A DNA stretch of 64,000 nucleotides from an uncultured Bacillota bacterium (GTDB taxonomy: Bacteria; Bacillota_I; Bacilli_A; RF39; UBA660). The notes under the pieces are model-generated. The model was not told the origin of the DNA. It made no database searches and worked only from the letters and a program-made list of their open reading frames with translations. The stretch lies in the NCBI GenBank assembly GCA_900317975.1, contig ONIZ01000001.1:261479-325478 (forward strand), given 5' to 3'. Shown here piece by piece: positions 1 through 64,000 of the stretch (its first letter is position 1; the number at the start of each line of letters is the position of its first letter). The position numbers and the translations under genes are program-made.

Positions 1-3000
1 TTATTAATAACAGATCATGCTAAAGACATTGATAATTTATTATATAAGTTTAAAACATATACACATAATAATTTATATAATTATAATAGTCTTAATGAAT
101 CCGACAATACATATCAATTATCTTTAGATGAACAAAAGACTTTTAGAGATTTAATGATATTTATTTGTGAAGACTATAGAGATAGATTATTAGAAGAACT
201 TAATATTTATGAAAGTCTTATTGTTGATGGTCAATTAATAACTGAAGGTAAATTTACAGATGCAATAAAGAACAAGTCAAAAAATATAGCAGATAATATT
301 AAGGCTACTTGGAAACTTGGTAAAGATAAAGTTAATCAAGCTATAGAAAGTATTAAGACAAAAATCAAAGAAGTTAATGAACTTATTAAAGATTATGCTA
401 CTAAAGCTATAAAATCTGTTAAAGAAATGGCATCTAAATTAGTAAGTTTATTAGTTAAGTTTGATTGCACACTTGAAGGCTTATTTGAAAAAATGGGATT
501 TGACACCAAAAAAGAAGCTGAATCACTTAATGATATTAGTAAGGAAATTGGTAAAAATCCAGCTTATATTCAAAAAAATGATGTATATGAATCATATGCT
601 AATTCATTGAATATAATTAGTGAGGAAGAAGGAGAAGGAAATAAAAATAAAAAAGATAAAGGAGAAACTCAGGAACAAGTAGAATATAAAGGTGGTTTAT
701 TTGGAAAGAAAAAATTAAAGGACGGAAAAATTAGTGCAAAAACAAAAGAAATGCTTTGGCAAGGCTTCAAACAGTTTGTAATTTGGGCCGGTGTTTGTGT
801 AATATTACCTGGATTTGTTTGCGCAATATTCCCAGGAACATTTATAGCATTAATTGTTCCGATTGCTTGTAAATTATTGTGGAATGCTTATAAGATCAAA
901 AAACTTGTACAACAATGGAAAAAAATTAGAAAAGAAAAAGATAATTATAAAAAATGGCAAAAGGTTGTAGCTTATGGCGGTATGGTATTATCTGTTATTG
1001 CTATTGTATGGAACTTTGATTCTGCATTTGATTCATTAGGAAAAGTTTTTGGAGCATTATCAAAAGCTGGTGGTGATCTATTTGCTCAAGCTAATTTAGG
1101 TATACAACCTGATGTATTGACAAGAGGATTTGCTGCAATAGTAAATATGATTAAAGATGGCAAGTTTAGTTTTGATGACTTCCAAGAATCATTCAAGGCA
1201 ATTACAGATTCATTTGCAGAGCATATACATGTAGCAGATAAAGTTATCAAATACACTGGACATATAGGACAAGATGCTAATAAGGTTTTACAAAAATTTA
1301 GTGATGGAACTTATAAAACATCATGGGATGCATTGAAAGATATTGCTAAATCATCTATTAAACCAGAAGATGTATCAAAAATGTCAGACAATTCAATGGT
1401 AGACTTGGTAGTAAATGGTTCTCCTGATAGTGTATATGGTAAAGCATTAAAATCATTTATGAAAGCTTCAAAGGTAGCAGCTGATCCTGATAATGCTGTC
1501 AATCAATCATTAAGGGCAATTAAGAAATTAGCAGGATCAGCATATTCTGTTCGTGTACCAAGAGATGTTGCTGTAGAAATACTTAAGAATGGAGCAAAAT
1601 ACGCAAAAGACGGAGCAATATATGCAATTGGCGCAGCAACTGAAATGACACAAAATATTCCTGCTGCAGATATTATAAATGCTGCTACAAGTATGTTAGT
1701 TACTATTCCTACTGTTGAAGTAGCTCCACAAAATAATGGAGGATTCAGAGTACGTTTAGGTGGAAAAGATGATAAAGATAATTTTGTATATGAAGTTGGA
1801 AAAGATGGAGTAAAGAAACATAAAGTATCTGATTATCAAGAAGAATATGATAAAATTAAAGAAAAGGTTGCTGAAGTAAACAAGAAATTCTTAGAAGATC
1901 TTTTGAAGAATGACAAATTATCAGAAGATGAAAAAAATGAAGTTAAGAACAAACTAAAAGAATTTGAAAAAACATATAAAGACAATATAAATACCGAAGA
2001 TTGTATCATATTTTATGGCACTAGATATAAAGAAGAAAAGACAAATGAATCTTTTAGATCTTTATATGATTATATGATTAATGAAGCAAAGACATCTAAA
2101 TATTCAATTGATGATATTAAACAAAACTTTATTGATCTTAAAAAGTTATATTTGACAAAAATTGGAAATGAAAACAATAAAGTAACAAATGATCAAGAAA
2201 AGGGAGATTTTAAAGGTAATACTCAAATGATATTAGGGGCAATATTTACTTTGAATGATAAATATAAAACAAGTAAATTTAAGTGGAATGAAGATTATGA
2301 GCCAACACCTTATGAATTAGTCAAGAAGAGAGCAAATGATAATAATAAAACTAATAATGTTTTTGGACCAGAAGATATTGAATTATTAGCTGTACATTAT
2401 TGCGTATGGCATGGACCTGATAATGAAAAAACATATAAAGCTTATGTTAAAGCATTTATTGATGCTGCTATATTAAAGGGACAATTTATGGATAATGAAA
2501 ATGAAGATATTATTATTGCTTCATATAAACGATTAATTGATAACCTTTTAAAAATAGAAAGTATCGCAAATGATGTTAAAGATAAAGAATGGAAACCAAA
2601 ACAAGAATGGGCACCAATAAAAATTGATGAAGATGATATAGATTCTAAAACTTTAAAAAAGGTTAAAGATACTGAAAATAATGATGCTATTGAAACATCT
2701 AAAAAGAAAGCTGAAGACGAATTAGAAGATACTAATGCGCCTTTGCCAGCAGAACAAGATAATCAGGATGATTCTGGTAGAAAAGAAAATGATACAGAAG
2801 AAGATACAGATGACAAAGAAGTTCCAGTATTAATGTTAGCAAATAACTATGGAATTGATCTTGCTAATGCTACGAAATCAGGTCCTCGTCCAGATATTTA
2901 TTCTTTGAAAGGCATATTTGATTCTTTGACATTCAGTACTTTTGAAGGTGGTACTTCCGTTGATAATATTACTAAAATGTTAGGAGAAATATTACATGGG

Positions 3001-3654
3001 CAGACAAATAACCTAATGAATGTTTCCGCTAATAGACCATGTAATAAAGATGAAAAAGATAAGAAGTTTATATTAAATGATAAACTTAATAATAGTGATG
3101 AAGAACGTCCTGACTTTGGTATGTTGACAAATCAAGAAATTACAGATATATTAAATAAACCTGAAAATGCTGTTAAGCTTATTAAAGGTAAATCAAGTAA
3201 GTATACAATAGCTACGACAGAAGAAGATAAGAAATTACAAGATGAAAAGAAAACTGAATTTAAGGACAAATTAGATGATCCCGATGAAGAAACAGTTAAT
3301 ATTGTAAAAGAAATTGATCCAGAATTAGTAGATGATGAAGGAAAAATAAAAGATACAGATAAGATATCAGATACATTATCTAACTATTATTTAGCAAAAC
3401 ATAAGTCAAAAGGTGCTAAAAAATCAAAAGGTGGATTATTTAGTAAAATTAAAAATTGGGTAAAATCTAAATTATTTAGAGGAAATAAAGATGAAGGTGA
3501 AAAATATAACAAACTATTAAAACACTTTGAATCATATGAAAATTTTAACAATAACTTAATTATAGAAAATCTTAAAGAATATGATAATTTCTTAAATGAA
3601 TGTTTTGAAAAGTTAACTTTAACTGAATATATAAAACTTAAAGGGATAGATTAA
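1..3654 (+). CDS. Giant membrane-containing phage protein, 5' end outside window
   Basis: The reading frame is open from base 1, so the first visible Met (base 154) is probably internal and about 1,217 C-terminal residues are seen. I do not recognise the family. Two hydrophobic stretches (bases about 745-890 and 955-1015) look like membrane segments, followed by Lys/Glu/Asp-rich, largely helical sequence. Segments QLITEG (near base 230), YMINEA (near 2070) and NFLNEC near the C-terminus match the I/L-x-E cleavage signature of T4-type prohead proteases, and SLYDYMINEA resembles a T4 capsid-targeting leader. A head-internal or ejected polyprotein is therefore possible, but this is inference. 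A terminator hairpin overlaps the TAA stop. Confidence 0.7.
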   Translation, partial: LLITDHAKDIDNLLYKFKTYTHNNLYNYNSLNESDNTYQLSLDEQKTFRDLMIFICEDYRDRLLEELNIYESLIVDGQLITEGKFTDAIKNKSKNIADNIKATWKLGKDKVNQAIESIKTKIKEVNELIKDYATKAIKSVKEMASKLVSLLVKFDCTLEGLFEKMGFDTKKEAESLNDISKEIGKNPAYIQKNDVYESYANSLNIISEEEGEGNKNKKDKGETQEQVEYKGGLFGKKKLKDGKISAKTKEMLWQGFKQFVIWAGVCVILPGFVCAIFPGTFIALIVPIACKLLWNAYKIKKLVQQWKKIRKEKDNYKKWQKVVAYGGMVLSVIAIVWNFDSAFDSLGKVFGALSKAGGDLFAQANLGIQPDVLTRGFAAIVNMIKDGKFSFDDFQESFKAITDSFAEHIHVADKVIKYTGHIGQDANKVLQKFSDGTYKTSWDALKDIAKSSIKPEDVSKMSDNSMVDLVVNGSPDSVYGKALKSFMKASKVAADPDNAVNQSLRAIKKLAGSAYSVRVPRDVAVEILKNGAKYAKDGAIYAIGAATEMTQNIPAADIINAATSMLVTIPTVEVAPQNNGGFRVRLGGKDDKDNFVYEVGKDGVKKHKVSDYQEEYDKIKEKVAEVNKKFLEDLLKNDKLSEDEKNEVKNKLKEFEKTYKDNINTEDCIIFYGTRYKEEKTNESFRSLYDYMINEAKTSKYSIDDIKQNFIDLKKLYLTKIGNENNKVTNDQEKGDFKGNTQMILGAIFTLNDKYKTSKFKWNEDYEPTPYELVKKRANDNNKTNNVFGPEDIELLAVHYCVWHGPDNEKTYKAYVKAFIDAAILKGQFMDNENEDIIIASYKRLIDNLLKIESIANDVKDKEWKPKQEWAPIKIDEDDIDSKTLKKVKDTENNDAIETSKKKAEDELEDTNAPLPAEQDNQDDSGRKENDTEEDTDDKEVPVLMLANNYGIDLANATKSGPRPDIYSLKGIFDSLTFSTFEGGTSVDNITKMLGEILHGQTNNLMNVSANRPCNKDEKDKKFILNDKLNNSDEERPDFGMLTNQEITDILNKPENAVKLIKGKSSKYTIATTEEDKKLQDEKKTEFKDKLDDPDEETVNIVKEIDPELVDDEGKIKDTDKISDTLSNYYLAKHKSKGAKKSKGGLFSKIKNWVKSKLFRGNKDEGEKYNKLLKHFESYENFNNNLIIENLKEYDNFLNECFEKLTLTEYIKLKGID

Positions 3655-3672
3655 TTTCTATCTCTTTTTTGT
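3642..3672 (+). terminator. Rho-independent terminator after the giant gene
   Basis: An AAAGGGATAGA arm pairs with TCTATCTCTTT with one G-U wobble, then a T-run follows. The left arm includes the last codons of the giant gene. Confidence 0.7.
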
Positions 3673-3691
3673 GAATTGACTTTATATATAT

Positions 3692-3730
3692 AATTTTTAA
3701 CTTATTTTAACTATATTAATATAATATATA
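3692..3730 (+). promoter_or_regulatory. Possible promoter region upstream of the 3751 gene
   Basis: AATTTTTAAC resembles the TATTTTTAAT element found elsewhere in the window and is followed by AACTATATTAATATAAT, which resembles the CTATATTAT box. Both are imperfect, so this is a weak call made from position and similarity. Confidence 0.3.
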
Positions 3731-3750
3731 AATATATAGTATTAAGACAT

Positions 3751-4065
3751 ATGACAAAAGAAGAACTAGAAGAACTAGAAGAACGAAAAGAAATTGAAGC
3801 AATAAGAATCAGAATGACTGGTATGACAACTAGACTTGCAGATTCATTTATTCAAGAGCTATATCATAATCCAAATAAATGGATAACTATACATGATCAT
3901 TACCCAAGTCGTAATGCAGATAGAATGCTATTGGAGAAAATTTTGAGAAGAATGGAGTATGAACACCCATATGATAAAGTAGATGTAGATAAACTCAATA
4001 ATAGACTTAAGTTGACTGCATCTCAAAGTGAATTCATTACTAGAAAATTAAATAATATTAAATGA
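3751..4065 (+). CDS. Hypothetical protein, 104 aa
   Basis: An acidic, probably coiled N-terminus (MTKEELEELEERKEIEA) is followed by a compact segment with RMTGMTTRLADSFIQELY and ITIHDHYPSRNAD. Similar short proteins with a 'TGxTTRLADxxIQxL...W..I.DHY' pattern are, as I recall, common in Bacteroidales phages, but I know no function. The gene has its own leader after the terminator at 3642-3672. Its last 8 bases overlap the 3' end of the convergent gene at 4058-4717. The start is the first ATG after an AT-rich leader. Confidence 0.75.
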   Translation: MTKEELEELEERKEIEAIRIRMTGMTTRLADSFIQELYHNPNKWITIHDHYPSRNADRMLLEKILRRMEYEHPYDKVDVDKLNNRLKLTASQSEFITRKLNNIK

Positions 4066-4717
4066 TATAATATACTCCGTTATCTAATCCCGTTCTCTCA
4101 TTTGAAAACTTATCATAAAATTTAATATCGTCATCATTAAAAATCTTTTTTAATAGTTTGAAATTACCACATTTACAATATAATGATGTTACACGTTGAT
4201 CTTTACCATGAGCACATATATAAGTTTTTTGTTCCTTCTTACAAAATTCTATTAGTCTTTCAAAGAATACTTTAATTGTTGCAATAGGACTAATATCTAA
4301 TTCTTTTATAGCATTAGGAAATGTTTCTAAATAAGTGACATAAATTGCTTTCTTTATGAAAGTTTCTCTATCAAGTCTCTCAATACGAGCTAGTGGTCTA
4401 CGAAATATGCCAGCAGTAAAATCACTAGAAAATTGTAGATATCTATCACCTTTATATGCATTCCAAGCAATGTCAATATCAGCAAAATCAAATAATGCAA
4501 AGATGCCAAGACATTTGTTTTTGAACATAATTTTATAATGTTGAGATACCGGCCAATAAATAATTTCTTTAGAATCTTTTGATCCTAATTTTTTAAATCC
4601 ATCATTTTCACTTAATATTTTCTCCGCAATATCTGGATCTATTTTTTCCATTTTGAGTTCTTTTGATAATTCATTTGAAAGGATAGACTCTAATATATAT
4701 TCAATTAATGTTATCAT
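4058..4717 (-). CDS. Hypothetical protein with capsid-targeting-like N-terminus, 219 aa
   Basis: I do not recognise the fold. The N-terminus MITLIEYILES aligns without gaps with the T4 capsid-targeting sequence MKTYQEFIAEA (aromatic 7, Ile 8, Glu 10), the same leader pattern as in the neighbouring BspA-like proteins. A CAHGKDQ...YCKCGN segment (about residues 170-185) has three Cys and could bind metal. An exact TATTTTTAAT promoter-like element lies 33 nt upstream on the same strand. A packaged or ejected protein is possible, but this rests on the leader alone. Confidence 0.7.
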   Translation of the reverse strand: MITLIEYILESILSNELSKELKMEKIDPDIAEKILSENDGFKKLGSKDSKEIIYWPVSQHYKIMFKNKCLGIFALFDFADIDIAWNAYKGDRYLQFSSDFTAGIFRRPLARIERLDRETFIKKAIYVTYLETFPNAIKELDISPIATIKVFFERLIEFCKKEQKTYICAHGKDQRVTSLYCKCGNFKLLKKIFNDDDIKFYDKFSNERTGLDNGVYYII

Positions 4718-4750
4718 TATAAATATTGTAAAAATACTATTTTTTTTATA

Positions 4751-4760
4751 ATTAAAAATA
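4751..4760 (-). promoter_or_regulatory. TATTTTTAAT promoter-like element for the 4717 gene
   Basis: Exact 10-mer on the minus strand, 33 nt upstream of the ATG at 4717. It is one of eight such elements placed in the correct orientation upstream of gene starts in this window. Confidence 0.5.
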
Positions 4761-4765
4761 ATAAA

Positions 4766-4797
4766 AGAAAGGGACTCTTAAGAAGTCTCTTTTTTTA
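4766..4797 (+). terminator. Terminator hairpin with CTTAAG loop between divergent genes
   Basis: AGGGACT pairs with AGTCTCT (one G-U) around a CTTAAGA loop, followed by a run of T on the plus strand. It sits between divergent gene starts, so it may stop plus-strand transcription that reads through antisense to the 4058-4717 gene. Confidence 0.6.
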
Positions 4798-4820
4798 CTT
4801 CTTATATAGACTATAATAAT

Positions 4821-4830
4821 TATTTTTAAT
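4821..4830 (+). promoter_or_regulatory. TATTTTTAAT promoter-like element for array A
   Basis: Exact TATTTTTAAT, 21 nt upstream of the ATG of the first BspA-like gene at 4852 and just downstream of a terminator hairpin, as expected for the promoter of the whole nine-gene array. Confidence 0.55.
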
Positions 4831-4851
4831 TATATATAATAATCACTTTTT

Positions 4852-5532
4852 ATGAAGAAACTAAATCAGTTTATAACAGAAAAGTTTAGAATATCAAAAG
4901 ATAACTTAAAAAATATGCCTGTTTATAACTATCAACCACAAACAAGAGATGAACTTCGAAAATTAATAAAGAAACTCATTGAAGAAAGGGGTGTTGATGC
5001 GGACTTTAATGATATAGATGTTTGTGCAATTACCGATATGTCAGAAATGTTTTATAATTCAAATTTTAATGGAGACATATCAAAATGGGATGTTAGTAAT
5101 GTTAAATCTATGCGTTGCATGTTTCAAAGTTCTGAATTCACTAAAGACATATCTAATTGGGATGTAAGTAATGTTGTAAATATGACTAGTATGTTTGCTT
5201 GGTCAGAGTTCAATGGGGATATATCTAAATGGGACGTAAGCAATGTTAAGAGTATGTTCAACATGTTTGGAGCTGCTGATTTTAATCAAGATATTTCTAA
5301 ATGGGATGTAAGTAATGTTACAAATATGGAAGAGATGTTTTCTTGGTCAAAGTTTAATAAGGATATATCTAAATGGGATGTAAGTAATGTTGAAAATATG
5401 CGTATGATGTTTGAACATTCAAATTTTAATAGAGATATCTCTAATTGGAATGTTAGCAATGTTAAAGATATGACAGGAATGTTTAGAGAATGTCCGTTAA
5501 AATATAATACACCAGCATGGTATAAAGAATAA
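4852..5532 (+). CDS. BspA-like (DUF285) repeat protein A1, 226 aa
   Basis: Leader MKKLNQFITEKFRISKDN (residues 1-18) is followed by a short helical linker with TRDELRKLIKKLIEERG, an N-cap (DFNDIDVCAITDMSEMF), six 24-residue repeats of the FNGDISKWDVSNV type, and a C-cap ending TPAWYKE. DUF285/BspA repeats are leucine-rich-repeat-like and known from Bacteroidetes and Mycoplasma surface proteins; binding is the usual inferred role. There is no signal peptide. The leader resembles the T4 capsid-targeting sequence. This is the first gene after the array promoter. Confidence 0.9.
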   Translation: MKKLNQFITEKFRISKDNLKNMPVYNYQPQTRDELRKLIKKLIEERGVDADFNDIDVCAITDMSEMFYNSNFNGDISKWDVSNVKSMRCMFQSSEFTKDISNWDVSNVVNMTSMFAWSEFNGDISKWDVSNVKSMFNMFGAADFNQDISKWDVSNVTNMEEMFSWSKFNKDISKWDVSNVENMRMMFEHSNFNRDISNWNVSNVKDMTGMFRECPLKYNTPAWYKE

Positions 5533-5556
5533 ATAAAATAAGTTAATATCTAATAT

Positions 5557-6234
5557 ATGAAGAATTTAAATCAGTTTATAACAGAGAAGTTTAGGCTATC
5601 AAAAGACAATATAACTCATCAATATAATTATCATCCTAAGACAAGAAATGAACTACAAAAATTAATAGATAAACTAATTGAAGAACGAGGAAATGATGCT
5701 GATCTAAATGATATAGATACTTCTGAAATTACTGATATGTCCTTTTTATTTAATAAATCTAATAAATTCAATGGAGATATATCTGGATGGAATGTAAGTC
5801 ATGTTGAGAATATGCAATGTATGTTTGATGAATCTGAATTCAACGGAGATATATCTGAATGGAATGTTAGTAATGTTCAAAATATGGGATGGATGTTTGA
5901 TGAATCAGAATTTAATGGAGATATATCTGGGTGGAATGTTTCAAACGTGAAAAATATGTATAGTATGTTTTCTGAATCACAATTCAATAGAGATATTTCT
6001 AAATGGGATGTAAGTAATGTTAAAAATATGAGTTTTATGTTTTCTAAATCACAATTCAACGGAGATATTTCTAAATGGAATGTAAGCCAAGTAACCAAAA
6101 TGTTTAAAATGTTTGAAAAATCTAAGTTTAATGGAGATATATCTGAATGGGATGTAAGTAAACTTGAAGAAAAATTTGCTATGTTTAGAGAATGTCCATT
6201 AGAAGATAATCCACCAGCATGGTATAAAGAATAA
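5557..6234 (+). CDS. BspA-like (DUF285) repeat protein A2, 225 aa
   Basis: Leader MKNLNQFITEKFRLSKDN, linker with TRNELQKLIDKLIEERG, N-cap DLNDIDTSEITDMSFLF, six repeats and C-cap ENPPAWYKE-type ending (DNPPAWYKE). The sixth repeat is worn (DVSKLEEKFAMF). The variable pairs before MF (QC, GW, YS, SF, FK, FA) differ from those of its neighbours. The gap to A1 is only 24 nt and carries the array's typical spacer. Confidence 0.9.
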   Translation: MKNLNQFITEKFRLSKDNITHQYNYHPKTRNELQKLIDKLIEERGNDADLNDIDTSEITDMSFLFNKSNKFNGDISGWNVSHVENMQCMFDESEFNGDISEWNVSNVQNMGWMFDESEFNGDISGWNVSNVKNMYSMFSESQFNRDISKWDVSNVKNMSFMFSKSQFNGDISKWNVSQVTKMFKMFEKSKFNGDISEWDVSKLEEKFAMFRECPLEDNPPAWYKE

Positions 6235-6260
6235 ATAAAATAAGTTAATATCTAATATAT

Positions 6261-6866
6261 ATGAAGAAATTAAGTACATTTATAACAGAGAAATTCAGAA
6301 TATCAAAAGACAATCTTAAGGGACAAATATATAATTATCATCCAAAAACAAGAGATGAATTAAAAGAATTGGTAAAGAAACTCATTGATGAAAGAGGTAA
6401 TGATGCAGATCTAAATGATATAGATACTTCTAAAATTACCGATATGTCCCATGTATTTTATGGTTCTAGTTTTAATGGGGATATATCTGGATGGGATGTA
6501 AGTAATGTTAAGAATATGGAATGGATGTTTGCTAATTCACAATTTAATGGGGATATATCTAGTTGGAATGTAAGCAATGTTGAAGATATGATTGAAATGT
6601 TTTCTGAATCTAATTTTACTGGAGACATATCACTATGGGATGTAAGCAATGTTAAGTATATGAATTGTATGTTTTTTGATTCCAAATTTAATGGGGATAT
6701 CTCTGAATGGGATGTAAGTAATGTTGTTAATATACGAGAAATGTTTAGACATTCTAAGTTTAATGGAGATATCTCTAAATGGAATGTTAGTAATGTTAAA
6801 GATATGATATTGACATTTGATAGTTCTCCGTTAAAAAATAATCCACCAGCATGGTATAAAAAATAA
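6261..6866 (+). CDS. BspA-like (DUF285) repeat protein A3, 201 aa
   Basis: Leader MKKLSTFITEKFRISKDN, linker TRDELKELVKKLIDERG, N-cap DLNDIDTSKITDMSHVF, five repeats, C-cap NNPPAWYKK. Repeats four and five depart from the usual M-x-x-MF (INIREMF and DMILTF). The start is the ATG directly before the leader; the spacer to A2 ends TAATATATATG. Confidence 0.9.
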   Translation: MKKLSTFITEKFRISKDNLKGQIYNYHPKTRDELKELVKKLIDERGNDADLNDIDTSKITDMSHVFYGSSFNGDISGWDVSNVKNMEWMFANSQFNGDISSWNVSNVEDMIEMFSESNFTGDISLWDVSNVKYMNCMFFDSKFNGDISEWDVSNVVNIREMFRHSKFNGDISKWNVSNVKDMILTFDSSPLKNNPPAWYKK

Positions 6867-6885
6867 CATAAAGTAAAATTTATAT

Positions 6886-7413
6886 ATGAAGAAATTAAAT
6901 CAGTTTATAGTAGAAAAATTTAGACTATCAAAAGACAATCTTAATCAATATAATTATCATCCTAAGAAAAGAGATGAACTAGAAGATTTAATAGATGAAT
7001 TAATTAAAGAAAGAGGTAATAATGCTGATCTAAATGATATAGATACTTCTGAAATTACTGATATGAATAATTTATTTTATGATTCATATTTCAATGGAGA
7101 TATATCTAAATGGGATGTAAGTAATGTTGAAAATATGCAAGCTATGTTTGAAGAATCTAATTTCAATGGAGATATATCTAATTGGGATGTAAGCAATGTA
7201 AAACAGATGTTTGGAATGTTTTTTAATTCTAAATTTAACGGAGATATATCTAAATGGGATGTAAGCAATGTTAAAGATATGAGACAAATGTTTTCTTATT
7301 CTAAATTTAATGGTGATATTTCTAAATGGAATGTAAGTAATGTTGAAGATATGTGGGATATATTTTATAAATGTCCATTAGAAGATAATCCACCAGCATG
7401 GTATAAAAAATAA
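6886..7413 (+). CDS. BspA-like (DUF285) repeat protein A4, 175 aa
   Basis: One of the shortest members: leader MKKLNQFIVEKFRLSKDN, linker with KKRDELEDLIDELIKERG, N-cap, four repeats and C-cap DNPPAWYKK. The leader keeps I-x-E at residues 8-10 with Val at 9. Two long minus-strand open frames here are shadows caused by the repeat and were left out. Confidence 0.9.
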   Translation: MKKLNQFIVEKFRLSKDNLNQYNYHPKKRDELEDLIDELIKERGNNADLNDIDTSEITDMNNLFYDSYFNGDISKWDVSNVENMQAMFEESNFNGDISNWDVSNVKQMFGMFFNSKFNGDISKWDVSNVKDMRQMFSYSKFNGDISKWNVSNVEDMWDIFYKCPLEDNPPAWYKK

Positions 7414-7436
7414 CATAAACTAAATAAAATTTATAC

Positions 7437-8048
7437 ATGAAGAAATTAAATCAATTTATAGTAGAAAAATTTAGACTATCAAAAGACAATCTAAAAAATA
7501 TACATACTTATCACTATCATCCAAAAACAAAAGATGAACTAAAAACATTAATAGATGAATTAATTAAAGAAAGAGATAATAATGCTAATCTTAATGATAT
7601 AGATACATCTGAAATTACTGACATGTCTCGTTTGTTTTATGGTTCTAGTTTTAATGGTGATATTTCTCAATGGGATATAAGCAATGTTGAATATATGAAC
7701 AGTATGTTTTATAAATCTAAATTTAATGGGAACATATCTGATTGGGATGTAAGCAATGTTAAGAATATGGCATATATGTTTTATGAATCTAAATTTAATG
7801 GAGACATATCAAAATGGAATATTAGTAATGTTGAAAATATGTTTGCTACATTTGGAGAGTCTGAATTTAACGGGGATATTTCTAAATGGAATGTAAGTAA
7901 TGTTGAATATATGAAATTTATGTTTCATAATTCTAAATTTAATGGGGATATATCTAATTGGAATGTTAGTAATGTTAAAGATATGGAATACATGTTTACT
8001 GATTGTCCATTAGAAAAGAATCCACCAGCATGGTATAAATATAAGTAA
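7437..8048 (+). CDS. BspA-like (DUF285) repeat protein A5, 203 aa
   Basis: Leader MKKLNQFIVEKFRLSKDN (identical to A4), linker TKDELKTLIDELIKERD, N-cap, five repeats and C-cap KNPPAWYKYK. A shared leader and similar linker suggest that A4 and A5 arose from one another or exchanged their 5' ends. Confidence 0.9.
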   Translation: MKKLNQFIVEKFRLSKDNLKNIHTYHYHPKTKDELKTLIDELIKERDNNANLNDIDTSEITDMSRLFYGSSFNGDISQWDISNVEYMNSMFYKSKFNGNISDWDVSNVKNMAYMFYESKFNGDISKWNISNVENMFATFGESEFNGDISKWNVSNVEYMKFMFHNSKFNGDISNWNVSNVKDMEYMFTDCPLEKNPPAWYKYK

Positions 8049-8057
8049 AATAACATT

Positions 8058-8606
8058 ATGAAAAAACTAAATCAGTTTATAACAGAGAAATTCCGTCTAT
8101 CAAAAGATAATCTTAAAGGACCAATATATAATTATCATCCTAAAACATTAAAAGAATTAAGAAAAATTGTCTATGATAAGGCAAAAAATAATAAGGATGA
8201 TATTTTAGATCTAAATGATATTGATATATCTGAAATTTCTGATCTTGCTTATTTATTTGAAAACATTAAAGTTAAAGCTGTTGATATGAATGGCTGGGAT
8301 GTATCACATGTAACTGATGTTCATGGAATGTTTTGGGATAATAATGTTATTGAAGAAATACATATAGACCAGTGGGATGTAAGTAATATAAAAGATTTTT
8401 ACGGAATGTTCTATTATTGTGATAAGCTGAAAAATATGGATCTAAGTGATTGGAAATTCAAAAATGGTGAAGTACTTACACTAATGTTTGCTGGTTGCGT
8501 TAATCTTGATATATCATTTACAAATAATTGGAAATTTACTGTCCCAATACATGCTGATGATATGTTTAGAGGATGTTCAAACACACCAACATGGTATAAA
8601 AAATAA
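8058..8606 (+). CDS. Divergent BspA-like protein A6, 182 aa
   Basis: The leader (MKKLNQFITEKFRLSKDN) and linker are typical, but the body is not: repeats read MNGWDVSHVTDVHGMF, IDQWDVSNIKDFYGMF and LSDWKFKNGEVLTLMF, with unequal spacing and no FNGDIS frame. The C-cap is reduced to TPTWYKK. It is either an older lineage or a distinct binding specificity kept inside the array. It starts 10 nt after A5. Confidence 0.85.
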   Translation: MKKLNQFITEKFRLSKDNLKGPIYNYHPKTLKELRKIVYDKAKNNKDDILDLNDIDISEISDLAYLFENIKVKAVDMNGWDVSHVTDVHGMFWDNNVIEEIHIDQWDVSNIKDFYGMFYYCDKLKNMDLSDWKFKNGEVLTLMFAGCVNLDISFTNNWKFTVPIHADDMFRGCSNTPTWYKK

Positions 8607-8625
8607 GTTAATATTTAATATATAT

Positions 8626-9381
8626 ATGAAGAAATTAAATCAGTTCATAACAGAGAAATTTCGTTTATCAAAAGACAATCTAACTTATCAGCATCAATAT
8701 AATTATTATCCAAAAACAAGAGATGAATTAATAAAAATAATAGATGAATTAATTAAAGAAAGAGGTAAAAATGCTGATCTTAATGATATAGATACTTCGG
8801 AAATTTCTGATATGCATTATATGTTTCATGGAACAGAATTTAATGGAGACATATCAGAGTGGAATGTAAGTAATGTTGAAGATATGCAAGGTATGTTTAG
8901 TCATGCTGCCTTTAACGGAGACATATCTCAATGGGATGTAAGTAATGTAAAAAAGATGTTTGGTATGTTTGGTGGATCAGATTTCAACCAGGACATATCT
9001 AAATGGAATGTAAGCAATGTGGAAAATATGAATTATATGTTTTCTGGTACCATTTTTAATGGAGATATCTCTAAATGGAATGTTAGTAAGGTTAAAGAGA
9101 TGTGCTATATGTTTGCATTTTCTAAATTCAACGGAGATATATCACAATGGAACGTAAGTAATGTTAAAAATATGAATAATATGTTTTATAAATGTGAAAA
9201 TTTTAAATGTGATTTATCTAAATGGGACGTTAGTAATGTTGAAGATATAAAAGAAATGTTTGCTTATTCTAAATTCAATGGAGACATATCTAAGTGGAAT
9301 GTAAACAAAGTTACAAATATGCATAAAATATTTCATAATTGTCCATTACAAAAAAATCCACCAATATGGTATAAAGAATAA
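8626..9381 (+). CDS. BspA-like (DUF285) repeat protein A7, 251 aa
   Basis: The frame is open further upstream (to 8488), but the true start is the ATG at 8626: it gives the conserved leader MKKLNQFITEKFRLSKDN and leaves the usual 19-nt spacer after A6. It has seven repeats and C-cap KNPPIWYKE. One repeat is 25 residues long (FYKCENFKCDLSKW). The text LTYQHQYNY after the leader also occurs in two array B genes (33014 and 33716), which suggests exchange between the arrays. Confidence 0.9.
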   Translation: MKKLNQFITEKFRLSKDNLTYQHQYNYYPKTRDELIKIIDELIKERGKNADLNDIDTSEISDMHYMFHGTEFNGDISEWNVSNVEDMQGMFSHAAFNGDISQWDVSNVKKMFGMFGGSDFNQDISKWNVSNVENMNYMFSGTIFNGDISKWNVSKVKEMCYMFAFSKFNGDISQWNVSNVKNMNNMFYKCENFKCDLSKWDVSNVEDIKEMFAYSKFNGDISKWNVNKVTNMHKIFHNCPLQKNPPIWYKE

Positions 9382-9400
9382 ATAAAGTTAAAATATATAT

Positions 9401-10150
9401 ATGAAGAAATTAAGTAATTTTATTATTGAGAAATTCAGGCTATCAAAAGATAATCTTGAACCGCATTATCAACCTAAGACAAAAAATGAACTAAAACAAT
9501 TAGTAGATAAATTAATTAAAAAAAGAGGCAATGATGCTGATCTAAATGATATAGATACTTCGGAAATTACTAATATGTCTCAATTATTTAAAGATTCGGA
9601 ATTCAATGGGGATATATCAGAATGGGATGTAAGTAATGTTGAAGATATGTTTGGCATGTTTTTTGATTCCAAATTTAATGGAGATATATCTGGATGGGAT
9701 GTAAGTAAAGTAAAAAATATGAGTCATATGTTTTATGATTCAGATTTCAATGGAGACATATCTAAATGGAATGTAAGTAATGTTACAAATATGAAAAGTA
9801 TGTTTGGCGGTTCTGAATTTGATGGCGATATATCTGAATGGAATGTAAGTAACGTTATTAATATGTATCTTATGTTTTCAGTAAGTAAATATAGTGGAAA
9901 AAATGGAGATATCTCTGAATGGGATGTAAGCAATGTTAAGAATATGGAACGGATGTTTTATAATTCACAATTCAATGGAGACATATCTAGCTGGGATGTA
10001 AGTAATGTTAAGTATATGAATAGCATGTTTAGACAGTCTAAATTCAAGGGAGATATATCTAAATGGGATGTAAGTAATGTTGAACAAATGATTGATATGT
10101 TTCAGGATTGCCCATTAGAAAAAAATCCACCAAAATGGTATAAAGAATAA
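9401..10150 (+). CDS. BspA-like (DUF285) repeat protein A8, 249 aa
   Basis: Leader MKKLSNFIIEKFRLSKDN, linker TKNELKQLVDKLIKKRG, N-cap, seven repeats, C-cap KNPPKWYKE. Between repeats four and five there is a small insertion (VSKYSGKNGDIS) that replaces the usual S-x-FNGDIS junction. Confidence 0.9.
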   Translation: MKKLSNFIIEKFRLSKDNLEPHYQPKTKNELKQLVDKLIKKRGNDADLNDIDTSEITNMSQLFKDSEFNGDISEWDVSNVEDMFGMFFDSKFNGDISGWDVSKVKNMSHMFYDSDFNGDISKWNVSNVTNMKSMFGGSEFDGDISEWNVSNVINMYLMFSVSKYSGKNGDISEWDVSNVKNMERMFYNSQFNGDISSWDVSNVKYMNSMFRQSKFKGDISKWDVSNVEQMIDMFQDCPLEKNPPKWYKE

Positions 10151-10168
10151 ATAAAGTAATATATATAT

Positions 10169-10708
10169 ATGAAGAAATTAAGTAATTTTATTATTGAAAA
10201 GTTTAGGTTATCAAAAGACAATCTTAATCTATATCATTATCAACCAAAGACAAAAAAAGAACTAAAAGAATTAATAAAGAAACTAATTATAGAAAGAGGA
10301 TATGAGGGTGATCTCAATGATATAGATACATCAGAAATAACCGATATGTCTTATTTATTTAATTATAAAGAATTAGTTAATTTTCGTGGAGATATTTCTG
10401 AATGGGATGTAAGTAATGTCAAAGATATGTCATGGATGTTTACATATTCTAAATTTAATGGAGATATATCTAACTGGGATGTAAGCAAAGCTGAAGATAT
10501 GCAATATATGTTTTATGATTCTGAATTTAATGGAGATATATCTCAGTGGGATGTAAGTAATGTTAAAAATTTTGATTGCATGTTTACATGGGCAGAAAAT
10601 TTTAATTGTAATTTAAATAATTGGAAAATAAATAAAAATGCCAGCATGAAAAATATGTTTGATAGTTGCCAATTACAAGATAATCCGCCAGCATGGTATA
10701 AAGAATAA
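10169..10708 (+). CDS. BspA-like (DUF285) repeat protein A9, 179 aa
   Basis: Leader MKKLSNFIIEKFRLSKDN (identical to A8), linker TKKELKELIKKLIIERG, N-cap with a small insertion (NYKELVNFRGDIS), four repeats of which the last is degenerate (FNCNLNNWKINKNASMKNMF), and C-cap DNPPAWYKE. Last BspA-like gene of array A. Confidence 0.9.
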   Translation: MKKLSNFIIEKFRLSKDNLNLYHYQPKTKKELKELIKKLIIERGYEGDLNDIDTSEITDMSYLFNYKELVNFRGDISEWDVSNVKDMSWMFTYSKFNGDISNWDVSKAEDMQYMFYDSEFNGDISQWDVSNVKNFDCMFTWAENFNCNLNNWKINKNASMKNMFDSCQLQDNPPAWYKE

Positions 10709-10768
10709 ATACATGAAAGAATATGTTAAAATAATTATTATTAAATAAAATATAAATTAATAAATAAT

Positions 10769-11032
10769 ATGAAATCAATTAAAGAATATTGTATTAATGA
10801 GGGTAAAGATGTTAGATGGTATCCCGAAGATCATAATATTAAAAAAGATGAAGATGCTATTGATATGATAGCAGAATTATTTAGTGCTTCTACTGCGCCA
10901 GAAATTTTAGCAGATGCATTTGAAGATGGAAATTTTGATTTTCATTGTTTTTTAAATGATAAATGGTTAAAAGCTTTAGGCAAAGCATTAGGAGATGCCG
11001 TTAATAAAAAGTATGAAGAATTATATGGTTAA
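10769..11032 (+). CDS. Small protein with capsid-targeting-like N-terminus, 87 aa
   Basis: It is not a DUF285 protein and I know no family for it. The N-terminus MKSIKEYCINEGKD resembles the T4 capsid-targeting sequence with a one-residue shift, and INE-G fits the T4 prohead protease rule (I/L-x-E before a small residue). The rest is acidic and helical (DAIDMIAELFSASTAPEILADAFEDG). It follows array A on the same strand by 60 nt, so it may share its transcript and its fate. A bidirectional terminator follows. Confidence 0.75.
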   Translation: MKSIKEYCINEGKDVRWYPEDHNIKKDEDAIDMIAELFSASTAPEILADAFEDGNFDFHCFLNDKWLKALGKALGDAVNKKYEELYG

Positions 11033-11068
11033 ATTATATTATTAATAAAAAATGAAACAAATATATCA

Positions 11069-11098
11069 AAAAATGGAGAACTTAAGTTCTCCATTTTT
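11069..11098. terminator. Bidirectional terminator, perfect 30-nt palindrome
   Basis: A perfect inverted repeat centred on CTTAAG, with arms AAAAATGGAGAA and TTCTCCATTTTT, giving an A/T-flanked hairpin on both strands. It lies between convergent genes ending at 11032 (+) and 11102 (-). Confidence 0.9.
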
Positions 11099-11101
11099 GT
11101 T

Positions 11102-11500
11102 TTATATCCATATCCATTTTGTTTCAGATATTGTAGTAAGCCGCATGTTTTCTAGTCCTTGTGCTATATAGTTCTTCATTATTGTATTCACCTCTTCACT
11201 ATTGCTTGCAAATACTGGTAATGAATATTTGATTGTCTTGTATGTTCCATCTCCTTGTGGTAAGTCTTCTGCTATCTTTACTGCAAATATCTTTGAATTG
11301 TCTTTATATTCATTTGGTGAAGGCTTGAATGCTTTCATAAGACAAACATCTTCAACTTCAATGTCTTTACCTATTTCTTGAATGACCTTATAACCAGCAT
11401 CCGCAAAGTGAAGTGCTTCAGTAAAATATGTCTCTATGACCTTTTTCTCTTTACCAGATTCTGTTGTTATTGTTCTGTTCAGTTTTATCTTAAAATACAT
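11102..11500 (-). CDS. DUF4494-like protein, 132 aa
   Basis: The text TYFTEALHFADAGYKVIQEIGKDIEVEDVCLMK matches what I remember of the DUF4494 family, small proteins common in Bacteroidetes and their phages, in which an N-terminal half with a V-E-x-Y-x-x-x-A motif is followed by a beta-rich half. The function is unknown. It lies 24 nt downstream of recA on the same strand and is probably co-transcribed. The C-terminus (TISETKWIWI) is followed at once by the shared terminator. Confidence 0.6.
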   Translation of the reverse strand: MYFKIKLNRTITTESGKEKKVIETYFTEALHFADAGYKVIQEIGKDIEVEDVCLMKAFKPSPNEYKDNSKIFAVKIAEDLPQGDGTYKTIKYSLPVFASNSEEVNTIMKNYIAQGLENMRLTTISETKWIWI

Positions 11501-11524
11501 ATATATAATAATTGAATATTTTTT

Positions 11525-12574
11525 CTATATTAGTTCAGCTATATCAAATATGCCTTGATTTTCTCTTTCTTTCATAGTACTTTTGACAATTGCCTCTATT
11601 TCTTCAACAAGTTCTGGATTGTCTTCCATTATGTTCATTACTGCTTGTCGTCCTTGTCCAAGTTTTGTATCACCATAAGAGAACCAAGATCCAGATTTAT
11701 GAATGATGTCCAGATCAATTGCTTTGTCTAATATCTCTCCAAGCTTGTTGATACCCTTTCCATAAGTGATCTCAAATTCTGCTTTTCTGAATGGTGGTGC
11801 GCATTTGTTCTTTACTATCTTCACTTTTGTAAGATTTGCGATTGCCTCATCACCATCTTTGACCTGAGATGACTTTCTTACTTCTACTCTTATTGATGCA
11901 TAGAACTTGAGAGCATTACCACCTGTTGTTGTCTCAGGATTACCAAATAATACACCAATTTTCTCTCTTATCTGATTAATGAATATGCATAGACAATTTG
12001 ACTTCTTTATAATACCAACCATCTTTCTCAATGCTTGTGACATCAATCTTGCTTGTAGACCTACTCTATTCTCTCCCATTGCTCCTTCTAGTTCTGCTTT
12101 AGGGATCAATGCCGCAACAGAGTCAATTACACATATGCCGATCTTTCCTGATGATATAAGCTTAGTAGCTATTTCCAAACAGTCTTCACCACAGTCTGGT
12201 TGAGCAAACAGAAGCTTGTTGACATCTACTCCAAGATTTGCTGCATACTCTCTGTCAAAGGCATTCTCAGCATCTATGTAAGCAGCTTTAAGACCAAGCT
12301 TTTGAGCTTCTGCTACAGCATGAATAGCAAGTGTTGTCTTACCAGAAGACTCAGGGCCATATATCTCAACAATCCTGCCCTTAGGATAACCACCTATTCC
12401 AAGAGCTTGATCTAATGACAAAGAACCAGATGGGATAGCTTCAATGTCCATTACTGGAGACTCACCCAACAACATTACTGCGCCATCTCCATATTGCTTC
12501 TTGATGTCTTTCAATACAGCTTCAAGCTCATGATCAGCACCAAACTCTTGTTCTAAAACATCTTTCTTTGCCAT
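11525..12574 (-). CDS. recA: RecA recombinase, bacterial type, 349 aa
   Basis: ATP-dependent strand-exchange protein for recombination and recombination-linked replication. Walker A GPESSGKT is at residues 73-80, the YIDAENAFD motif near 99-107, and the L1/L2 region contains [20 protein letters not shown] near 200, as in cellular RecA rather than T4 UvsX. The length matches bacterial RecA. Base composition is less AT-rich than in the arrays. It has an exact TATTTTTAAT element 19 nt upstream. It lies between the two inverted repeat-gene arrays, where it could promote exchange between their genes. Confidence 0.97.
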
Positions 12575-12593
12575 ATTATTGTAATATATGTTT

Positions 12594-12603
12594 ATTAAAA
12601 ATA
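12594..12603 (-). promoter_or_regulatory. TATTTTTAAT promoter-like element for recA
   Basis: Exact 10-mer on the minus strand, 19 nt upstream of the recA ATG. Confidence 0.5.
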
Positions 12604-12646
12604 AAAAAATTTATTATTAAATAACTAAATTATTATATATACATTA

Positions 12647-12850
12647 ATGAAGTTCATTGTTAAACGAAATATCTATAGCAATAAAGTTGAAGACTGTTGG
12701 CAATCATTGAAAGAATGTGCAAATGACATGGGTGTAAAGCCTCCTACAATAAAGCAAGCTATCAATAAGCATGGCAAGTGCAAGAACTATTTTTTTGATT
12801 ATGTGTTTATTGATAAGAAGGATATTTTGAAATTCATACAAGAACTTTAA
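12647..12850 (+). CDS. Small NUMOD1-like DNA-binding protein, 67 aa
   Basis: VEDCWQSLKECANDMGVKPPTIKQAINKHGKCKNYFFDYV fits the NUMOD1-type helix-turn-helix pattern (W-x-S-x-x-E-A-...-I-x-x-x-I-...-G-x-x-F-x-Y) normally attached to phage homing endonucleases. No nuclease domain is attached, so it may be a stand-alone regulator or the remnant of a homing endonuclease. An ACTAAATTATTATATATACA segment in the leader is a weak match to the CTATATTAT box. Confidence 0.55.
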   Translation: MKFIVKRNIYSNKVEDCWQSLKECANDMGVKPPTIKQAINKHGKCKNYFFDYVFIDKKDILKFIQEL

Positions 12851-12853
12851 TCC

Positions 12854-12892
12854 ATTGAATTTTTGGCATTTTGTTTCTATATTATTATTGTA
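12854..12892 (+). promoter_or_regulatory. Two-box promoter ATTGAAT-N16-CTATATTAT-TATTGTA
   Basis: ATTGAAT (12854-12860), 16-nt spacer, CTATATTAT (12877-12885), then TATTGTA. Three other intergenic sites share the pattern with a 15-nt spacer. The ATG of the next gene follows 25 nt later. TTGAAT with TATATT at about 17 nt would suit a sigma-70-like holoenzyme. Confidence 0.6.
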
Positions 12893-12917
12893 TAAAACTT
12901 AAAAAATATATAGAAAC

Positions 12918-13217
12918 ATGAAAAGAAGAAACTTTAAGGACAGCGAGTATTATTGCATTAGTAATCCACTAGTTAAAAATGAAAATAGCGGATTATTTTG
13001 TGTAAGCTGGAAATTCATTCAAAAGTATGACAAGGATTTTCTTTTTGAATGGATCAATCCTAAGACAAATGAGAAGGAGACTAAAGTTTTGTCAAAAGAA
13101 TATGTGAAGAATCATCTGAAGTTTATGCCAAGATATATGGAAGACAAAACATTAAGACGTAAAGTTCAGACTGGTTATTTCTTTGTAATTTCATATTCAG
13201 ACATTATCAATTATTAA
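12918..13217 (+). CDS. Hypothetical protein, 99 aa
   Basis: I do not recognise it. It is basic, with aromatic-rich patches (SEYYCISNPLVKN, KFMPRYMEDKT) and no membrane segment. It is the first gene after a two-box promoter and is followed after 3 nt by the topoisomerase gene, so the two are surely co-transcribed. Confidence 0.75.
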   Translation: MKRRNFKDSEYYCISNPLVKNENSGLFCVSWKFIQKYDKDFLFEWINPKTNEKETKVLSKEYVKNHLKFMPRYMEDKTLRRKVQTGYFFVISYSDIINY

Positions 13218-13220
13218 AAG

Positions 13221-14618
13221 ATGGCAAAAAACGATATAACACAAAGAACAATTTCAGATTTCCTTGATAAAGAGTATAAGGGATATTCAATGTATGTTGT
13301 ACAGAATAGAGCTTGTCCTTCATTGATTGATGGGTTCAAGACTGGTGCTAGAAAGATCATGCATGCAGCTATGAAGGGATCCCTTAAGAATGGTGATACA
13401 AAGAAGGTGACTAATCTTGCTGGTGAGACAATGAACTATTCACTTTACCAGCATGGTGATTCTTCTTTGAATGGAACTATCATTACTCTTTCACAGGAAT
13501 TCTCATTCAATCTCAATCCATTATTTGTAGATGGCCAGAACGGTTCTCTTCGATCACAAGAAGCAGCAAGTCCTCGTTATCTTTATGTAAGGCATTCAAA
13601 GTATACTCCAATATGGAAGACTGATTATGATTTGCTGGAATATGAAGAGGAAGAAGGACAGACAGTAGAACCTAAATATTATCTTCCAATTATTCCTGTT
13701 CTATTATGTCAAAGACAAGAGGGAATGGCTCCAGGCTATAGATTCTCAAATATGTCTTATGATCCATTGAATATCATTGACTTGTGCAAGGAATGTCTTA
13801 CATCACGTAAGAAGGACAACAAGCTAGCTGGTCTTACTCTTACTCCATATATTAGAGACATCAAAAGAAAGAATTGGAAATATGAATTTGATGAGAATAA
13901 TGTTGGACATTGGGTAAACTATGGAGAGTTCAAATGGGATGACAAGAAGAAGGAAGTGATCATCAAAGATCTTCCCTATGACATGGATTTTGATTCCTTT
14001 GAGAAACTGTTGAACAAATTGGTAGAAAAAGAAGAGTTCAAAGACTGGAAAAACCTCTCATCAGGAAATAGTATTGAATATCATATAGACTGCAAGAAGG
14101 GAAAATGGGCAAAGACACTTAAGGGAAAGCTCATTAATCAGAAAATTGAGAACAGATTCAAGCTTCGTAAAGTTGTTCCTGATGATTTGCTTTGGGTAAT
14201 TGATGAGAACAAGAAGCTTAGACATTTTGATAGTGCTCAGGATCTTATTGAATATTTTGTGGCATTCAGATTGACAAAGTATACTGACAGGAAAAAGCGA
14301 TTGGTAAAGATCTTGGAAGAGAGAATAAAGAAGAATGATGAGTTAGTAAAGTTCATTACTTTGGTCTGTAATGGTAAACTTAAGCTTAGAAATCGTTCAA
14401 AGAAAGACATTAAGGTAGACATGGATGGACATAAACTATCAATGGAACTTCTTTCAACTCCAATGTCAAAGGTCACTATTGAAGAACGAGATGAGTTATT
14501 GAAGCAAAATGAAGCCATGAAGAAAGAATTGGAATACATTAAGAAGACAACAGAAAAACAAATGTATATCAATGATCTTAATGATCTCAGAAAAGAAATT
14601 GAAAAGGACTTCAAATAG
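13221..14618 (+). CDS. DNA topoisomerase II medium subunit, T4 gp52-like, 465 aa
   Basis: This is the DNA-cleaving GyrA/ParC-type subunit. LIDGFKTGARKIMHAAM (about 35-51) matches the GyrA-family 'DGLKPVQRR' region, and ASPRYLYVR places the active-site Tyr at about residue 120. The protein is close in length to T4 gp52 and lacks the GyrA C-terminal beta-pinwheel, ending instead in a coiled coil (from about 420). The ATPase subunit (gp39/gp60-like) is not in the window and should be elsewhere. A terminator follows its stop. Confidence 0.92.
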   Translation: MAKNDITQRTISDFLDKEYKGYSMYVVQNRACPSLIDGFKTGARKIMHAAMKGSLKNGDTKKVTNLAGETMNYSLYQHGDSSLNGTIITLSQEFSFNLNPLFVDGQNGSLRSQEAASPRYLYVRHSKYTPIWKTDYDLLEYEEEEGQTVEPKYYLPIIPVLLCQRQEGMAPGYRFSNMSYDPLNIIDLCKECLTSRKKDNKLAGLTLTPYIRDIKRKNWKYEFDENNVGHWVNYGEFKWDDKKKEVIIKDLPYDMDFDSFEKLLNKLVEKEEFKDWKNLSSGNSIEYHIDCKKGKWAKTLKGKLINQKIENRFKLRKVVPDDLLWVIDENKKLRHFDSAQDLIEYFVAFRLTKYTDRKKRLVKILEERIKKNDELVKFITLVCNGKLKLRNRSKKDIKVDMDGHKLSMELLSTPMSKVTIEERDELLKQNEAMKKELEYIKKTTEKQMYINDLNDLRKEIEKDFK

Positions 14619-14645
14619 ATTGTTGTTATATTAAAATAATTCATG

Positions 14646-14681
14646 AAAGTTACTATATTTAATTATGGTAACTTTTTTTAT
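14646..14681 (+). terminator. Terminator after the topoisomerase gene
   Basis: AAAGTTAC (14646-14653) pairs with GTAACTTT (14668-14675), followed by a T-run. It lies 28 nt after the stop codon. Confidence 0.75.
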
Positions 14682-14700
14682 AATATTGATATAGACATTT

Positions 14701-15132
14701 ATGACAATATTTTTAACTGGTAATTGTAAAGAGACTGCTCAAGATCTGGATCCCAAAAGACTCAATAGACAGATACAAGAATGTTGTTGGTTGATTGGTA
14801 TGGTTGAAGGAACAGGAAAATGGAAGAACCATCCTTGTAACTTTATGTATAAAGACCATATTGATTGGGTAAAGAAATATAGAGACTGTTTAGTAGCATA
14901 TAAGAACAAAGACTATGAATTATGTGAAAGACTATCCAATGAAGCAGATCTTATCAAACCGCATTTTATATGTGATGAACTTATTATCAATTTCAAAAGA
15001 CGACTCTATACAAAGGATCCTGAATTCTATGCTAAATGGAAAGATCTTGGTAAGTCAGAAATCAATTACTATTTTGTTGATGGGCACTGGTTGAAATATG
15101 AGAATGGTAAGAAAGAAATTATAATATTATAA
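14701..15132 (+). CDS. Pyrimidine-dimer glycosylase-like (Pyr_excise) protein, 143 aa
   Basis: LDPKRLNRQIQECCWLIG, WKNHPCNFMY and the late DPEFYAKWKD segment follow the pattern 'LDxxRLxxQxxE...WxNHPxxxxW...Y' of Pyr_excise (PF03013)-related phage proteins, the family of T4 endonuclease V (DenV). T4 DenV itself is not closely similar, so repair of UV lesions is inferred from the family and the reaction may differ. It directly follows the topoisomerase terminator and precedes an AAA ATPase. Confidence 0.6.
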   Translation: MTIFLTGNCKETAQDLDPKRLNRQIQECCWLIGMVEGTGKWKNHPCNFMYKDHIDWVKKYRDCLVAYKNKDYELCERLSNEADLIKPHFICDELIINFKRRLYTKDPEFYAKWKDLGKSEINYYFVDGHWLKYENGKKEIIIL

Positions 15133-15180
15133 AAACATTATAAAAGTATATATATTTATATATTTATAAAATTATTGCTT

Positions 15181-16302
15181 ATGATTAAAGAAAAAATTAT
15201 TGAAGTCTTCAAGACATTTAGTCAAAGAACAGATGACTATCTTGGAGCATTATTTGTAAATATATTTGGGGAATTTCCATATTGTTATAAGATCTATTTT
15301 GATAATGACAAACAACTACAATATATCAGAACAACAGATCGATTCTATGAAACACGATTAGACCTTAACTATAGCTTAGATATGAGAGAGCTGCTTAATG
15401 GGTTTATCAATAGGAAAGCAGAATGTAAGAATGATGACTACAAAGATGTATACATTATTAGTTATTCTGCATCTGAATATTTTGTTGTTGGACAGTATAA
15501 GAATTCTAAATTTATATTTGATATAGCAATGCCAGAAGCAGATGCTCATACTACATATATCTATATATTTGGAACAGAGATTAAAGATATTTTTGAATTG
15601 TTTAAGGAAATATGTCAGCCTGTTGACACTGCTACTAATATTGAATTTGGTATTACTGCTGTAGATGTTACTGGTGCTTTATATACTTCTTGGTATGACT
15701 ATAAGCAGTTAGATGTAGATATTGACAAAAACTATAATGATGACTTCAAGAAGCCTTATGAAAAGATATGCAGTATCATTGAAGAGGACAATAAGTCAAG
15801 TCTTATGCTTTTCTATGGAGAGCCGGGAACAGGAAAATCAAGTATTATCAAGCATCTGATTGCAAAATATAAGTCAAAGGAATTCATCTTCTTGGATGGT
15901 TCATTGTTAGCAAATGTTGGGCAGGACAAGATCATGTCTTACTTCTTGGAAAACAATAATACTATATTCATCTTAGAGGATTGTGAAAAGGTATTAGTAA
16001 ATAGAGATCATTACAACAATCCAGTAATATCTATTCTATTGAACATTACTGATGGAATTATTAGTGATGTACTTGGTATTAAACTTATCTGTACATTCAA
16101 TACATCAATTAATCAGATAGACAAAGCTTTAACTAGAAAGGGAAGACTGTCATTAAAATATGAATTCAAACCGTTGGCAAAAGAAAAAGCTGCTAAGATT
16201 CTTGGTCATGAAGTAAATAAGGATATGCCATTGTCGGAAATCTATTATGAAGAAGATGAAAATGATTTCTCTAAAGAAACAAGTAAAAGAATCGGATTTT
16301 AA
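15181..16302 (+). CDS. AAA ATPase, BCS1-like, 373 aa
   Basis: The C-terminal half is a complete AAA module: Walker A GEPGTGKS (213-220), Walker B TIFILEDCE (about 261-269), sensor-1 CTFNTS (about 304-309) and an RKGR arginine-finger region (319-322), arranged as in BCS1-type and phage AAA proteins. The N-terminal 200 residues are unlike anything I recognise and probably bind a substrate. A TTG two codons upstream also opens the frame, but the ATG at 15181 is the better start. A chaperone-like remodelling role is inferred. Confidence 0.85.
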   Translation: MIKEKIIEVFKTFSQRTDDYLGALFVNIFGEFPYCYKIYFDNDKQLQYIRTTDRFYETRLDLNYSLDMRELLNGFINRKAECKNDDYKDVYIISYSASEYFVVGQYKNSKFIFDIAMPEADAHTTYIYIFGTEIKDIFELFKEICQPVDTATNIEFGITAVDVTGALYTSWYDYKQLDVDIDKNYNDDFKKPYEKICSIIEEDNKSSLMLFYGEPGTGKSSIIKHLIAKYKSKEFIFLDGSLLANVGQDKIMSYFLENNNTIFILEDCEKVLVNRDHYNNPVISILLNITDGIISDVLGIKLICTFNTSINQIDKALTRKGRLSLKYEFKPLAKEKAAKILGHEVNKDMPLSEIYYEEDENDFSKETSKRIGF

Positions 16303-16349
16303 AACTATATTATAAAGAAACTATATTATAAAGAAACTATATTATGAAA
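16302..16349 (+). repeat. 16-bp tandem repeat running into a start codon
   Basis: AAACTATATTATAAAG occurs twice in direct tandem (16302-16317, 16318-16333). A third, diverged copy runs into the exonuclease ATG at 16344. Each copy contains the CTATATTAT box of the two-box promoters but no ATTGAAT at the right distance. Confidence 0.8.
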
Positions 16350-16952
16350 GTATTTTTTGACACAGAATTTACAGGATTGCATAAAGAGACTACACTTATA
16401 TCAATTGGGTTAGTTGATGAGAATGGAAGAACATTCTATGCAGAGTTTTCAGATTATGATGATGGACAATGTGACAAATGGATTTATGAAAACGTCATCA
16501 AGAATCTGAAATGGTCTAAGGAAGGCCCACTTGAAAATTTTGTCAATCTATATAAGAATGAAGAAGGGCAAGACAAATGGGAAGCTTATGGAACTAAAGA
16601 CTACATTAGAACTGTTTTGATTGATTGGTTTACAAAATATGAAGAAGTAGAATTGGTCTCAGATGTCTGTCATTATGATATGGTTCTCTTTATAGATATA
16701 TTTGGTAGTGCTTGGACAATTCCAGCTGTAGTAAATCCTGCTTGTCATGACATCAATCAAGATATTGCTAAGCATTTCAATATATCCGAAAGAGAAGCAT
16801 TTGATATGCCTCGTGAAGAAATCATTGAATCATATAACAAGAAACTACTTCCACATTGGCCAAAAGAAGTCATAAAAATTGAAGGAGACAAACATAACTC
16901 TCTTTATGATGCAAAAGTAATAAGAGGAATCTACAAAATAGTAAATAGATAA
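16344..16952 (+). CDS. DEDD-type 3'-5' exonuclease, RNase AS-like, 202 aa
   Basis: FDTEFTGL (Asp6, Glu8) is the first exonuclease motif, SDVCHYD (about 106-112) the second, and HNSLYDAKV (His184, Asp189) the third, giving a DEDDh-like set. Length and spacing agree with the RNase AS/DUF5051 group of phage and bacterial 3'-5' exo(ribo)nucleases. The substrate, RNA or single-stranded DNA, cannot be told from sequence. It follows the AAA gene by 41 nt, filled by the 16-bp tandem repeats. Confidence 0.8.
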   Translation: MKVFFDTEFTGLHKETTLISIGLVDENGRTFYAEFSDYDDGQCDKWIYENVIKNLKWSKEGPLENFVNLYKNEEGQDKWEAYGTKDYIRTVLIDWFTKYEEVELVSDVCHYDMVLFIDIFGSAWTIPAVVNPACHDINQDIAKHFNISEREAFDMPREEIIESYNKKLLPHWPKEVIKIEGDKHNSLYDAKVIRGIYKIVNR

Positions 16953-16976
16953 TAAATATATAATTAGATATACATA

Positions 16977-17987
16977 ATGAATGAAACTCAAAAATATGTT
17001 GTAATTACAGGTGTAGCTGGGTTATTAGGAAGTAAACTAGCTGATTGGATAATAGAAAACAAGAAAGAATATAAAGTAATTGGTATAGATAATCTATTTG
17101 GGGGATATATTGAAAACATAAATAAAGAAGTTATATTTTATCAAAGAAATTTAGATAAAGATGATATAAAAGATATATTTAAAAACAACAATATTGAATA
17201 TGTATTTCATTTTGCTGCCTATGCTGCCGAAGGATTATCTCCATTTATGCGAATGTTTAATTGGCAAAATAATTTAGTATCTACAGCAAATATAATAAAT
17301 TGTTGTATTGAATATAATGTAAAAAGACTTGTATATGCTTCATCAATGTCAGTTTATGGGCATGGTAATATGAATATGAATAGATTTGACGAAAATGATA
17401 TTCCTTGTCCTATTGATCCTTATGGTATTTCTAAGTATGCTTGTGAAATGGATATTAAAGTTGCTGGAGAACAACATAAATTAGATTGGTGTATTATTCG
17501 TCCTCATAATATTTATGGAGAAAAACAAAATATATGGGATAAATATCGGAATGTTCTTGGTATTTGGATGCATCAAGCATTAAAAAACAAGCCAATGTTA
17601 GTATATGGAGATGGTACACAAACCAGGGCATTCACATATATTGATGATAATCTTGAACCATTATGGAATGCTGCAATACTTCCAGAAGCTTCAAAAGAAA
17701 TTATCAATCTTGGTGGAATAGTTCCATATACAATTAATGAAGCAATTAATATACTTGCTAATATAATTGATTATCATAATATAGAATATAAAGAACCAAG
17801 ACATGAAGTAAAATGGGCAGTACCAACATATCAGAAATCTATTGATATATTAGGATTTAAACATAAAACTAATTTAGATGAAGGTTTATTAAAAATGTGG
17901 AATTGGGCTAAACAACAACCGGATAAACCCATATATAAATGGGAAAATTATGAAATAACTAAAGGAATATATGAATATTGGAAATGA
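16977..17987 (+). CDS. NAD-dependent sugar epimerase/dehydratase, 336 aa
   Basis: This is an extended short-chain dehydrogenase. TGVAGLLGSK (residues 11-20) is the GxxGxxG dinucleotide-binding loop, HFAAYAA follows at about 80, a Ser in YASSMSVYG lies near 125 and the catalytic YGISK near 150. IIRPHNIYGEKQN and the late QTRAFTYIDD are typical of UDP-hexose 4-epimerases. It could alter a nucleotide sugar for host-surface or phage glycosylation. It is more AT-rich than its neighbours, which suggests separate acquisition. Confidence 0.9.
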   Translation: MNETQKYVVITGVAGLLGSKLADWIIENKKEYKVIGIDNLFGGYIENINKEVIFYQRNLDKDDIKDIFKNNNIEYVFHFAAYAAEGLSPFMRMFNWQNNLVSTANIINCCIEYNVKRLVYASSMSVYGHGNMNMNRFDENDIPCPIDPYGISKYACEMDIKVAGEQHKLDWCIIRPHNIYGEKQNIWDKYRNVLGIWMHQALKNKPMLVYGDGTQTRAFTYIDDNLEPLWNAAILPEASKEIINLGGIVPYTINEAINILANIIDYHNIEYKEPRHEVKWAVPTYQKSIDILGFKHKTNLDEGLLKMWNWAKQQPDKPIYKWENYEITKGIYEYWK

Positions 17988-18019
17988 ACTATTATTAATT
18001 AATAAAATACAATACAATT

Positions 18020-18586
18020 ATGAGTTGGTATGATCTTTGTAAGAAATATAAAGTATTAGATTGGATAGATGACAATATTCTTTGGTATGCTTGGGAAAAA
18101 CCAAAGTCAGCCTTTAAGACAATAAGATATTGGTTCTATTGCAACTGGAATAAAGAGCATTATAGATTAATTAAGCAGGCATTCACATCTTATCCCTGGG
18201 ACTATTATTTTATGTATGAACTTATGGAATGCCAGATTGATAAACAAATACGATGGTTTAATAAGCATAAGTTAGTAGAAAATGCAGATACTGATATCTT
18301 AAGACCACTTAAATGGGCAAAGCATTGTATACATAATATGATGAATGATGTTGATCTATATACATATGATTTTGAAAGTCATACCAAGACATATGTTGGT
18401 CCAAGAATCAACTATAAGAATTTTGAAATATACTATAAAGACTGTAAGGGAGATTTTCGTGGTGGGGCTTCAATAAAAGAAGTAAAAGAATTCTATGAAA
18501 AATTTCCTGAAGAATATTATATACTTAAATGCAGAAAAGTATTATTTGATATATTGAAACAATACTCTTATAGATGGTGGGACTAG
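18020..18586 (+). CDS. Hypothetical Trp/Tyr-rich protein, 188 aa
   Basis: I do not recognise a family by name. It is rich in Trp and Tyr (IRYWFYCNWNKEHYRLIKQAF, YPWDYYFMYELME) and has a conserved-looking ILRPLKWAKHCIHNM segment. Similar proteins occur, as far as I recall, in large T4-like phages without an assigned function. There is no membrane segment or signal peptide. It ends in TAG, one of the cases that show TAG is a stop in this genome. Confidence 0.75.
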   Translation: MSWYDLCKKYKVLDWIDDNILWYAWEKPKSAFKTIRYWFYCNWNKEHYRLIKQAFTSYPWDYYFMYELMECQIDKQIRWFNKHKLVENADTDILRPLKWAKHCIHNMMNDVDLYTYDFESHTKTYVGPRINYKNFEIYYKDCKGDFRGGASIKEVKEFYEKFPEEYYILKCRKVLFDILKQYSYRWWD

Positions 18587-18618
18587 AATAGACAATAATT
18601 TTAATATATATAATAATT

Positions 18619-19200
18619 ATGAAGATAAATACTACATGGGCACAAGAAAATTGGAATGATGCATTAAAGAAAGTATGGAGTCTAGCTACGGATTTTGAAG
18701 AGATTCTTACATTTGGACTTGAAAATGGATTCATTACTTCATTAGATATTATTCATGCATCTGATATCTATAAAGATCCAAATAAAGAATATGATCAATC
18801 TGAAATTGAAGAAATGATAGATAATTCTCATTTGGATGATGTTATAGATGTTCTAACACAAAAATATTCTGTAGATGAAATAGTAGATTCATTACCTATT
18901 GACAATATTCTTGATAATATAGATGATGGTGATTTGTTAGATGCATTAGATGGAACATGGACTCTTGAAGACCATGACGATAATGTCAGATCAGAATATT
19001 ATGAGGATGTAATGAAAGAATGTGTTGAAGAACTGGAAAAAGATAATGAAGAATATTTAAAAGATATTCAGAATTGGAATGCAGATGATCTTTATACATT
19101 CATTTGTGATATTGTTGGGTGTGGTTATTATGACACTTCTGTTTTTGATAAGCTTAAAGATAAATTAAAAAATAATAGTTATATAGATTATGATAAGTAA
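18619..19200 (+). CDS. Hypothetical acidic protein, 193 aa
   Basis: Strongly acidic and helical, with internal near-repeats (DVIDVLTQKYSVDEIVDSLP, NILDNIDDGDLLDALDG). No known domain is seen. An acidic protein of this kind could mimic DNA, but nothing further supports that. It overlaps the next gene by 11 nt, so translation is probably coupled. Confidence 0.75.
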   Translation: MKINTTWAQENWNDALKKVWSLATDFEEILTFGLENGFITSLDIIHASDIYKDPNKEYDQSEIEEMIDNSHLDDVIDVLTQKYSVDEIVDSLPIDNILDNIDDGDLLDALDGTWTLEDHDDNVRSEYYEDVMKECVEELEKDNEEYLKDIQNWNADDLYTFICDIVGCGYYDTSVFDKLKDKLKNNSYIDYDK

Positions 19201-19531
19201 AGAAGCATTAAGAATGTTTACAAAAAGAATTGCAGAAAATACCAATCTTATATCATTTTGTAATAAGGTCATTTCATATAATGATATATTGAATAATGAA
19301 GAAGCAAGAAATATGTTTTTTGTTTCTTTGATAAGTGCTGATACATTAATAGATGTTCATTCATGCAATGAGACAATTGAAACTGCGGAATTCATTTTAG
19401 ATCATATTGATTTAATGGTTCTTGACGATACAACAAAAAAGAAAGTAATTAAATATATGGAAGATGCTCTTGATATTGCCCATAAAGACAAAACACAATT
19501 TGAATATGATCATCTTAAAGACTATAGATAA
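19190..19531 (+). CDS. Hypothetical protein, 113 aa
   Basis: Helical, neutral to slightly acidic, no recognised domain. It starts within the end of the preceding gene (11-nt overlap) and ends 2 nt before the HAD gene, which places all three in one operon. Confidence 0.75.
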   Translation: MISKEALRMFTKRIAENTNLISFCNKVISYNDILNNEEARNMFFVSLISADTLIDVHSCNETIETAEFILDHIDLMVLDDTTKKKVIKYMEDALDIAHKDKTQFEYDHLKDYR

Positions 19532-19533
19532 TT

Positions 19534-20136
19534 ATGAAGATAATATTTTTAGATTTTGATGGAGTAATAACAACATATCATAGCGGTTGGCGCATTAGTA
19601 TTGAAAAACTATTGTTGATTGATAAAATAGTTCAAAATACTGATGCAAAAATTGTGGTCACTTCATCTTGGAAACTTGGTTTTAGAACTGTAGAAGAATT
19701 CAAAAACGATTTAGATAATAAAAGATGTGCAAGAAATGTAAAGGGAGAAACACCATTTGAAAAGTTTGTTGAACAGATATATGATATGACTGACAATAGT
19801 GGTCCATGGAGAGGAGATGAAATACAAAGATATCTGTATCTTCACAAGGATGATATTGAAAGTTATGTTATATTAGATGATGACAATGATATGCTGGATG
19901 AACAACTATTTAATTTTGTACAGACAGATTCATATGATGGAATTGGACAACGTGAAGCAGATCTATGTATTAGTGTACTGAATAATGAAAGAATTCCAAA
20001 TCCAATTCGATTGAATAATGAACTAATGTTTAGATGGAGAATAAACAACTATGATAAAAATACAATAATAGAAATGAAAGAAAAGAATAATATAGAGAAA
20101 ATGTTAAAAGAATATTATAATAAACACTTATATTGA
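19534..20136 (+). CDS. HAD-superfamily phosphatase domain protein, 200 aa
   Basis: FLDFDGVI (Asp7, Asp9) is HAD motif I, VVTSSWK (about 43-48) motif II and YVILDDDNDM (about 112-120) motif IV. The layout matches the HAD domain found in 'Swiss army knife' RNA repair proteins (PF18143) and related phage proteins. A 3' or 5' phosphatase acting on nucleic-acid ends is a reasonable family-based guess; the substrate is unknown. It is the last gene before the accessory region. Confidence 0.8.
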   Translation: MKIIFLDFDGVITTYHSGWRISIEKLLLIDKIVQNTDAKIVVTSSWKLGFRTVEEFKNDLDNKRCARNVKGETPFEKFVEQIYDMTDNSGPWRGDEIQRYLYLHKDDIESYVILDDDNDMLDEQLFNFVQTDSYDGIGQREADLCISVLNNERIPNPIRLNNELMFRWRINNYDKNTIIEMKEKNNIEKMLKEYYNKHLY

Positions 20137-20169
20137 ATTATTTCTGGGATTTACTATATTATATATGTA
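20132..20169 (+). promoter_or_regulatory. Two-box promoter ATTGAAT-N15-CTATATTAT-ATATGTA
   Basis: ATTGAAT (20132-20138) overlaps the end of the HAD gene. CTATATTAT (20154-20162) follows after 15 nt, then ATATGTA. The start of the first accessory gene is 100 nt downstream, leaving a leader with two hairpins. Confidence 0.6.
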
Positions 20170-20172
20170 TAT

Positions 20173-20240
20173 ATTATATATGTATGGAGGGATACATAAA
20201 AACTCCATTATATATGTATGGAGGAATACATAAAAACTCC
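20173..20240 (+). repeat. Two tandem 34-bp repeats, each a small hairpin
   Basis: Copies at 20173-20206 and 20207-20240 differ at one base. Within each copy ATGGAG pairs with the CTCCAT formed at its right end and the start of the next unit, around a loop containing GATACATAAAAA or AATACATAAAAA. They lie in the leader between the two-box promoter and the first accessory gene, so they could act as RNA elements (attenuator, protein-binding site or RNA stabiliser). Confidence 0.8.
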
Positions 20241-20269
20241 ATTATAATTGTAATTAAAAGTAATTATTT

Positions 20270-20677
20270 ATGATGAGTAATGAATTTATAAAGAAGCTTG
20301 CTGAATTAAGAGCTAAAGATATCTTTACAGCTGAATATTACAAGCATGTAACGGATTCTTGGTATTTTGATGAAAAGTTTCTATTTGAAGATGCACAAGT
20401 TGGGCCAGAAGGAAGAAAGCCAACCAAGAAAGAAGCAGATATCTATATGGGATATTTATTAGATTTGTTTGAAGAATATAAAGATAAATGGTATGGGGAT
20501 GCTTTAGCTCAGGATTATTATGCAAAATGCATTGGATTTTTTCACCAGATTTTTGATACTATAGAAATTGGTAATAAAATATATTCACAATTTAATATTG
20601 ATGATGATACTATTCATAAATTAAAAGATCTTGCCAATATCTTTGTTTATAAACATAATGAATTCTGTAAAAAATAA
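20270..20677 (+). CDS. Hypothetical protein, 135 aa
   Basis: I do not recognise it. Helical, with an EGRKPTKKEADIYMGYLLDLFEEYKDKWYG segment and no membrane segment. It is the first gene of the accessory operon, after a long leader with tandem hairpins. An ATG one codon further in is an alternative start. Confidence 0.75.
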   Translation: MMSNEFIKKLAELRAKDIFTAEYYKHVTDSWYFDEKFLFEDAQVGPEGRKPTKKEADIYMGYLLDLFEEYKDKWYGDALAQDYYAKCIGFFHQIFDTIEIGNKIYSQFNIDDDTIHKLKDLANIFVYKHNEFCKK

Positions 20678-20682
20678 ATTAT

Positions 20683-20937
20683 ATGAGAAGATATATTGAT
20701 GAATTTTTAGAACCAGCCGAAAGGCAATGGTTGGTTCCAAATTTTGAAGGAATTAAGAATAAAGTTCATAATTATTTTGATAATGGACTTAAGCCTGAAG
20801 AAATTGTAAAGCAACTTCAAGATGATCTATATATTTTTACGGATGATGAAGAATATAATTGGGAATTAGAAGTAGTAAACAATATTCTTGAAGGAAAACC
20901 AATTAAAAATAGATTTACTGGAGTAATATTTGAATAA
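20683..20937 (+). CDS. Hypothetical protein, 84 aa
   Basis: A short protein starting MRRYIDEFLEPAERQWLVPNFEGIKNKV, with amphipathic helices and an acidic stretch (FTDDEEYNWELEVV). No family recognised. It lies 5 nt after the preceding gene, with the start context AAATTATG that is common in this region. Confidence 0.7.
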   Translation: MRRYIDEFLEPAERQWLVPNFEGIKNKVHNYFDNGLKPEEIVKQLQDDLYIFTDDEEYNWELEVVNNILEGKPIKNRFTGVIFE

Positions 20938-20940
20938 ATT

Positions 20941-21213
20941 ATGAATGATAACAGAAAATATTATGGACAAGAATGTCAAGATGATGAACTGAATAAGAAG
21001 TTCAGAAATCTTCATCATGCTTTAGTGGATCTAGTCATCAGTTTCTGTAAAGAGAATAATATTGATATTGATGAAGCTTCACTAAGTATTGATGGCATTT
21101 CTGCATCCATTCCGTATGGCCAATGGGAGGCTTGTACAGATTCTTCATTGATATTTAATAAGGAGATTACCCATATAGGAGAAGAACAAGAACCATTTAT
21201 GTATAGTATATAA
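20941..21213 (+). CDS. Hypothetical Bacteroidales-phage protein, 90 aa
   Basis: The pattern 'LHHALVDLVISFCKENNIDIDEASLSIDGI...GQWEACTDSSL' is one I recall from small proteins of gut Bacteroidales phages and prophages; no function is known to me. It lies 3 nt after the preceding gene. Confidence 0.75.
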   Translation: MNDNRKYYGQECQDDELNKKFRNLHHALVDLVISFCKENNIDIDEASLSIDGISASIPYGQWEACTDSSLIFNKEITHIGEEQEPFMYSI

Positions 21214-21217
21214 AGTT

Positions 21218-21544
21218 ATGAAGCAGTACATTGATAAAGACATAATAAAAGCAGAGTTAGAGAGAAAGAAAATTCCTTTCAAAAGAGATATTGTTGAATA
21301 TGGTAACTATCCGACATATCTTTGTGCTTTAATGGATTTCGAAGATTTCATTGACAGCCTTGAAGTGAAAGAGGTAACTACCGAGAAAACCGATTGGTCT
21401 CCAAGCAAAAAACAAATGGAATCTTTAAAAGATATGTTGAAGTGGAACATTGGAGATTTTAATTATCAAAAATGGATGGAAGTTAATTCACTTTATAATG
21501 ATTTGACAAAAATGTTAGGTTATGAAACTGATAGACAAAAATAA
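21218..21544 (+). CDS. 'YIDKD...LEVKEV' family protein 1, 108 aa
   Basis: Begins MKQYIDKDIIKAELERKK and has the family's second block (FEDFIDSLEVKEV) near residues 44-56, followed by WSPSKKQMESLKDMLKW. The two short blocks with variable filler define a small-protein family frequent in Bacteroidales phages, of unknown function. It overlaps the next member by 23 nt. Confidence 0.8.
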   Translation: MKQYIDKDIIKAELERKKIPFKRDIVEYGNYPTYLCALMDFEDFIDSLEVKEVTTEKTDWSPSKKQMESLKDMLKWNIGDFNYQKWMEVNSLYNDLTKMLGYETDRQK

Positions 21545-21737
21545 GTTATTAGAAGAACTCAAAAAACTAAAACAAAATCTTTCTGCATCTCCTATAGTAG
21601 TAATAGAAGATGTTGAATCTTTAGTAGAAAATCTTGAAGTGAAAGAGGTGGATTTGGATGATAAAGGCGAATGGAAAAATACTGGAGGTTTTGGTAGCAC
21701 ATGGGACCCTGATAGTCCTGATTATTACCCAGATTAA
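21522..21737 (+). CDS. 'YIDKD...LEVKEV' family protein 2, short, 71 aa
   Basis: Begins MKLIDKNKLLEELKKLKQN and contains SLVENLEVKEVDLDDKGEW, so it is a reduced member of the family at 21218. The C-terminus (STWDPDSPDYYPD) is short and acidic. The start overlaps the previous gene by 23 nt; this is the only start that keeps the family N-terminus. Confidence 0.7.
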   Translation: MKLIDKNKLLEELKKLKQNLSASPIVVIEDVESLVENLEVKEVDLDDKGEWKNTGGFGSTWDPDSPDYYPD

Positions 21738-21750
21738 AAGCACAGAAGTT

Positions 21751-21948
21751 ATGAATGATTTTTGCCCAGATGATGCAATATGTCTTGAAGAACCTACTTG
21801 TATGATATGTGGTAAGGAGTGTAAGACAACAGAATATGTGTGGACTGGTGATAGCAATTCTTATAAAGGATGGGAACTTTGGTGTTATTGTAAAGATTGT
21901 GATATAGAAACATTTCATAAATTAGTTAAAGCACAAAAAGAAGAATAG
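21751..21948 (+). CDS. Zinc-ribbon-like small protein, 65 aa
   Basis: The frame is open back to 21658, but the ATG at 21751 (context AGAAGTTATG, as in many genes here) lies after the previous stop and gives MNDFCPDDAICLEEP. CMICGKEC and CYCKDC form two CxxC-type pairs that could bind one zinc. Function unknown. Confidence 0.75.
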   Translation: MNDFCPDDAICLEEPTCMICGKECKTTEYVWTGDSNSYKGWELWCYCKDCDIETFHKLVKAQKEE

Positions 21949-21951
21949 GAT

Positions 21952-22179
21952 ATGGTAAAGATTAAAGGATATGTAGCAAGGGATAAGGATGATTCTCTTT
22001 GGTTCCACTACACTAAGCCACACAGAGAGAATGATATTGAAAAGACTTGGTGGGGAAGTAATGACAAGTCTTTTGAAATATATGATTTTGATTTCCCTGA
22101 ATACGCAGATTTGACTTGGGAAGAAAGTGAACCTGTTGAAGTTGAACTTACATTGAAAAGATTAAATATTGGAGAATAA
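21952..22179 (+). CDS. Hypothetical protein, 75 aa
   Basis: Begins MVKIKGYVARDKDDSLWFHYTKPHREND and ends with EPVEVELTLKR. The 'KGYxARDKDxSLxxxxxKPxR...FPxLTWxxxEPxxVEL' pattern is known to me from Bacteroidales phage and prophage ORFs of unknown function. It lies 3 nt after the zinc-ribbon gene. Confidence 0.75.
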   Translation: MVKIKGYVARDKDDSLWFHYTKPHRENDIEKTWWGSNDKSFEIYDFDFPEYADLTWEESEPVEVELTLKRLNIGE

Positions 22180-22184
22180 CGGTT

Positions 22185-22424
22185 ATGAAAAAACTATTAT
22201 TACTGTTACTTACTGCTATGATGATGACTGGGTGCTTTAAACGTAATGTTCCAGAAACAGTCAATAGATATGAGGTGTTGTTACGGACTGGAGATACCAT
22301 ATATGTAGAGTCTTATGAATATATAGTCAAATCAAATAAGATTTATAGATTTATAAGACGAAACTATTCAGTCATTGCGGATATAAATGACCCGGTTTAT
22401 GTTAAACGATTAAAAAATAAATAG
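22185..22424 (+). CDS. Small lipoprotein, 79 aa
   Basis: A hydrophobic signal (MKKLLLLLLTAMMM) is followed by TGC, a lipobox with Cys17 as the likely lipidated residue. The mature part is about 60 residues with a beta-like segment (YEVLLRTGDTIYVESYEYIV). A phage lipoprotein could act in superinfection exclusion or lysis; this is inference from location only. It is followed 3 nt later by a membrane protein. Confidence 0.75.
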   Translation: MKKLLLLLLTAMMMTGCFKRNVPETVNRYEVLLRTGDTIYVESYEYIVKSNKIYRFIRRNYSVIADINDPVYVKRLKNK

Positions 22425-22427
22425 AAT

Positions 22428-22649
22428 ATGGTAGCATTAGCAATTCTTGGTATTTACTTTATTGGTGTGGTTCTTGCATTGATAGTCATTGCTCTTATTA
22501 ATGGAAGATGTAGGGACAATATAAGTCCAGTAAATTGTACTATGTCTTGGTTTCTTTTATTGTTTTTCGGTATATTTTATTTTGTAGTATATCCTCTTGA
22601 TCGGTTTTATAAATGGTTATATAAGATTTTTGAAAAGAAAAAGAAATAG
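22428..22649 (+). CDS. Small membrane protein, 73 aa
   Basis: Two hydrophobic segments (VALAILGIYFIGVVLALIVIALI and SWFLLLFFGIFYFVVYPL, each split by few polar residues) and a basic C-terminus (KIFEKKKK). Family unknown. It lies next to the lipoprotein at 22185, and the two may function together at the envelope. Confidence 0.7.
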   Translation: MVALAILGIYFIGVVLALIVIALINGRCRDNISPVNCTMSWFLLLFFGIFYFVVYPLDRFYKWLYKIFEKKKK

Positions 22650-22653
22650 AGTT

Positions 22654-22734
22654 ATGGATAACCTTATGGTTTGTATGTATATTATACTTGGTATAACATA
22701 CCTTTTTAGATTATGGTGGGATTCAAATATATGA
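22654..22734 (+). CDS. Micro-ORF, membrane peptide, 26 aa
   Basis: MDNLMVCMYIILGITYLFRL followed by WWDSNI: one hydrophobic helix. It has the region's usual start context (GAGTTATG) and fits exactly between two genes, which is the main support for its being real. Confidence 0.4.
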   Translation: MDNLMVCMYIILGITYLFRLWWDSNI

Positions 22735-22742
22735 AATAGATT

Positions 22743-23012
22743 ATGGATGAGAATTATAATAAATATGTTGAACATTTGAAAAAGATGTTTGATGACTATA
22801 AAAAACCGTTTAGAAAAATAGAGTATTATCCAATTTACTTTCATTATGAAGATGATGGTGTTTGGTTTAGATTTGACAATGAATTAATTTATCATCATGA
22901 AAATAATATGACACTAAAAGACCTTGAAAATAAACTTATGAAGGATTTTCCGTTTATCGAAAGTGTTCAATTTTATGATGAAATAGGTTATCAAGCAGGA
23001 ATTATAATATAA
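22743..23012 (+). CDS. Hypothetical protein, 89 aa
   Basis: Begins MDENYNKYVEHLKKMFDDY; contains HYEDDGVWFRFDNELIYHHENN and a C-terminal FPFIESVQFYDEIGYQ. It looks like a small alpha-beta domain; no family recognised. Confidence 0.7.
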   Translation: MDENYNKYVEHLKKMFDDYKKPFRKIEYYPIYFHYEDDGVWFRFDNELIYHHENNMTLKDLENKLMKDFPFIESVQFYDEIGYQAGIII

Positions 23013-23037
23013 AAAATATTAATAAACTTTTGTAATT

Positions 23038-23232
23038 ATGAAGATATTAGAAAGAAAAGAACCGTCAGTTGTTGGAATTTGTCCACACTGTGGAAGTAAG
23101 TTGGAACTTGAAAGGGGTGATATATGGTGGCATAAAGATATAGATGGTGGTAATTCACCTTGTGTTACTTGTGCTGCTTGTGGTAAAGGATTTGATGTAG
23201 ACGGTTGGAAACATATTAATAAACTTTTGTAA
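23038..23232 (+). CDS. Zinc-ribbon protein, 64 aa
   Basis: GICPHCGSKLEL and CVTCAACGKGFDVDGW provide two CxxC knuckles of a zinc ribbon. The final codons and the following bases (TTAATAAACTTTTGTAATTATGAAG) repeat the sequence just before this gene's own start, so the gene is flanked by a short direct repeat, a sign of local duplication or insertion. Confidence 0.75.
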   Translation: MKILERKEPSVVGICPHCGSKLELERGDIWWHKDIDGGNSPCVTCAACGKGFDVDGWKHINKLL

Positions 23233-23234
23233 TT

Positions 23235-23510
23235 ATGAAGAAGTATATTGATAAAGATGCTTTAGTGATAGAGATAGAGAGAAGAATAAAAGAGCATCAT
23301 AGTGGTTATTTGGTGTGTTTGAAAGACATTCTCTCTTTCCTTGACACCCTTGAAGTGAAAGAGATAGACTTGGAAAATAGCATGGTCTGTAAAGTAGATT
23401 GGTATGATGGATTCCTTCTTGATTATACACAAAAACAACAGGATGAGTTATTAGAGAAAATAGGTGCTGATGTGGGTGATAAAATTAGAGTAATCTTAAT
23501 AAAGGAATAA
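23235..23510 (+). CDS. 'YIDKD...LEVKEV' family protein 3, 91 aa
   Basis: Begins MKKYIDKDALVIEIERRIKE and has DILSFLDTLEVKEIDLEN, then a short C-terminal part with KIGADVGDKIRVILI, which recurs in the member at 26177 (EDGDKVKVII). It lies 2 nt after the zinc-ribbon gene. Confidence 0.8.
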   Translation: MKKYIDKDALVIEIERRIKEHHSGYLVCLKDILSFLDTLEVKEIDLENSMVCKVDWYDGFLLDYTQKQQDELLEKIGADVGDKIRVILIKE

Positions 23511-23511
23511 T

Positions 23512-23913
23512 ATGGAACAGTACATATTAAAATCCGCTTTAAAAGCAGAGTTAGAGAAGTTGATGCATGAAGCAAATCAAGAGGCTGATATTGCATCTAC
23601 AGGTGAGTGTTTTAATGAAAAAGTAGCCGATGCCAAATATCAGCTATGTAAGCAAATAAGAGACTCTATTGATTCCTTAAAAGAAACAATTATTGATTCC
23701 TTTGAAGTGAAAGAAATAGATATACCAATCAATGATAGTAGAAAAGCCAATCATGCCAAATTCATAAAAGAGTTGAAACAAAAGATAGATTATTATGAAA
23801 GAGAACTATCAAAATCAGGTGACTCTGCAAAATGTGATGATGTTGATTGGGTAATACTGGCAAGTGATATGTTTGATATGTTGCAGAAATGTTTGAAGAA
23901 TTATAAAGGATAA
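23512..23913 (+). CDS. 'YIDKD...LEVKEV' family protein 4, 133 aa
   Basis: A diverged N-block (MEQYILKSALKAELEKLMHE) and C-block (DSFEVKEIDIP), followed by a coiled coil (KFIKELKQKIDYYERELSK). The N-terminal block is the part shared with other members. Function unknown. Confidence 0.75.
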   Translation: MEQYILKSALKAELEKLMHEANQEADIASTGECFNEKVADAKYQLCKQIRDSIDSLKETIIDSFEVKEIDIPINDSRKANHAKFIKELKQKIDYYERELSKSGDSAKCDDVDWVILASDMFDMLQKCLKNYKG

Positions 23914-23917
23914 AGTT

Positions 23918-24013
23918 ATGGCACAAGAAGATATGACACAGGAAGATAGAGAATTACATGTATTTTTGTCTTATGACACCAAAAAAATGGTGTGGGACAA
24001 ATTTATTGAATAA
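23918..24013 (+). pseudogene. Truncated copy of the 'KPYLRSMSSM' family, 31 codons
   Basis: Codes for MAQEDMTQEDRELHVFLSYD and 11 more residues. MTQEDREL matches the start of the two full genes at 24042 and 24601 (MTQKEKQLLLKDL, MTQEDKELLLKDL), but the rest is missing, as if internally deleted. It could still be a translated micro-ORF. Confidence 0.5.
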
Positions 24014-24041
24014 AGTGTGGACAAATAAATGAAATAGAATT

Positions 24042-24440
24042 ATGACACAAAAAGAAAAACAATTATTACTCAAAGATCTTTGTGCAAGATTGCCTTATAG
24101 AGTAATAGTTCAAGTCAAAGACTGGACAACCTTGGATACAGAACTTAAAACTGGACATATACGACTATTACAAGATGGTGTGATAGAACTCAAGCCTTAT
24201 CTCCGGTCAATGTCAAGTATGACTAAGGAAGAAGACAATGAATGGAATGGGCTTAATATTGACCCATTGTTAGAAGCCGTAAAGGAACGACATACAAGAA
24301 TTGAAGATTTAATGTTAAGAGCGAAATCTCAATATAAGCCCATTGATTGGCTCAATGCTCATCATTTTGACTATAGGGGATTAATTGAGAAAGGTCTTGC
24401 TATTGCTGTTACAGAAGAAAATAATCCTTATAATGAATAA
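24042..24440 (+). CDS. 'LPYxV...KPYLRSMSSMT' family protein 1, 132 aa
   Basis: LLLKDLCARLPYRVIVQVKDW at the start, IELKPYLRSMSSMTKEE in the middle and DWLNAHHFDYRGLIEKGLAIAV at the end. These three blocks define a family I know from Bacteroidales phages, prophages and conjugative elements, of unknown function. The variable centre differs from the second copy. Confidence 0.85.
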   Translation: MTQKEKQLLLKDLCARLPYRVIVQVKDWTTLDTELKTGHIRLLQDGVIELKPYLRSMSSMTKEEDNEWNGLNIDPLLEAVKERHTRIEDLMLRAKSQYKPIDWLNAHHFDYRGLIEKGLAIAVTEENNPYNE

Positions 24441-24467
24441 AGAACAAAACTTAAAAAATAATATATA

Positions 24468-24581
24468 ATGAAAATAGTTAGGACATTTTATGATTGGCAA
24501 CGTGAATTGGAATTTAAAAACCCAAAACGAATCAACATATTAAAATTATTTAAAAATATAATTATTGAAATATTCACTTGA
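24468..24581 (+). CDS. Micro-ORF, 37 aa
   Basis: MKIVRTFYDWQRELEFKNPK plus 17 basic, hydrophobic residues ending KNIIIEIFT. It fills the gap between the two 'KPYLRSMSSM' genes and has an AT-rich leader; nothing else supports it. Confidence 0.35.
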   Translation: MKIVRTFYDWQRELEFKNPKRINILKLFKNIIIEIFT

Positions 24582-24600
24582 AAATTTAATTTGAAATGTT

Positions 24601-25011
24601 ATGACACAAGAAGATAAAGAACTATTATTGAAAGACCTTTCAGCAAGGTTGCCGTATGGAGTTCATTGTTGTGTTTTTAATTTTAATAAAACAATAAAGG
24701 AAGACAATGATATTATATATGGTATTGTTAGTGATAACATTTTATCATTAAAAGCTGATACAAATGAATGCTATATGTACCATCAGATTAAACCATATCT
24801 CCGGTCAATGTCAAGTATGACTGAGGAAGAAGAGGAAGAATATCATAAAACAATGGTGTGGAGTGGTGATATACTTAATGAAAAGATTGGTATATGGGTA
24901 CCAACTATTAATTCTAGTGACTATCTCATTGCACATCATTTTGACTATAGGGGACTAATTCCTAAAGGATTAGCTCTTGAAGCTCCAGAAGGAATGTACA
25001 TTATAACATAA
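24601..25011 (+). CDS. 'LPYxV...KPYLRSMSSMT' family protein 2, 136 aa
   Basis: Second full copy: MTQEDKELLLKDLSARLPYG, IKPYLRSMSSMTEEEEEEYH and SDYLIAHHFDYRGLIPKGLA, with the fuller family C-terminus LEAPEGMY. The first and last blocks closely match the copy at 24042, the centre does not, a pattern of conserved ends and a variable middle. A terminator overlaps its stop. Confidence 0.85.
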   Translation: MTQEDKELLLKDLSARLPYGVHCCVFNFNKTIKEDNDIIYGIVSDNILSLKADTNECYMYHQIKPYLRSMSSMTEEEEEEYHKTMVWSGDILNEKIGIWVPTINSSDYLIAHHFDYRGLIPKGLALEAPEGMYIIT

Positions 25012-25040
25012 AAGACTTGCATTAATTTGTGAGTCTTTTA
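25010..25040 (+). terminator. Terminator inside the accessory region
   Basis: AAAAGACT (25010-25017) pairs with AGTCTTTT (25032-25039), with T-rich sequence after it. It overlaps the stop of the preceding gene and ends where the next two-box promoter begins. Confidence 0.7.
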
Positions 25041-25077
25041 TTGAATTTTTATCAAATGATACTATATTATAATTGTA
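25040..25077 (+). promoter_or_regulatory. Two-box promoter ATTGAAT-N15-CTATATTAT-AATTGTA
   Basis: ATTGAAT (25040-25046), 15-nt spacer, CTATATTAT (25062-25070), AATTGTA, then ATG 18 nt later. The terminator directly upstream marks this as the start of a new transcription unit. Confidence 0.65.
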
Positions 25078-25095
25078 AACAAATAAACAATAATT

Positions 25096-25290
25096 ATGAA
25101 ATTAAATTGTAAAGTTGAAAATTTTTATAACAAGCATCGTTCAAATATTATTTTGGCATCTCATACTCAAACTAGTCTTGAAAGCATATTAAGAGATTTA
25201 TTTCAAGAGATGTATGAGCTTGGACATGCTGATGGACATGCAGATGGCTGGGCAGAATCCTGGTCAGTAATGAATGGACTTGAAAAATAA
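25096..25290 (+). CDS. Hypothetical protein, 64 aa
   Basis: A short protein with SLESILRDLFQEMYELGHADGHADGWAESW. The G-H-A-D-G-H-A-D-G segment is a small internal repeat that could bind metal. No family recognised. First gene after the promoter at 25040. Confidence 0.65.
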   Translation: MKLNCKVENFYNKHRSNIILASHTQTSLESILRDLFQEMYELGHADGHADGWAESWSVMNGLEK

Positions 25291-25323
25291 AATGGAAATC
25301 TTTAATTAAAATATAATAAAATT

Positions 25324-25758
25324 ATGGAAAATTTAACATTTGTTGAAAAAATTGGAAATCTAATATCTGAAATAGATAAGTATATCAGATCAAATGAAGA
25401 TTGGGTATTTTATTTCTTGAATCCATTAGCCGGAACAGATGGTGCTAATAAACCATTGTTTGACTGTATGAAAGAGCATCCAGAAGATTGGGAAGAATAT
25501 ATAGATTTTTTCATTATTGATGTCAATACAACTAATGTAAGAATTAGTATTAATATTGATGATAATTCGGATTTTGGAATTGAACTTAAACGTTATATTT
25601 TCCTTCCTCATTTTGAAGAATCTGTTTTAAGAAACAAAAAAATATATGGGGGCCATTATGATGAGATAAAAATAAAAAATCTTGAAGATGACATAAATGA
25701 ACTAAAGAGTATTTTAGGAAAGAAAAAAGCTGAACTTGCAAAGCTAAAAAGAAAATAA
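25324..25758 (+). CDS. Hypothetical protein with C-terminal coiled coil, 144 aa
   Basis: An N-terminal domain with a VFYFLNPLAGTDGANKPLF segment and a C-terminal coiled coil (IKNLEDDINELKSILGKKKA). No family recognised. Confidence 0.7.
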   Translation: MENLTFVEKIGNLISEIDKYIRSNEDWVFYFLNPLAGTDGANKPLFDCMKEHPEDWEEYIDFFIIDVNTTNVRISINIDDNSDFGIELKRYIFLPHFEESVLRNKKIYGGHYDEIKIKNLEDDINELKSILGKKKAELAKLKRK

Positions 25759-25777
25759 TTAAAATGGAGATTAGGTT

Positions 25778-26161
25778 ATGGCAGGGTACATAGACAAAGA
25801 TATTGTAAAAGCAGAGATAGAGAGAATTAAAAAAGAAGAATGTCCTATTGATACTTATGAAGGTAGAATTAAGTTGTTTTACTTTGAACGATTTCTTTCT
25901 TTCATTGACACTCTTGAAGTAAAAGAGGAAGTATTAGATGGGAATGATAAAACAAAACTTATGCAAAAATGTGTAAAAATAGCATATAAAAGAGGATACG
26001 ATATGGGAGTACTTCAAACAACAAATAAAATTAATTCCAATACAAAAGAGGTGGACTTGGATATTGAAATAGCTTTATGGGCAAATGCACTCCCAGAAAT
26101 ACAGCTTGATGATATTGAAAGACTTGCCAAATATTTCTTTGAACTTGGATTAAAAGCGTAG
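25778..26161 (+). CDS. 'YIDKD...LEVKEV' family protein 5, 127 aa
   Basis: MAGYIDKDIVKAEIERIKKE, RFLSFIDTLEVKEE, then VDLDIEIALWANALPEIQLDDIERLAKYFFELGLKA. This last block (helix ending YFFELGLK) recurs in the member at 27223 (DIAKHFYELGLK), which defines a longer subtype. Confidence 0.8.
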   Translation: MAGYIDKDIVKAEIERIKKEECPIDTYEGRIKLFYFERFLSFIDTLEVKEEVLDGNDKTKLMQKCVKIAYKRGYDMGVLQTTNKINSNTKEVDLDIEIALWANALPEIQLDDIERLAKYFFELGLKA

Positions 26162-26176
26162 AAAGGTGAATAAGTT

Positions 26177-26473
26177 ATGAAGCACTATATAAATAAAGAC
26201 ATAGTAAAAGCGGAGTTAGAAAGAAGAAATAAAGAGGCTTATGGTAATGAGTGGGGGTGGGCAGTCAAATGCTCTACTTATGACGAGATTATTTCTCTTA
26301 TCAATACCCTTGAAGTAAAAGAGGTGGACTTAGAGTTAAATTCCTTTGATGCGACTGTATGTAAAAATGGTAATACCTATCTTAAAGAAATGGATAGAAA
26401 TGCTATTATTAAAGCACTTGAACCTTATGAAGATGGAGATAAAGTAAAAGTAATAATTAAAGCACAGAAATGA
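26177..26473 (+). CDS. 'YIDKD...LEVKEV' family protein 6, 98 aa
   Basis: MKHYINKDIVKAELERRNKE and DEIISLINTLEVKEVDLEL, then a tail with EPYEDGDKVKVIIKAQK like that at 23235. The stop TGA overlaps the ATG of the next small gene (ATGA), so translation is coupled. Confidence 0.8.
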   Translation: MKHYINKDIVKAELERRNKEAYGNEWGWAVKCSTYDEIISLINTLEVKEVDLELNSFDATVCKNGNTYLKEMDRNAIIKALEPYEDGDKVKVIIKAQK

Positions 26474-26628
26474 GAGGGTGGGTGACTTGTAAACAATGTA
26501 AAGGTATTGGGAAAACATTTAAGTGGTCAATATTCCCAATACGTTGTTCATATTGTAATGGTTTAGGGGATATTTGGGTGGATAATATTGACAAATATTT
26601 TGAAGAACAAGAATTAAAAGATAAATGA
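26470..26628 (+). CDS. DnaJ-type zinc-finger mini-protein, 52 aa
   Basis: CKQCKGIGKTF and CSYCNGLGDIW are two CxxCxGxG repeats, the signature of the DnaJ zinc-binding domain, here without a J domain. It starts at an ATGA overlap with the preceding gene and is followed by a membrane protein gene. Small CxxCxGxG proteins are common in phages; a chaperone-related or nucleic-acid role is unproven. Confidence 0.7.
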   Translation: MRGWVTCKQCKGIGKTFKWSIFPIRCSYCNGLGDIWVDNIDKYFEEQELKDK

Positions 26629-26843
26629 TTATGGTTATATTACTTTGTTATTTTGTAATTGCATTAATTGTATTTGCAGTATTGGATTATTTTGCTGTTA
26701 AGAAAATTATTCCTATAATTGTAATTGATGTAGAGGGATTGGTATTTATATCAATGTTTTGGATATTTTTTCTTGTTGCTTTAATCTTTGCAACACCTTT
26801 TTGTGTAATAGACAAATTAATTAAAAGAAAGAATAAGGTATGA
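26625..26843 (+). CDS. Small membrane protein, 72 aa
   Basis: Two hydrophobic segments (VILLCYFVIALIVFAVLDYF and LVFISMFWIFFLVALIFAT, near residues 3-22 and 45-63) and a basic tail. Start and stop both overlap neighbouring genes by a few bases. Confidence 0.7.
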   Translation: MIMVILLCYFVIALIVFAVLDYFAVKKIIPIIVIDVEGLVFISMFWIFFLVALIFATPFCVIDKLIKRKNKV

Positions 26844-27226
26844 AACAGTACATAGATAAAGATGCAATAAAAGCGGAGATAGAAAAGAGAATCAAAGAAA
26901 CAGAATCTATGCAACCCAAATTCGATCAATTTTGGGCAGGACAGATTAGTGCTTTCAAAGGTGTATTAAAAATACTTGACTCTCTTGAAGTAAAAGAGGT
27001 AGGAGGACCAAACAAAGACTTGGAGAAAGAAATTCAAGAAACCCAATGTATGAAATCAATCAAGGAAAAAGTAGAAGAGTTGTACCGTATTCCAAGAGGG
27101 GATGATACTGAAGATACAGTAGCATTGGATTTAGAAAAAGCTGTTGCCTTTACCGAGGGCGCATATTATGTGATTGAAGAGATAGGAAAAGCCATATATA
27201 AAGTAATTAATGAACTTAAAAAATGA
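26840..27226 (+). CDS. 'YIDKD...LEVKEV' family protein 7, 128 aa
   Basis: MKQYIDKDAIKAEIEKRIKE, GVLKILDSLEVKEVGG, then an extension (MKSIKEKVEELYRIPRGDD...AVAFTEGAYYVIEEIGKAIY) not seen in other copies. The start overlaps the previous gene by 4 nt and the end overlaps the next by 4 nt. Confidence 0.8.
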   Translation: MKQYIDKDAIKAEIEKRIKETESMQPKFDQFWAGQISAFKGVLKILDSLEVKEVGGPNKDLEKEIQETQCMKSIKEKVEELYRIPRGDDTEDTVALDLEKAVAFTEGAYYVIEEIGKAIYKVINELKK

Positions 27227-27759
27227 AGAAAGAGTACATTGACAAAGCCGTAGTAAAAGCGGAGTTAGAGAGAATTGAACATGAAACAAACCATGAACCT
27301 TTTACAGATGAAGTATTAGGAAAGAGATTTGTTTGTAGAAGTTTACTTTCTTTCCTTAACTCCCTTGAAGGGGAAGACCCTTATGAACAGTGTGTTCAAT
27401 ATGATTCTATTAAAGCAGGTATTCAAGCACATGCAGAAACTTATTCTTTCAATATAGAAAGTGAGTTGTTCAACCAACTTACCAAGGAACAACAACCACT
27501 ATGGAGAAAAGAAATTGAACAAGCAGTCATTAGTGGGGGTGATGCTGGTGTTACACTGGCAAGAGATCAACGTTATAAAGAAAACCCTGAAGTGAAAGAG
27601 GTGGACTTAGAGGAAGAGATGAATAAGTGGCGGCAAAAACACTTTGAAGGAATAGGTTACATCTTAGATGGCTCAGGAGAGTGGCTTGAAAGAACAAGTC
27701 AACTTGATATTGCCAAACATTTCTATGAACTTGGATTAAAAACACATAAAGGAGAATAA
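27223..27759 (+). CDS. 'YIDKD...LEVKEV' family protein 8, long, 178 aa
   Basis: MKKEYIDKAVVKAELERIEH and LLSFLNSLEGEDPYEQC at the normal place, then an insertion of about 75 residues, then EVKEVDLEEEMNKWRQKH and DIAKHFYELGLK. The family's second block is therefore split by the insert. Longest member, last in this series. Confidence 0.8.
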   Translation: MKKEYIDKAVVKAELERIEHETNHEPFTDEVLGKRFVCRSLLSFLNSLEGEDPYEQCVQYDSIKAGIQAHAETYSFNIESELFNQLTKEQQPLWRKEIEQAVISGGDAGVTLARDQRYKENPEVKEVDLEEEMNKWRQKHFEGIGYILDGSGEWLERTSQLDIAKHFYELGLKTHKGE

Positions 27760-27762
27760 GTT

Positions 27763-28215
27763 ATGAATAAAGAATCTAAACTTAATTTGAATGCAGGTAA
27801 CTATGCTATTCATCATTGCATCCTTGACCAGACTTACAATGGTCTTGAGGTACACAAAATGTTATGTGATGCATATATTGCAGGTAATAATGATACTTTG
27901 GAAGATGAAGATGAGAGAATAAGGAAAGCTCTAATCAATGTTTTTGCTACACATAAAGATTATGAGATGTTTTTTGGTGTATCTGTAGAAGATATTCATG
28001 CTTGGCTTGAACGGCAAGGTGAGCACACTATTGTTTGTGGCGAAGAGCAGATGAAGCTTGTAGAAGCAGATAAATCATCTAATTGGACTGAAAAAGATGA
28101 TGTAATGCTTAAAGATATTATATCCATACTTAAAGATAGTGGATATACAGCAATTCTTAAAGATCCTTATATCAATTGGGTTAATTCACTTAAAGAAAGA
28201 CTAAAGAAAGATTGA
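27763..28215 (+). CDS. Hypothetical Bacteroidales-phage protein, 150 aa
   Basis: DEDERIRKALINVF, VEDIHAWLERQGEH and WTEKDDVMLKDIISILK with a final INWVNSLKERLKK are blocks I recall from Bacteroidales phage and prophage proteins of unknown function. Closely follows the last 'YIDKD' gene (3 nt). Confidence 0.8.
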   Translation: MNKESKLNLNAGNYAIHHCILDQTYNGLEVHKMLCDAYIAGNNDTLEDEDERIRKALINVFATHKDYEMFFGVSVEDIHAWLERQGEHTIVCGEEQMKLVEADKSSNWTEKDDVMLKDIISILKDSGYTAILKDPYINWVNSLKERLKKD

Positions 28216-28218
28216 ATT

Positions 28219-28299
28219 ATGGAAACAATTATACTTTCAATAATCATAGGCTTTTTACTTGGTTATGGGTTTGCTTCATGTGAATATAATAAATTTTAA
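28219..28299 (+). CDS. Micro-ORF, membrane peptide, 26 aa
   Basis: METIILSIIIGFLLGYGFAS then CEYNKF: a single hydrophobic helix. It fits between two genes with 3- and 10-nt gaps and has the context GAATTATG. Confidence 0.45.
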   Translation: METIILSIIIGFLLGYGFASCEYNKF

Positions 28300-28309
28300 A
28301 GATTAAGAT

Positions 28310-28639
28310 ATGAAAGAAAAGAAATATGTAGATAATGATGTGTTCCAATTTAGAATACAGATTGATAATGATTTTGTTAATAAAGAAATAGTTGTGTATA
28401 CTAAGCCCTTTCCTGAATTTATATTAGGAGAACTGAGTGAAAAAGAATGGTATAAAGAATATAATAAACAAGAAGAATTAGTACAAGAAAAGTTTTTCAC
28501 TCAAGAAAAAATCAATGAATTAAAACAAGAATTTATTAAAAAAATTCAAGAATGTGATAACCCATTCTATATATTTTGTTCAGACAGAGATGGTGGATAT
28601 AATGTCACTAAAGATGAGTTGTTTGATTTGGAGAAATGA
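28310..28639 (+). CDS. Hypothetical protein, 109 aa
   Basis: Mixed charged sequence with KEWYKEYNKQEELVQEKFFT and an acidic C-terminus (FCSDRDGGYNVTKDELFDLEK). No family recognised. Confidence 0.7.
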   Translation: MKEKKYVDNDVFQFRIQIDNDFVNKEIVVYTKPFPEFILGELSEKEWYKEYNKQEELVQEKFFTQEKINELKQEFIKKIQECDNPFYIFCSDRDGGYNVTKDELFDLEK

Positions 28640-28648
28640 AAATAATGT

Positions 28649-28741
28649 ATGAATAAAGATATTGTAATAAACATAGCAGTTATAGCGTATATAGTTATGT
28701 TGGTAGAATATGTTATCCATCAAATTAAAAACAAAAAATAA
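28649..28741 (+). CDS. Micro-ORF, membrane peptide, 30 aa
   Basis: MNKDIVINIAVIAYIVMLVE followed by YVIHQIKNKK: one hydrophobic helix with a basic tail. Supported only by position and composition. Confidence 0.4.
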   Translation: MNKDIVINIAVIAYIVMLVEYVIHQIKNKK

Positions 28742-28747
28742 TTTATT

Positions 28748-28906
28748 ATGAAAGAAAACAATAGTCCACTTGAAAATACTAAGGATGAATATAAAATGAC
28801 TTTGCAAAGGCAGAGATTACAACAAAATAAATGGATTAAATGTTTAGATAATAAGATGTTAAATATGATAAGATGGAGGAAGAAATATGAGTCAAATGCC
28901 AGATAA
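28748..28906 (+). CDS. Small basic protein, 52 aa
   Basis: MKENNSPLENTKDEYKMTLQ, then Arg/Lys/Gln-rich sequence (RQRLQQNKWIK, IRWRKKYESNAR). It overlaps the next gene by 20 nt. Tentative; it could be a nucleic-acid-binding peptide. Confidence 0.4.
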   Translation: MKENNSPLENTKDEYKMTLQRQRLQQNKWIKCLDNKMLNMIRWRKKYESNAR

Positions 28907-29153
28907 GATTTGGTTACACAAAGATACCAAATATAGTACAGGGGATAAAGTGGTTGGTTATCAATATAAATTTTTAGCAGAAATAGAAGGGATTGAAAAC
29001 TTTGTTGAGTACACTCGCACTGATGCCCTTATTGAAAATGTTTGTGCTTTCTTGAAAGACAGAATAGAACATGATTCTATTGACTATCCTATGGCTACAA
29101 TGCATTTAATTGAAGATTTTAAACAATATATTTATGAAAATAGCAAATCGTAA
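28887..29153 (+). CDS. Hypothetical Bacteroidales-phage protein, 88 aa
   Basis: PDKIWLHKDTKYSTGDKVVG and VEYTRTDALIENVCAFLKDR follow a 'DKIWLxxD...EYxRTDALIE' pattern familiar from Bacteroidales phages. Its end overlaps the smpB start by 20 nt, which suggests translational coupling. Confidence 0.75.
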   Translation: MSQMPDKIWLHKDTKYSTGDKVVGYQYKFLAEIEGIENFVEYTRTDALIENVCAFLKDRIEHDSIDYPMATMHLIEDFKQYIYENSKS

Positions 29154-29574
29154 AGCTAGATATAATTATGATGTCTTAGACACTTATACTGCAGGAATTG
29201 TTCTTGTTGGTTCTGAAGTGAAGTCTATCAAGAATGGTAATGCAAATATTGGAGATGCTTATTGTTATGTTTCCATAGAAAATGAATTGATACTGAAGAA
29301 TGCACATGTCTCAAAATATGATTCAGATATCTTTACAAATCATGATGAACTTAGAGAAAGAAAATTGTTGTTAAAGAAAAAAGAGATATTGAAACTAAAA
29401 GAGCAAGCATCTATTCCGGGTTATACAATCATCCCACTTAAGCTTTATGTAGATCATGGGCTTATAAAAGTTCTTATTGGATTATGCAAAGGTAAGCATG
29501 ATTATGATAAACGTAATGATATCAAAGATAGAGACAATAAGAGAGAATTAGATAGAATAATAAAGAACTTCTAA
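29134..29574 (+). CDS. smpB: SmpB, SsrA (tmRNA)-binding protein, 146 aa
   Basis: SmpB binds tmRNA and brings it to ribosomes stalled on messages without a stop codon. NRKARYNYDVLDTYTAGIVL, GSEVKSIKNGNANIGDAYC and the C-terminal tail GKHDYDKRNDIKDRDNKREL match bacterial SmpB end to end, including the tail that enters the decoding site (compare KGKKLYDKRETLKKRD). The frame opens at 29110, but MKIANRKARY at 29134 fits the family start. It overlaps the preceding gene by 20 nt. No tmRNA gene was found in the window, so it presumably works with the host's or with one elsewhere in the genome. Phage-borne SmpB is unusual. Confidence 0.95.
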   Translation: MKIANRKARYNYDVLDTYTAGIVLVGSEVKSIKNGNANIGDAYCYVSIENELILKNAHVSKYDSDIFTNHDELRERKLLLKKKEILKLKEQASIPGYTIIPLKLYVDHGLIKVLIGLCKGKHDYDKRNDIKDRDNKRELDRIIKNF

Positions 29575-29892
29575 TTATGTCATATGAATAAATGGATTGT
29601 CTTTTAATGCTATTACTATGTTTTCAAGACGTTCACATATTTGTCTAAATGAACCAACATCTTTTCCTGTCAAACTAAACCATTCACCAATAAGTCTTTG
29701 ATTAGCAAAATGATTATGAAGAAGTTTTTCTAGTCTAAATGGATATTCTGTCTGATAATATGAAGAAATAAATAGTTCAGTAGAATTACCTGTCTGGAGT
29801 TTCTTCATTCTATCTTCAATATCTTTTTGTTTTGTGACACCTATCTTAAAAGAATCTGTACTAGTATCACATATTAAATAAACATATCCCAT
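29575..29892 (-). CDS. GIY-YIG-superfamily protein, T5orf172/MUG113 type, 105 aa
   Basis: GYVYLICDTSTDSFKIGVTK is a diverged GIY-YIG start, followed by DRMKKLQTGNSTELFISSYY, LEKLLHNHF and GEWFSLTG, the signature of the T5orf172/Meiotically up-regulated gene 113 branch. These are usually small nucleases or DNA-binding proteins found in phages. The stop abuts the smpB stop (convergent, no gap). It is the last gene of the array B direction. Confidence 0.85.
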   Translation of the reverse strand: MGYVYLICDTSTDSFKIGVTKQKDIEDRMKKLQTGNSTELFISSYYQTEYPFRLEKLLHNHFANQRLIGEWFSLTGKDVGSFRQICERLENIVIALKDNPFIHMT

Positions 29893-29914
29893 TGCCTCTA
29901 TATATTATATAATT

Positions 29915-30715
29915 CTATTTTGCCCAAATAGGTAATTGCTTCTTTTGATCAGCGTTCAAAAATAAAATATTACCAAATGCTCCATTTAGTTTACTGCTTG
30001 GAACCTGACTTATATGCCATTTGTCCAAAGATTTGAAACTACCATTATCAATTGCTGTCATACAATTAGCAAACATTGCTTCCATGTCTTTGACTTTTGA
30101 TACATCCCAATTAGAAAGATCACAATCAAATGAACGACAATTATAAAACATAGTTCTCATATTTTTTACATTAGAAACATTCCATTTAGACAAATCAGCA
30201 TTTAATGTTTTATCATGAGCAAACATAGAATTCATTAATGTAACTTTACTTACATCCCAATTCTCTAAACATTTTCCTTCAAATGAAGATCCATAAAACA
30301 TCATACCCATATTTGTCACATTTGATACATCCCATCCAGAAAGATCAGAATCAAATTTAGAACAATGACTAAATAATGCTCTCATATTTGTCACATTTGA
30401 TACATCCCATCCAGAAAGATCAGAATTGAATGATGTACAATTACTAAACATAGAATCCATTGTTGTTACATTACTTACGTCCCATAGTGATATGTCTATA
30501 TTATGAGGATCAAGTCCATAAAACAATAAATTCATATTAGTAATTTTAGATACATCAATATCATTTAGATTAGCATTTTTACCTCTTTCTTTAAGTAATT
30601 CCCTTATCAATTTTTTTAGTTCAAATGTTTGTTCAGGAAAATAATTATAGTCTGGGCTAAGATTGTCTTTTGATATTCTGAATTTCTCTGTAATGAATTG
30701 ATTTAGTTTCTTCAT
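29915..30715 (-). CDS. Divergent BspA-like protein B6, 266 aa
   Basis: Leader MKKLNQFITEKFRISKDN and N-cap (ANLNDIDVSKITNMNLLF) are typical. The repeats differ: about six units of 24-25 residues with S-F-N-S-D-L-S-G-W-D-V-S-N-V-T-N-M in place of FNGDIS and Cys at the S position (SNC, SHC, YNC, ANC). The C-terminus is longer (DKWHISQVPSSKLNGAFGNI, then LPIWAK). Last gene of array B. Confidence 0.88.
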   Translation of the reverse strand: MKKLNQFITEKFRISKDNLSPDYNYFPEQTFELKKLIRELLKERGKNANLNDIDVSKITNMNLLFYGLDPHNIDISLWDVSNVTTMDSMFSNCTSFNSDLSGWDVSNVTNMRALFSHCSKFDSDLSGWDVSNVTNMGMMFYGSSFEGKCLENWDVSKVTLMNSMFAHDKTLNADLSKWNVSNVKNMRTMFYNCRSFDCDLSNWDVSKVKDMEAMFANCMTAIDNGSFKSLDKWHISQVPSSKLNGAFGNILFLNADQKKQLPIWAK

Positions 30716-30741
30716 ATATTAGATTAACTAACTTATTTTAT

Positions 30742-31344
30742 TTATTCTTTATACCATGCAGGAGGATTATTTTCTAATGGTGATCCAAAAAACATTTTAC
30801 ACATATTGCTAACATGTCCTACATTCCATCCAGAAATATCTCCATTAAATTTTGCATCCCAAAACATCCAATACATAGTATAAACTTTACTTGTATCCCA
30901 TTTAGAGATATCTCCATTGAATTCTGATTCTTTAAACATTTTAGCCATTTCTCCAACTTTGCTTACATTCCATTCAGATATGTCTCCGTTAAACTTTGAT
31001 TTGGCAAATAAATAATGCATATTTTCAACATTACTTACATCCCATTTAGATATATCTCCATTAAATTTAGAACAAGCAAACATACCTTCCATATCTGTAA
31101 CATTACTTACATTCCAATCAGAGATATCTCCATCAAAATAAGTATCAGAAAATAAATAAGACATATCGGTTATTTCTGATGTATCTATATCATTAAGATC
31201 AGCATCATTACCTCTTTCTTTAATTAATTTATCTACTATGTTATGTAATTCAAGTTTTGTCTTAGGATGATAATTATAATGATGTTCGAGATTATCTTTA
31301 GATATCCTGAATTTCTCTATAATGAATTGATTTAGTTTCTTCAT
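30742..31344 (-). CDS. BspA-like (DUF285) repeat protein B5, 200 aa
   Basis: Leader MKKLNQFIIEKFRISKDN, linker TKLELHNIVDKLIKERG, N-cap DLNDIDTSEITDMSYLF, five repeats and C-cap NNPPAWYKE. In repeats four and five Asn of DVSNV changes (DTSKVY, NVGHVS), so even frame positions drift. Confidence 0.9.
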   Translation of the reverse strand: MKKLNQFIIEKFRISKDNLEHHYNYHPKTKLELHNIVDKLIKERGNDADLNDIDTSEITDMSYLFSDTYFDGDISDWNVSNVTDMEGMFACSKFNGDISKWDVSNVENMHYLFAKSKFNGDISEWNVSKVGEMAKMFKESEFNGDISKWDTSKVYTMYWMFWDAKFNGDISGWNVGHVSNMCKMFFGSPLENNPPAWYKE

Positions 31345-31352
31345 ATATTATT

Positions 31353-32234
31353 TTACTTATATTTATACCATGCTGGTGGATTCTTTTCTAATGGGGAATA
31401 ATCAAATATATCTTCCATAAATTGAACTTTTTTTACATCCCATTTAGATATATCTCCATTAAATTCTGATCTGTAAAACATATGATACATATCTTCAACA
31501 TTACTTACATCCCATTGAGATATGTCTCCATTAAAATTAGATTTATAAAACAGATTTTCCATATTCTCAACATTACTAACATTCCATTGAGATATATCGC
31601 CATTGAATCTAGAATTAAAAAACATAGCTCTCATATTTGTAACATGACTTACATCCCATTTAGATATATCTCCATTAAACTTGGAATCCCAAAACATTCC
31701 ACTAATATCTTCAACATTACTTACATTCCATTGAGAAATGTCATTATTAAAAATACTATGCATAAACATATTATCCATTTGTTTAACATTACTTACATCC
31801 CATTTTGATATATCTCCATTGAATTTAGAGTTTGTAAACATATATTCCATTCTTTCAACATTACTAACATCCCAGTCAGAGATATCTCCGTCAAATGGTG
31901 AATTAGCAAACATCCATACCATGCTTTCAACATTACTAACATCCCATCCAGAAATGTCACCATTGAATTGTTGTAATTTTGAGTTTCTGCCAAATTTATA
32001 ATGAAATATATCAAACATACTTGTAATATTTGAAGTATCTATATCATTAAGATTAGCATTTGGACCACGTTCTTCAATTAATTTATCTACTAATTTCTCT
32101 AATTCTTGTCTTGTTTCGGGGTGGTATTTATATTGATTAATGTTGTCTTTTGATAGTCGGAATTTCTCTGTTATATACCCATGTAAACGCGGGATCCTTT
32201 CAGCTTCTGAAATATAGTGGTTTAACTTTTTCAT
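31353..32234 (-). CDS. BspA-like (DUF285) repeat protein B4 with doubled leader, 293 aa
   Basis: Longest member in repeat number (eight). The N-terminus carries two leader-like blocks: MKKLNHYISEAERIPRL, then HGYITEKFRLSKDN. The first, YISE-A at residues 7-11, fits the T4 prohead protease rule exactly; the second is the standard array leader. N-cap ANLNDIDTSNITSMFDIF has a short insertion (HYKFGRNSKLQ) before repeat one. C-cap KNPPAWYKYK matches A5. Confidence 0.9.
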   Translation of the reverse strand: MKKLNHYISEAERIPRLHGYITEKFRLSKDNINQYKYHPETRQELEKLVDKLIEERGPNANLNDIDTSNITSMFDIFHYKFGRNSKLQQFNGDISGWDVSNVESMVWMFANSPFDGDISDWDVSNVERMEYMFTNSKFNGDISKWDVSNVKQMDNMFMHSIFNNDISQWNVSNVEDISGMFWDSKFNGDISKWDVSHVTNMRAMFFNSRFNGDISQWNVSNVENMENLFYKSNFNGDISQWDVSNVEDMYHMFYRSEFNGDISKWDVKKVQFMEDIFDYSPLEKNPPAWYKYK

Positions 32235-32252
32235 ATATATTAATTATTAATT

Positions 32253-32993
32253 TTATTTATACCATGCTGGTGTATTTTTTTCTAATGGGGAATTATCAAA
32301 CATATCTCTCATAGTTTTAATATTACTTACATCCCATGCGGATATATCCCCATTAAACTGAGAATCAACAAACATATTTGCCATATTTTCAACATTTGAA
32401 ACATTCCACATAGATATATCTCCATTAAATTGTGATCCATAAAACATACCATCCATATATTTAACTTCACTTACATTCCATTTAGATATATCTCCATTGA
32501 ATTTGGACTTTTCAAACATACCAGTCATACGTTCAACCTTACTTACATTCCATTGAGAAATATCTCCATTAAACTTAGATTTTGTAAACATATATGTAGC
32601 ATATTTAACACTACTTACATCCCATTGAGAAATATCTTGATTAAATTTTGATTCTCTAAACATCCATGACATACTTTCAACATTACTAACATCCCATTTA
32701 AAGATATCTCCGTTAAATTTGGATTTATAAAACATACTATTCATATCTTTAACATTACTTACATCCCAATTAGATATATTACCATTAAAATCAGATTCTT
32801 TAAATAAAAAAGACATATCGGTAATTTCAGAAGTATCTATATCATTTAGATCAGCATCATTCCCACGTTCTTTAATAAGTTTCTTTACTAATTCATCTAG
32901 TTCTCTTATTGTCTTAGGGTGGTATTTATATTGATTAATGCTGTCTTTTGATATCCTAAATTTCTCTGTTATGAATTGATTTAGTGTTTTCAT
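32253..32993 (-). CDS. BspA-like (DUF285) repeat protein B3, 246 aa
   Basis: Leader MKTLNQFITEKFRISKDS, the closest of all to the T4 sequence at residues 1-3 (MKT). Linker TIRELDELVKKLIKERG, N-cap, seven repeats, C-cap KNTPAWYK. Repeat three has DVSSVKYATYMF in place of the usual M-x-x-MF. Confidence 0.9.
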   Translation of the reverse strand: MKTLNQFITEKFRISKDSINQYKYHPKTIRELDELVKKLIKERGNDADLNDIDTSEITDMSFLFKESDFNGNISNWDVSNVKDMNSMFYKSKFNGDIFKWDVSNVESMSWMFRESKFNQDISQWDVSSVKYATYMFTKSKFNGDISQWNVSKVERMTGMFEKSKFNGDISKWNVSEVKYMDGMFYGSQFNGDISMWNVSNVENMANMFVDSQFNGDISAWDVSNIKTMRDMFDNSPLEKNTPAWYK

Positions 32994-33013
32994 ATATATA
33001 TTAATTATTAATT

Positions 33014-33703
33014 TTATTTACACCATTCTCTATACCATTTAGGTGGATTATTTTCTAATGGAGATTCATCAAACATCCATCTCTTCATTATAACATTATT
33101 AACATCCCATTTAGATATATCTTGATTAAAATTACTATGCTGAAACATTCCTTCCATATTTGTAACATTGCTTACATTCCATTTTGATATATCTTGATTG
33201 AATTTAGAACGATAAAACATACTATACATATTCTTAACATTACTTACATCCCATTTAGATATATCGCCATTAAAAATAGCGCCAGCAAACATGTAACGTG
33301 TATTTTCAACATTACTTACATTCCATTCAGAGATGTCTCCATTAAATTGAGAATTTCTAAATAAATTATTCATTTCTTCAACATTACTTACATTCCATTC
33401 AGATATGTCTTGATTAAATGATGAGTCAGAAAACATCCAGTCCATATCTTTAACATTACTAACATCCCATCCAGAAATATCCCCATTAAACTTAGATTTT
33501 TCAAATAAATGAGACATATTAGTAATTTTTGAAGTATCTATATCATTAAGATCAGCATCATTTCCTCGTTCTTCAATCAATTTATTAATTAACTGTTTTA
33601 GTTCATCTCTTGTCTCGGGATGATAATTATATTGATGCTGATAAGTTAGATTGTCTTTTGATAGACGAAATTTCTCTGTTATAAACTGACTTAACTTTTT
33701 CAT
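33014..33703 (-). CDS. BspA-like (DUF285) repeat protein B2, 229 aa
   Basis: Leader MKKLSQFITEKFRLSKDN, then LTYQHQYNYHPETRDELKQL, shared with B1 and A7. Six repeats; the last is diverged (DVNNVIMKRWMF). The C-cap reads NNPPKWYREWCK, with an extra Cys. Confidence 0.9.
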   Translation of the reverse strand: MKKLSQFITEKFRLSKDNLTYQHQYNYHPETRDELKQLINKLIEERGNDADLNDIDTSKITNMSHLFEKSKFNGDISGWDVSNVKDMDWMFSDSSFNQDISEWNVSNVEEMNNLFRNSQFNGDISEWNVSNVENTRYMFAGAIFNGDISKWDVSNVKNMYSMFYRSKFNQDISKWNVSNVTNMEGMFQHSNFNQDISKWDVNNVIMKRWMFDESPLENNPPKWYREWCK

Positions 33704-33715
33704 ATATATTAGATA

Positions 33716-34258
33716 TTAACTTATTTTTTTATACCATTTTGGTGGATTCTTTTCTAATGGACATTGTCTAAACATATCTTGCATATCTTCAACATTACTT
33801 ACATTCCATTTTGATATATCCCCATTAAATGGAGAGTTTTGAAACATTCTTAACATATCTTCAACCTTATTAACATCCCATTTAGAGATATCTCTATTGA
33901 ATTTAGAATCCTTAAACATTCTATGCATATCTTCAACATTACTTACATCCCAATAAGATATGTCTCCGTTAAAGCTTGATAAACGAAACATATCTGTCAT
34001 ATCTTTAACTTTGCTTACATCCCATAAAGATATATCACCACTAAAATCAGATGCAAAAAACATACCAACCATACTTGTAATTTCAGAAGTATCTATATCA
34101 TTAAGATCGGCATTATTACCTCTTTCTTTAATTAATTTTTTTACTAATTCTTCTAGTTCTCTTGCTGTTTTAGGATGATAATTATATTGATGCTGATAAG
34201 TTAGATTGTCTTTTGATAATCTGAATTTCTCTGTTATGAACTGATTTAGTTTCTTCAT
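33716..34258 (-). CDS. BspA-like (DUF285) repeat protein B1, 180 aa
   Basis: First gene of array B after its promoter-like element. Leader MKKLNQFITEKFRLSKDN plus LTYQHQYNYHPK, linker ARELEELVKKLIKERG, N-cap NADLNDIDTSEITSMVGMF, four repeats and C-cap KNPPKWYKKIS. Confidence 0.9.
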   Translation of the reverse strand: MKKLNQFITEKFRLSKDNLTYQHQYNYHPKTARELEELVKKLIKERGNNADLNDIDTSEITSMVGMFFASDFSGDISLWDVSKVKDMTDMFRLSSFNGDISYWDVSNVEDMHRMFKDSKFNRDISKWDVNKVEDMLRMFQNSPFNGDISKWNVSNVEDMQDMFRQCPLEKNPPKWYKKIS

Positions 34259-34281
34259 ATCTTCAATATTATTTTAATATA

Positions 34282-34291
34282 ATTAAAAATA
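34282..34291 (-). promoter_or_regulatory. TATTTTTAAT promoter-like element for array B
   Basis: Exact 10-mer on the minus strand, 23 nt upstream of the B1 ATG; the equivalent element of array A lies 21 nt upstream of A1. Confidence 0.55.
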
Positions 34292-34308
34292 AAAAAGTGA
34301 TGTAAAAC

Positions 34309-34346
34309 ATTGAATAATTCTACAAAATAACTATATTATTAATGTA
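34309..34346 (+). promoter_or_regulatory. Two-box promoter ATTGAAT-N15-CTATATTAT-TAATGTA
   Basis: ATTGAAT (34309-34315), 15-nt spacer, CTATATTAT (34331-34339), TAATGTA, with the ATG of the GC-rich gene 19 nt later. It is back to back with the array B element. Confidence 0.65.
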
Positions 34347-34365
34347 ATAATTAAATTTATAAGTT

Positions 34366-35109
34366 ATGAATATCATCGCTAAGCACAACAAGTTCTACAA
34401 CCTCTACGAGGTTTCAGTTGAAAACATCACATCCAACTACGGATACTCTCAGGACTGGACTTGCTACAAGAAGATCAAGAAGATCTCAATCAGCTTAGAG
34501 AAGGCCCAGGCCAAGTACCCCAATGCAGTCTATAATGCAGATCTGGTCACCAAAGCCGGCAGCTTCCGTATTCCTGACTACTCAACAAGAAAATGGATCG
34601 GTACGGATCGCATCCGCTTCGGTAAGTACTTCGGTACTCTTATTACAGAGATGTTTGACCACAACTATCTTGCTTGGTACTACGAGCAGATTGAAGATGA
34701 TCCCAAACACAAGAGGGTCATTGAAGACTACCTCATTGATCACTGCGGCTACCAGATGAAGTTCATCGGACGCTACGGCTACTTGGTTTCCCCAGAACAG
34801 ATCAGAAAGATGGCGATCACCAATGATACTCGTCCAACAATCATCAAGAAAATTGAGACTAATGAACCAATCCTCTTCACTCCAGAACGCCAGGTCTCAG
34901 CAAATGGAGAATATTCTTTCCATGACATCACCTTCAAATTCCAGGAGACAAGAGGTTACTGTTACGATGGATTTGTTTACTATCTTCCGGTACTGAACGG
35001 TAAGTCAAAGAGAATCAAGAACAAGCTGGTTCAGATCACAAAGTACAACGCAGAGAAAACTGAGGACGGAATCATAATCAATATAGAGGACTTCAAGATT
35101 AATAAATAA
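34366..35109 (+). CDS. GC-rich outlier protein, 247 aa
   Basis: The gene uses C/G-ending codons (AAC, GAC, ATC, CTC, AAG) far more than any neighbour; the contrast is visible by eye. This fits very high expression or recent transfer. RFGKYFGTLITEMFDHNYLAWYYEQIED (about 85-112) resembles the 'FGKYKGxxxxxVPxxYLxWL' motif of DUF3820/ExoX C-terminal-like domains; the rest is unrecognised. It has its own two-box promoter and is separated from neighbours. A highly made early protein is one reading. Confidence 0.75.
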   Translation: MNIIAKHNKFYNLYEVSVENITSNYGYSQDWTCYKKIKKISISLEKAQAKYPNAVYNADLVTKAGSFRIPDYSTRKWIGTDRIRFGKYFGTLITEMFDHNYLAWYYEQIEDDPKHKRVIEDYLIDHCGYQMKFIGRYGYLVSPEQIRKMAITNDTRPTIIKKIETNEPILFTPERQVSANGEYSFHDITFKFQETRGYCYDGFVYYLPVLNGKSKRIKNKLVQITKYNAEKTEDGIIINIEDFKINK

Positions 35110-35279
35110 TTTTTACAAAAATTTCATCATAACTCATCTCTGAAGGCCTCTATTCTGTGGATATATATTTCCATTAAAAAGATAATTGAGATGAGCTCAG
35201 ATGAAAAGAATGGCGTTCTGATGAATATTCTACATAACTTCAATTTAATAAAAGAAATAAACTTAAACTTTGAAAAGAG
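35110..35279. other. 170-nt gap with one possible micro-ORF
   Basis: No promoter or hairpin stands out. At 35191-35283 there is a possible 30-codon frame (MSSDEKNGVLMNILHNFNLI...) whose TGA overlaps the ATG of the next gene (ATGA), which is its only support. Confidence 0.35.
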
Positions 35280-35636
35280 ATGAAATATTTTTATTGTATT
35301 AAGCGAAACGGAAAGAACTACCGAGAAGAGACAAGCAATGAGGTATATCCTGTTGTAGGAGCTGTCTATGCGGCTGAAGATGACAAGTTTCCTGAGTGTG
35401 CTTTGCCTGATGATGAATGGATTGAGATCTCTAAAGAACAATATGAGGAAGCTTTAGAGTATAATGACTATCCATTTGTCTATGATGGTGTACATTGTGT
35501 AGGTTGCTGTAAAGAATGTGCAAAATGCATTGATACATTGACATTCAGGAACAAAACTTATGTAGCTTGTGAAAATGAGACTGAACTAGTAAATAGAGAT
35601 CCATACATATACAGGTCTTGCTGTATCATCAAATGA
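35280..35636 (+). CDS. Cys-rich hypothetical protein, 118 aa
   Basis: The C-terminal half has a dense Cys cluster (GVHCVGCCKECAKCIDTL, then ACENE and RSCCIIK) that may bind zinc or form disulfides. The N-terminal half (YPVVGAVYAAEDDKFPECALPDDEWIEI) is unrecognised. Its stop overlaps the convergent gene at 35629. Confidence 0.75.
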   Translation: MKYFYCIKRNGKNYREETSNEVYPVVGAVYAAEDDKFPECALPDDEWIEISKEQYEEALEYNDYPFVYDGVHCVGCCKECAKCIDTLTFRNKTYVACENETELVNRDPYIYRSCCIIK

Positions 35637-35859
35637 TCTCAAACTTAAGGTTTTTCATATTAGAACCGATGTCTATGACCTTACCTGAAGGTTTTGTCTT
35701 CACTTTCAATACTAGTTCATTATTCTTTATATAATAAGACAAAACTTTGCCATAGACATTAAAATTTGGAAAGAACTCGCAATCACTTGTAAAATGTGAG
35801 TTCTTTCCAATTAGTGTCATTATTATCTGTTTGAATGAATATTTAGATATGTTTTCCAT
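35629..35859 (-). CDS. Hypothetical protein, 76 aa
   Basis: Begins MENISKYSFKQIIMTLIGKN and continues with beta-like text (NVYGKVLSYYIKNNELVLKV). It starts 3 nt after the peptidase stop on the same strand, so it is likely the next gene of that operon. It overlaps the convergent gene's end by 8 nt. Confidence 0.65.
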   Translation of the reverse strand: MENISKYSFKQIIMTLIGKNSHFTSDCEFFPNFNVYGKVLSYYIKNNELVLKVKTKPSGKVIDIGSNMKNLKFEII

Positions 35860-35862
35860 AGT

Positions 35863-36495
35863 CTAATCAATGATTGTCCAGCATTCAAGTATTTTGTCAA
35901 AGTCTTGATATTTGATAATAGCATATCCATTGTTACCATAAGACTTTCCCCAAGAGTTTCTGATGATAAAGCCTTCTTTGTTGTACCCAATGATTGCAAT
36001 AGCATGTCCACCATGATTCTCTTTTCCATTCCAGAACTCTGGTGACTTTCCAGTACTTCTTACAAACATACCACCAATGCATGGGCCGTTCAACAACAAA
36101 GCATGCTTAAGGGCTTGTATTGTCTTCACCATTGCATAACGCTCTATCTTTATGTTCCCTTTGTCAGACATTACGCCATTCTTACGAAGGAAACTTAATG
36201 CTTCTTTGAATGACATACCATTATCACCAGGAATTGATCTTGCTGCATATATCTGTTTCTTGTCAATATGTATTGAACTATATATTCTTGTCTTAGAGTC
36301 AATATTGTAGTTCCAGTCTAAATGTGCAGCAATGGAATATGTAACACACATGTTAGTTGCTCCCTGATTTTCTACTTCTGGCAAGAACTCTATATAGTCA
36401 TAAGATTCTGGAATGTCAAAGTTCTTTATTTCTTTGAATTGCTGTTCTGTACCGTCTAATTTTGAAGGCGCCCATCCATAATTGATTTCTTTCAT
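35863..36495 (-). CDS. Papain-like (C1 family) cysteine peptidase, 210 aa
   Basis: All four papain active-site residues can be placed: Gln44 (oxyanion hole, NQGATNMC), Cys50, His164 (HGGHAIAIIGY) and Asn180 (RNSWG). The Q-to-C spacing of six equals that of papain. It is short for the family and lacks a clear propeptide or signal peptide, so it would act in the cytoplasm or be carried in the virion. The usual CWAF is CVTYS here, which is uncommon. It follows the lipoprotein gene by 3 nt. Substrate unknown. Confidence 0.88.
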   Translation of the reverse strand: MKEINYGWAPSKLDGTEQQFKEIKNFDIPESYDYIEFLPEVENQGATNMCVTYSIAAHLDWNYNIDSKTRIYSSIHIDKKQIYAARSIPGDNGMSFKEALSFLRKNGVMSDKGNIKIERYAMVKTIQALKHALLLNGPCIGGMFVRSTGKSPEFWNGKENHGGHAIAIIGYNKEGFIIRNSWGKSYGNNGYAIIKYQDFDKILECWTIID

Positions 36496-36498
36496 AGA

Positions 36499-36849
36499 TT
36501 ACTTTTTGATTCTTTTTGTTATCTTATATTCGCCTTCATTCTTTTGAACTAATCTATATATATATTCTGTATTTCCTTGATATTTGATGTACATATACTC
36601 CTTGATCTCTGAACCATCATAGCCATCATAAGCATATAACGAATGCCACTTTGCCAGATTGTTACTTATTCTGTCTGCTCTGCATATTGAGTCAAACTGA
36701 GCCTTTGTAAACTCTCTTTCATACTCATTATACATAGACATCCCAAATATCATAGCATCATCTGGAAGCTCTATAAGCTGCTTATGAGAATGACAGGACA
36801 TCAATACAGCTAAGCATAATACAAAAAGGAAATGAATTGTCTTCTTCAT
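36499..36849 (-). CDS. Lipoprotein, 116 aa
   Basis: Signal MKKTIHFLFVLCLAVLM then SC: lipobox LMSC, lipidated Cys at residue 19. The mature part (about 98 residues) includes MYNEYEREFTKAQFDSICRAD and a beta-like C-terminus (KYQGNTEYIYRLVQKNEGEY). First gene of the operon with the peptidase, with a TATTTTTAAC element 41 nt upstream. Phage lipoproteins often block superinfection; here that is speculation. Confidence 0.75.
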   Translation of the reverse strand: MKKTIHFLFVLCLAVLMSCHSHKQLIELPDDAMIFGMSMYNEYEREFTKAQFDSICRADRISNNLAKWHSLYAYDGYDGSEIKEYMYIKYQGNTEYIYRLVQKNEGEYKITKRIKK

Positions 36850-36890
36850 ATCTTTAACTACTAATATATTGTTATGTTATATATTATATA

Positions 36891-36900
36891 GTTAAAAATA
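36891..36900 (-). promoter_or_regulatory. TATTTTTAAC promoter-like element
   Basis: Nine of ten bases match the TATTTTTAAT element; 41 nt upstream of the lipoprotein ATG, minus strand. Confidence 0.4.
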
Positions 36901-36905
36901 AATTC

Positions 36906-37304
36906 TTAAGGCTGATATATTATTCCATTGATAGTGAAGTAGGGAGTCTCAATACCTTGTCCTATAAGATCAGTATAAGATATCTCTTGAAGATTCTCTA
37001 GTTCATACCCAATTTTCTTAAGATCTGACTTGAATGACTCAATAGCTTCTGTCTTATCTTCAGTAATAGCATACAATACTACAATATCATCATTGATAAG
37101 TCTGTATAATGTGAATGACAATGGGATCCCTTCATAGATATATGTGTTCTTGAATTGTGTGGCAAAAGCTAAGAATTCATTGACGGTCATTTTCTTGTCT
37201 AATTCTTCTAACAGCTTCATATTGCTTTCAATCTTGTTCTTAGCAATCACAAAGCTTTCTATGTCTTCATTGAATTTTGATATGTCACAATAATAAGTCT
37301 TCAT
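36906..37304 (-). CDS. Hypothetical protein, 132 aa
   Basis: Alpha-beta protein with MKTYYCDISKFNEDIESFVI at the start and GQGIETPYFTINGIIYQP at the end. No family recognised. It has its own exact TATTTTTAAT element 26 nt upstream and is followed by the next promoter region. Confidence 0.75.
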   Translation of the reverse strand: MKTYYCDISKFNEDIESFVIAKNKIESNMKLLEELDKKMTVNEFLAFATQFKNTYIYEGIPLSFTLYRLINDDIVVLYAITEDKTEAIESFKSDLKKIGYELENLQEISYTDLIGQGIETPYFTINGIIYQP

Positions 37305-37330
37305 AATAAATATATATCATTATAAATTTG

Positions 37331-37340
37331 ATTAAAAATA
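37331..37340 (-). promoter_or_regulatory. TATTTTTAAT promoter-like element for the 37304 gene
   Basis: Exact 10-mer, minus strand, 26 nt upstream of the ATG. It lies back to back with the plus-strand element at 37399. Confidence 0.5.
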
Positions 37341-37398
37341 ACAAAAATATTTTATTTCATTGGTGAACAGAATATACAAAAAATTAATTTATCATTTT

Positions 37399-37408
37399 TA
37401 TTTTTAAT
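37399..37408 (+). promoter_or_regulatory. TATTTTTAAT promoter-like element for the virion block
   Basis: Exact 10-mer, 20 nt upstream of the first giant virion gene at 37429. With the minus-strand copy at 37331 it makes a divergent promoter region. Confidence 0.55.
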
Positions 37409-37428
37409 ATATATAGAAACAATTTACA

Positions 37429-40215
37429 ATGTCAGACATATCATTCAATAAAAATCTATTATACTCTAAAACAGGTATATTCTATGACGAGTTAGAACAT
37501 TTGAAGGCAGCTTCAACATATCTTACTCCAAACAATTATGTTGTGTCATCTTATACTGATGAAGATCTAAATACATCATATGCTCTATACTGGATAAATG
37601 AAGATCAAGAAATCATCCCATTGACATACAACATAAAAGAAGGAAATGGACTATACTTGCAAGACAACAAATGGAAACTTAATATTGATAACTTGTCTAT
37701 AAAAGAAAACAATGCATATGAACTCTATATAGACAATGAAGCTATTATCAATGCTTATGGGGACATGACTAAGGGAGTAATAAAGATAGATAATGACATA
37801 TGTCACTTCAATAAATATGAAGTAAACAACAATAATGGTACTGTACTTGTAAATGATAATGGTAATGTTTCTTTGTCTAACAGATTCTTGTCACTTCTTG
37901 ATGATCTTGCATTCTATAAAGACAACATAACAAATCTTACAAATGAAATAGATGAGCTTATAAAGATTACTGATGAAGAAATGATCTTTACACTTAATGT
38001 TGGAGATGTTATCTACTATAATGAAGACAAAGGATATTCAAAGCATCTGGACAGTTTTGATACTGATGAATCATGGATTCCAAAGTATATATGTGTAATA
38101 GCATCAGGAATACTACCAGACAAGAAAGCAAGAATAATTGATCTAAGATTAGACAACTATCAATCAATGCCATTAGGAATAGATCTAAGCTATGATCTTA
38201 GTAGTTTACCAGCATATCAAAACATTCCTCTATATACAGGACAATTAGACTATGACACGGATACAAATAAGACATCTATAAATAATACAGCAATAAAATA
38301 TGATGGAAATATTGGATATATAGCAACAAATAGTGCTAATTGGATTGATAACTATGAAAATCCATTCTATGTCAATGAGCATTATGGTTTTACTTATATT
38401 CCTGAAATTCCTATAACTAATTTTAAAGTATTAAAACTTGATATAGATACATCAGAAACAAAAAATAACTTAACTACATTATGTACATATTCATTAAGAT
38501 TACGTGATGGTGACATATCTGATAATCCGTATTATTATAATAGTCATAAATATATTATTGATAATGCATATTTTGATGCTGGTGAAGATCATATAAAAGT
38601 ATCTGATCTAAAATTAATAGCATATACAGATACTGGTGATTTCTATCCATTGCAATATCCTAAAAACATTACAAGTTTTTATTTAGACAAATATCAAATA
38701 TATAATTGGCGTCAAGTTTTAACTACACAAAGTTGGGGTAATATATCTGAAGATATTCATGAAAAGGATGAACAAAATAATCCTATATATAATGTAGTAA
38801 TTAGTAATCTACACCCACATTATGGAAATCCAATAGACATGCAATATGGTAGTAGAGGTATAAATCCCTATATAACATTATTTGGAGCAAAAAATACTAA
38901 TATATTAGATGAAGAATCCTTACATAGTAATATATTAAACAATTCAAATGAAATTATATATAGGGCTGGAGTAGGTACTAAGTATATGTATAGTTGTACT
39001 GTAACCGTAAATTTTGAAAGCTCAAAAAATCCTGCATATTTTACTGGATGTGATATAGAATATAGAATTAGATATGGAAGCACTGTTGAGTCATCTATTA
39101 CTAGAATAGGACAGAATATAAGTATGACATATTCTCAGCCAAATGTTGATCAAATAGATATAAATGATTGGCGTATTGAATTGAGTAGTCCAATAAATCG
39201 TACATTTACATATAGCGATGTTAATCTTGCTGCTCGTTCTACATCACAATCAGAAGGAACAATTGATGAAAATTTGATTATTAATATATATGATTATTGC
39301 ACATTCACTCTTGATGTTAATGATGCAAAATTAGAGTTTAATGATGTTCAGACAAATGATATTCCTCAAACTCGAGATACTACAAATAATATATGGCCAA
39401 TATCTGAAAGATTTAGTGATTGGTCACAACCTACTAATGTATATAGAAATATAGCATCAATCCATTATGATATAACATTAGCAAATAAGGAAACGTTTGT
39501 ATTTAATAATGAATTATATTACCCATTAAATAATGATAAGACGGTTGCATTAAAGAAAAAAGATTCTATGGAAATTTCTCATTATAGTCCAAGTGATTCC
39601 TCTTCTTCTAATGTTACTGGTTTTTATGGATCATATACAATAGGTGAAAATGAATTAACAATTATAACATCTAATTATACCGATTCAAATGGAAATATTA
39701 ATTTTATAAATTCTATATCAAATAATTATCCATTAGGTACTTTTAATAATCGAACAACAAATGATAATGGATGGAAATATGATAATTCTGGGTCAAGTAC
39801 ACATAGTTATTCAGTAAGCGTAATAGATCAATCAACAATTAATAGAACAATTACAGGTACAAATGATACACCAGCATATACATATTTATTTAAGATTAAC
39901 AATGATACTAATTTAGCAAAAATAAATTTAGGTAGTGCTGTACGTACTCCTAAAGAAATGCCTATAAAAATAACAATCAATTATAATTGGAAGAAAGGTA
40001 GTTGTTATTATAAAGCTTATCAAACAGTATATGGAATATTTGTATGTGATAATACAGCAACTAATAATAGTACTTGTGGATGGATATATAGAGCCGATGC
40101 TGGTGACACCGGATGGTATTCATTTGTATTAAATGATACAATTCAACTTATTTTGACAGAAAATACTCCGTATCAATATATAACAAGTATAGAATTTAGA
40201 ACTTTAAATAAATAA
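37429..40215 (+). CDS. Large virion protein 1 (fibre/adhesin-like), 928 aa
   Basis: Residues about 45-110 carry a module shared with the next genes: a short P-L-x-Y-x-I block, then GNGLYLQDNKWKLNIDNLSI. The rest is Asn/Tyr/Ser-rich and beta-like, without catalytic motifs, as in tail fibres and adhesins. Codon use changes near base 38,380: before it GAC, AAC and CTT are common, after it GAT, AAT and TTA dominate. That suggests a conserved anchor joined to a faster-changing distal part. It starts 20 nt after a TATTTTTAAT element. Confidence 0.7.
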   Translation: MSDISFNKNLLYSKTGIFYDELEHLKAASTYLTPNNYVVSSYTDEDLNTSYALYWINEDQEIIPLTYNIKEGNGLYLQDNKWKLNIDNLSIKENNAYELYIDNEAIINAYGDMTKGVIKIDNDICHFNKYEVNNNNGTVLVNDNGNVSLSNRFLSLLDDLAFYKDNITNLTNEIDELIKITDEEMIFTLNVGDVIYYNEDKGYSKHLDSFDTDESWIPKYICVIASGILPDKKARIIDLRLDNYQSMPLGIDLSYDLSSLPAYQNIPLYTGQLDYDTDTNKTSINNTAIKYDGNIGYIATNSANWIDNYENPFYVNEHYGFTYIPEIPITNFKVLKLDIDTSETKNNLTTLCTYSLRLRDGDISDNPYYYNSHKYIIDNAYFDAGEDHIKVSDLKLIAYTDTGDFYPLQYPKNITSFYLDKYQIYNWRQVLTTQSWGNISEDIHEKDEQNNPIYNVVISNLHPHYGNPIDMQYGSRGINPYITLFGAKNTNILDEESLHSNILNNSNEIIYRAGVGTKYMYSCTVTVNFESSKNPAYFTGCDIEYRIRYGSTVESSITRIGQNISMTYSQPNVDQIDINDWRIELSSPINRTFTYSDVNLAARSTSQSEGTIDENLIINIYDYCTFTLDVNDAKLEFNDVQTNDIPQTRDTTNNIWPISERFSDWSQPTNVYRNIASIHYDITLANKETFVFNNELYYPLNNDKTVALKKKDSMEISHYSPSDSSSSNVTGFYGSYTIGENELTIITSNYTDSNGNINFINSISNNYPLGTFNNRTTNDNGWKYDNSGSSTHSYSVSVIDQSTINRTITGTNDTPAYTYLFKINNDTNLAKINLGSAVRTPKEMPIKITINYNWKKGSCYYKAYQTVYGIFVCDNTATNNSTCGWIYRADAGDTGWYSFVLNDTIQLILTENTPYQYITSIEFRTLNK

Positions 40216-40227
40216 TCATAAAATAAT

Positions 40228-43200
40228 ATGATAGATAAAAGATTTTCAAATAATATTATTCCACAACCATTAAATACGGATAAAAATCTAAAACAAACAT
40301 TAAATAATGATTATATATCAAATAATGTTGCAACTTCTGATGTAAATGGTGTATCTAATACAAAGAAATTTTATGAATATACTAATGTTAATTCAGAATT
40401 ATATAGATATAAAGAATATTTTAATGATCAAAACAAATATTATATTCCAAGTATTGGAGAATTAGGAATTGCATTTGAAAATATACAAACTATTAATAAT
40501 AGTATAAATAATCTTAATAGTACAGGACAACATGGATTCATAAAACTTGATGCCGATGATATGTGGAAGACATTTTTAAGTTCTACAATATATGATTTTA
40601 CCCAAAATCAAAACTTAGAAACATGGATATATGATAATCGTGTTGGAAAAATATCTTATGCATCTTATAATTCATCAAACATTATTATTCCGTTTAAACT
40701 GTTTGATAATAATTCATTAGATAGTAATGCTTCAGAAAATTATGAAGAAATTAATAACATATATTATCAATATGAATATCCAAAAGATGATGATAGCTAT
40801 GAATTACTATCTTATCTTTTCTATACTAATACAGATAGTAGAGATTATGAAAACAATGTTAATAATAAATATTATTATCAGCAATATACGGTTTCATTAA
40901 CTTATTTTAATGATAATCCAGAACCTCTGTTTTCATATTTTCTTTATGGGGATAATACTATAACTATAGGAACAGGTTCTTCACAAAAGATAGATAGATC
41001 ATCTAATAATATGTCTTATGTTTATGATAAAAATGCATTAATATGGGATAACAGTAATAACCAATTCATATATAATGATAATATTGTTCATCAAAACTTT
41101 TTTGATATAAAAGCGCAAAACAATGACAATTCATATATATTTCCTGTAAATTATTATGTTAAAAAAGAATCAAATACTTCTAAACTATATTTGAATATCA
41201 TCCCATATAGTTTTGCAATGAATTTTATGGGAGAGAAATGTATTTCAAATAACTCATTTAAGTTTTATATTATTTTACCATTTGAATATATCTTCAATAA
41301 ATTAAGACAAATTGTAAAAAAGAAAGTTGAAGAAATTGTAAATGAAATTAATAATGGTTTAGATTTTTTATTACAAAAATATGGATTCTCATTATCAACA
41401 ACAGAATTTCATAAATATGATAGTAGAGGTAGGCAATCACCAGAATATGATAATATAACAGCTCTACTTGATGAATATGGCTACTCTAAATATCAATTAA
41501 ATAGTTGGGAACATAAATGTTTTTTCGGCTTATCAATGGATTGGGCATATACAAATATTACTAGTAATAATATAGTTGAAAGCAGTGGTGGTAGTGAAAA
41601 TTATAGATATTATATTAAATTATTTTTCTTGTTGTTTACTAAAAAAGAAATAAATGAAATGAATATTAAATTAAAGTATATTAAGCCTAAATCAGCTTAT
41701 AATCATGCTGATTATTATATACGAACATATAATTATACATTTGATAATGGAAATTATTTACGTGATTTTGTAGCAAATAAATATGTAACTGCACTTGGAT
41801 CATCAGTATTTGTAAATGAACCATTTATATCTTCAATGGAAAGATTAATGTTCATTATAGGATATAGATACAGATATTCAGTAGGTATGTACAATGGACA
41901 AAAATACCATTATTATTCTGACATGTTCGAATATGGTGGTTCAGCAACAAAAGAACAACAATATAGATTATATAATCCATCATTTGTTGATTTTAGTGGT
42001 AAAGTACAGTATGATGGTAGTCTTTCATTAAGAAATTTACTTTATATATATTATGAAATAAGTTTTAAAGATGATCATGCAAATGATAAATTTTGGGAAT
42101 CGATATATTATTACACAAAAGATGCTTTAATATTTAAGGTTGATACAAGAAATAGACCGTATATACATAATATAAAAAATATTAATTTTACTATTAGTTT
42201 CTTTAACTCATCATTTACAACACCTGTTTGTAAAGGCCAATATAATATTAATTTTACAAGTTTTCATAACTATAATCTTATGTTTAATAATTCAAACGTT
42301 TCAGGTAAATATAATAATATTGAAATTCTTAAAAATACAATTACTACTAGTTATAATACTAGTATTAATCCAGAAATTTATAATTCTTATAATATTAATT
42401 ATAAGATATTTGATACATTACCTTTAACTGGAAACATGAGTATGGCTGTACCAACCCCTACTATTGTTAATATATCACAAAGAAGTAGTATGCCTAAGAC
42501 AACATATAATAGTATTTATACTTCTACAATTATGAATACTGTGAAAAATTCACAATTAGTATTACTTACTGAAAGTGAAGACATATATAAATACAATCGT
42601 AATAAAAATGTACCATTTGCGTTGTATAATCAACCCACAAAGAATTTTGTTAATCATATTATAAAATTAACTGATTCACAATTAATAAGTTTAATTGATA
42701 ATACTACATTCTCAAATAATCTAAGTAATAGTAAAGATAAACTAAAGAACTTCCCAGTTAATTCTTTATTGTTATATTATCATCAATCAACAGTTCCGGA
42801 TGGGTATTCATATTGCGCATTAAGAGTATGGAATCATATTACACCTGATGGCGTATACGATGATTATGTTTTAATAAATGATGATGTATTAAAATCACCA
42901 ACATCTTCTAATCCAGGCAGAAAACGTATTCCATCAATAGGATATAAAAATATGATTTATTATTATAATGAGCAAAATAAAAAAATATATGATTATCTAT
43001 TATCGGACTATATAATCATTATTAACAAAACTAATGTGGTACAAACATTGAAATTAACTGATAATGGATTAAATAGTTGTTTATCTGATGATAATCAAAT
43101 AACATTATCATTAAGAGCAAATGAAATAAAAATATTATATCCCGCTATTCATAATTATAATTATGATTTGGAAATAGATTCTTCTGGGACACAAAAATAT

Positions 43201-43536
43201 AACTATAGTTTTAAAAAATATAGACAAGACACCTCTACAATAATTAGTGATAACCCTGATAATATATACATAATGCTTAAACGTATTATAGGTATTACTG
43301 GTAATAATAGAAACAAAATAACATTTACTGGGAATTTCTTAGCAAATTTGAATGATGAAAATACTATTGATAAAGAATTCAAAAAAATCATTAATACATC
43401 ATTTATAGAAAAAATACAAAATAATTATGGAAGTGCATCTAAAGTAACACCTACACAAAATAATATAATTACTATTGAACACTGTCAAAACCCTTATAAG
43501 GGCCATATAATCATATTCAATAGTTCTGCGGAATAA
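40228..43536 (+). CDS. Large virion protein 2 (fibre/adhesin-like), 1,102 aa
   Basis: Very rich in Asn, Tyr, Ser and Ile. It includes YYIPSIGELGIAFENIQTIN (near residue 70), a pattern seen in Bacteroidales phage and surface proteins, and a C-terminal beta-rich domain. The shared N-terminal module of the neighbouring genes is not obvious here. It follows the previous gene by 12 nt. Structural role inferred from size, composition and neighbours. Confidence 0.65.
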   Translation: MIDKRFSNNIIPQPLNTDKNLKQTLNNDYISNNVATSDVNGVSNTKKFYEYTNVNSELYRYKEYFNDQNKYYIPSIGELGIAFENIQTINNSINNLNSTGQHGFIKLDADDMWKTFLSSTIYDFTQNQNLETWIYDNRVGKISYASYNSSNIIIPFKLFDNNSLDSNASENYEEINNIYYQYEYPKDDDSYELLSYLFYTNTDSRDYENNVNNKYYYQQYTVSLTYFNDNPEPLFSYFLYGDNTITIGTGSSQKIDRSSNNMSYVYDKNALIWDNSNNQFIYNDNIVHQNFFDIKAQNNDNSYIFPVNYYVKKESNTSKLYLNIIPYSFAMNFMGEKCISNNSFKFYIILPFEYIFNKLRQIVKKKVEEIVNEINNGLDFLLQKYGFSLSTTEFHKYDSRGRQSPEYDNITALLDEYGYSKYQLNSWEHKCFFGLSMDWAYTNITSNNIVESSGGSENYRYYIKLFFLLFTKKEINEMNIKLKYIKPKSAYNHADYYIRTYNYTFDNGNYLRDFVANKYVTALGSSVFVNEPFISSMERLMFIIGYRYRYSVGMYNGQKYHYYSDMFEYGGSATKEQQYRLYNPSFVDFSGKVQYDGSLSLRNLLYIYYEISFKDDHANDKFWESIYYYTKDALIFKVDTRNRPYIHNIKNINFTISFFNSSFTTPVCKGQYNINFTSFHNYNLMFNNSNVSGKYNNIEILKNTITTSYNTSINPEIYNSYNINYKIFDTLPLTGNMSMAVPTPTIVNISQRSSMPKTTYNSIYTSTIMNTVKNSQLVLLTESEDIYKYNRNKNVPFALYNQPTKNFVNHIIKLTDSQLISLIDNTTFSNNLSNSKDKLKNFPVNSLLLYYHQSTVPDGYSYCALRVWNHITPDGVYDDYVLINDDVLKSPTSSNPGRKRIPSIGYKNMIYYYNEQNKKIYDYLLSDYIIIINKTNVVQTLKLTDNGLNSCLSDDNQITLSLRANEIKILYPAIHNYNYDLEIDSSGTQKYNYSFKKYRQDTSTIISDNPDNIYIMLKRIIGITGNNRNKITFTGNFLANLNDENTIDKEFKKIINTSFIEKIQNNYGSASKVTPTQNNIITIEHCQNPYKGHIIIFNSSAE

Positions 43537-43565
43537 ACATAAAATATATAACTACATATAAGATA

Positions 43566-45416
43566 ATGAGCAATCATATTTTAGATATAAATAATATTTG
43601 TACTAACGTTAAATATACAATAAGTAATAATTCTTATTATTTAGAAAATTATCCTAATGAAAAAACTGCAAATACCAATTATATTCATCAGGATAATTCA
43701 TTTGTACTTGCTCAATATGCTGCAGATGAAATTGTAGGAATAAAAATAAATAGAAATAAAACTGAAATTATTTCAAAAAATGTTGTATATGACAATACAT
43801 ATCTATTATATTATCAATTTCCTCAAAAACTATCCCAAATGACTTATCTAATAAATGAAACAAACGGATTATACTATAATGGAAACTATATAAGTTTAGG
43901 AATTGATGATTATAGTATTAAAGAAATTTCTAATAAATTATTTTATAATATAAACAGTATTCCTTATTCAACAAAGACATTTAACGGCATCTTATATTTG
44001 AATAACGCATATATAGCTAATGAATCTATACAAGCAAATAATGCATTGGTCAATAAATTATTGATGCAAGAAAACACATTAAGTTTCTATAATAAACAAT
44101 TAAATATTATAAAAGATCATGTATTATTTTATAGATATATAAAAAGTGTTTTATTAAGTCATCCTAATCAAATAACATTCACGAAAAGAGCGTTTAAACA
44201 AAACATCATTAGTGCAAGTGTTGAAAAACAAAATACTTCTAAAATAGCAAAAACACAAACAATATATAAGGATATTAATTATTGGGATGGAAATTCTGTA
44301 GAAGGTTTACAGCATTATACATATTTCCATACAATCAATACATTTACATATGATATTGAAAGTGATTTGACAACATATTTATCACTAAATAATACATATA
44401 TAAAATATTGTGATAACTATTACTTTAACAATAATCTATTACCAAGAGAATATAAGCCATACTTTTATCAGGGACTTGAAAATAATGAGAACATTTATTG
44501 TAAATCTATACAAGACTTAGAATTCAATATCTATACAAATTATTTTGATAATGAAATAACTAATAAAGAAGACAATAACGTATTCAATACATATAATATA
44601 TATATGAGGATAAATCCAAATTTACTTAATAGTATAAGTCTTATATCTAATTGTAATTATGTGAATAAAACTTCTTATCTATCATCTAATATAAGTTATG
44701 CTAATTATTCAAATAATACATTGTATTATACAAATAGTAATGATAACTTAAAATTCAAATATGTAAATACATATGTTTCATTATCAATAGCTCCAAGTTG
44801 TTCATATTTTAACTATAAACTTATTGGAGAAAATATGTTTGATGATACTAATATTTATCCATTAGGAACAAATCATATTATTAGTAGTTATAATAAAAAT
44901 ATTTTAGCATATATTGATTGTAATATATATGATAATATAAGAATTTATTATGATACTCGAAATAATATAACAAACACTCAAATAATAGATGTAAATAATT
45001 ATCAAAATTCATATTTGATCTTATTTGAATATAATACAAATCTTGGTAAAAATGATAGTTTTAAAATAACAAAGTATTTATATAATGTATTATCAAAATA
45101 TGACTGCATATTTTATAATAAAGAACCATATTTATTCTATGGATATTATGAGGTTACAACCAATGATAATAAGGTTTATAAAAAATATAGAGATATTGCT
45201 AATAAGAACATACCGTTACAATTTGCAAAATTAAATTCAAATATTATAACACTAAATTATATAATAAATGACACATTATTGATTGAGAAATTTGATAACT
45301 TAGAATTTGCTCATACAACAGATGATTATGGAAATACAATAACAACAACTAAAAAATTATATATAGGGAAACTTTCAACTAATACTATCAAAAATATTAT
45401 ATCAATAAATATTTAA
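43566..45416 (+). CDS. Large virion protein 3 (fibre/adhesin-like), 616 aa
   Basis: Residues about 85-125 contain the shared module (MTYLINETNGLYYNGNYISLGIDDYSIKE split around NGLY and L-x-I-D-D), matching VIKEGNGLY/LNIDNLSI in protein 1. The remainder is Asn/Tyr-rich. It is the shortest of the five giant genes and probably a paralogue with a different distal domain. Confidence 0.65.
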   Translation: MSNHILDINNICTNVKYTISNNSYYLENYPNEKTANTNYIHQDNSFVLAQYAADEIVGIKINRNKTEIISKNVVYDNTYLLYYQFPQKLSQMTYLINETNGLYYNGNYISLGIDDYSIKEISNKLFYNINSIPYSTKTFNGILYLNNAYIANESIQANNALVNKLLMQENTLSFYNKQLNIIKDHVLFYRYIKSVLLSHPNQITFTKRAFKQNIISASVEKQNTSKIAKTQTIYKDINYWDGNSVEGLQHYTYFHTINTFTYDIESDLTTYLSLNNTYIKYCDNYYFNNNLLPREYKPYFYQGLENNENIYCKSIQDLEFNIYTNYFDNEITNKEDNNVFNTYNIYMRINPNLLNSISLISNCNYVNKTSYLSSNISYANYSNNTLYYTNSNDNLKFKYVNTYVSLSIAPSCSYFNYKLIGENMFDDTNIYPLGTNHIISSYNKNILAYIDCNIYDNIRIYYDTRNNITNTQIIDVNNYQNSYLILFEYNTNLGKNDSFKITKYLYNVLSKYDCIFYNKEPYLFYGYYEVTTNDNKVYKKYRDIANKNIPLQFAKLNSNIITLNYIINDTLLIEKFDNLEFAHTTDDYGNTITTTKKLYIGKLSTNTIKNIISINI

Positions 45417-45428
45417 TAACTAAAGTAT

Positions 45429-47858
45429 ATGGACAATAGCATTAATGAACAAATGGGTATATGTTTACTAAAGAATGTTGATTTATCATTATCTGAAAGA
45501 GACATAACTTCATTGATAAATATTTCTAAAAATTCTCAACTATTACAAAGTGTAAAATGTAATAGTTTAGTATTATCTGTGTATGACAAATATGTATTAG
45601 GATTAGATAATGTGTATTCATATCAAGAAAACAATATTATATTCATAAATGATAATAAAGACATTATTCCACTTTCTTATAGTATAAATAATATAAATAG
45701 TGCTTTTACTATTGATAAGAACAAATATACTGTTAAAATTGATAATAATACAATTATTGAAAAGGACAAGATATTGTACGGATCTTATAATCATATACCA
45801 ATAGCAAAAAATCATATTGGAGGAAGATCTACTTATGATGATTCAACATTGACACTTAATAAGAATCAATTATCATTTACTAATAAAATAATTAACAAAA
45901 TTAATGTCATTAATGATTACTTAAAATCTAATGAATATAATGTTAAACTTAATATATATAATAGTACATTAGAAAAATACAGAATAAATAATGCAAAATA
46001 TTTATTGCCTATTTATAATATAGATAATGCAAATAATGCTTTAATATTAAATACAAATCATATTACATATAAAGACAAAAATGAAATCATATATGATGTT
46101 GATATATCTCATCAAGTAATAAAAATTGATTATGGTGTTAATGAATTTAATTTGATATTAAGATTTAGATATAATTATATATCTGATAGAGATATTGATT
46201 ATAATTATTATACAAATTTAATACATGATATTATTACAAACTATGTTATCATTTCTACGAATAAAATAAGTATTAATGAATCTAAATCATATATATTTGA
46301 TATACATAAGACATACTTTAATTTGAATGATAATTCTGATATTGAAATAACTGCTGATTTCAAATATAATGCTAATTTTAAAATTAATTATAAAAATATA
46401 GGAGATAAATATCTTGATTTCAATATTAAGATTCTTAATAATATCTTAAACTTCATATTATTATTAGATACTCAGGATAAATTATATAAAGTTGGTAATA
46501 TCATATATTATGATAGATATCATGGATATAATTTTGATAAGCATGGAAATCAATTAGGAATATGTCTTTATCCACAAAATTATTTTATTGATAATGATGA
46601 AACAGAAATTTCTGTAACATATAATAGTAATAGCTATTTTTATAATATAAATGTAGATGAAAACAATATTTCGGATGATGTTAAGAAATGCCAAAAACCA
46701 ATATATGTAAAAATGACAGATAACTCTATTGATACTATAGATATCAATATAAATGAAGATAACGCAAATAGTATTAATTATCATAATATTAATGCTGATA
46801 AATTAATTTGTGCATCCTTTAATGTTGAGCAAATTACAGAAGAAGATGAAGAAAATCCAGAAAATGAAATAATTACATATTCTTATAATTTAACTTATGC
46901 AATTACATCATTTGATTCTTCAAAATATTATTATAATGTTCCATTATCACTAACTTATCATATGTATAAATATGAAGGTAAAAACGATGTTATAGTCAAT
47001 AGAGATTTTATTGTTGACAATTTGTTTAATTATCCTAAACCAAAAAACAACAATCATACATATGTGTTTCCATATATGAATTATTCTAATGCATTTAATT
47101 ATATTAATGTAAATAATGGTAGACTAAATAGTATCTATCCATTATCATTTAATTCATCATTACTTATAAATCATATAAATAGCAATGAAAAATATTATTT
47201 ACCATCTTTATATGATTTAGAAGTTTTTTATGGATTTGGACTACAATATTTCTTAAAGAATAATGAATTGATTAATTTGTCAAGTAAGATATTTGTCAGA
47301 AATGCAAATACTATCTATAACTATCAAATTCAGCCAAATAATAGAATAATAAGTAGTATAATTAATCCAAGTATTATAGGCGGTGTAGATCTTAAAACAA
47401 TATTATTATTCACTATTCCTGATCTTAATATTCTTTACGGAGACAAATACTATATTCTATATGATAATGAGAAACAATATGATATTATTAGAACATTAAC
47501 AAATGAATCTTATATTAAGTTGAATATGCAAAGAATTGGAGTATCTACAACTCCTGATATCTATATAAAACTACAGTATTCACTAAAGAAAAATGGTGTA
47601 ATGACTAATTATGAATATTTATATTGTTCAAATAATATTACCACAGAATATATCAATACAAAAGCTGGAAAAATGATATTGACAAATCTATCTGTAACAA
47701 GTTCTTCCATATCATTTAACCTATATAATCATTCAACTGATGAAAGCCTATTGACTTTCTATTATAAAGACTCTAATGATGAGATGAATGATCGGACAAT
47801 TAATGAAAATGTAGAAGGAAACTATAAAATATTATGTCGGATGATCGTAAAAAAGTAA
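45429..47858 (+). CDS. Large virion protein 4 (fibre/adhesin-like), 809 aa
   Basis: The N-terminus has a worn copy of the shared module (IIPLSYSINNINSAFTIDKN followed by YTVKIDNNTIIE). The middle repeats YYLPSLYDLEVFYGFGLQYF, similar to the IPSIGELG text of protein 2. A TATTTTTAAT element lies just after its stop, so the next gene starts a new transcript. Confidence 0.65.
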   Translation: MDNSINEQMGICLLKNVDLSLSERDITSLINISKNSQLLQSVKCNSLVLSVYDKYVLGLDNVYSYQENNIIFINDNKDIIPLSYSINNINSAFTIDKNKYTVKIDNNTIIEKDKILYGSYNHIPIAKNHIGGRSTYDDSTLTLNKNQLSFTNKIINKINVINDYLKSNEYNVKLNIYNSTLEKYRINNAKYLLPIYNIDNANNALILNTNHITYKDKNEIIYDVDISHQVIKIDYGVNEFNLILRFRYNYISDRDIDYNYYTNLIHDIITNYVIISTNKISINESKSYIFDIHKTYFNLNDNSDIEITADFKYNANFKINYKNIGDKYLDFNIKILNNILNFILLLDTQDKLYKVGNIIYYDRYHGYNFDKHGNQLGICLYPQNYFIDNDETEISVTYNSNSYFYNINVDENNISDDVKKCQKPIYVKMTDNSIDTIDININEDNANSINYHNINADKLICASFNVEQITEEDEENPENEIITYSYNLTYAITSFDSSKYYYNVPLSLTYHMYKYEGKNDVIVNRDFIVDNLFNYPKPKNNNHTYVFPYMNYSNAFNYINVNNGRLNSIYPLSFNSSLLINHINSNEKYYLPSLYDLEVFYGFGLQYFLKNNELINLSSKIFVRNANTIYNYQIQPNNRIISSIINPSIIGGVDLKTILLFTIPDLNILYGDKYYILYDNEKQYDIIRTLTNESYIKLNMQRIGVSTTPDIYIKLQYSLKKNGVMTNYEYLYCSNNITTEYINTKAGKMILTNLSVTSSSISFNLYNHSTDESLLTFYYKDSNDEMNDRTINENVEGNYKILCRMIVKK

Positions 47859-47867
47859 AATAAAAAT

Positions 47868-47877
47868 TATTTTTAAT
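47868..47877 (+). promoter_or_regulatory. TATTTTTAAT promoter-like element for the gp15-like gene
   Basis: Exact 10-mer, 27 nt upstream of the ATG at 47905, between two genes on the same strand. Confidence 0.55.
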
Positions 47878-47904
47878 TAACAATCAACATATATAGCAAA
47901 CGGT

Positions 47905-48678
47905 ATGAAGAATATCTATAATGTAGAAAAAGATAAATGGAAAAGACCATGGAACTTAGAAAAGTTTGATGAGTTAGCTGTACGAGATGAAAGATACTTT
48001 AGTATATTAATTAAAGGTTGTTTGAATTGGTTTAATAATCATGTTATGTTATATGACAAGCCAATTAATCATTTTATCTTTTCAACTGGTTCTGCTATTA
48101 TGTATGTTGAAAGTAATGGTTATGAATTGAATTGGTCTGAAACAACAGGTGAAGATCAAATATATATGAAGATGCCAAGATGTGTTTGTGAGATTGGTGA
48201 TGTAAATGTACCAACAGAAGAATTGACAAACCCATATGTAAGAGGCATCTATGAAAGAAAGTCTAGTGATGGAAACTATAAAGGATATAATGCTGAAATA
48301 AGAAGACTACCAATAGAACTTACAATGACATTAAGATATGTATTAAGTAATTTTAATGAAAGCATAATTTTGTTGCAGGAACTATTGGAAAAACTTGTAT
48401 TCCAAAAATATTTTAATATAAACTATCTTGGGCAAAGAATAAATTGTTCAATAGAATTTCCACAACAAGATACTATTCAAGCAAACAAGATAGATTTTGA
48501 TTCAACTGAAACAAATCAAAAGGTTATAGAAATAAGTATAAAGATCAGTTCATATCTTCCAATAATCAATGAAAGAACGGAAGTACCAAATGATAAAGTC
48601 ATCAGAACAACAAAGAATGTATATGAATTTGTTCAACAAGATATGGTTACTGATGATGAAATATATGTTAATGAATAA
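47905..48678 (+). CDS. Tail-sheath stabiliser/terminator, T4 gp15-like, 257 aa
   Basis: In T4, gp15 closes the tail tube and sheath at the head-proximal end. The middle of this protein (PRCVCEIGDVNVPTEEL, then IRRLPIELTMTLRYVLSNFN, ESIILLQELLEKLVFQKYF and a final RINCSIEFP...EISIKISSYLP) follows the gp15 pattern 'LPRINLHLVDFSY...MIYELSIFTRYEDDMFQIVEQILPYF...DIPFxRDIKIVL' in order and spacing. It supports a contractile tail. Assigned from remembered gp15 text, so a profile search should confirm it. Confidence 0.6.
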   Translation: MKNIYNVEKDKWKRPWNLEKFDELAVRDERYFSILIKGCLNWFNNHVMLYDKPINHFIFSTGSAIMYVESNGYELNWSETTGEDQIYMKMPRCVCEIGDVNVPTEELTNPYVRGIYERKSSDGNYKGYNAEIRRLPIELTMTLRYVLSNFNESIILLQELLEKLVFQKYFNINYLGQRINCSIEFPQQDTIQANKIDFDSTETNQKVIEISIKISSYLPIINERTEVPNDKVIRTTKNVYEFVQQDMVTDDEIYVNE

Positions 48679-48686
48679 GTTAAATT

Positions 48687-51317
48687 ATGTCAGATTTAGG
48701 AAATGTAAAGAAAATGTTTGGTCAAGAACTTAATATAAGTGTTACAAATGCTGATGCTAATGTTATAGCTAGTACACCAAGACTTGTGCCTAATACTATT
48801 ATTATAAGTTCACCGCAAAATGCTAATGAAAAAAAGGATATTATAGAAAACAATATTCATCAAGCCAGTCTATTTGCTACAGACTATAATGGTGTTCCTG
48901 TACAAATAACTCATGTAGTAAAAGTTGGTAATGGACTATATATGGATGAATCAAGAGCTATAGCATTAGGTATAGACAATCATACATTAGTTACAGATAG
49001 TAGTTCAAATAGATTATGTGTACAAACTACTGAGCTTGAAAAGGCTTCATCAGTATCTCTTGGTGTAGTGAAGACTGCAAATACATGTCAAAGATCAGAA
49101 AGTTCATTTCCTAAGTTAGCTAATATGACAGGAATATCGGTAAATGCAAATGGTGAGTTATTCATAACTGATCAATTACTACAACTTATATATAACTATA
49201 TTAATGATTCTATTAATACGGCAATTGCTCCATTATTAGAAGTTAAGTCTGATATTCGTCTTATTGATAATTATGGACTTTATTATTATCCTTCTACAAT
49301 TTCTACTGTAAGTATACAACTTGTTGGATTAGCGTTAAATGAGGAAAATAATGAAATTGGTATATTTAATGAGATACAATTTACATCAACACAAGAAAAT
49401 CCATTAATCGTTAATTTTATTATTGGAGATGATGGTGAATATTGTATAAAGCAAAAGACAATTGAAGTTATTTCTAATGCATCTGATAGTATTATTAAAG
49501 CTGGTGTCTTAATGTATAATCATAAAGCAGAAAATATTTTCTTCAGTTTTTATCCGAATTTAACAACTCATGACATAGATTATCAAATAATATGTAATAT
49601 AAGAAATAATGAAGGAGAAATAATTGTTGAAGATACTATGTTTAAGTTTAGTCAACAATTTATTTCAAGTAATAAGAATGAATTGTTTACAGTTACATCT
49701 ATTGTGATTGATGATGATACAGAAAATTCATCTAAAACAAAAATAACAAGTATTCAATATAATATCAATTCAATAATTAGAAATTATATTTTAAATGATG
49801 TTATTGCAAGTTTAACATTAAAATTATCATATAAGATTAATAATGCTGTTATAGATATACCATTAGAAATTACTAAAGATAATATTAATACTAGTATATT
49901 ATCAGGAGAAAATCTTAATTTAGTAAATAATTTAAGCGGTTTATCAAATAATACAGAAGTTTCATGGAGTATTACAGCTAATTTTAATATGAATATAGGT
50001 ACAGACAATAATGATACATATGAATTTAACAATGGATTAATTAACGTATATAAAAATACATATCATGTTACATATATATTATATTATGTATTAAATGATA
50101 CTACAATAGCATTAAATAATGAAACAACACAGTCAAGAATAAATTATGAACAAAATAACAATATTGTTGATGATGATTCTCAAAGACATTACATATTACA
50201 ATTACAATTTTCAAACAGTCAAGAATATAATCTAATATATAATGATAGAGAAGTTTTGAATATTGAATTATATATGGATAATGAAGATGGTGAAAATTAT
50301 TATATATTGTCTGATGATGGTACATGGCCTAATCAAGATGATTATGTTTATTATAGGATAATTCCTGAAATAAGTTTAGGAGATGGAACATCTGGTTTAG
50401 AATGGGATAATATTAACTATACATTAAGTATTCATATTTATGATTATCTATTGCATAAATTTAAGTTTAAGATGTATAAGAATATTAATGCTCCAATATT
50501 ACAATCAGCATTTATATCAAATCTTAATACTGCATTATATAATAGTATAAGTGTATCTTCTCGAAGATATAGTAATATGAAAATAAAATATAATACATTT
50601 AAAACGAATGATAGTAATGAATATATAATAAGAATTAATGAACAATTATTTAATAATCTAATAATAGCAGATAGAACAGATTTAAGTAATCATTATACAC
50701 CATTTATTGAAAATGCTGGAGAAGATGAAAGTTATATAACAATTAATAATGTATTAAATAATGTAAACTTAATAATTGATAATCCTACAAACTTACAATA
50801 CTATTATTATTTTTATGATGGTGAGGCAGGAATATATTGTATAACACCCTTATATAACAACACATCTGGAAACGGTATAAATTTATATGATCAAAGTAAA
50901 GTATCATTAAATGAACATCAAATTAAGTATAAAACTAGTACAGAAATACAAATAATAAATGAATCATCAATTGGAACTATATATACAATACCAGCTAATC
51001 ATGCAACAATTCAAAATAAATTAAATATACCTGCTATTATTAATGCAGCATTCAATGTTGTTGAATCAAATGGTGTACCTAATATAAACATTAATACATA
51101 TTTGTTATTAAATAAATATAATGAACATATTGATGATTTAATTCAACATATTATGATATATGAATCATCTGATGATTCAAATAATTATTTTATACGATTT
51201 GACAATATAAATGCATTAATGCCAAATAACTTTATAATTGAAAATAACCAAGTTGATGCATCAAATATTAAAATGTTTATGTTTTCAAAAACAGATAATA
51301 ATTATATAAATAGTTAA
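48687..51317 (+). CDS. Large virion protein 5 (fibre/adhesin-like), 876 aa
   Basis: The best-kept copy of the shared module: LFATDYNGVPVQITHVVKVG, then NGLYMDESRAIALGIDNHTL (near 60-110), followed by SLGVVKTANTCQRSESSFPK and a region resembling fibre N-terminal domains (SVNANGELFITDQLLQLI). The distal two thirds are Asn/Ile/Tyr-rich and of low complexity. It lies 8 nt after the gp15-like gene, in the same transcript, and ends at a bidirectional terminator. Confidence 0.7.
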   Translation: MSDLGNVKKMFGQELNISVTNADANVIASTPRLVPNTIIISSPQNANEKKDIIENNIHQASLFATDYNGVPVQITHVVKVGNGLYMDESRAIALGIDNHTLVTDSSSNRLCVQTTELEKASSVSLGVVKTANTCQRSESSFPKLANMTGISVNANGELFITDQLLQLIYNYINDSINTAIAPLLEVKSDIRLIDNYGLYYYPSTISTVSIQLVGLALNEENNEIGIFNEIQFTSTQENPLIVNFIIGDDGEYCIKQKTIEVISNASDSIIKAGVLMYNHKAENIFFSFYPNLTTHDIDYQIICNIRNNEGEIIVEDTMFKFSQQFISSNKNELFTVTSIVIDDDTENSSKTKITSIQYNINSIIRNYILNDVIASLTLKLSYKINNAVIDIPLEITKDNINTSILSGENLNLVNNLSGLSNNTEVSWSITANFNMNIGTDNNDTYEFNNGLINVYKNTYHVTYILYYVLNDTTIALNNETTQSRINYEQNNNIVDDDSQRHYILQLQFSNSQEYNLIYNDREVLNIELYMDNEDGENYYILSDDGTWPNQDDYVYYRIIPEISLGDGTSGLEWDNINYTLSIHIYDYLLHKFKFKMYKNINAPILQSAFISNLNTALYNSISVSSRRYSNMKIKYNTFKTNDSNEYIIRINEQLFNNLIIADRTDLSNHYTPFIENAGEDESYITINNVLNNVNLIIDNPTNLQYYYYFYDGEAGIYCITPLYNNTSGNGINLYDQSKVSLNEHQIKYKTSTEIQIINESSIGTIYTIPANHATIQNKLNIPAIINAAFNVVESNGVPNININTYLLLNKYNEHIDDLIQHIMIYESSDDSNNYFIRFDNINALMPNNFIIENNQVDASNIKMFMFSKTDNNYINS

Positions 51318-51328
51318 CAACAAAATAA

Positions 51329-51354
51329 AAAGGAGGATCTTAAGATCCTCCTTT
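51329..51354. terminator. Bidirectional terminator, perfect 26-nt palindrome
   Basis: A perfect inverted repeat with arms AAAGGAGGAT and ATCCTCCTTT around CTTAAG, flanked by A- and T-rich bases. It separates convergent virion genes ending at 51317 (+) and 51362 (-). Confidence 0.9.
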
Positions 51355-51361
51355 ATTTTGT

Positions 51362-52945
51362 TTAATATCTTGTAGCAGTTTTAGAATAACGTTTGCCCCA
51401 TTTGAAATAATTTATTATATTCTCGGCATCTCTCTTTGCTGTTCTTGGTGTAATAAGATTTGGATCTCCAATATTGCCTAAATAGTATTTGTTGTTAAGA
51501 CCAATCATACTATCTTTTATAGTATTTTCAGAGAAATCTACAAGTGACTTATATACATTATCATTATTCGCATTAAAGAATATGTTATATGTATTGTTCT
51601 TTATAGCATCTATTCTCTTTGAATGAAGTTTGAATACTTCACTATTTACAACTGCTCTATTTTTACGTTTATATTCTGTTAAGAAACTATCTGTAAGAAT
51701 TGATCTGTCTCGTTTTACAATATCTGCTAAGCCGTCCAATGCATCTGCTTCTATACCAGTTGTTCCAAAGAATATTTTCTGCCATTCATTGTAAGTGTGC
51801 TTATAGACATTGTCATAAGTTATCTTTATAGTATTGTTTCCAGCGTTAAAGAATTCAGAATTATTTATGTTGTTTTGATAATAATTCTCTAATGATTCAT
51901 TTACTTGTATCTCACAGTTCTTCAATGTAAATAATTGGAATGACATCATATCAGGATTTTCTACACTAATATTCTTATAGTTGAATGAAGAAGTGTCAGC
52001 ATCTCCCAAGAATGTTGATATAGTATTGAGTCCCTTTGATATTCTGTTCATGTTTTCATCAATAATGTCCACACCACTTGCTCCATATTGTAATGGATTG
52101 AACATATTATATAGAGAGGATGCTGATGATGTCATTGCTGTCTGAAAGTATTTGATAGGAACATTCATTATTAGTATTGACATATCAAATTTTCTAAGAT
52201 TTTCTGGTATTACTTCTTTTTTGTTTATCTCATCAAAGCAAGCATATCTATACATTTCTAATAATGTGTTAAGTCTCATATCAATAGCTTCGGTATCACA
52301 TCCAATAGATATTGATTTTTCTTTGGTAAATTCATTCATTACCATTGAATTAAGCTTGTTGACATTTGTAATTGATTTAAAGAACCATGGGCATACACAA
52401 TTTATATATGACAATGTCTTTGTAAATCTTATCAATGCAAGTGCTCTATCAGGTATGTTTTCCATTTCATACACATTTCGAATACCATATAGATATCTCA
52501 TTGCACTTGTTACTGGAATAGTATTGTCATTATTTATTATACCAGCAAAAAGTTTAGAATCATTAAAATGAAAAAATATCTTAAAATAAAACCAACCTGG
52601 CTCACCTGTCATATTATGAGACCCCTTTTGCCATATAGCTCTTTCATTAATGAAGTCTTGCATTCCATAATTAGGAAGATAGATATTCAAATAACTTAAG
52701 CTATCTTCATAATAGTTACTTTGTGGAATCTCATTTGGATTATTTGTTATCTGTGAATTATCATATGGGTTACTTTTGATATTAGGACTATAGGGGCCAT
52801 ATATACGAGAAGAATCACCAACATTTTGATATTTTACTGTACTATCCTTTTTGCCATCATTTTCTACAGTAAAGTCGGATGACCATTGCTCCACATATCC
52901 GTAATCCGTTTCCTTTTTAGGTTGATTATCATTCTTTGTTGACAT
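51362..52945 (-). CDS. Probable baseplate/tail-tube junction protein, 527 aa
   Basis: It includes WFYFKIFFHFNDSKLFAGII, SPRALALIRFTKTLSYI-like text (IPDRALALIRFTKTLSYINC) and RKFDMSILIMNVPIKYF followed later by FQLFTLKNCEIQVNESL. The 'FDMSIxxM...FxLKNCExxxxES' pairing resembles tail-tube-fold proteins such as T4 gp19, gp48 and gp54. I infer a tube-like or baseplate cap role. Its start overlaps the preceding gene's end by 17 nt; it is the last gene of the block. Confidence 0.5.
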   Translation of the reverse strand: MSTKNDNQPKKETDYGYVEQWSSDFTVENDGKKDSTVKYQNVGDSSRIYGPYSPNIKSNPYDNSQITNNPNEIPQSNYYEDSLSYLNIYLPNYGMQDFINERAIWQKGSHNMTGEPGWFYFKIFFHFNDSKLFAGIINNDNTIPVTSAMRYLYGIRNVYEMENIPDRALALIRFTKTLSYINCVCPWFFKSITNVNKLNSMVMNEFTKEKSISIGCDTEAIDMRLNTLLEMYRYACFDEINKKEVIPENLRKFDMSILIMNVPIKYFQTAMTSSASSLYNMFNPLQYGASGVDIIDENMNRISKGLNTISTFLGDADTSSFNYKNISVENPDMMSFQLFTLKNCEIQVNESLENYYQNNINNSEFFNAGNNTIKITYDNVYKHTYNEWQKIFFGTTGIEADALDGLADIVKRDRSILTDSFLTEYKRKNRAVVNSEVFKLHSKRIDAIKNNTYNIFFNANNDNVYKSLVDFSENTIKDSMIGLNNKYYLGNIGDPNLITPRTAKRDAENIINYFKWGKRYSKTATRY

Positions 52946-53405
52946 TATTTAACTGAGCTAAAAATGTATTTTTCAATTGGTCTATATTTACCTCTTTATC
53001 AAACTTGTCAAAACTAATATAGAATCTTTTGTTTGTCAATTTGTTCTTAAAATATATTCTTCCTTTTATGTAATCAGTATAGTCATATTCAGAATATTTT
53101 CTGTCATCTTCATCTAATAATATATCATCATATTCTTTAATGACATTAGTATTTGAATAGTTTGTATTCCAGTAATTTGTAAGATCAACATTAAATTTTT
53201 TGAAAGGTTTTGCCTTTGATAATAATAAAGTTGATGAAGGTTTCAAATAATCATCATTGTCTTTCAAATCAATTATTGTATATGATAACAAATTGATATT
53301 TTTAGTAGTCGCATAATTTCTTACAGCACTATTGAATAATTCTGCATGTATTTTTGTTTGCTTATCATTTACGATATCATCTATTGTTAATAATTCATCT
53401 ATCAT
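52929..53405 (-). CDS. Hypothetical virion-block protein, 158 aa
   Basis: No recognised family. Acidic patches (DDILLDEDDRKYSEYDYTDY) and a C-terminal beta-like segment (IYFKNKLTNKRFYISFDKFD). It overlaps both neighbours (17 and 4 nt), so it is translationally coupled within the tail operon and likely structural or an assembly factor. Confidence 0.65.
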   Translation of the reverse strand: MIDELLTIDDIVNDKQTKIHAELFNSAVRNYATTKNINLLSYTIIDLKDNDDYLKPSSTLLLSKAKPFKKFNVDLTNYWNTNYSNTNVIKEYDDILLDEDDRKYSEYDYTDYIKGRIYFKNKLTNKRFYISFDKFDKEVNIDQLKNTFLAQLNNVNKE

Positions 53406-55048
53406 ATTACCTTTTCTGTACTATTTAATTTACTATTTGGATTAAGCTGTATTTCTTCAAGATTGATCAGATATAAATATTGATTAATTTTTCTTTCTTC
53501 TGACTTATATTCATATTCTGTTGCATCTATATAATATCTTGCCGTTGTAAATGGATTAAGTTTTCCTGTTGCGCTATCATTATATTCTCTATTTGGAGTA
53601 ATTTGTCGTATTACTTCTGAATGATGTTCTGTAAATACAACATTAACAATAATACCACGTTGTAACCCAAGATTTACCCTTTGCATCTTTACTTTAAGAA
53701 TTCTTGTACGAATCTTGTCAAAGAATTTCTTTATATAATATTTTTGAACAGGTATTGGAAGTCCACAAGGAACAAATGTATGATCTGGTTGTGGGGGTGG
53801 ATTAGGAACAGTACATTCTGAATTAAGTATATTGAATCCCAAGAAATTCTGTCTATTGAATGTTATTTTACTAGCAGATGCCTTGTCTTGTTGTACTTCA
53901 GATTCAATATCAATATTCATATTGTCTATTGTTGGAGTATTGTCCTCAAATCCAGATAACATACAATCTTGTGTAGTTGTTCCCTCAAGATATATATCAT
54001 TATTATTTGTGATAAACTCATATTCATCAAATAATAAGTTATGATCTGCATCATTCATCTTTGTATTACTTATTGTACGTTGCATATATACAGGGAACAT
54101 TTCCACAGGATTATCCATGTTTGATCTTATACCAGCAAATCCCCATATAGCAAGATCACCTTGCTTCAATAAGTTACTCCTTACTACTGAAAACAGATAT
54201 GTTATATCTATACAATTAAGATATCCAAATACATCTACCCAGGCATCAAATATATGAGTTGGATCACCAGCATAAGATAGTGTTTCTCTCATAAAACTAT
54301 GCAATGTCTGATGCTTTACTATTCTCCATCTAAGATCTGATATATAATGTGGTCTATCTTGTGGTGGATCATATTCTATTCTTTTTCTTCCATAAGAAGT
54401 ATATGCAAATCCAAGATTACATTTTCTTGCAATATGTATCATTGTATCAAGCGTACAAATAGGATGACTAGCCACTACTTGATCTTTATATGACCACCCA
54501 AATGGTGATTGGGCAAAAAACATATGTGTCTCTTCATTAAAGTTTGGTACTCTATATATACCATCAAATCTTACATAATCATCAAATTCTTGTATTGCAT
54601 TAATATAGAATATGAAATTTGTCTTCTTATGATAGCCTTCTAGAATATCCGTCATTACTACAACTATGTCATTATCCCAACTTGGTCCATTTATTTTACG
54701 AATGGCTCTTGTATGATCATAGATGACTAATGCTATTGTTGGCAATATATCATCTGTCTCAATCTTCATATAGTTAATTTGCTCTTCAGGAATGACAGAA
54801 CCATTTATTCTTATTACTGGTACATTTATACCCTCATTCTTTACTGTACTAACATCACTATCTGGAGAAATATTACCTCCTGCGGTTGTCTCACTTTCTT
54901 TCATCCATATATTTCCTTGAAAACCAGGATCAAATAATACTCTTGGATCTGTCCAATTTATATAATATGGGGGAGCATACGGAGGAGTTATGACTTCTTC
55001 TCTTATCTTTTCATCAATATATTCTACATATCTAGTAATGTCTTCCAT
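53402..55048 (-). CDS. Probable baseplate hub-type protein, 548 aa
   Basis: Features include YYINWTDPRVLFDPGFQGNI near the N-terminus, TIALVIYDHTRAI, then a domain with DFIFYINAIQEFDDYVRFDG-like text and AFYAWVDVFGYLNCIDITYL-like text (actual: HIFDAWVDVFGYLNCIDITY). The C-terminus RILKVKMQRVNLGLQRGIIV looks like the domain of gp27/gpD-type hub proteins. This suggests a hub or hub-associated protein of a contractile tail. The call rests on general resemblance. Confidence 0.45.
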   Translation of the reverse strand: MEDITRYVEYIDEKIREEVITPPYAPPYYINWTDPRVLFDPGFQGNIWMKESETTAGGNISPDSDVSTVKNEGINVPVIRINGSVIPEEQINYMKIETDDILPTIALVIYDHTRAIRKINGPSWDNDIVVVMTDILEGYHKKTNFIFYINAIQEFDDYVRFDGIYRVPNFNEETHMFFAQSPFGWSYKDQVVASHPICTLDTMIHIARKCNLGFAYTSYGRKRIEYDPPQDRPHYISDLRWRIVKHQTLHSFMRETLSYAGDPTHIFDAWVDVFGYLNCIDITYLFSVVRSNLLKQGDLAIWGFAGIRSNMDNPVEMFPVYMQRTISNTKMNDADHNLLFDEYEFITNNNDIYLEGTTTQDCMLSGFEDNTPTIDNMNIDIESEVQQDKASASKITFNRQNFLGFNILNSECTVPNPPPQPDHTFVPCGLPIPVQKYYIKKFFDKIRTRILKVKMQRVNLGLQRGIIVNVVFTEHHSEVIRQITPNREYNDSATGKLNPFTTARYYIDATEYEYKSEERKINQYLYLINLEEIQLNPNSKLNSTEKVI

Positions 55049-55062
55049 TAGTAAAAATCAAA

Positions 55063-55524
55063 TTAATAAATCACTATTCCTAATGACTTATCAACAATAT
55101 AATTATAGTCTCCAATAATTTGTTCGGATGGAGAACGAGGAGCACTTTTAGCTTTTTGGGCACCTACCTTATTTAAAATAGAAATATTGTCATCATTTTT
55201 TAATAGTTCTGTCCTGTTTTGAGAATTCTCTGTCACTAATATATTATATATACTTTCTTGATCAGGAATGAACAAAACCATATCTTCATTAAGTTCAAAT
55301 GGATTAGATATACCATTTATCTTACATATGATATCTGCAAACTTGTCATCCCCATATATAGCTAGTGAAATGAGATCTGGACGAGCTACATAATATTCAT
55401 TGACTCTTAGAAATTGTCCTGAATATTCTTTACTTAAATCTAATGTTTTATCTAGCAAATCAATTGCATTTTCTGTTCCTAATTTTATAATAGGCTTATT
55501 GTTTAATATTAAATAATCTAACAT
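55063..55524 (-). CDS. Baseplate wedge protein, gp53/LysM-like, 153 aa
   Basis: FLRVNEYYVARPDLISLAIYGDDKFADIICKINGISNPFELNEDMVLFIP is the LysM-like signature of baseplate wedge proteins (T4 gp53 and related tail-X proteins): R-P-D-L-I-S-x-A-x-Y-G-D, then I-x-x-x-N-x-I-x-N-P-F-x-L and a final L-x-I-P. The rest is short and unremarkable. It lies between the hub-like gene and the giant gene, as expected for a tail operon. Confidence 0.75.
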   Translation of the reverse strand: MLDYLILNNKPIIKLGTENAIDLLDKTLDLSKEYSGQFLRVNEYYVARPDLISLAIYGDDKFADIICKINGISNPFELNEDMVLFIPDQESIYNILVTENSQNRTELLKNDDNISILNKVGAQKAKSAPRSPSEQIIGDYNYIVDKSLGIVIY

Positions 55525-55528
55525 AGTC

Positions 55529-58500
55529 TTATCCTCCTATTTCTGCAGTTGATTGATTATTTATTTCATTGCTAATTTCATAGCCAGCAGTTTCATTACA
55601 TATTCTATTCTCTATAAATAACTTGACTTGATGATAATATCTCGATTCATTAGTTGGATATCTGGAAACATCTTGATATATATTATACAAATCATTAAGT
55701 TCTATAATATTATCATTATTGTCTTTAATGATTTCATAATATTGGCCTTGATAATTACTATTTGATGTGTCTATATCTTTATATTCAAACAATTCATAAT
55801 CTTCAAAATCTGAATAATCATAATTAGCGTTAGGATTATTTTGATTAGCATCATTAAGCTTAGTGCTGAGGTATGGATAATCCATTAATCTAGTACCAGA
55901 ATTTTCATTTGTCTTAATTTGTCTAGACAATATTTTAGGACTAAATGAGAATGATGAATGACCTAAAGCAATATTAAAATATTTGAAATTACCATTTAAT
56001 TCTGATATTGTATAATTTATTGTTTCAAATCCTTGTGTATAATTTATATCAAATAAATTCTTAATGACTTTCTTTATCTTTTCTCTACTTTCTCCACTAT
56101 TCATTGTTATTAAAGATAAAATATAATCCATATTTAACTTAAATATAGCATTATCATATTGGTTCAAGAACAAACCAGCATCTGTATAGTCATTAAGATT
56201 TCTTACAAGTTGTCCAGATCCTTGTGCTAATTTGATCTTATTAACATTATACATTTTTTGATTACTACCATCTAATAAGTTATTATCATTCATATTTACA
56301 TGAGATAACATATATCCTCCCATATTGACATTTGATGAATCGGTTCCGTTTACAACAATGCTGTTAATAAGGTTTTTGTTAGTCTCATAATTACTTATAT
56401 TAGTATATTGATACATTTTGTGCTCTGCATCATACCATGGCATACATCCTATCGGTATATTCAAAGTATTTTTATTGATCTTTATTAAATCGGATAAGAA
56501 ATAATAATTGTCATAGTCTAAATATAATATATTACCTTGTATTGAACTTGTTATTGTAAGTGTTGAAGAAGGTTCTATACCATCATTAATAATATATGAT
56601 GATTTCAAAATCTTAAATTTTAATGATGCATCATTAGATTCATAGAAATAAGGAGGAGTAATACTATTATAATTTTCTCTTAACTTAAGATGTAATGTTA
56701 CATTATTATAATGATTAGGATTTAACTCTTGTTCTTGCTCATCCCAACAAGTAATAAAATTATGATAATCAGTTTGTTCATTTAAAATACCTGTAGTATC
56801 TGAAGAATCAAATGTAAATTGGTAATATGCATTTGTAGTTTGTCCAGAAGAATAATTTATATTAACATCTGGATTAAACGTTGATTGATTTAAGTATAAA
56901 TATGAAATTGGAATATATGCTGTAATTTTATCTGATCCTGATAATCCTTTATAATATTCTGCTTCAATTGTGTTGAATTCATAAGATGATTTGACTAGAT
57001 CAAAGCAAGAAGTATGTATTATGTTTGAGGATGTAGAGAACCAATTTCCAGCATCTGTTCCATAATACTTTTGTATTTCTCCATTTTGACTATAACTTAC
57101 GTATTTATTATTTTCAACTTTGATATCTAAGAAATATGTTAAGTTTGTTTGATTAGTTTCATCTATGTTTTGAGTAACATTAGCATATGAATCATATATT
57201 ATTTTATCATAGAATTGTTCATTATTTTGAGTACCTCTTAATTGGAGGTCTTTATTATTTCGATTATTAATTTGATTTGATAAACTATCTTCAGTACCAG
57301 GTTGTATATAATATGGAGTATAATAGTAATATGATCCCTTTGTACATGGTGTGTAATTATATGAAAGATTATTGATATTGAATATATAATATGCTTGAAC
57401 ATTATCGATTAATGCATATCCAAGATAAGTATTTTTTGGTAATGATTTTTGTACATAATTATGTCCCAATAGACTAATACATCTATAACTATCATTATAG
57501 AACATATACAAAGGTTTTCCATTATCTTTTGTATTTGAATATGAATATTCATCAGTTGTGTATGTTAGTATGCCATTAAACACACTATCCCCATAAATTA
57601 CTTTTGGAAGATCAACAAATTTGCCATCATTATGAAATTTAAATTCATTAATATATATGTCTTTTAATGGCATTGTTTTATTTATACTATTTTCAATAAC
57701 TTGTTCCCAATAGTTATGGTTAGTATTATATAATAATAATTTCTTTGTATTTTCTTCTGATAATTTATTCAATTGCTCATAATTGACATCATTTGATATA
57801 AAATTAATAGTAGGACTATATATCTTATTAATGTTAAATGGTATTTTTACTGAGCATTCTTTTACTTTTGAGGTTTCTTTTATTTTGAGCTCCACATCAA
57901 ATTTTACTTGTTCAATACCATCTGGTAAATTATATGTAAATTGTAAATAACTATATTGATTAGTACCATCATTTTTCTCAATTTTCTGAATAGCATTTTG
58001 TAGTGATTGAGCTATTTCAATGTTGTTATTGTTAAGTAATGAATTACTTGTGACAACATATGATAAACTATATGGATTTTGTATTTTATGATATAATATC
58101 TTAAATGCATTTTTATTTATGTCATGAAAAATATTATTGTCTTCAATAGTATCAAAATCAGTTCGTGTAGTTGGATCAAAATTACGTTTATGATTATCAG
58201 AACTTGATGAGCCAAGAATAATTTGATTAGTATTATATTTGAAATATTCTCCAGTAGGATTGATTCCGGCGCCACCCTCAAATACCATGACATCTTCATA
58301 TTCATCATTTAATTTTATGTTAGAATTAGTATCTATATATGTAGCAGTATAGTTTATCTTAACTTGTTTTGAAGCAGGTACATTATATCTTCCTTGTGTT
58401 GATCCTGAATAATTACTATATAATATATTATTACTTTCAGTTATATCTTTTACTTTAGTTATATCGTTATTGTCAACAGAAACATTTGAAATAGTAATAT

Positions 58501-59779
58501 TGTTTTCTCTTTTGTAATAATGTATATTAATATCTATTGATTTTTGTGGAATAGTTCCAATATCATTTCCAATTGTTGACAATTGTAATTTTGATATGAA
58601 TTCATCTGCCAAAACATATAGGCATGGATTTGGCGTTCCTGATAAGTTAATTCTATATTTATAATTAACATCCCCAGAATCATCAGTCAAATAATCTATT
58701 GAATTATTGATTATGCCTTCATATTCATTATTAATAGATTCAATAAGTGCATTATCTGTTATAAAGATAATATGTTTTTTGTTATTGTTATCAAGATAGT
58801 ATAAAGCATAATCATTATAATTATAATTATTTTTTGCTTTTAAGAAATCTACATAAACCTGATGCATTTTTCTTGGATCATTCTTATCTCTACAAAATAT
58901 TGAGGAATATCTTAATGTATGATTATTAATATCAATAACATCATCTGGTTTCTTAATATTGTCTGCATTCAAAAAATTAGCAATATAACTTCCCGGATAT
59001 AGTCTTATACTATCTTTTATTTTATTTCCATAAATAATGACTACAATACCACCTTCATTTGTCTTTGCTGATGATATACCATTTGAATATTCAATAGAAG
59101 GTGGATAAGCATTACCTGTTAATACATGATTACTATATTGTTCAGGCATAAATAATGTAAATACTTCACCTTCTTTATATATTTCGGTTGCCATACCAAA
59201 ATTTTCAATATTTAATAGTGTATAATAAGCATAAGGATCTAAATATGTTTTCTTTTCCTCTATAGTAAAAATTTTGTCATCTATCTTATTACCTAATGTA
59301 TCAGAAGATAAAGCATCCTCAACAAAATATAAAAGTGCATCAGATTCTCCCTTATATTTTAGCTTATTGATTTCTGACCAAAGATCTTCACATGAACATA
59401 ACAAATAATCTATGACATTAAACAGTTCATATACATCATTTATGTAAATGGGAGTATCATCTCTCCATCTACGTTTCTTGTCAAAACTACCCCAGTTCTT
59501 TTCATTGACTGCAGAAAATTTCAAAAAAGCGTTTTCCCAATCAATATCTTTAGAAGATATTAGTTTATATATATGAGCGCCATTTACATTAGTAATTCTA
59601 TCAGGAAATTCAATATAAGAAGTTGATATATTACTTAATGCGTTTTCATCTTCACTACCAGCTCCATATAAATTTAGAACTTGTGTTTCTTTTGATGGAG
59701 CTGTTTCATTTTCTATAAATTGTTTACTGGGATAAAATATAGTATTAATCAAATTATAAGCTAAATATTCATTTGCCAT
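55529..59779 (-). CDS. Giant virion protein with attachment module, 1,416 aa
   Basis: Residues about 57-145 form a module shared with the next gene: FPDRITNVNGAHIYKLISSK, then DIDWENAFLKF and VYELFNVIDYLLCSCEDLW. The remaining 1,270 residues are Asn/Tyr/Ser-rich, beta-like and of low complexity, as in long fibre or baseplate-spike proteins. No enzymatic motif is seen. It probably hangs from the baseplate by the N-terminal module. Confidence 0.7.
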   Translation of the reverse strand: MANEYLAYNLINTIFYPSKQFIENETAPSKETQVLNLYGAGSEDENALSNISTSYIEFPDRITNVNGAHIYKLISSKDIDWENAFLKFSAVNEKNWGSFDKKRRWRDDTPIYINDVYELFNVIDYLLCSCEDLWSEINKLKYKGESDALLYFVEDALSSDTLGNKIDDKIFTIEEKKTYLDPYAYYTLLNIENFGMATEIYKEGEVFTLFMPEQYSNHVLTGNAYPPSIEYSNGISSAKTNEGGIVVIIYGNKIKDSIRLYPGSYIANFLNADNIKKPDDVIDINNHTLRYSSIFCRDKNDPRKMHQVYVDFLKAKNNYNYNDYALYYLDNNNKKHIIFITDNALIESINNEYEGIINNSIDYLTDDSGDVNYKYRINLSGTPNPCLYVLADEFISKLQLSTIGNDIGTIPQKSIDINIHYYKRENNITISNVSVDNNDITKVKDITESNNILYSNYSGSTQGRYNVPASKQVKINYTATYIDTNSNIKLNDEYEDVMVFEGGAGINPTGEYFKYNTNQIILGSSSSDNHKRNFDPTTRTDFDTIEDNNIFHDINKNAFKILYHKIQNPYSLSYVVTSNSLLNNNNIEIAQSLQNAIQKIEKNDGTNQYSYLQFTYNLPDGIEQVKFDVELKIKETSKVKECSVKIPFNINKIYSPTINFISNDVNYEQLNKLSEENTKKLLLYNTNHNYWEQVIENSINKTMPLKDIYINEFKFHNDGKFVDLPKVIYGDSVFNGILTYTTDEYSYSNTKDNGKPLYMFYNDSYRCISLLGHNYVQKSLPKNTYLGYALIDNVQAYYIFNINNLSYNYTPCTKGSYYYYTPYYIQPGTEDSLSNQINNRNNKDLQLRGTQNNEQFYDKIIYDSYANVTQNIDETNQTNLTYFLDIKVENNKYVSYSQNGEIQKYYGTDAGNWFSTSSNIIHTSCFDLVKSSYEFNTIEAEYYKGLSGSDKITAYIPISYLYLNQSTFNPDVNINYSSGQTTNAYYQFTFDSSDTTGILNEQTDYHNFITCWDEQEQELNPNHYNNVTLHLKLRENYNSITPPYFYESNDASLKFKILKSSYIINDGIEPSSTLTITSSIQGNILYLDYDNYYFLSDLIKINKNTLNIPIGCMPWYDAEHKMYQYTNISNYETNKNLINSIVVNGTDSSNVNMGGYMLSHVNMNDNNLLDGSNQKMYNVNKIKLAQGSGQLVRNLNDYTDAGLFLNQYDNAIFKLNMDYILSLITMNSGESREKIKKVIKNLFDINYTQGFETINYTISELNGNFKYFNIALGHSSFSFSPKILSRQIKTNENSGTRLMDYPYLSTKLNDANQNNPNANYDYSDFEDYELFEYKDIDTSNSNYQGQYYEIIKDNNDNIIELNDLYNIYQDVSRYPTNESRYYHQVKLFIENRICNETAGYEISNEINNQSTAEIGG

Positions 59780-59791
59780 TTCAAAAATATT

Positions 59792-60376
59792 TTATATATT
59801 TTGTTGTGTTTTGCTATTTATGATTTCGTTTTGAGTTGTTACAATATCCATTAATGCATGAAGCCTATTATATCTCTCAAATAGATAATCAAGTATATTC
59901 ATTAGATCTTTAGATGATTTAATATATTGACTTGGTGTTTTCTTTTCTTCATTATCTGCTGCCCATGGTATATATTCTTCTTGTGCATTTGCTTGTATGA
60001 TCTTTCCAGTATTATCCAACATATAATAAGAAAATGCCTGATTACTTTTTAATGATTCATCCAAATATTTCAAATATGCATTATCCCAATCAATGTCTTC
60101 ACTAAATAAAATTTGATTATATGCATAAGGTTTATGTTTGTTCATTATAGAACTATTTATTGAAGAATGAGAACCGATTTCACCATTTGATCTATTTCTT
60201 GAAAACGTATGAACACCATTAAGTCCCACAATTTTATCTGGAACTTGAAAAGCATTAAAATATATATGATTATTAAGATAGTTATCCTCTATATAATTAT
60301 TGTTTGAATCATTTGGGATATCATCTTTATATATTGATTTTATTGCTTCGATATTATATGAACTAATGTTTCCCAT
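59792..60376 (-). CDS. Stand-alone attachment-module protein, 194 aa
   Basis: The whole protein is a diverged copy of the N-terminal module of the 1,416-aa neighbour: VPDKIVGLNGVHTFSRN, then SEDIDWDNAYLKYLDESLKS and SKDLMNILDYLFERYNRLHA. It ends with a short helix where the neighbour continues into its long distal part. It lies 12 nt upstream of that gene in the same operon, so duplication is likely. Confidence 0.75.
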   Translation of the reverse strand: MGNISSYNIEAIKSIYKDDIPNDSNNNYIEDNYLNNHIYFNAFQVPDKIVGLNGVHTFSRNRSNGEIGSHSSINSSIMNKHKPYAYNQILFSEDIDWDNAYLKYLDESLKSNQAFSYYMLDNTGKIIQANAQEEYIPWAADNEEKKTPSQYIKSSKDLMNILDYLFERYNRLHALMDIVTTQNEIINSKTQQNI

Positions 60377-60380
60377 ACTA

Positions 60381-61556
60381 TTACTTAAATCTTATTGTCC
60401 AATCATGTGATCCAATATATTTTTGCGGTGATTGCCATACATACATATTATCATCAACATTAATGCAACGCCAATTATTTGATCTTATTCCATTAAAGAA
60501 AAATTCAATATTGTTATTTAATATGAATTCTTTGAATATAACAATATAATCATATGACGGACTATTATTTATAAATGTTACTGTTAACTCATTTTCTTCA
60601 ATATTTTGTGATGATAATGTTTGTATAATTTGTTCTGTATTAGTTGCAATTGTAGATTTAATATCATCAGATATATTAGTATTTCTAAAATTAAATGTAT
60701 TCAATGTATTCAAACATCCTATCATACTACTTGATACTTCTGGGAATGTATAACATACTGTTGGCCATTTCAACAGGTTCTTATATGTATATGAATATAT
60801 GACTTTATTATTCTTAACAAATTGGAAAGCCAAATCTTCCATAATTCTATTTTCAGTACTATTAAATCCAAATGATGCAATACCACTATTGGTACTAAAT
60901 TCAATCATAGGATAAATTTTACTTTCTCCATCACCTAATGTAATTGTTGTTGTATTATATTTTGGTATAATTCTCAATTCAATGTCATTATTAATTGATG
61001 TATTACTTCCACCAGTTATATATGTATAAGACATGTTAATAAAACATGTATTACTATCTGAATTAGTTAAGTCATACTCAAACATAACATCATCTAAATA
61101 CTTACATCCTATTGTTGCTTTATTGAATTGATAATCATTTACATAGCCATCTATAATATTTCTATTATTAATTGTATGATCAATATTCAACACTGTATAT
61201 GAAGTAACAAAATTATATTCATTTAGTTCTTTACTTAATATTATGTTGTCATCATAATTAATGTTTAAGTATTTATCATATATATTATTTATCTCATCAT
61301 CAAAATAACTAAATACATGATTATATGATGATATGACATATGATATATGAGAATAGTCTTCATATGTAGTTGCTCCATAACCTGTTGCTATGAAAGTATC
61401 ATCAATGAAAAGACTATATGCATCCGGAAGATTGGGAATGGTATTGTTTGTGTTATCAACAATAGTTATTGCTCCAACAGTTTGAATTAATTCAGGATGT
61501 GAATTTGTTATATATGACTGAAAATATGTTGAATTAGTTATATTAGATAATGGCAT
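60381..61556 (-). CDS. Virion-block protein, 391 aa
   Basis: Asn/Ile/Tyr/Ser-rich and beta-like, with an early GAITIVDNTNNTIPNLPDAY segment and VCYFPEVSSSMIGCLNTLNT-like text (actual: VCYTFPEVSSSMIGCLNTLN). The final SPQKYIGSHDWTIRFK resembles the end of small structural domains. No known family. It lies 4 nt upstream of the 194-aa gene. Confidence 0.65.
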   Translation of the reverse strand: MPLSNITNSTYFQSYITNSHPELIQTVGAITIVDNTNNTIPNLPDAYSLFIDDTFIATGYGATTYEDYSHISYVISSYNHVFSYFDDEINNIYDKYLNINYDDNIILSKELNEYNFVTSYTVLNIDHTINNRNIIDGYVNDYQFNKATIGCKYLDDVMFEYDLTNSDSNTCFINMSYTYITGGSNTSINNDIELRIIPKYNTTTITLGDGESKIYPMIEFSTNSGIASFGFNSTENRIMEDLAFQFVKNNKVIYSYTYKNLLKWPTVCYTFPEVSSSMIGCLNTLNTFNFRNTNISDDIKSTIATNTEQIIQTLSSQNIEENELTVTFINNSPSYDYIVIFKEFILNNNIEFFFNGIRSNNWRCINVDDNMYVWQSPQKYIGSHDWTIRFK

Positions 61557-61576
61557 TTTTGATTTCTATTATATTT

Positions 61577-64000
61577 TTATTCATTGTTTTCTGCTGTTGC
61601 AACTCTTAGTTTATCAAGATAGTTGTTTAATGATGAATAGTCAGAATTTACTGATATTTCAATCATATAGTTCTTTGGATCTAGATATAATGAGTCTTTC
61701 AAATCAAAGTATAATGATTTCTTTATTGATGTTATTGGATCAGTAATATTATTTGTTAAGTTACCAAGACAATATTCAAATACTACAGGTACAGTAAGTT
61801 CTTTACCGGGTTCAATAATAACATAATTTGTTGGAACAACATCTGTATTGTCTATGATTATATTGTTCTTATGCATAATATTTGGATATAAGAATGCACC
61901 ATTATAATCTATCATTGTATTGTTCAGGTATTCTTTTCCTTGCTTATTGAATTCTGAGATATTGTCTGTATCTGTCAAGAATATTATGTTTCCTGTCTTC
62001 TCTACATAACAGATGTCTTCAAATCTCATAAGATATACATTTGTTCCTGGGCTAACATTTGAATAGTTATAGAAGTTAGCCATGTTCTTGTTGTCATATG
62101 AATAAGTACCATCATTTGTTATTGAAGTAGAAACATTATATATTTTGAATTCATTAGTTGTAATATTGAATTCCAATCCATTCCAGATGTTCTTATTATA
62201 TACTGCCGAACTTGATACACCATGCTCTTTATATGGATATAGTATCTGGCAGTTATCATTTCTTATATAGTTATTGTAGTTTTGATCCCATATCAATGAT
62301 GCATTAGAATTAGACTTGTCTTGAATCTTCTGATTTTCTTCATTAAGATAGATGTCTTGTTTTGTATATGGATTATTCTGACGGAAATAGATCCATTGAC
62401 CAAGATGCTGTGGAGCCATTGTCTCATTTATAAGTAATGGTACTCGTTCATAGTTTCCAATTGTTCTATTATAAGCATCTCTATTGTCTTCTAATAATGC
62501 TATGTCTGAATTTCCTGGGAATTGTGAATATAGTTTGACAGGATATTTACCAGTATTCTTAATGATGATTCTCATATTCTTCTTTACAAAGGAATCGGCA
62601 ATATTACTGTCATTAATATTTATTCTATTGATAGATCCTGAGAACAATTCCAATGTTTCATTATCAAATTCAAGATATACTGAATACTTAGCATTAATTG
62701 ATTGCTCTATCAGATCTCTATATTTGTCAATATCATTAGACATAGAAGTAAGTTTGTCTTTCAATGACAATAGATTGTTTTCACTGGTATTGAATCCAGA
62801 ATAAATATTTTCTGGCATGTGGAAGAATATCTGATTGTTGGCAATCACTTTATTGTTTATATGCTCTGCATAACCATCATTAATCAATGTCTTATTGAAT
62901 GATGAAACAACTGAATCATCTCTGTTCTGAGCAAGAATATCAGCAATCTGTCTTAGTTCCTTATATTCTTCTGGGAATTCAAATGTCATTTCTCTAGACC
63001 ATGGTGTGTAAAGATTGATAAATGGCTGGCCTACATTATATTTGAATCTTACCTTGATGATCACATCTTCATCTTCATTTATAGGAATGTCTAATTGGTT
63101 CCATTTGATAATATTGTCTGAAACATTTTGTTCTTCCCAAATAATATTCATCTTAGAACCTGATTCATTCAATGTTGTTATTCTTTCTTTGTCTTGAGAA
63201 TTATATTTGTTCCAGTTTGTGAATGTTACATCATTTATTGAAGATAACGATGTAGTATCTGTATATAATGATTTGTATTTATATTGAAGATCTATACCAA
63301 TGATCTTTACTTCACTTGGTACGTTCAATGTAGCAAAATATTCTTCAAGTTGATCTGTTGATAGAATACCACGAATACGGAACTTTAGATCTTCTGTATG
63401 CTTCAATACTGATCTTGCATTCAACTGATCTACAACATCATTTAATTGTGTTGTTACCTGTGTTCTTTCTGTATAATATTCTTCAAGTTTCTTTTGTACT
63501 GATATCTGAGATATTGAGATCTCTTGCGACCAGTCAGTATTTGTCAATGTATTATATAAAGTATCTATGTTTGCATTGATTGAAGATAGTTTGTTGTTTA
63601 GTTCTCCCTTCTGATTATGCAAGTTTATGATCTCTTGAGTTGACTTGTCATCAATGATATGCTTGTTTATAGGGATGACCTTGATGTTTGTTGGATCAAT
63701 TGTCAAAGATACAAGATCCTGAATGACATCTGATGTCTGCAATAGATCTATAGTATTGAATGAATATTCTTGAAGTAATGGGTTTGATATATTACTTAAT
63801 CCATACAAGATGTCTCCAATGTTCTTTGCATATTCATTATAGTATGATATGTAGTCAATCTTGTTTCCATTAGAATCATATAATATATTTCCAAATTCAT
63901 CAGTCATGTTTATATTATTAAGATTGATGAATTGAGCATCTGATAGAATACTTCTTACGTTATTATAGATAGTACCAACAAATATTGCAATATATTGATC
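61577..64000 (-). CDS. Virion-block protein, 5' end beyond the window, 807 aa visible
   Basis: The minus-strand frame is open from base 64000 through the first visible Met at 63907, with no stop in the 31 codons between, so the true start lies outside. A coiled coil (IINLHNQKGELNNKLSSINA, then EEYYTERTQVTTQLNDVVDQ) follows the N-terminal part. Later sequence is beta-like (VYLEFDNETLELFSGSINRI, WIYFRQNNPYTKQDIYLN). A long baseplate or fibre component is likely. Its codon use is less AT-rich than that of the 1,416-aa gene. Confidence 0.7.
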   Translation of the reverse strand, partial: DQYIAIFVGTIYNNVRSILSDAQFINLNNINMTDEFGNILYDSNGNKIDYISYYNEYAKNIGDILYGLSNISNPLLQEYSFNTIDLLQTSDVIQDLVSLTIDPTNIKVIPINKHIIDDKSTQEIINLHNQKGELNNKLSSINANIDTLYNTLTNTDWSQEISISQISVQKKLEEYYTERTQVTTQLNDVVDQLNARSVLKHTEDLKFRIRGILSTDQLEEYFATLNVPSEVKIIGIDLQYKYKSLYTDTTSLSSINDVTFTNWNKYNSQDKERITTLNESGSKMNIIWEEQNVSDNIIKWNQLDIPINEDEDVIIKVRFKYNVGQPFINLYTPWSREMTFEFPEEYKELRQIADILAQNRDDSVVSSFNKTLINDGYAEHINNKVIANNQIFFHMPENIYSGFNTSENNLLSLKDKLTSMSNDIDKYRDLIEQSINAKYSVYLEFDNETLELFSGSINRININDSNIADSFVKKNMRIIIKNTGKYPVKLYSQFPGNSDIALLEDNRDAYNRTIGNYERVPLLINETMAPQHLGQWIYFRQNNPYTKQDIYLNEENQKIQDKSNSNASLIWDQNYNNYIRNDNCQILYPYKEHGVSSSAVYNKNIWNGLEFNITTNEFKIYNVSTSITNDGTYSYDNKNMANFYNYSNVSPGTNVYLMRFEDICYVEKTGNIIFLTDTDNISEFNKQGKEYLNNTMIDYNGAFLYPNIMHKNNIIIDNTDVVPTNYVIIEPGKELTVPVVFEYCLGNLTNNITDPITSIKKSLYFDLKDSLYLDPKNYMIEISVNSDYSSLNNYLDKLRVATAENNE

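Follow-up and report, generated by a model that had tools for sequence, protein, structure and literature searches.

A codon-anomalous gene of a huge T4-like phage and its candidate origin as a xenologous copy

The gene at positions 34366–35109 of the window, by which we mean the whole stretch of 64,000 nucleotides analysed here, has the most unusual synonymous codon usage of the phage contig to which it belongs. It is a member of a phage protein family and is preceded by a promoter-like motif that is common to its clade, and we lean towards reading it as a xenologous copy that came from a GC-richer related phage and is placed behind the clade's own promoter.

The window belongs to a contig of 410,106 bases and 422 ORFs (G000:C82, hereafter C82), on which the gene starts at C82:295844. 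To judge from its predicted genes, C82 is a huge T4-like phage, with a gp23-type capsid, homologues of the portal, terminase, tail sheath and gyrase of phage PTm1, and, near both contig ends, a tmRNA (tag GDNFEYRMAA) and 32 tRNA genes, one of them undetermined; the 64-kb window itself holds no tRNA or tmRNA gene. C82 was binned in a 1.9-Mb low-GC, Bacillota-like MAG (G000). This MAG was ruled out as the host by its Shine-Dalgarno-like sites, found for 58 of 85 ORFs in a sample of nine MAG contigs (three appeared masked and yielded no ORF) vs 21 of 422 phage ORFs. The scarcity of such sites in the phage and its kinship to Tenacibaculum phages suggest that the host is likely a member of Bacteroidota and that the binning is wrong. 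C82 also carries a large repeated set of DUF285-type genes: a single DUF285-type protein from a relative matches 46 of the 422 ORFs, and such genes lie at window positions 4852–10708, 29915–34258, and elsewhere on the contig.

Table 1. Coordinates of the features discussed, numbered from the first letter of the window.
Feature	Position	Strand	Basis or remark
Two-box promoter-like motif (TTGAAT 34310–34315, CTATATT 34331–34337)	34310..34337	+	Common to 38 other C82 ORFs and to clade homologues
247-aa ORF with anomalous synonymous codons	34366..35109	+	Member of the FGKY/KRIKNK phage protein family; composition and homologues
FGKY...YLAWYYEQ segment, residues 85–108	34618..34689	+	ExoX-C/DUF3820-like motif
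C-terminal domain, residues 154–247, modelled as OB-like (KRIKNK at 35008–35025)	34825..35106	+	AlphaFold2 model, conserved columns
Five next ORFs (118-aa, 76-aa, papain-like peptidase, lipoprotein-like, 132-aa)	35280..37304		GC3 mildly raised, mean 0.335

Codon composition of the gene

The first-pass annotation had singled the gene out for a strikingly different composition with many C-ending codons, and the counts bear this out. The boundaries of the ORF are exact, from an ATG at 34366 to a TAA that ends at 35109, and its GC3 of 0.587 (C3 0.38) ranks first among the 422 ORFs of the contig (mean 0.22, sd 0.066), followed by a 93-aa ORF at 0.44. The 78 ORFs of the window have the same mean GC3 of 0.22 (sd 0.078), and codon divergence within the window is 0.694 for the gene vs 0.379 for the runner-up. 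Redrawing its synonymous codons from the table of the phage gave a GC3 of 0.195 ± 0.023 with a maximum of 0.271 in 2000 draws, and redrawing them from capsid and sheath gave 0.257 with a maximum of 0.332. The C-ending codons include ATC (19/28), TAC (18/22), AAC (8/16), GAC (7/14), and CTC (3/11). The shift is limited to the ORF, as GC is 0.14 at 34261–34380 and about 0.39–0.52 across most of the gene. GC1 (0.40) and GC2 (0.30) look native, which is weak as a test because most family members look native at these positions whatever the GC of their contig. In its composition the gene is unlike its recipient, as would be expected of a recent acquisition.

Downstream, the mildly raised mean GC3 of the five next ORFs was reached by 62 of 2000 shuffles, and these ORFs possibly form an islet. 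The papain-like peptidase in this stretch (35863–36849; PF00112, E 3e-10) is adjoined by the lipoprotein-like ORF, which has a Cys after a signal-like segment. A hairpin at about 35122–35206 lies in a stretch that scores z −1.7, which is not significant.

The capsid and sheath genes reveal the late optimum of the phage: GCT, GGT, CGT, TCT, and GAA are raised, and GC3 at four-fold sites is 0.02–0.04. The gene runs in the opposite direction, with a TAC share of 0.82 and a preference for CAC, CGC, CTC/CTG, and GAG. A highly expressed gene of this phage should use the codons of capsid and sheath, and this one does not, so that expression alone is not sufficient to account for its composition.

A two-box promoter motif and a phage protein family

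CTATATT is found in 40 of 207 upstream regions of the phage, where 6.1 would be expected. When these sites are aligned, a second, TTGAATTTTT-like box appears about 13–21 bases upstream, and the full recurrent motif is TTGAATTTTT...CTATATTA..A.TGTAATTAA. A stricter two-box pattern precedes 39 of the 422 ORFs, the gene included. The gene had been credited with a private two-box promoter; the two boxes are real, and they are shared with these ORFs and with all clade copies of the family. A generic sigma-70 scan returned 8 sites against 4.5 ± 2.0 expected, and the promoter of the gene would not stand out in it. The two-box motif marks codon-biased genes on C82. Mean GC3 is 0.26 in the 38 other ORFs of the promoter class vs 0.215 in the 383 ORFs without the motif (p=2e-4), and the bias lies mainly in AAG/CAG/GAG (0.388 vs 0.268, p=3e-5), whereas four-fold sites show no shift (0.116 vs 0.110, p=0.25).

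Within the clade the motif stands upstream of all ten family genes (L096, L080, L097, L098, L099, L100 twice, L101, L076, and L077); one copy has CTATTTT and two have ATGAAT as first box. The L142 family gene, beyond these ten, has it as well, and outside the clade it was found upstream of none of 12 family genes. Near the helicase described below, L100 has a tandem pair of family genes (5986–6741 and 7297–8058), each with its own two-box motif.

A tblastn search of 50,697 phage records found homologues of the protein only in the Tenacibaculum phages PTm1, PTm5, and pT24. Among 29 records related by portal protein, many of which are fragments, two hold a homologue, and IMG/VR scans with growing alignments gave at least 14 loci, then 13 and 25, with overlap between the sets, the last two counts including the window's own contig. 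Scans of bacterial genome contigs turned up no relative, and with it no host or prophage copy, and a plasmid collection gave weak matches only (best E 0.5). A narrow literature search found no description of the family or of the promoter class for this phage group, and nothing on ExoX-like proteins in phage. The protein is homologous to the family over its full length and shares its motifs (alignments A3 and A5). Family-wide features are an N-terminal IGFANKFYTLW-like part, which is missing at the annotated start of pT24, the FGKY...D..YL.W motif, present in our protein as FGKYFGTLITEMFDHNYLAWYY (residues 85–106), and a C-terminal YxLPxxNGKxKRIKNK; GKY (86–88), D98, Y101, W104, Y205, P208, and K218 are invariant in A5.

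A partial FGKY-x-G...YLAWY motif had been taken as a hint of a DUF3820-like domain. For the protein by itself the score falls under the curated cut-off of PF12843 (13.4 bits vs 22, E=0.073), a profile named QSregVF_b and formerly DUF3820, and PF20600 (ExoX-like_C) does not list it. The hint fares better in the family, where at E<=1 the listing includes ExoX-like_C in 6 and PF12843 in 5 of the 17 members (best E 5.6e-5), all scores seen being below curated cut-offs (for PF20600, 22.9 vs 26.5 bits in the best member). An AlphaFold2 model (pLDDT 92.5, pTM 0.59) is confident locally. Residues 154–247 compared with OB folds by VIA-align gave a best Z of 6.4 (80 residues, rmsd 3.3), which is lower than the caution level of 8, and the tool warns that a Z of about 6 may reflect merely a common arrangement. 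A profile search of PDB gave nothing at E<=1. Foldseek against PDB gave none of 244 matches at E<=0.001, all rows having E>0.1, and the PDB names returned (E >=0.15, query-normalised TM-scores of about 0.1–0.2) were taken as chance; against viral models it gave three matches at E<=0.001, namely the pT24 homologue, M1PL11, and an ExoX-C-like protein of Myoviridae sp. ctgsk7. The ExoX-C-like motif, the OB-like domain, and the helicase linkage in relatives together suggest a probable role for the protein as a small nucleic-acid-associated accessory factor.

Position, divergence, and the origin of the composition

In seven relative records, holding six distinct genes, the family gene lies near a DEAD-box helicase (L096, L080, L097, L098, L099, L100, and L142; L097 and L098 encode the same protein). 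In PTm1 the two are about 21 kb apart, and at three further loci (L101, L076, and L077) the family gene has other neighbours; a linkage in pT24 was rejected, since the helicase there is merely 19% identical. The C82 orthologue of the linked helicase is at C82:203285–206893. The gene studied here sits about 89 kb past it, with an array of DUF285 genes on one side and large tail-fibre-like genes on the other, and whole-genome searches found no second family copy on C82. The helicase of our phage is 60–62% identical to those of the relatives, which are 69–96% identical among themselves; for the family protein the corresponding values are 36–41% and 59–78%. Other genes common to C82 and two relatives (G009 and G013) reach 55–73% identity in places and go down to about 27%. 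The gene is unlike its relatives in both position and divergence.

GC-richer phages exist in the same lineage. Portal loci with GC >=0.38 make up 5 of the 26 measured (L043, L057, L063, L065, and L068), GC values of 0.39–0.47 are attained by relatives within this portal lineage, and the L063 portal has a GC3 of 0.66. Codon tables of GC-richer contigs, from portal-lineage relatives and a 40%-GC contig, fit the gene better (per codon, G023 −1.05, L103 −1.06, G003 −1.12) than those of its own phage (whole phage −1.44, capsid and sheath −1.37, promoter class −1.29).

The recent acquisition proposed in the first-pass annotation thus gains support from non-synteny, excess divergence, and a composition like that of GC-richer phages, while the homologue search, which did uncover the family, brought no close donor in viral or genome scans (best identity 41%). 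On our preferred reading, the family gene of this huge-phage clade is one that has the two-box motif in front of it and a moderate codon bias, suggestive of early or strong expression. In the linked relatives its site is beside the helicase, whereas the window copy, far more divergent than the helicase, lies elsewhere. The donor would be a related phage of about 40–45% GC, in which such third positions, C-ending above all, are native, and mutation would have yet to pull them to the composition of the recipient. Several points speak against a transfer. The promoter motif and the AT-rich upstream region are the clade's own, so that the gene would have had to come from inside the clade or be captured exactly at the ORF. 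The AAG/GAG/CAG part of the bias is common to clade homologues, no donor table fits better than a GC-only model with GC3 of about 0.6 (−1.038), the family is scarce among the portal relatives, and the long branch of the window copy could be fast evolution.

A serious alternative, which we consider less probable, is selection in place: an immediate-early gene under very strong expression, whose codons follow host tRNAs since its translation precedes the phage's own tRNAs, and which would mark the far end of a trend seen across the family. The motif in every clade copy, the promoter-class bias, whose pattern (GAG, CAG) differs from that of the late capsid and sheath genes, and the tRNA and tmRNA genes of the phage all speak for it. 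So do the clade homologues, which are biased in the same direction: pooled (8 genes, 1,991 codons), their codon shift from neighbours correlates with that of our gene (0.73), and family gene GC3 exceeds the neighbour mean in 8 of the 8 clade loci having that mean. R2G (the fraction of Lys, Gln, and Glu codons that end in G) is 0.50 vs 0.24 in neighbours, Y2C (for two-fold boxes and Ile, the fraction of codons ending in C out of those ending in C or T) 0.24 vs 0.12, and the four-fold value 0.13 vs 0.07. The family therefore appears codon-selected, and this milder bias (AAG, CAG, GAG) is consistent with strong expression. A correlation of 0.70 with the promHi group was discarded as circular, the group having been picked by GC3. 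Homologues of ordinary composition, which the first-pass annotation had regarded as adverse to its interpretation, do occur among distant relatives (GC3 0.16 in PTm1, 0.23 in pT24, 0.12 and 0.08 in L083 and L084) but not among the nearest ones; that all homologues are ordinary was dropped, as clade copies show codon bias and the two-box motif.

The suggestion of very high expression is thus favoured by a shared strong-looking promoter motif and by biased promoter-class genes and clade homologues, but the capsid and sheath optimum is unused. At four-fold sites the gene has a GC3 of 0.37, vs 0.116 in the promoter class and 0.02 in capsid, and no other promoter-class gene comes close overall (the next has GC3 0.44). 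It exceeds the promoter class in CTC+CTG (p=4e-5) and TAC (p=1e-13), it lacks the T-ending preferences of clade homologues (CCT 1/8 vs 0.76, p=3e-4; CTT p=0.02), and its Y2C of 0.69 comes on top of the family's AAG/CAG/GAG bias. GGA, AGA, TCA, ACA, and CCA are still frequent in it, and the usual codon sets of highly expressed genes differ from these. Codon usage layered by expression time, with our gene as the immediate-early extreme, is a somewhat more doubtful generalization. Two-box genes would then, though we hold it rather unlikely, be tuned to the host tRNA pool (AAG, CAG, GAG, and C-ending codons in the extreme gene), and late genes, with equal reserve, to a different pool, of which the phage's own tRNAs form part. 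Codon differences between early and late phage genes have been reported before (PMC5683454), and the phenomenon as such is not new.

Vertical inheritance of a fast-evolving orthologue, relocated within the genome and drifted in composition by local mutation, seems improbable. In the tree the window copy does fall together with the clade copies and L143 (support 93/90, not starred), and it retains the clade promoter motif, but no neighbouring region is alike, as seen from the five following ORFs and from the preceding one (GC3 0.19). That an assembly chimera inserted a GC-rich gene into the contig is scarcely credible, for although the locus is known from one assembly only (IMG/VR record 2799112330_000002, which equals the contig in length and carries an identical copy, is counted as the same), the GC changes fall at the ORF ends and the ORF is complete, with the promoter motif of the phage in front of it.

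The case shows how misleading codon composition by itself can be, since one outlier fits both high expression and transfer, and separating the two begins only with the late and promoter-class genes of the phage together with its relatives. The analysis also assembles a family of phage proteins labelled 'hypothetical' in the named records matched, and the motif marking 39 ORFs of a 410-kb phage could guide first expression experiments on the group.

Comparison with known systems

The family resembles PF20600 and PF12843 in the FGKY...YL.W motif and differs from them in that the motif covers less than 30 of about 247 residues and no exonuclease domain is listed. PHROG 3628, of unknown function, lists 14 of the 17 family members at E<=1 (best 2e-10) but not the window protein itself. 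The closest parallel in codon composition is a family member on a 673-kb contig (L143, IMGVR_UViG_3300021431_000075), where the locus has 40.5% GC. With GC3 0.57, Y2C 0.58, R2G 0.76, and a four-fold value of 0.44 it nearly equals the window copy, at 33% identity, and in contrast to that copy its composition is ordinary at its home locus (neighbour mean GC3 0.51); it has no two-box motif within 90 upstream bases. Among named phages, PTm1 ORF-148 (BBI90540.1) and pT24 BPT24_039 (BAX25549.1) are hypothetical proteins of similar length, 29% identical to the window protein (E 1e-8 and 5e-7), with homology that takes in the FGKY and KRIKNK parts. Unlike the gene studied here, theirs are ordinary in GC3 and have no two-box motif upstream, while many core genes of PTm1 are also related to those of C82.
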